From a bacterium (lineage in GTDB: Bacteria; UBP14; UBA6098; 4484-93), in NCBI GenBank assembly GCA_021158465.1, contig JAGGUN010000002.1, forward strand, positions 1 through 12,501: a stretch of DNA of 12,501 bases, given 5' to 3'. The notes beneath the pieces were generated by a model. The model was not told the DNA's origin. It searched no databases and saw only the letters and a list, made by a program, of their open reading frames with translations. Of this stretch, positions 1 to 12,501 are shown one piece after another. How positions within the stretch are numbered: position 1 is the first letter of the stretch; each line of letters starts with the position of its first letter. The position numbers were made by a program, and so were the translations under genes.

Positions 1-573
1 AACCGAAGCGGATATAAATGTAGCTTCATCGTACCAGTGTTCGCCTACTTCTGGGTCCGGTGTATCGTGTTCGGATGCAACAGTCAGTCTGTATTGTGTT
101 ACCCAGTTCCAGGTGATAGTCGACGGTTCGGTTATGTTAAACTCGGTGGATGCGTTAGTTCCGGATGGTGGCACAGAGCCAGTTCCTGTCCATCCTGTGC
201 ATCTGAATCTTGTTCCAGCGCCGTCGTCATCTGCAATGGAATCAACCGAAGCGGATATAAATGTAGCTTCATCGTACCAGTGTTCGCCTACTTCTGGGTC
301 CGGTGTATCGTGTTCGGATGCAACAGTCAGTCTGTATTGTGTTACCCAGTTCCAGGTGATGGTTGATGGTGCAAGCATATTAAACGATGTGGATGCGTTA
401 GTTCCGGATGGTGGCACAGAGCCAGTTCCTGTCCATCCTGTGCATCTGAACCTTGTTCCGGCGCCGTCGTCATCTGCAATGGAATCAACCGAAGCGGATA
501 TAAGTGTAGCTTCGTCGTACCAGTGTTCGCCTACTTCTGGGTCAGGTGTATCGTGTTCGGATGCGACGGTGAG
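1..573 (-). repeat. Near-identical 243-bp tandem units (three copies, one partial)
   Basis: Exact 243-bp spacing: AACCGAAGCGGATATAA occurs at 1, 244 and 487. Bases 1-117 are identical to 244-360, and 140-243 are nearly identical to 383-486. Differences between these two copies concentrate in about 118-140 versus 361-383. The third copy (from 487) carries scattered silent changes. Unit length is exactly 81 codons, so the frame is kept. This is the youngest-looking expansion visible and may continue left of the window. Confidence 0.95.
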
Positions 574-3500
574 TCTGTATTGTGTTACCCAGTTCCAGAT
601 AAGTGTTGTTCCCATAGTTATGGTGAATGATGTTGAGTGTCCGCTACCGCTTCCCGGCTCGGAGCCTATTCTTGTCCAGCTAACACAGCGGTACCTCACG
701 CCGCCGGACTCGTCCGCGAACTCTGGTGCTGTCGCATTGACTGTTGCTCCATCATCGAACCAGCTATCACCGTAGTCTGGGTCGGGTGTTCCGTGTTCCG
801 CTGGATTACCTATGACGGTCAATCTATACTGCAGTTGCCAGTTCCAGGTAAGGTCGGTTGCTGTAGTCATGCTAAACGATGTCGAATTCCCCGTTCCGCT
901 TCCTGGCTCGGAGCCTGTTCTCGTCCAGCCAGTGCAGTAGTATCTTGTGTCGCCTACCTCATCTGCCCATTCTGGAGCAGTTGCGTTTACCTCCGTTCCC
1001 GAGTTTATCCAGTTTACTCCATAATCTGGGTCGGGCGTTCCGTGTTCTTCTGGGCTTCCGTGGACGGTAAGCCTGTATTGTAACGCCCAGTTCCAGGTGA
1101 GGGTTGTTGGTGCGACGATAGCGAAAGATGTTGAAGTTTCTGTTCCGCTCCCCGGGAATGAACCGGTCCGAGTCCAGCCTTCGCAGTGGTACCTTGAGTC
1201 AGCGCTCTCTTCTGCTGTCTCGGGGCAGGAAGCGTTGATAACTGTTCCGTTGTCGTGCCAGTAAATTCCATAGTCTGGAGATGGTGTCCCGTGTTCGGAG
1301 GGTGAACCGACAATAGTCAGCTGATACTGCGTTTTCCATAGCCAAGTTACAGTGGAGTAAGAGTTCATATAGAAGGTTCCGGTATTCGTTCCGGTTCCTG
1401 AGCTTGGGGCATGCCCTGAGCCGATCCAGCCTGTGCAAACATACTGCGTTCCTGCTCCGCCAGAGACAGGCGATGTTACGGATGAGGATGCAGGGTTTCC
1501 CTCGTCATACCATCCTTCGCCTGTCGGTGTATCATAATCTGATGTAACCTTCAGGTAATATTGATGTGTCCAGGACGCCGTTTCTGTTATCGGATTGTTC
1601 ATAGTAACGGTGTGCGATAAGTCGGTTCCCGAGTATGAGCCTGCACCTGAACCTGTCCAGCTGACGAATACCCATCTTTCCTGTTCAGGTGTGACGACAT
1701 CTATATCTGAAAGCAATCCGAATTCCTGACTGGTGCCAGCATCACACCAACCCTCACCGTAGGGCGAACCGTGTGCAGAAACAACATCGAGATAATACTG
1801 TGTCACCCAGTTCCAGGTGATAGTGGAGTAAGAGTTCATCGGGAAGGTTCCGGTGCTCGTTCCCGTGCCAGAGGGCGCAGAGCCGGTCCCAGAATATCCT
1901 GTGCAAGCATACTGTATTCCTGCTCCGCCAGAGACAGGCGATGTCACAGATGATGATGCATTTGTCCCTGCATCATACCACCCTTCACCTGTCGGTGAAT
2001 CGTAGGGTGAGGTAACACTGAGATAGTACTGGTGTGTCCAGGATGCCGTTTCTGTTATCGGATTGTTCATAGTAACAGTGTGTGATAGGTCGGTTCCCGA
2101 GTATGAGCCGGCGCCTGAGCCTGTCCAGCTAACGAATACCCATCTTTCCTGTCCAGGTGTGACAACATCCGGTGAAGTTACCCCAAATGAAGCCACTGTT
2201 CCGGCATCGTACCATCCTTCTCCCGTGGGGCTCCCGTGGGCGGAGTTGACGGTAAGATAATACTGCGTGTCGAAGAACGCGGTATAACTTGTAGCCGATG
2301 TGGGTGAAACATTGTGCGATATTGCTCCCCCATCACTCCAGTGTGTCCAGACATACCTTGTATCTCCGACTGTCTGTGGTGATGTTGTAGCAATGTTATG
2401 AGATGAGCCAGAATCCCACCAGAATGTCTGACTGCTTGAATAGGCTGTTCCATCGACGGAGAAATCCCTACCTGATGGGTCAGTGCTGACGGTAATCTGG
2501 TATTGAGTGGTGAAGTATGCAGTATAGTCTGTAGCCGATGTCGGTGCGACATTGTGCGATATTGCTCCCCCATCGCTCCAGTGTGTCCAGACATACCTTG
2601 TATCTCCGACTGTCTGTGGTGATGTTGTGGCAATATTATGAGATGAGCCAGAATCCCACCAGAATGTCTGACTGCTTGAATAGGCTGTTCCATCGACAGA
2701 GAAATCCCTACCTGATGGGTCGGTTGATACCGTGTGTTTGTACTGATGGTCAAAGTAAGCGGTGTAGGTTGTCGCGCTTGATGGGACGAGGATGCTATGT
2801 GTTTGTCCGCCACCGTCTGACCAGTGGTCATAGATGTATCTTTCCGTGCCTGTCTCGAGCTGGGGAGATGTCACCCCGATGGTGTGTGCTGTTCCTGCTC
2901 TCCAGTACTCTGTATGAGGAGAGAGGTAAGCTGTTCCATCAACGATAACGGTACCACCTGGCATATTCGTTTGCACTGTAATAGGCACGCTCGTGTAGAA
3001 GACCCAGGTCGGACTCCAATCACTATACTCGTATCCATCATAGGCTCTGACACGCCAATAGTAGGTCTGTCCCTCGGTAGTTGTGAATGAGCTTGAGCTT
3101 GTCCCGGATGTTATGCCGCTTGCGACATAGGGAGCCGTTGGTGGGTTATCTGTGTCGACATACCAGTAGTATGTTATGCCGTCACCGTCGCAATCGGATG
3201 ATATGTTCCAGGAGACGGTCTGGCTTCCTGCCATAAGGAGTGCCCCATCTGAGGGCGAGGAGAGTGCCGGGTCCGTCGGCTCACCGTTCTCACGAAAACT
3301 CCTCGTCGATGATGTGCTTGTCCGACAGCTGTTGTAAGCATCTACATACCAGGAATAGTCGGTGCAATCGGAGGTTGACATTGTATACGATGTCGAACTG
3401 CCTGTATAAACATTCGACCCGTTGACCCAAAGCCTATAGCCGTCGGCTCTGTCGCAGCTCGACCACTGGAATGTTACGGAGTTCCCTGTGTGTCTTATGC

Positions 3501-5787
3501 CGTCCGCTGGAGCGGAGAGGGTTGGTGTCTCTGGTGTTCTGTAGGTTATATCAGATAGATTTATTGTGTATGAGCATATCGGGTCGTTCTCCATATATTC
3601 GTCAACCTTCACATAGTATGTCCCTGGCTCCACGCAGGTAGCATCGATTCTCGAGAAAAGCCCCGTTCCACCGTCATCGTCATAATCAACCTCTGTCAGA
3701 CTACCACAGCTTCCACGGTATAGCCACATCCTCGTATCTCCGGATGAACCGTCCGTCCAGACAGAGAAATCAGCATAATCCGTTGTCGTAAATGTTACCC
3801 AGTCTACATCCGCTCCATCCATATTGATAGTGTGGTCCTGTGAGCCTGGCGAGATAGCCCTCGCACTCGAACAGTCATCGTCCGACTCATAGGCATCCTG
3901 ATTACAGGAGGGAAGTGTTTCATAAAAATACTTGAAATAGTACCGCCCCCGTGTATAGGTCGAACTATAACCTCTCACCCATACCTTGTAATAGCCTGTT
4001 TCGGTGCAACACCACTCAATCCTGAAGTTGAGACCATCGCCACCATCATCGTCGGAGGTTATAATATTACAGTCATCATCTCCGAGGTAACCGTATGTAT
4101 CGGTGTGCTCATCATAATAAGAGGTGTAAAATGTATATTTCCTCCCACAATAAGCATGGAACCTGAAATAATCATAGTCTCCGTGAGGGCAGATTGTGTG
4201 ATACTGGGTCGACTCATATGTAGAAGGACTGATATATGTGTATTGCGAGCAGCCATCGTCGTTTTCATAACTATCCTCAGGATAGATGTACCCGCTACAA
4301 CTTGATGGATAGTCGCAGTTATCATGGTCAATACATTGATAAAATGTAATTGTATAACTACCAGAGCTGGTAAAGGTATATGAGTATGTATAATAAGCTC
4401 TTTGTTCGTGCCAGTAGTCGGTGCAGCTACCCCACTGGTCCTCCGCACAGCAATCGCCACTCTCATAACAGGGATCTGTGTAGTCTATACCGACCCATGT
4501 GTCAGCACTTCCCGCGCCCGTTAAGACTACTCTGGCATCGGCACCGCTGGAAAGGTCAGGGCAAGAGCCGCATCGATACCACATATACGAACAGGTCCAG
4601 CTTATAGTGTAGTTGACACAGTCGTTGGAACAATAAGGTCCTATAGGGTCGTCCTTTGTGCCTCCCCGTCGGCGACCCTGACAGGAAGGACAGGGAGCTT
4701 CGGTGGTATCATCGGATATAGAGGTAAAATAAAAGGTGAGCCTATTGTTATCTTCATCGAAGGCTTCCTTTGATATATTCATAGATAAAACCGCAAGCTT
4801 GTCATCGAACCGGAGATTGTGCGAAACCTTCTGATGTTTCCCCCCGATGGTTATCGTGCAGGAGTCCAAGACAACGCCGTTGGATGTGCCCTTTTCAGAG
4901 AAGCCCCATCCGCCTGTCCCGGAGTATGTTCCTGTTTTGCCGTCTTTGCCAGGGATAATCAGTGCCAGATTATTCTTACCGAGGGGGAATATCCATTCCA
5001 CATTTAAGGATTTTTTCGGGTGACCACGCAGTGGTAGCTCGATGAGAAAACCATCTTCTGTCCTGTGGCTGGCAGTGATAGGAGTGAAGAAGTCCTCGAC
5101 CCCATGGTTGAATGATAAAATTGCTTTCCTCAGTTCCTCCTCGAACTCTATGTTTTCACCTGTTCCCTTTCTGATGTATCCTCCCGGTAGACTGGTAGCT
5201 CTGTTTCTTCCGTAGCGAGAAGAGCTCTCTATATTGGGGCTCAAAAGCATAACGAGGCTATTCCCCGATTCTTCAAACGCCTCCCTCGGTATCGCTGTGG
5301 AGAAGGTCAGGGTATCACCCTCGATTCTCAGATTGTAGATGAGTTTGCGAGGCTTTTCGTTGATACTGACCATACAGGAATCCACGCTGAACAGCGCACC
5401 TGACTCCGTTGTATCGATGCCGAACCCACAGCTGCCGGAGCCCCTATACTCCCTTGCCCAAATCCCAGTTTCACTAGAATAGAGGCATAACCCACCCGGG
5501 ACAGGGTATCTCAGAACAAGCTGGTAGAAAGGCTCTTTGGGTATCCCTTTTAGGGGCAGCTCCAGTTTTACCTGATGCTCTCCAAATCTCTCAGACACAG
5601 GAACGGGTTCTATGTGGTCGTTATTTTGAGCACCGCCTAAGACGATCGCTTCCTTTACACCCTTTACGAATTCTGAGAACTGGTCTTTCTGTTCTGCAGC
5701 AAAGATAAGCGAATTGGTGAACACCGATATGAGCGACAAAGTTATCAGGAGCCCAACCACTCTGGCTCTCTTGGTTCGTCTTTCCAC
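1..5787 (-). CDS. Giant secreted multidomain repeat protein (C-terminus outside window)
   Basis: A single open frame of 1929 codons from a GTG start (bases 5785-5787) to the left window edge with no stop. The start is chosen because AAGGAGGG lies just upstream and residues 1-31 form a signal peptide (basic MERRTKRAR, hydrophobic core, ending IFAA). Seen after it: two related ~150-residue domains (37-186, 215-360); a Cys-rich segment (about 361-500, including CPSC); two PPC-like domains (502-623, 631-747) with YExDD, DVDWVTF and PGTYYVKV motifs; two Fn3-like domains (about 752-831, 840-932); then at least 13 repeats of about 80 residues (934 onward) resembling divergent InlB B-repeats, with recurring TQYxLTV, GWTGTGS and TWNW. 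Likely a cell-surface or released protein used in adhesion or binding; no catalytic motif was recognised. A sorting tail may lie in the missing C-terminus. A promoter at 5858-5885 suggests independent transcription. The reading frame is certain, the function is inferred. Confidence 0.85.
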   Translation of the reverse strand, partial: MERRTKRARVVGLLITLSLISVFTNSLIFAAEQKDQFSEFVKGVKEAIVLGGAQNNDHIEPVPVSERFGEHQVKLELPLKGIPKEPFYQLVLRYPVPGGLCLYSSETGIWAREYRGSGSCGFGIDTTESGALFSVDSCMVSINEKPRKLIYNLRIEGDTLTFSTAIPREAFEESGNSLVMLLSPNIESSSRYGRNRATSLPGGYIRKGTGENIEFEEELRKAILSFNHGVEDFFTPITASHRTEDGFLIELPLRGHPKKSLNVEWIFPLGKNNLALIIPGKDGKTGTYSGTGGWGFSEKGTSNGVVLDSCTITIGGKHQKVSHNLRFDDKLAVLSMNISKEAFDEDNNRLTFYFTSISDDTTEAPCPSCQGRRRGGTKDDPIGPYCSNDCVNYTISWTCSYMWYRCGSCPDLSSGADARVVLTGAGSADTWVGIDYTDPCYESGDCCAEDQWGSCTDYWHEQRAYYTYSYTFTSSGSYTITFYQCIDHDNCDYPSSCSGYIYPEDSYENDDGCSQYTYISPSTYESTQYHTICPHGDYDYFRFHAYCGRKYTFYTSYYDEHTDTYGYLGDDDCNIITSDDDGGDGLNFRIEWCCTETGYYKVWVRGYSSTYTRGRYYFKYFYETLPSCNQDAYESDDDCSSARAISPGSQDHTINMDGADVDWVTFTTTDYADFSVWTDGSSGDTRMWLYRGSCGSLTEVDYDDDGGTGLFSRIDATCVEPGTYYVKVDEYMENDPICSYTINLSDITYRTPETPTLSAPADGIRHTGNSVTFQWSSCDRADGYRLWVNGSNVYTGSSTSYTMSTSDCTDYSWYVDAYNSCRTSTSSTRSFRENGEPTDPALSSPSDGALLMAGSQTVSWNISSDCDGDGITYYWYVDTDNPPTAPYVASGITSGTSSSSFTTTEGQTYYWRVRAYDGYEYSDWSPTWVFYTSVPITVQTNMPGGTVIVDGTAYLSPHTEYWRAGTAHTIGVTSPQLETGTERYIYDHWSDGGGQTHSILVPSSATTYTAYFDHQYKHTVSTDPSGRDFSVDGTAYSSSQTFWWDSGSSHNIATTSPQTVGDTRYVWTHWSDGGAISHNVAPTSATDYTAYFTTQYQITVSTDPSGRDFSVDGTAYSSSQTFWWDSGSSHNIATTSPQTVGDTRYVWTHWSDGGAISHNVSPTSATSYTAFFDTQYYLTVNSAHGSPTGEGWYDAGTVASFGVTSPDVVTPGQERWVFVSWTGSGAGSYSGTDLSHTVTMNNPITETASWTHQYYLSVTSPYDSPTGEGWYDAGTNASSSVTSPVSGGAGIQYACTGYSGTGSAPSGTGTSTGTFPMNSYSTITWNWVTQYYLDVVSAHGSPYGEGWCDAGTSQEFGLLSDIDVVTPEQERWVFVSWTGSGAGSYSGTDLSHTVTMNNPITETASWTHQYYLKVTSDYDTPTGEGWYDEGNPASSSVTSPVSGGAGTQYVCTGWIGSGHAPSSGTGTNTGTFYMNSYSTVTWLWKTQYQLTIVGSPSEHGTPSPDYGIYWHDNGTVINASCPETAEESADSRYHCEGWTRTGSFPGSGTETSTSFAIVAPTTLTWNWALQYRLTVHGSPEEHGTPDPDYGVNWINSGTEVNATAPEWADEVGDTRYYCTGWTRTGSEPGSGTGNSTSFSMTTATDLTWNWQLQYRLTVIGNPAEHGTPDPDYGDSWFDDGATVNATAPEFADESGGVRYRCVSWTRIGSEPGSGSGHSTSFTITMGTTLIWNWVTQYRLTVASEHDTPDPEVGEHWYDEATLISASVDSIADDDGAGTRFRCTGWTGTGSVPPSGTNASTSFNMLAPSTITWNWVTQYRLTVASEHDTPDPEVGEHWYDEATFISASVDSIADDDGAGTRFRCTGWTGTGSVPPSGTNASTEFNITEPSTITWNWVTQYRLTVASEHDTPDPEVGEHWYDEATFISASV
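1321..2256 (-). repeat. Two copies of a ~156-residue A-B super-repeat
   Basis: Units starting at 2256 and 1791 (type A, GEGWxDAGT, RWVFVSWTGSGAGSYSGTD, MNNPITETASWTHQYY) alternate with units at 2022 and 1554 (type B, SPVSGGAG, QYxCTG, MNSYST). The A-B pair is repeated as a block: CGGATTGTTCATAGTAAC occurs at 1591 and 2059, 468 bp apart. The first A-B block spans 2256-1792 and the second 1791-1321. The two blocks differ by small in-frame indels, so they are older than the 243-bp units. Confidence 0.9.
2257..2736 (-). repeat. Two near-identical 240-bp tandem units
   Basis: GAAATCCCTACCTGATGGGTC occurs at 2461 and 2701, exactly 240 bp (80 codons) apart, and the stretches from about 2317 and 2557 match with only a few mismatches. 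The encoded units share DPSGRDFSVDGTAYSSSQTF and HWSDGGAISHNV. A more diverged relative lies at 2988-2737 (VIVDGTAY, HWSDGG). Confidence 0.93.
4711..5679 (-). repeat. Duplicated ~150-residue N-terminal domain in the giant protein
   Basis: Residues 37-186 (5679-5230) and 215-360 (5145-4708) align along their length: FSEFVKGVKEAI / FEEELRKAILSF, then IELPLRG / LELPLKG, then a YRGSGSCGFG / YSGTGGWGFS turn, then SVDSCMVSI / VLDSCTITI, then YNLRIEGDTL / HNLRFDDKLA, then IPREAFEESGN / ISKEAFDEDNN. Protein similarity is moderate and DNA similarity low, so the duplication is old. I recognise no named family. The predicted fold would be beta-rich. Confidence 0.8.
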
Positions 5788-5799
5788 TTTTCCCTCCTT

Positions 5800-5817
5800 A
5801 AAATAAAGGCTTATTTT
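5800..5817 (-). promoter_or_regulatory. Small AT hairpin abutting the ribosome site of the giant gene
   Basis: On the minus strand AAAATAA, a GCCT loop and TTATTTT form a 7-bp stem directly followed by AAGGAGGG (5799-5792) and then GTG (5787-5785). The stem has only A-U pairs and is weak, but its position in the short 5' leader could affect ribosome access. There is no U-run typical of a terminator. Confidence 0.3.
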
Positions 5818-5857
5818 CCCGAGAACCTTAAGGCATCTTTTAGTTCTTTTTTATCTC

Positions 5858-5885
5858 ATTATATAATATATTTCGCTTTAGTCAA
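5858..5885 (-). promoter_or_regulatory. Sigma70-type promoter for the giant gene, inside the 3' end of the UbiA gene
   Basis: On the minus strand TTGACT (5885-5880), a 16-base spacer and TATAAT (5863-5858) match the consensus at 11 of 12 positions. The -35 box covers Leu-Thr codons near the end of the UbiA gene and the -10 box overlaps its TAA stop (5861-5859). Transcription would start near 5851, leaving a leader of about 64 bases before the GTG. Confidence 0.65.
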
Positions 5886-7427
5886 GTAAAGTATCGAGAG
5901 ATAAATCCAAAATATTACCATCATAGCTCGATATAAATTCTTACTCAAAACCGTAAAATTAGCCAGCCACACGAAAGAGATTACTGCCAGGGTAATTACC
6001 AGTTCCAGTTCGAGCCTTAGGCTCATCAAGGCTGGCATCACACCGTATAACCCTGTTGCCACTCCACACAGTATATAGTTGATTTTCCTCGGAGCATATT
6101 TGCTGTAAAGGTTGAAATAGCCAGAACTGGTATCACCTGCAATGTCTTTTTCATCCTTTAGGATCGACATTATGGTGAATGCGCAAAAGGTGATTGTAGC
6201 GATACCAACAGGGAGTTCGGTTAAGCTACGGGCTGGTATGTCCATTCCGGATACATAGCCGAGTAGAAAGGTCAGGACCGAATTGAGTCCAATGATGAGG
6301 TTTCCGGCGAAAGGGAAGCTCCGAACCTTCAGCCCGGGGTCTGAGTACAACCAACCGAAGATCAGCAGTGTCAGATTGACCAGGAATAGCCGATAGTCGA
6401 AGTAAAGTGAGCCGACTGACCCGAAGAGGATAGCTATATATGCAATCGTGAGCGCTTCCTGTTTTGATAAGAATCCATCAGATATAAGATTTCGTTTCCC
6501 GTTTAATCTATCTGCTTCCATGTCGGAGATATGATTGTAAATACGGACCGCGATCCAAAACGAGGTTGGAATGAGATATATTAAAAGAAGTCTCGACCAC
6601 CCCATAACAGAAAACCATGCGCTCTCGTTGTTGAAGGAGACCATTATCCCTGCTGTCAGCATGACATAGTAATGCAGGCTCGGAAAGCCGAAGAGATATT
6701 TCCAGCATTTTACCACAGACCAGTTAAAATAGGTTAGCAATATCAGCAGTAAAGCTATCCCATCGAGGATATACAGAACCACATAGCTGTTCTCGGAGAG
6801 CTGGAATATTCCCAAAGGAATGTGCCTTACCAGGTTGCATAGATATGGTACGAAGAAGGCGTATCCGTTGATGAAGAGGAGTACAAAGAATAAAGCCACA
6901 AAGGCAGCTATTCTTCTGAGCCAGCTACCCTTTCGATAGAGGAAAAGATAAAAACCGATCAATATAAAGATGATGTGCATCTGGAAGAAATGCCCGCCGG
7001 TTGTCCTGAGACCCGAATAGAGGTAAAGGATATGTTGTTTGATTGCGGCTATCAAGGAGACATTTGGGTCGTAGTTCATAACCACAAGCATATGACGACC
7101 AGCTGGTCCAAAGGCAATTAGATCGACAACAGGGGGTATGAAGAGGACCGTCATAGCAACCAAGCCCAGTTTGAAAACCTTTTCAACCCTTTCTCCGACT
7201 ATCAGATGCACTGCCAGAGTTCCCCATACCAGATAGGAAGCGTTTTGGATCCCGAAACTCAAGAGGTCCTTCGATGGTATTACAAATCCGACCGATGAGA
7301 TTGATTCCAGAATATCCCGTAAGGCTATTATCCCGACTAAAATGATAATACCTTTCCACCCTCCAAGCGGCATAGCCTGAATATTCTCTACACCTCTGGC
7401 AAAGCTATTTCTAATCTTACTCAGCAT
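5859..7427 (-). CDS. UbiA-superfamily prenyltransferase-like membrane protein with extra N-terminal membrane domain
   Basis: 522 residues, strongly hydrophobic with many membrane helices. The C-terminal part (about 265-522) carries both Asp-rich motifs of the UbiA family: N298-x3-D302-x3-D306-x2-N309 (NHISDMEADRLN) and D425-x2-D428-x3-D432 (KDEKDIAGD), which bind Mg-diphosphate in known members. YSDPGLKVRSFPFAGN between them is also family-typical. UbiA enzymes move prenyl chains onto aromatic or other acceptors in the membrane; a few are cyclases. Usual length is near 290, so the first ~240 residues, with several additional helices, are an unusual extension without a recognised family. The ATG overlaps the last 11 bases of the upstream toroid gene, implying translational coupling. 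Substrates cannot be read from the sequence. The active site looks intact. Confidence 0.82.
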   Translation of the reverse strand: MLSKIRNSFARGVENIQAMPLGGWKGIIILVGIIALRDILESISSVGFVIPSKDLLSFGIQNASYLVWGTLAVHLIVGERVEKVFKLGLVAMTVLFIPPVVDLIAFGPAGRHMLVVMNYDPNVSLIAAIKQHILYLYSGLRTTGGHFFQMHIIFILIGFYLFLYRKGSWLRRIAAFVALFFVLLFINGYAFFVPYLCNLVRHIPLGIFQLSENSYVVLYILDGIALLLILLTYFNWSVVKCWKYLFGFPSLHYYVMLTAGIMVSFNNESAWFSVMGWSRLLLIYLIPTSFWIAVRIYNHISDMEADRLNGKRNLISDGFLSKQEALTIAYIAILFGSVGSLYFDYRLFLVNLTLLIFGWLYSDPGLKVRSFPFAGNLIIGLNSVLTFLLGYVSGMDIPARSLTELPVGIATITFCAFTIMSILKDEKDIAGDTSSGYFNLYSKYAPRKINYILCGVATGLYGVMPALMSLRLELELVITLAVISFVWLANFTVLSKNLYRAMMVIFWIYLSILYLTKAKYII

Positions 7428-8682
7428 CTTTTGATTCCAGAACTTCAGGGTATCTTATCATAAGATATTTGGCTATTGCCTCCATACAGATAGCAGTCGA
7501 CCATTGAGAGGAGCATTGCTTTATTCGTTGGTCTGCGGAGCCTGTCACGCAGTCTGCCCTCCAGCTCCCGGATTGTGGGTTCTGGGCTGATATAATCTCT
7601 GCAATCAGCCTGTCGATTGCATTGCCTGTATATCCTGCATCCATCAAGCAGTTGGCAGCATAAGCATCGACTATCTCAAAGTTGTCGCTATAGCGCCACC
7701 TCATTCTATCGGAATCGGAATTATCGTCAATCTCGGATAATAGTTCATTCTGTATAGCTGAGACCGCTGGTCTTAGTTCCACAACTCCACCATCGGCATA
7801 AGCCCGGCAGATGTTATAACCGAAAGCGTAAGGGTTGCCAGCATACCAGCGGATAACCTCCGATGGGAACGAGAACTGTAGGTTCATCTCGGCAACCTTG
7901 TTTATCAGGGTCACCGTCTCTGCGAACCCTGGGGTGGTCTTCGAGTCGAGAACCCCAAGAAGGAATATGGCGTTTGATGCTGCCCCGAGGCATATGTCGT
8001 TACTGTCCTGGAAAGCTTTTTCAGGATAAGGACGTAGCCAGGTTAAGAAGGCACCTGTTGGCACATCGGCTATCTTCGCCCATATACCTTTTACGCATAT
8101 GTCCGAACCGTCGTCACGATTGGATGATAAAAGTTTCACAAATTCTTCGCTCTTCTTCCCCATAAAAAAGTATCGCACGAGGAAGTATATCGATGTGTCT
8201 TCGATGTCATCTGGATTCGATAATGACCTGTGTGGATACCAGTTTATTCTCCTGCAACCGTAAGTGGAGTCCACCGAAACGAAATTTTCCATATATCGAC
8301 ACACTTTGCCGGCAATTGTCTCGAATGCCTTTGCCTCGGGTGGAGGCAGAATCTGTTCCCGGTGACGGTAAAGTTCCTGCAAACACAGAAGTGCGCCCTG
8401 AGTTATAGCATTACATCGTATCCAGAGGGTATCCATCTTGGAGCAATCCCAGTTGGCGCACCGGCATACCAAACAGGGCCAACACCCCTCGGCAATATCC
8501 CTTATATTTCTATAATCTGCCGATGACAAATCGGATTTTATCTGGCTCTCGTCGAGAAAATGGATGCCGTTAACCAATGCGGAGATACAGGCATCTTTAT
8601 CGACGGTTGTCGCAGTGCAGCTAAACGGCAATAGGTGAAATATTACTATTACCGCGATGCTGATTGGGAAAAGCAATCTCAT
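7417..8682 (-). CDS. Exported alpha/alpha-toroid protein, terpenoid-cyclase/prenyltransferase-like
   Basis: 421 residues from the ATG at 8682. This start is chosen because residues 1-24 are a signal peptide (MRLLFPISIAVIVIFHLLPF, cleavage near CTA) and it lies 32 bases after the radical SAM stop. The open frame continues upstream to 8829, but that would overlap the previous gene by over 100 bases. Mostly helical. PDDIEDTS (157-164) resembles the DXDDTA motif of class II terpenoid cyclases, with Glu161 where the catalytic Asp usually is. QNPQSGSW (367-374) matches the QW motif, followed by a typical closing helix. At ~400 residues it is one barrel, shorter than squalene-hopene cyclase. Cys67, 70, 73, 75 and 80 form a tight cluster that could bind metal or form disulfides outside the cytoplasm. 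Function is unknown: a cyclase, lipid binder or peptide-processing toroid is possible. Confidence 0.62.
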   Translation of the reverse strand: MRLLFPISIAVIVIFHLLPFSCTATTVDKDACISALVNGIHFLDESQIKSDLSSADYRNIRDIAEGCWPCLVCRCANWDCSKMDTLWIRCNAITQGALLCLQELYRHREQILPPPEAKAFETIAGKVCRYMENFVSVDSTYGCRRINWYPHRSLSNPDDIEDTSIYFLVRYFFMGKKSEEFVKLLSSNRDDGSDICVKGIWAKIADVPTGAFLTWLRPYPEKAFQDSNDICLGAASNAIFLLGVLDSKTTPGFAETVTLINKVAEMNLQFSFPSEVIRWYAGNPYAFGYNICRAYADGGVVELRPAVSAIQNELLSEIDDNSDSDRMRWRYSDNFEIVDAYAANCLMDAGYTGNAIDRLIAEIISAQNPQSGSWRADCVTGSADQRIKQCSSQWSTAICMEAIAKYLMIRYPEVLESKDAE

Positions 8683-8714
8683 CACCTGGATATTTGGATT
8701 GTCCTCCTTCAATC

Positions 8715-9710
8715 TTATGGTAAGTACATTCTTATAACCTTGGTTGAACGGATGCCGGCTAATATTGGATTGCCTGCCCCTGCTGGGATTACCCTGCACT
8801 GCCCGCATTGCACATAATCGCTGTAGCAATGCCGCGGCGTAAAATCTGACTGGTAGTGAAGCACACTGCTACCATAGTAGCATTTACGATTGTTTCTGTT
8901 TTCCGGGTGCATCATCTTGCGGATTAACGGCTTCGACATATAAACATTTGGAAGTTCTGATAGTTTCAGAAGTTTTTCCTCGATCTTTTCGTATTCTTCT
9001 GGAGTGAGGAAGCGGGAGTTGTCTCCCTTTCTAAAGCACTCGACATTGTAGACGACCCCGAGAACACCGAGCTCTTTTGCAATATCAGGGATTTCGTCTA
9101 TAAAGGGCAGTGTTTCGTGTGTTACAACGGAATTGATTATCACCCTTTTGTCGCCCTGATAGTGGCGGATAGCCCGTTCAAATGCTCCTTTACCGCGGAG
9201 GTAATCGTTCACCTCCGGTGGACCGTCGATGGAGAGGAAGATCCGCCCCTTGAACCATTCTCCTATGCGGTTTGTGCCGTTGGTTATGGTTAGCAGTAGT
9301 GGGAAGATTCTGGCTGCTAATCTTAACACATCCATTCGGAGTGTCGGCTCCCCGCCCCAAAGGTTCACCGCACGAACTCCCTGCCTGTAAAGTTCTAAAA
9401 AGAAAGCTTCCCACTCATCGATTGTTGGTTCTCTTCTGGTCTCTCTTAAACCAACCTTGTAAACACAGTGCAGACAATTGCCGTTGCACCTGTTGGTTAT
9501 GTGAACCACAGCTAAGTATGGGTGTTTTTGCAGTATTCGTCTCATCTCGAAGATTGGCAGGCGGATCAGGAAACGGGCAGAAGCTGGGTTGAAGATGGGG
9601 AAAATGAATCTTAATGCCCCATCCAACAGGTTGGCAAGCCGTTCTTCCGGATATTTCTTACTCCTGATCACTATCTCTCGTGGCTCCTCTATATCAACTG
9701 GATTTGCCAT
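8715..9710 (-). CDS. Radical SAM enzyme with C-terminal Cys cluster
   Basis: 331 residues. The CNGNCLHC motif (Cys75, 79, 82) is the CxxxCxxC site for the SAM-cleaving 4Fe-4S cluster, and WGGEP (118-122) is the SAM-binding GGEP motif; TNGT and FLSIDGP further along fit the same barrel. Cys277, 295, 302 and 305 near the C-terminus could hold an auxiliary cluster, as in short SPASM or twitch domains. The ATG at 9710 is preferred because GGGGGAG stands just before it; an in-frame ATG at 9737 lacks a clear ribosome site. It lies 117 bases after xseB and 32 bases before the toroid gene, so it is probably cotranscribed with the toroid and UbiA genes. Family members modify peptides, cofactors or lipids by radical chemistry; the substrate here is unknown. 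The context suggests a lipid or isoprenoid target, which is an inference. Confidence 0.88.
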   Translation of the reverse strand: MANPVDIEEPREIVIRSKKYPEERLANLLDGALRFIFPIFNPASARFLIRLPIFEMRRILQKHPYLAVVHITNRCNGNCLHCVYKVGLRETRREPTIDEWEAFFLELYRQGVRAVNLWGGEPTLRMDVLRLAARIFPLLLTITNGTNRIGEWFKGRIFLSIDGPPEVNDYLRGKGAFERAIRHYQGDKRVIINSVVTHETLPFIDEIPDIAKELGVLGVVYNVECFRKGDNSRFLTPEEYEKIEEKLLKLSELPNVYMSKPLIRKMMHPENRNNRKCYYGSSVLHYQSDFTPRHCYSDYVQCGQCRVIPAGAGNPILAGIRSTKVIRMYLP

Positions 9711-9827
9711 ATTCTCCCCCTGTCCTTGCTTTGACATCTACTATATTCTTCGGAGAAATACTACCTTTCCTTACAAATAAAGCTATACAAATCCAAGTAG
9801 TCAAGAAGAAAGTCTTGAAAGATAAGA

Positions 9828-10079
9828 TTAATTTTCCTTTGTTTCTGTTTCCTTGAGGGTTAGGATGCCGTTCTCATCTTTAATGAGGAGTTTTATCTTC
9901 TTTTCTGCCTCGTCCAGTTTCTTGTAACACCATTTTGCTACTTTACATGCCTCCTCAAAGGTGGAGATTGCTTCGTCAAGGTCTAATCCTCCGCTCTCAA
10001 GCTTCTCTATGAGCCTTTCGAGGTATTCCATCCCATCTCTGAACTTCTTGAACCTCTCTGGCTCGAACAGGTCTCCCAT
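9828..10079 (-). CDS. xseB: Exodeoxyribonuclease VII small subunit
   Basis: 83 residues, the usual size for XseB. The sequence shows the family pattern: FRDGMEYLERLIEKLESGGL, then LDEAISTFEEACKVAKWCYKKLDEAEKKI, a pair of amphipathic helices. XseB binds the large subunit XseA to form exonuclease VII, which degrades single-stranded DNA in the cytoplasm. xseA is not in this window. GGAGGTGAT stands just before the ATG. It is the first gene of the minus-strand set, with the divergent promoter region upstream. In many bacteria xseB sits beside isoprenoid genes (ispA, dxs), and here it precedes a radical SAM / cyclase-like / UbiA group. Confidence 0.87.
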   Translation of the reverse strand: MGDLFEPERFKKFRDGMEYLERLIEKLESGGLDLDEAISTFEEACKVAKWCYKKLDEAEKKIKLLIKDENGILTLKETETKEN

Positions 10080-10125
10080 CTATCACCTCCGTTTTCTTAC
10101 GAAGCAGAAATCAACATAATATAAC

Positions 10126-10154
10126 ATAATATCTTGACATTTAATATATTTTAA
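10126..10154 (-). promoter_or_regulatory. Alternative minus-strand promoter for xseB and following genes
   Basis: TTAAAA (10154-10149), 17 bases, TATTAT (10131-10126) on the minus strand. It matches consensus at 4 of 6 and 5 of 6 positions and lies closer to xseB than the TTGACA box at 10186. In such AT-rich DNA this could be chance. Confidence 0.3.
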
Positions 10155-10161
10155 TTATAAT
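10134..10161 (+). promoter_or_regulatory. Consensus sigma70-type promoter for the plus-strand secreted-protein gene
   Basis: TTGACA (10134-10139), a 16-base spacer and TATAAT (10156-10161): all 12 consensus positions match. The start point would be near 10168, with a leader of about 36 bases before the ATG at 10204. High basal expression is expected if nothing represses it. Confidence 0.75.
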
Positions 10162-10186
10162 TTCACTAAAAATTATCAATTGTCAA
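10157..10186 (-). promoter_or_regulatory. Candidate minus-strand promoter for the xseB gene set
   Basis: TTGACA (10186-10181) followed after 18 bases by AATTAT (10162-10157), 4 of 6 in the -10 box. A perfect TATAAT also exists at 10159-10154 but at 21-base spacing, too long for a normal promoter. It overlaps the plus-strand promoter, so the two directions may compete. Confidence 0.4.
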
Positions 10187-10190
10187 GCTA

Positions 10191-10200
10191 AAAGGAGGGG
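10191..10200 (+). promoter_or_regulatory. Strong ribosome binding site fixing the start at 10204
   Basis: AAAGGAGGGG ends 3 bases before the ATG. The purine run gives an almost full anti-16S match and supports this start, which also begins a clear signal peptide. Confidence 0.85.
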
Positions 10201-10203
10201 GAG

Positions 10204-11886
10204 ATGGTTAGGATGTTGGCGATTTGTGCCGTAGTTTTTATCTTTTTTGGGGTGTCGTTGGCGCAGGAGTTTGAGCTATCGGCACAGTTTCCCAAGGAGA
10301 TAATTAACGCCTCTCATTCTGCCACGGATGCTGGCGTTGAGATGTATTTTAATTTCGATGTGATCGACACAATCAATGAGGGAGAGAGTTGCCATCCTGT
10401 TCTTGGTGGAGCAGTCTATACCTCGACGAATGGAGGTTCGAGTTGGGAGTTGCACCCTGCGTCGGTTATCGGTGATCCGGGGTATGACTCGACTTACGAG
10501 GCTTCGTTCACCAATCCTGCAAGCGGGAATGTTCAATACTATTATAAGGTCTGGACAGATAGCACCGTTTCCTGCTGGCTGCCGAACAACTCATCGAATA
10601 CATTCCCTGCTCCCGACAACAAGCTCGTTCAGATATGCGGCGACCCGACAGGCGACCAGGATTCAATTATGCTTCCCTGGGACAACGGCTATCGTAGTTA
10701 TTCCTGCACAGACCTTGTCGATTTCTGGGTTGGATATTCCAGCTCCAATCTCTTCTACAAGGTAACCGTTGCAGGAGGCGGTTTCCCGTATAGTCATACA
10801 GAGCATGTATCGACAGGGCTTGCCAGTTGGTGCCCCAATAGCGAAGTAGACCTGGATGTTTTCCATATCTATACATTCCCGATAATCAATCCGAATGCTC
10901 CGTATCCTGATTCCATATTCTATGCCGCAATATATGGGGATGTATCCATAAGCTTCGTGGTTGTTACTATTCATATCTGGACGGGGGTTTATAAGGTTCA
11001 TAAGCTGGATTCGACTGCCACCTGGATAGACTATCTAAGCGTATATACGAGGCTTGGAGACATTGAGAGTGATGTATCAGGCAATACATTATCGCTTCGT
11101 GTTCCCCTATCGGTTCTGACATCTGATCCGGATTTCGGCACGCTCGACCCTGATTTGCCGCTTGCAACCGGATGCGGGATAGGAACCGCCTGTGCATTTC
11201 CAAAGGAGCCGGGATGCTTTATATACGGTCTTTGCGATACCTTTGCTTACTCTATCAATGATGGCTCACCATCCGTTGGAATGTATCTGAAGACAGGGGA
11301 GTATACCGTTACTCCATCCAGCCCACCTGTGCTATCCGCTTATGGTGGCTCTGCAGCTGGCGGCAAGGGGGTAACATTCTACTATTGCACATATACCGAC
11401 CCTGAGGGCGATATACCAGTCGTCCATGATGTTGTCATCGATGGAACACCCTATACCCTCGATTCTTATGGCGACCACACCTATTCCGATGGTGCTGATT
11501 TCTATCTTGTCCGCTCGGATATCGGTTCTCGACCGACATTCCATTTCCACTTCTCCGATGGTGCAAATGATGTGACAACAGAGGACCTGTCGCTCGGCAT
11601 AGAGGAGAATATCCCATCCTCCGGTTTTACTCTGGGTTCTGCCTACCCCAATCCGTTCAATGCTGCCGTCACAATTCCTGTTAATGCTTATGAAGATTTT
11701 GATAACATAACAATAGAGATTTACAATATCAACGGAGAGAAAATAAGAACGCTTCACTCAGGTTATCTTTCTCGTGGTTTCCACCATTTCATCTGGAACG
11801 GGAAGGATGCTTCATCTGGTCTCTATTTCGTCCGGGTTCGAGCAGCTGGTGATGAGCAACTCTCTCGCATTATGCTTATGAAATAG
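10204..11886 (+). CDS. Secreted protein with type IX-like C-terminal sorting domain
   Basis: 560 residues. Residues 1-20 are a signal peptide (hydrophobic core, SLA before Gln21). The middle is beta-rich, with Cys pairs and a YTSTNGGSSWELHP stretch (about 72-85). Residues 375-455 look like an Ig-like domain (TYTDPEGDIP, HFHFSDG). Residues 472-560 match the C-terminal sorting / FlgD Ig-like type: YPNPFN (481-486), ITIEIYNINGEKIRTL, GFHHFIWNGKDASSGLYFVRV, ending in LMK. In type IX secretion such tails carry proteins across the outer membrane and are often removed or replaced by a surface anchor. No enzyme motif was seen in the body, so the role is unknown. It is preceded by a consensus promoter and a strong ribosome site, and followed after 21 bases by the next gene on the same strand. 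Confidence 0.82.
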   Translation: MVRMLAICAVVFIFFGVSLAQEFELSAQFPKEIINASHSATDAGVEMYFNFDVIDTINEGESCHPVLGGAVYTSTNGGSSWELHPASVIGDPGYDSTYEASFTNPASGNVQYYYKVWTDSTVSCWLPNNSSNTFPAPDNKLVQICGDPTGDQDSIMLPWDNGYRSYSCTDLVDFWVGYSSSNLFYKVTVAGGGFPYSHTEHVSTGLASWCPNSEVDLDVFHIYTFPIINPNAPYPDSIFYAAIYGDVSISFVVVTIHIWTGVYKVHKLDSTATWIDYLSVYTRLGDIESDVSGNTLSLRVPLSVLTSDPDFGTLDPDLPLATGCGIGTACAFPKEPGCFIYGLCDTFAYSINDGSPSVGMYLKTGEYTVTPSSPPVLSAYGGSAAGGKGVTFYYCTYTDPEGDIPVVHDVVIDGTPYTLDSYGDHTYSDGADFYLVRSDIGSRPTFHFHFSDGANDVTTEDLSLGIEENIPSSGFTLGSAYPNPFNAAVTIPVNAYEDFDNITIEIYNINGEKIRTLHSGYLSRGFHHFIWNGKDASSGLYFVRVRAAGDEQLSRIMLMK

Positions 11887-11907
11887 GTAGGTGCACGGAA
11901 GGTCCAG

Positions 11908-12501
11908 ATGGAGCAGCGGATACTTGTCGATGGGGTAGTTTATTTCCCCTTTACTCCTCAAACTGAGCAGGAACTCGAGGATGCGGTAATCGAGCATTCA
12001 GAGCTGATATTCGGTAAATCTTCTTTCTTCTTGCCAAAAAAGAGGTTGAAGACCCCGGCAGGTATCGGCTCTATTCCCGATGGTTTTGTGCTTGACTTCA
12101 AAAAGGGCTGCTGGTATGTTGTTGAGGTTGAGCTTGCCAGCCACGATCTGTATTCCCATATAGTTCCACAGTTATCGAAGTTCTTCAAGGCTACATCGGA
12201 TAAGGGGAAGCGTCTGGACCTGGTGGACAGCTTCGATAAATATTTTGATGCTCATCCGCTTGCAGATGCAAAATTGCACCTGCTTCTTGGGAATAAGCCT
12301 CGATATAAGAGCATTAAGAATGTAGTGGTAGAGAAAACGCCGATTGTCGTGGTGGTGATTGATAGAACAACCGATGAGCTATCAGAGGTTCTCTCTCTCC
12401 TGCCGTATGATGCAATTCCCCTCGAGTTCAGAACATTTGTCCGACAGAATGTCGGCGATATGCGAGTCCATCTCCATCTGATAGAAACACTCGGAACTGC
12501 T
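11908..12501 (+). CDS. PD-(D/E)XK nuclease-fold-like protein (C-terminus outside window)
   Basis: 198 codons are in view and the frame is open at the right edge. It begins 21 bases after the previous stop, with GGAAGG before the ATG, so the two genes are probably cotranscribed. IPDGF (56-60), a hydrophobic strand, then WYVVEVEL (69-76) and a helix with QLSKF (88-92) give the order expected of a PD-(D/E)XK core: Asp58, Glu73, then Glu75 in the place where Lys is usual. It has no signal peptide, so it is likely cytoplasmic. The fold call rests on this short motif by eye. It could be a restriction- or repair-related nuclease, a defence component, or a protein that kept the fold without activity. 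VVVVIDRTTDELSEVL (147-162) suggests a further alpha/beta segment. Nothing ties it functionally to the secreted protein before it. Confidence 0.5.
   Translation, partial: MEQRILVDGVVYFPFTPQTEQELEDAVIEHSELIFGKSSFFLPKKRLKTPAGIGSIPDGFVLDFKKGCWYVVEVELASHDLYSHIVPQLSKFFKATSDKGKRLDLVDSFDKYFDAHPLADAKLHLLLGNKPRYKSIKNVVVEKTPIVVVVIDRTTDELSEVLSLLPYDAIPLEFRTFVRQNVGDMRVHLHLIETLGTA

Follow-up and report, generated by a model that had tools for sequence, protein, structure and literature searches.

A predicted operon with a putatively exported cyclase-like toroid and a long UbiA protein beside a giant secreted protein in a candidate bacterial phylum

The window analysed here, 12,501 nucleotides long, spans contig C6 from end to end; the genome it comes from (G000) measures 2.04 Mb and is 97.6% complete. 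This genome belongs to a candidate phylum that is small and was sampled with 17 genomes; the named records of its relatives are uncultured metagenome bins. A sequence-only reading of this DNA had described three tightly packed genes on one strand. ORF positions checked on the window show that the minus strand does carry all three (radical SAM, toroid and UbiA), with a gap of 32 bp and an overlap of 11 bp. The unit was drawn one gene short, however: a fourth gene on the same strand, encoding a giant secreted protein, starts at position 5787, 71 bp downstream of the UbiA gene. The locus reads as a four-gene operon encoding a radical SAM enzyme, a cyclase-like protein predicted to be exported, a long UbiA protein and a giant secreted surface protein. 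Its features, in the order of the operon, are as follows.

8715..9710, minus strand: radical SAM enzyme (Pfam Radical_SAM, E 1.4e-11; CX3CX2C motif; alternative start at 9737)
9465..9488, minus strand: CX3CX2C motif for the radical SAM [4Fe-4S] cluster (Cys 84, 88 and 91, counted from 9737)
8796..8882, minus strand: C-terminal group of four cysteines (C286, C304, C311 and C314, from the translation)
7417..8682, minus strand: putative exported monodomain class II terpene-cyclase-like toroid, 421 aa (matches with the A2 and A6 profiles; N-terminal hydrophobic signal)
8191..8208, minus strand: DIEDTS, corresponding to the DxDTT/DxDD acid motif with Asp replaced by Glu at the acid position (aligned to AstC D271xD273T)
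7972..7974, minus strand: N237, equivalent of AstC N324 (alignment to AstC)
7843..7845, minus strand: Y280, equivalent of AstC Y361 (alignment to AstC)
5859..7427, minus strand: long UbiA membrane protein, 522 aa (Pfam UbiA, E 1.4e-13)
6699..7427, minus strand: conserved N-terminal membrane domain of the long UbiA protein (from the alignment; without a Pfam or PDB sequence match)
6510..6536, minus strand: first Asp motif, NHISDMEAD (read in the window UbiA)
6132..6155, minus strand: second Asp motif, DEKDIAGD (read in the window UbiA)
1..5787, minus strand: giant secreted repeat protein with cysteines, of at least 1,929 aa (GTG start with ribosome-binding site; PPC domain; runs off the contig)

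Two further ORFs lie upstream of the operon: one of 83 aa that by eye resembles the exonuclease VII small subunit (9828-10079), and one on the opposite strand whose secreted product has a T9SS C-terminal sorting domain (10204-11886).

The radical SAM identity claimed at first is borne out by the CX3CX2C motif and by a Pfam Radical_SAM score of 45.3 bits, over the cut-off of 29.5. The start at 9710 is preceded by a strong ribosome-binding site; 9737 is an earlier ATG. The C-terminal region has four cysteines, where a SPASM domain has seven, and these four could possibly hold one auxiliary Fe-S cluster. SkfB and cytosylglucuronate decarboxylase are the closest PDB relatives. Models of peptide or cofactor maturases come nearest, each far under its cut-off, and HpnH is not among the best 25 NCBIfam matches, all 25 of which likewise score far under their cut-offs. 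No close relative of the gene was found in the other 16 genomes of the phylum, and it therefore looks like a local addition to the operon. This lack of relatives contradicts the idea of a conserved three-gene cassette, which we reject in the form in which it was proposed.

Compared with Pfam on its own, the window toroid gives no match, and a single-sequence structure model was too poor for use (pLDDT 46). The A2 profile, built from the window toroid and two relatives from genome G005, matches the beta domain of drimenol synthase in the PDB (E 1.2e-8) and, weakly, AstC. Matches are stronger with the A6 profile, an alignment of the ten-member toroid family: its positions 49-345 align to 239-523 of the drimenol synthase beta domain (E 1.2e-23), and AstC is aligned across the toroid (E 6.7e-16). 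Squalene-hopene cyclase and MstE are matched as well (E 9e-6 for the PDB profile match to MstE). Short toroids found with Pfam elsewhere in the phylum (L178-L184) stand in other contexts and do not match the family profile.

The catalytic residues can be read against AstC, in which D273 is the acid and D271 the base, the acid being oriented by N324 and Y361; the mutants D271A, D273N, N324A and Y361F all abolish the product (PMC13244436). AsDMS likewise relies on the middle Asp of its DxDTT motif (PMC9128629). In the HMMER alignment the window equivalents are D159 (base), E161 (acid), N237 and Y280. Within the family the base position is Asp in 10/10 members and the acid position Asp in nine of ten (the relatives L145 and L146, for instance, have DLDDIS/DLDDTA), the window having Glu; Asn is found at the N324 position in all ten and Tyr at the Y361 position in 9/10, both being kept in the window. 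The toroid can thus be placed among the relatives of class II terpene cyclases, with its catalytic residues conserved, which is more definite than the "cyclase-like" of the first guess. It shares with the HAD-fused AsDMS and AstC the alpha6-alpha6 toroid of the beta domain, the DxD acid-base motif and the proton-relay Asn and Tyr, but differs in lacking the HAD domain, in carrying an export signal instead, in the Glu at the acid position and in its very low identity. A second domain (gamma or HAD, as in SHC, CPS and HAD-fused DMS) is absent: one domain follows the signal, in line with the single barrel described before.

Export is predicted for the family as a whole. A strong N-terminal hydrophobic segment (signal or anchor) without a later transmembrane stretch is present in 7/10 members, among them the window toroid, for which a signal peptide had already been noted. 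The remaining three share an N-terminal region resembling the NHLP leader, a leader class exported by an ABC transporter:

L147:7570-8889: toroid with NHLP-leader-like region
L148:6950-8311: toroid with NHLP-leader-like region
L150:2-1375: toroid with NHLP-leader-like region

One of these three was scanned against the NHLP model and gave E 9e-11 with 41.5 bits, under the cut-off of 50.9. In the L147 cluster, which was examined in full, the toroid has among its neighbours a SagD-type YcaO protein as well as an ABC transporter for NHLP export, and L148 too has a YcaO gene. The L147 cluster further holds a fatty acid desaturase and a QhpG-like monooxygenase. Overall, the family looks like one of exported monodomain class II cyclases, and the cyclase is predicted to leave the cytoplasm. 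The most unusual feature found would be that one cyclase-like family uses two export routes, Sec-type signals or anchors and NHLP leaders.

The long UbiA protein scores 51.1 bits against Pfam UbiA (cut-off 34.2). Both Asp motifs, as had been noted, are intact, and the model (pLDDT 69.5) superimposes on the DGGGP synthase 7bpu with Z 21.3 and rmsd 4.2 over 269 residues. The UbiA fold and both Asp motifs are shared with archaeal DGGGP synthase and UbiA homologues (7bpu, 6m31, 4tq3), whereas the window protein has in addition an N-terminal membrane domain of about 240 residues. The protein had been called "enlarged", which is correct, but it was missed that the extra length is a discrete and conserved domain. 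This domain has no sequence match in Pfam or PDB, though its fold could still be known; a search with the full-length model gave matches chiefly to the UbiA domain. R37, E41, P99, D102 and G145 are invariant or nearly so. Several polar residues that are otherwise conserved are gone from the window copy (Q for E, S for H, V for Y, Q for E).

Contig searches with the UbiA protein alone gave no match, against nine loci with the A3 profile. The family counts 14 copies (full-length or truncated at a contig edge, E <= 1e-90) in 7/17 genomes of the phylum. Outside it, 369 other bacterial genomes were sampled and about a dozen of them have the N-terminal domain together with UbiA, as do a Zixibacteria bin and one archaeal genome, a Diapherotrites archaeon. 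Most members, the window included, keep both UbiA Asp motifs. These motifs are lost in L033 and L034 of G005 and in a TPR-fused group, where the residues of the N-terminal domain are kept. Judging from these opposite losses in the window and in the latter proteins, the two modules erode independently. In several genomes TPR repeats are fused to the C-terminus of the long UbiA protein. L105-L119 (G287, G225, G354, G084, G302, G273, G136 and G133) are long UbiA proteins of 760-1,030 residues, several of which end in TPR repeats, and a subgroup without the UbiA Asp motifs keeps the N-terminal membrane domain. At L077:4769-5494 the domain is a stand-alone protein of 241 aa, upstream of a full-length long UbiA. 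Further downstream, L077 has a weakly cupredoxin-like protein and a very Cys-rich (13%) secreted protein.

The giant gene starts at a GTG with its own ribosome-binding site (aaggaggg-aaaa-GTG), and its product has a PPC domain and many repeats. Contig C4, considered as the carrier of the rest of the gene, has no overlap with it at the contig ends. Giant secreted repeat proteins of 2,000-3,800 residues give dozens of matches per genome across the phylum. The family of the window giant is abundant in nearly every genome (33 matches in G000 and 64 in G005), mostly without a UbiA neighbour. A sortase-like system acting on the giants was considered and rejected, as no common C-terminal sorting signal was seen.

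What recurs is a set of toroid, UbiA and giant, without the radical SAM gene. It is found in this order on contig C193 of G005, a genome from another family of the phylum and the only other one with the set. The giant downstream of this pair shares 38% identity over about 1,500 aa with that of the window, and under random gene order the toroid-UbiA pair has P of about 0.002. A second toroid of G005 (C116) stands alone. The Asp motifs of the C193 UbiA are degraded (the first is N..E..I instead of N..D..D), and prenyl transfer by this protein is therefore doubtful. In G002 (C13 and C94) a gene of the long UbiA family adjoins a giant of the window's giant family. Other secreted neighbours of long UbiA genes are a second giant family, T9SS-type subtilases and a C25 peptidase, and a PsbP-like and glycine-zipper pair that also occurs in Zixibacteria adjoins long UbiA too. 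With a crude ORF caller and signals called by a simple hydrophobicity rule, genes over 900 aa are enriched beside long UbiA genes (11/37 against 10/185, P 7e-5), as are secreted genes (20/37 against 55/185, P 0.0045).

We favour, with a probability of roughly 35%, the reading that the operon is a membrane and extracytoplasmic terpenoid-modification cassette tied to the surface protein. With a Mg2+-prenyl diphosphate as donor, the UbiA domain would prenylate an acceptor within the inner membrane, and in the cytoplasm the radical SAM enzyme would act on this acceptor or on a peptide. Next, the exported cyclase would protonate and cyclize the prenyl chain from the outer face, and the product would modify, anchor or assemble the giant surface protein as the likely beneficiary. 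Sequence and fold show the four genes with their motifs, the homologies of the cyclase and of UbiA, and the gene order repeated in G005; we infer the substrates, the order of the steps and the link to the giant protein. Prenylation by UbiA followed by ring closure by an exported cyclase is proposed because it would be analogous to the action of MstE, a monodomain class II cyclase in merosterolic acid synthesis whose substrate is a geranylgeranylated benzoate (PMC9401909). MstE is a single-domain class II cyclase like the window toroid and acts on a prenylated acceptor; the window cyclase differs in being encoded together with a long UbiA, a radical SAM enzyme and a giant secreted protein. A difficulty for the model is that UbiA enzymes are generally regarded as opening toward the cytoplasm, so that flipping of the substrate must be assumed. 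We know of no report of MstE being exported.

Gene order and conserved residues support such a prenylation-cyclization mechanism. Against it stand the degraded UbiA motifs in G005, the solitary second toroid of that genome, the Glu acid in the window and the unconserved radical SAM gene; the loss of Asp motifs in the second genome in particular weakens a simple model of prenylation followed by cyclization. Given that the giants are numerous in the phylum and mostly lack a UbiA neighbour, the giant in the window may be a mere neighbour, and a dedicated UbiA-giant pair is likewise weakened by the many giants of this family per genome. The cross-membrane pathway for lipids, quinones or isoprenoids that had been suggested at the outset keeps the backing of the cyclase and UbiA homologies, but not that of a conserved trio.

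Almost as likely is that the long UbiA family has a non-catalytic part in assembly. On this view the long UbiA protein would serve in the membrane to make or export large secreted proteins, with the toroid as its non-catalytic extracytoplasmic partner; the N-terminal domain would be the working part, and the UbiA domain would bind an isoprenoid lipid, often without catalysis. This would account for the large secreted proteins adjoining long UbiA genes across phyla, including the T9SS-type subtilases and the C25 peptidase, and for the retention of the N-terminal domain where the Asp motifs are lost (L033, L034 and the TPR-fused group). The stand-alone version in L077 and the TPR fusions of several members point the same way. 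It fits poorly, however, with the Asp motifs that most members keep, the window included, with the loss of conserved polar residues from the N-terminal domain of the window protein itself, and with the conserved acid machinery of the toroid.

Alternatively, the operon might serve a small-molecule meroterpenoid pathway, in which UbiA prenylates an aromatic compound or quinone, the cyclase cyclizes the product and tailoring of the head group falls to the radical SAM enzyme, with no relation to the giant. A prenylated acceptor with a monodomain class II cyclase follows the logic of merosterolic acid, and the operon includes the radical SAM gene. We nonetheless consider this unlikely given the export signal on the cyclase, the absence of other biosynthetic genes from the contig, and the place of the giant gene in a recurring set.

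It is similarly improbable that the genes are adjacent by chance, with a functional link for the toroid-UbiA pair only or for none of them. The radical SAM gene is indeed unconserved, and outside the phylum the toroid occurs with long UbiA in just one of the sampled genomes (G302), where they lie on different contigs; yet the 11-bp overlap, the 32-bp gap and the toroid-UbiA-giant order repeated in a different family of the phylum argue against coincidence. The hopanoid pathway resembles the locus in combining a class II toroid (SHC) with a radical SAM enzyme (HpnH), but the window toroid has one domain and is predicted to be exported, and no Pfam SQHop_cyclase_C match is found in the 97.6% complete genome, so that hopanoids, set aside from the beginning, are unlikely and this pathway is rejected.

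Each enzyme of the operon belongs to a known superfamily. What appears undescribed, in the part of the literature covered by our search, is the exported cyclase family, the N-terminal domain of UbiA and the pairing of both beside giants; neither class II cyclases that are exported nor the long UbiA architecture were found described there. To our knowledge class II terpene cyclases are cytoplasmic or cytoplasm-facing enzymes. An exported family with its catalytic residues kept would, if true, place terpene cyclization, or a new use of the fold, outside the cytoplasm. More doubtful is the wider proposal that exported monodomain class II cyclases (Sec-type or NHLP) form a widespread family as yet without a name, and that one of them here joins a two-module UbiA, with its new N-terminal membrane domain, in attaching a cyclized isoprenoid to a target outside the cytoplasm, for instance the giant surface protein. 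Should the cyclase and the long UbiA act together, bacteria would modify surface molecules with isoprenoids in a way that has gone unrecognised.

With the long UbiA family comes a conserved membrane domain that is present in several bacterial phyla and one archaeal genome, often beside secreted proteins. In G008:C79 (L024:8959-11101) a TPR protein and a VanZ-like protein precede the long UbiA gene. The genome of the window itself has, on another contig (G000:C36, L070:391-2064), an ORF of 557 residues in which an IspH-like (LytB) N-terminus is fused to a UbiA-like membrane domain; it adjoins a glycoside hydrolase family 57-like gene (IspH and GH57 both assigned by eye).
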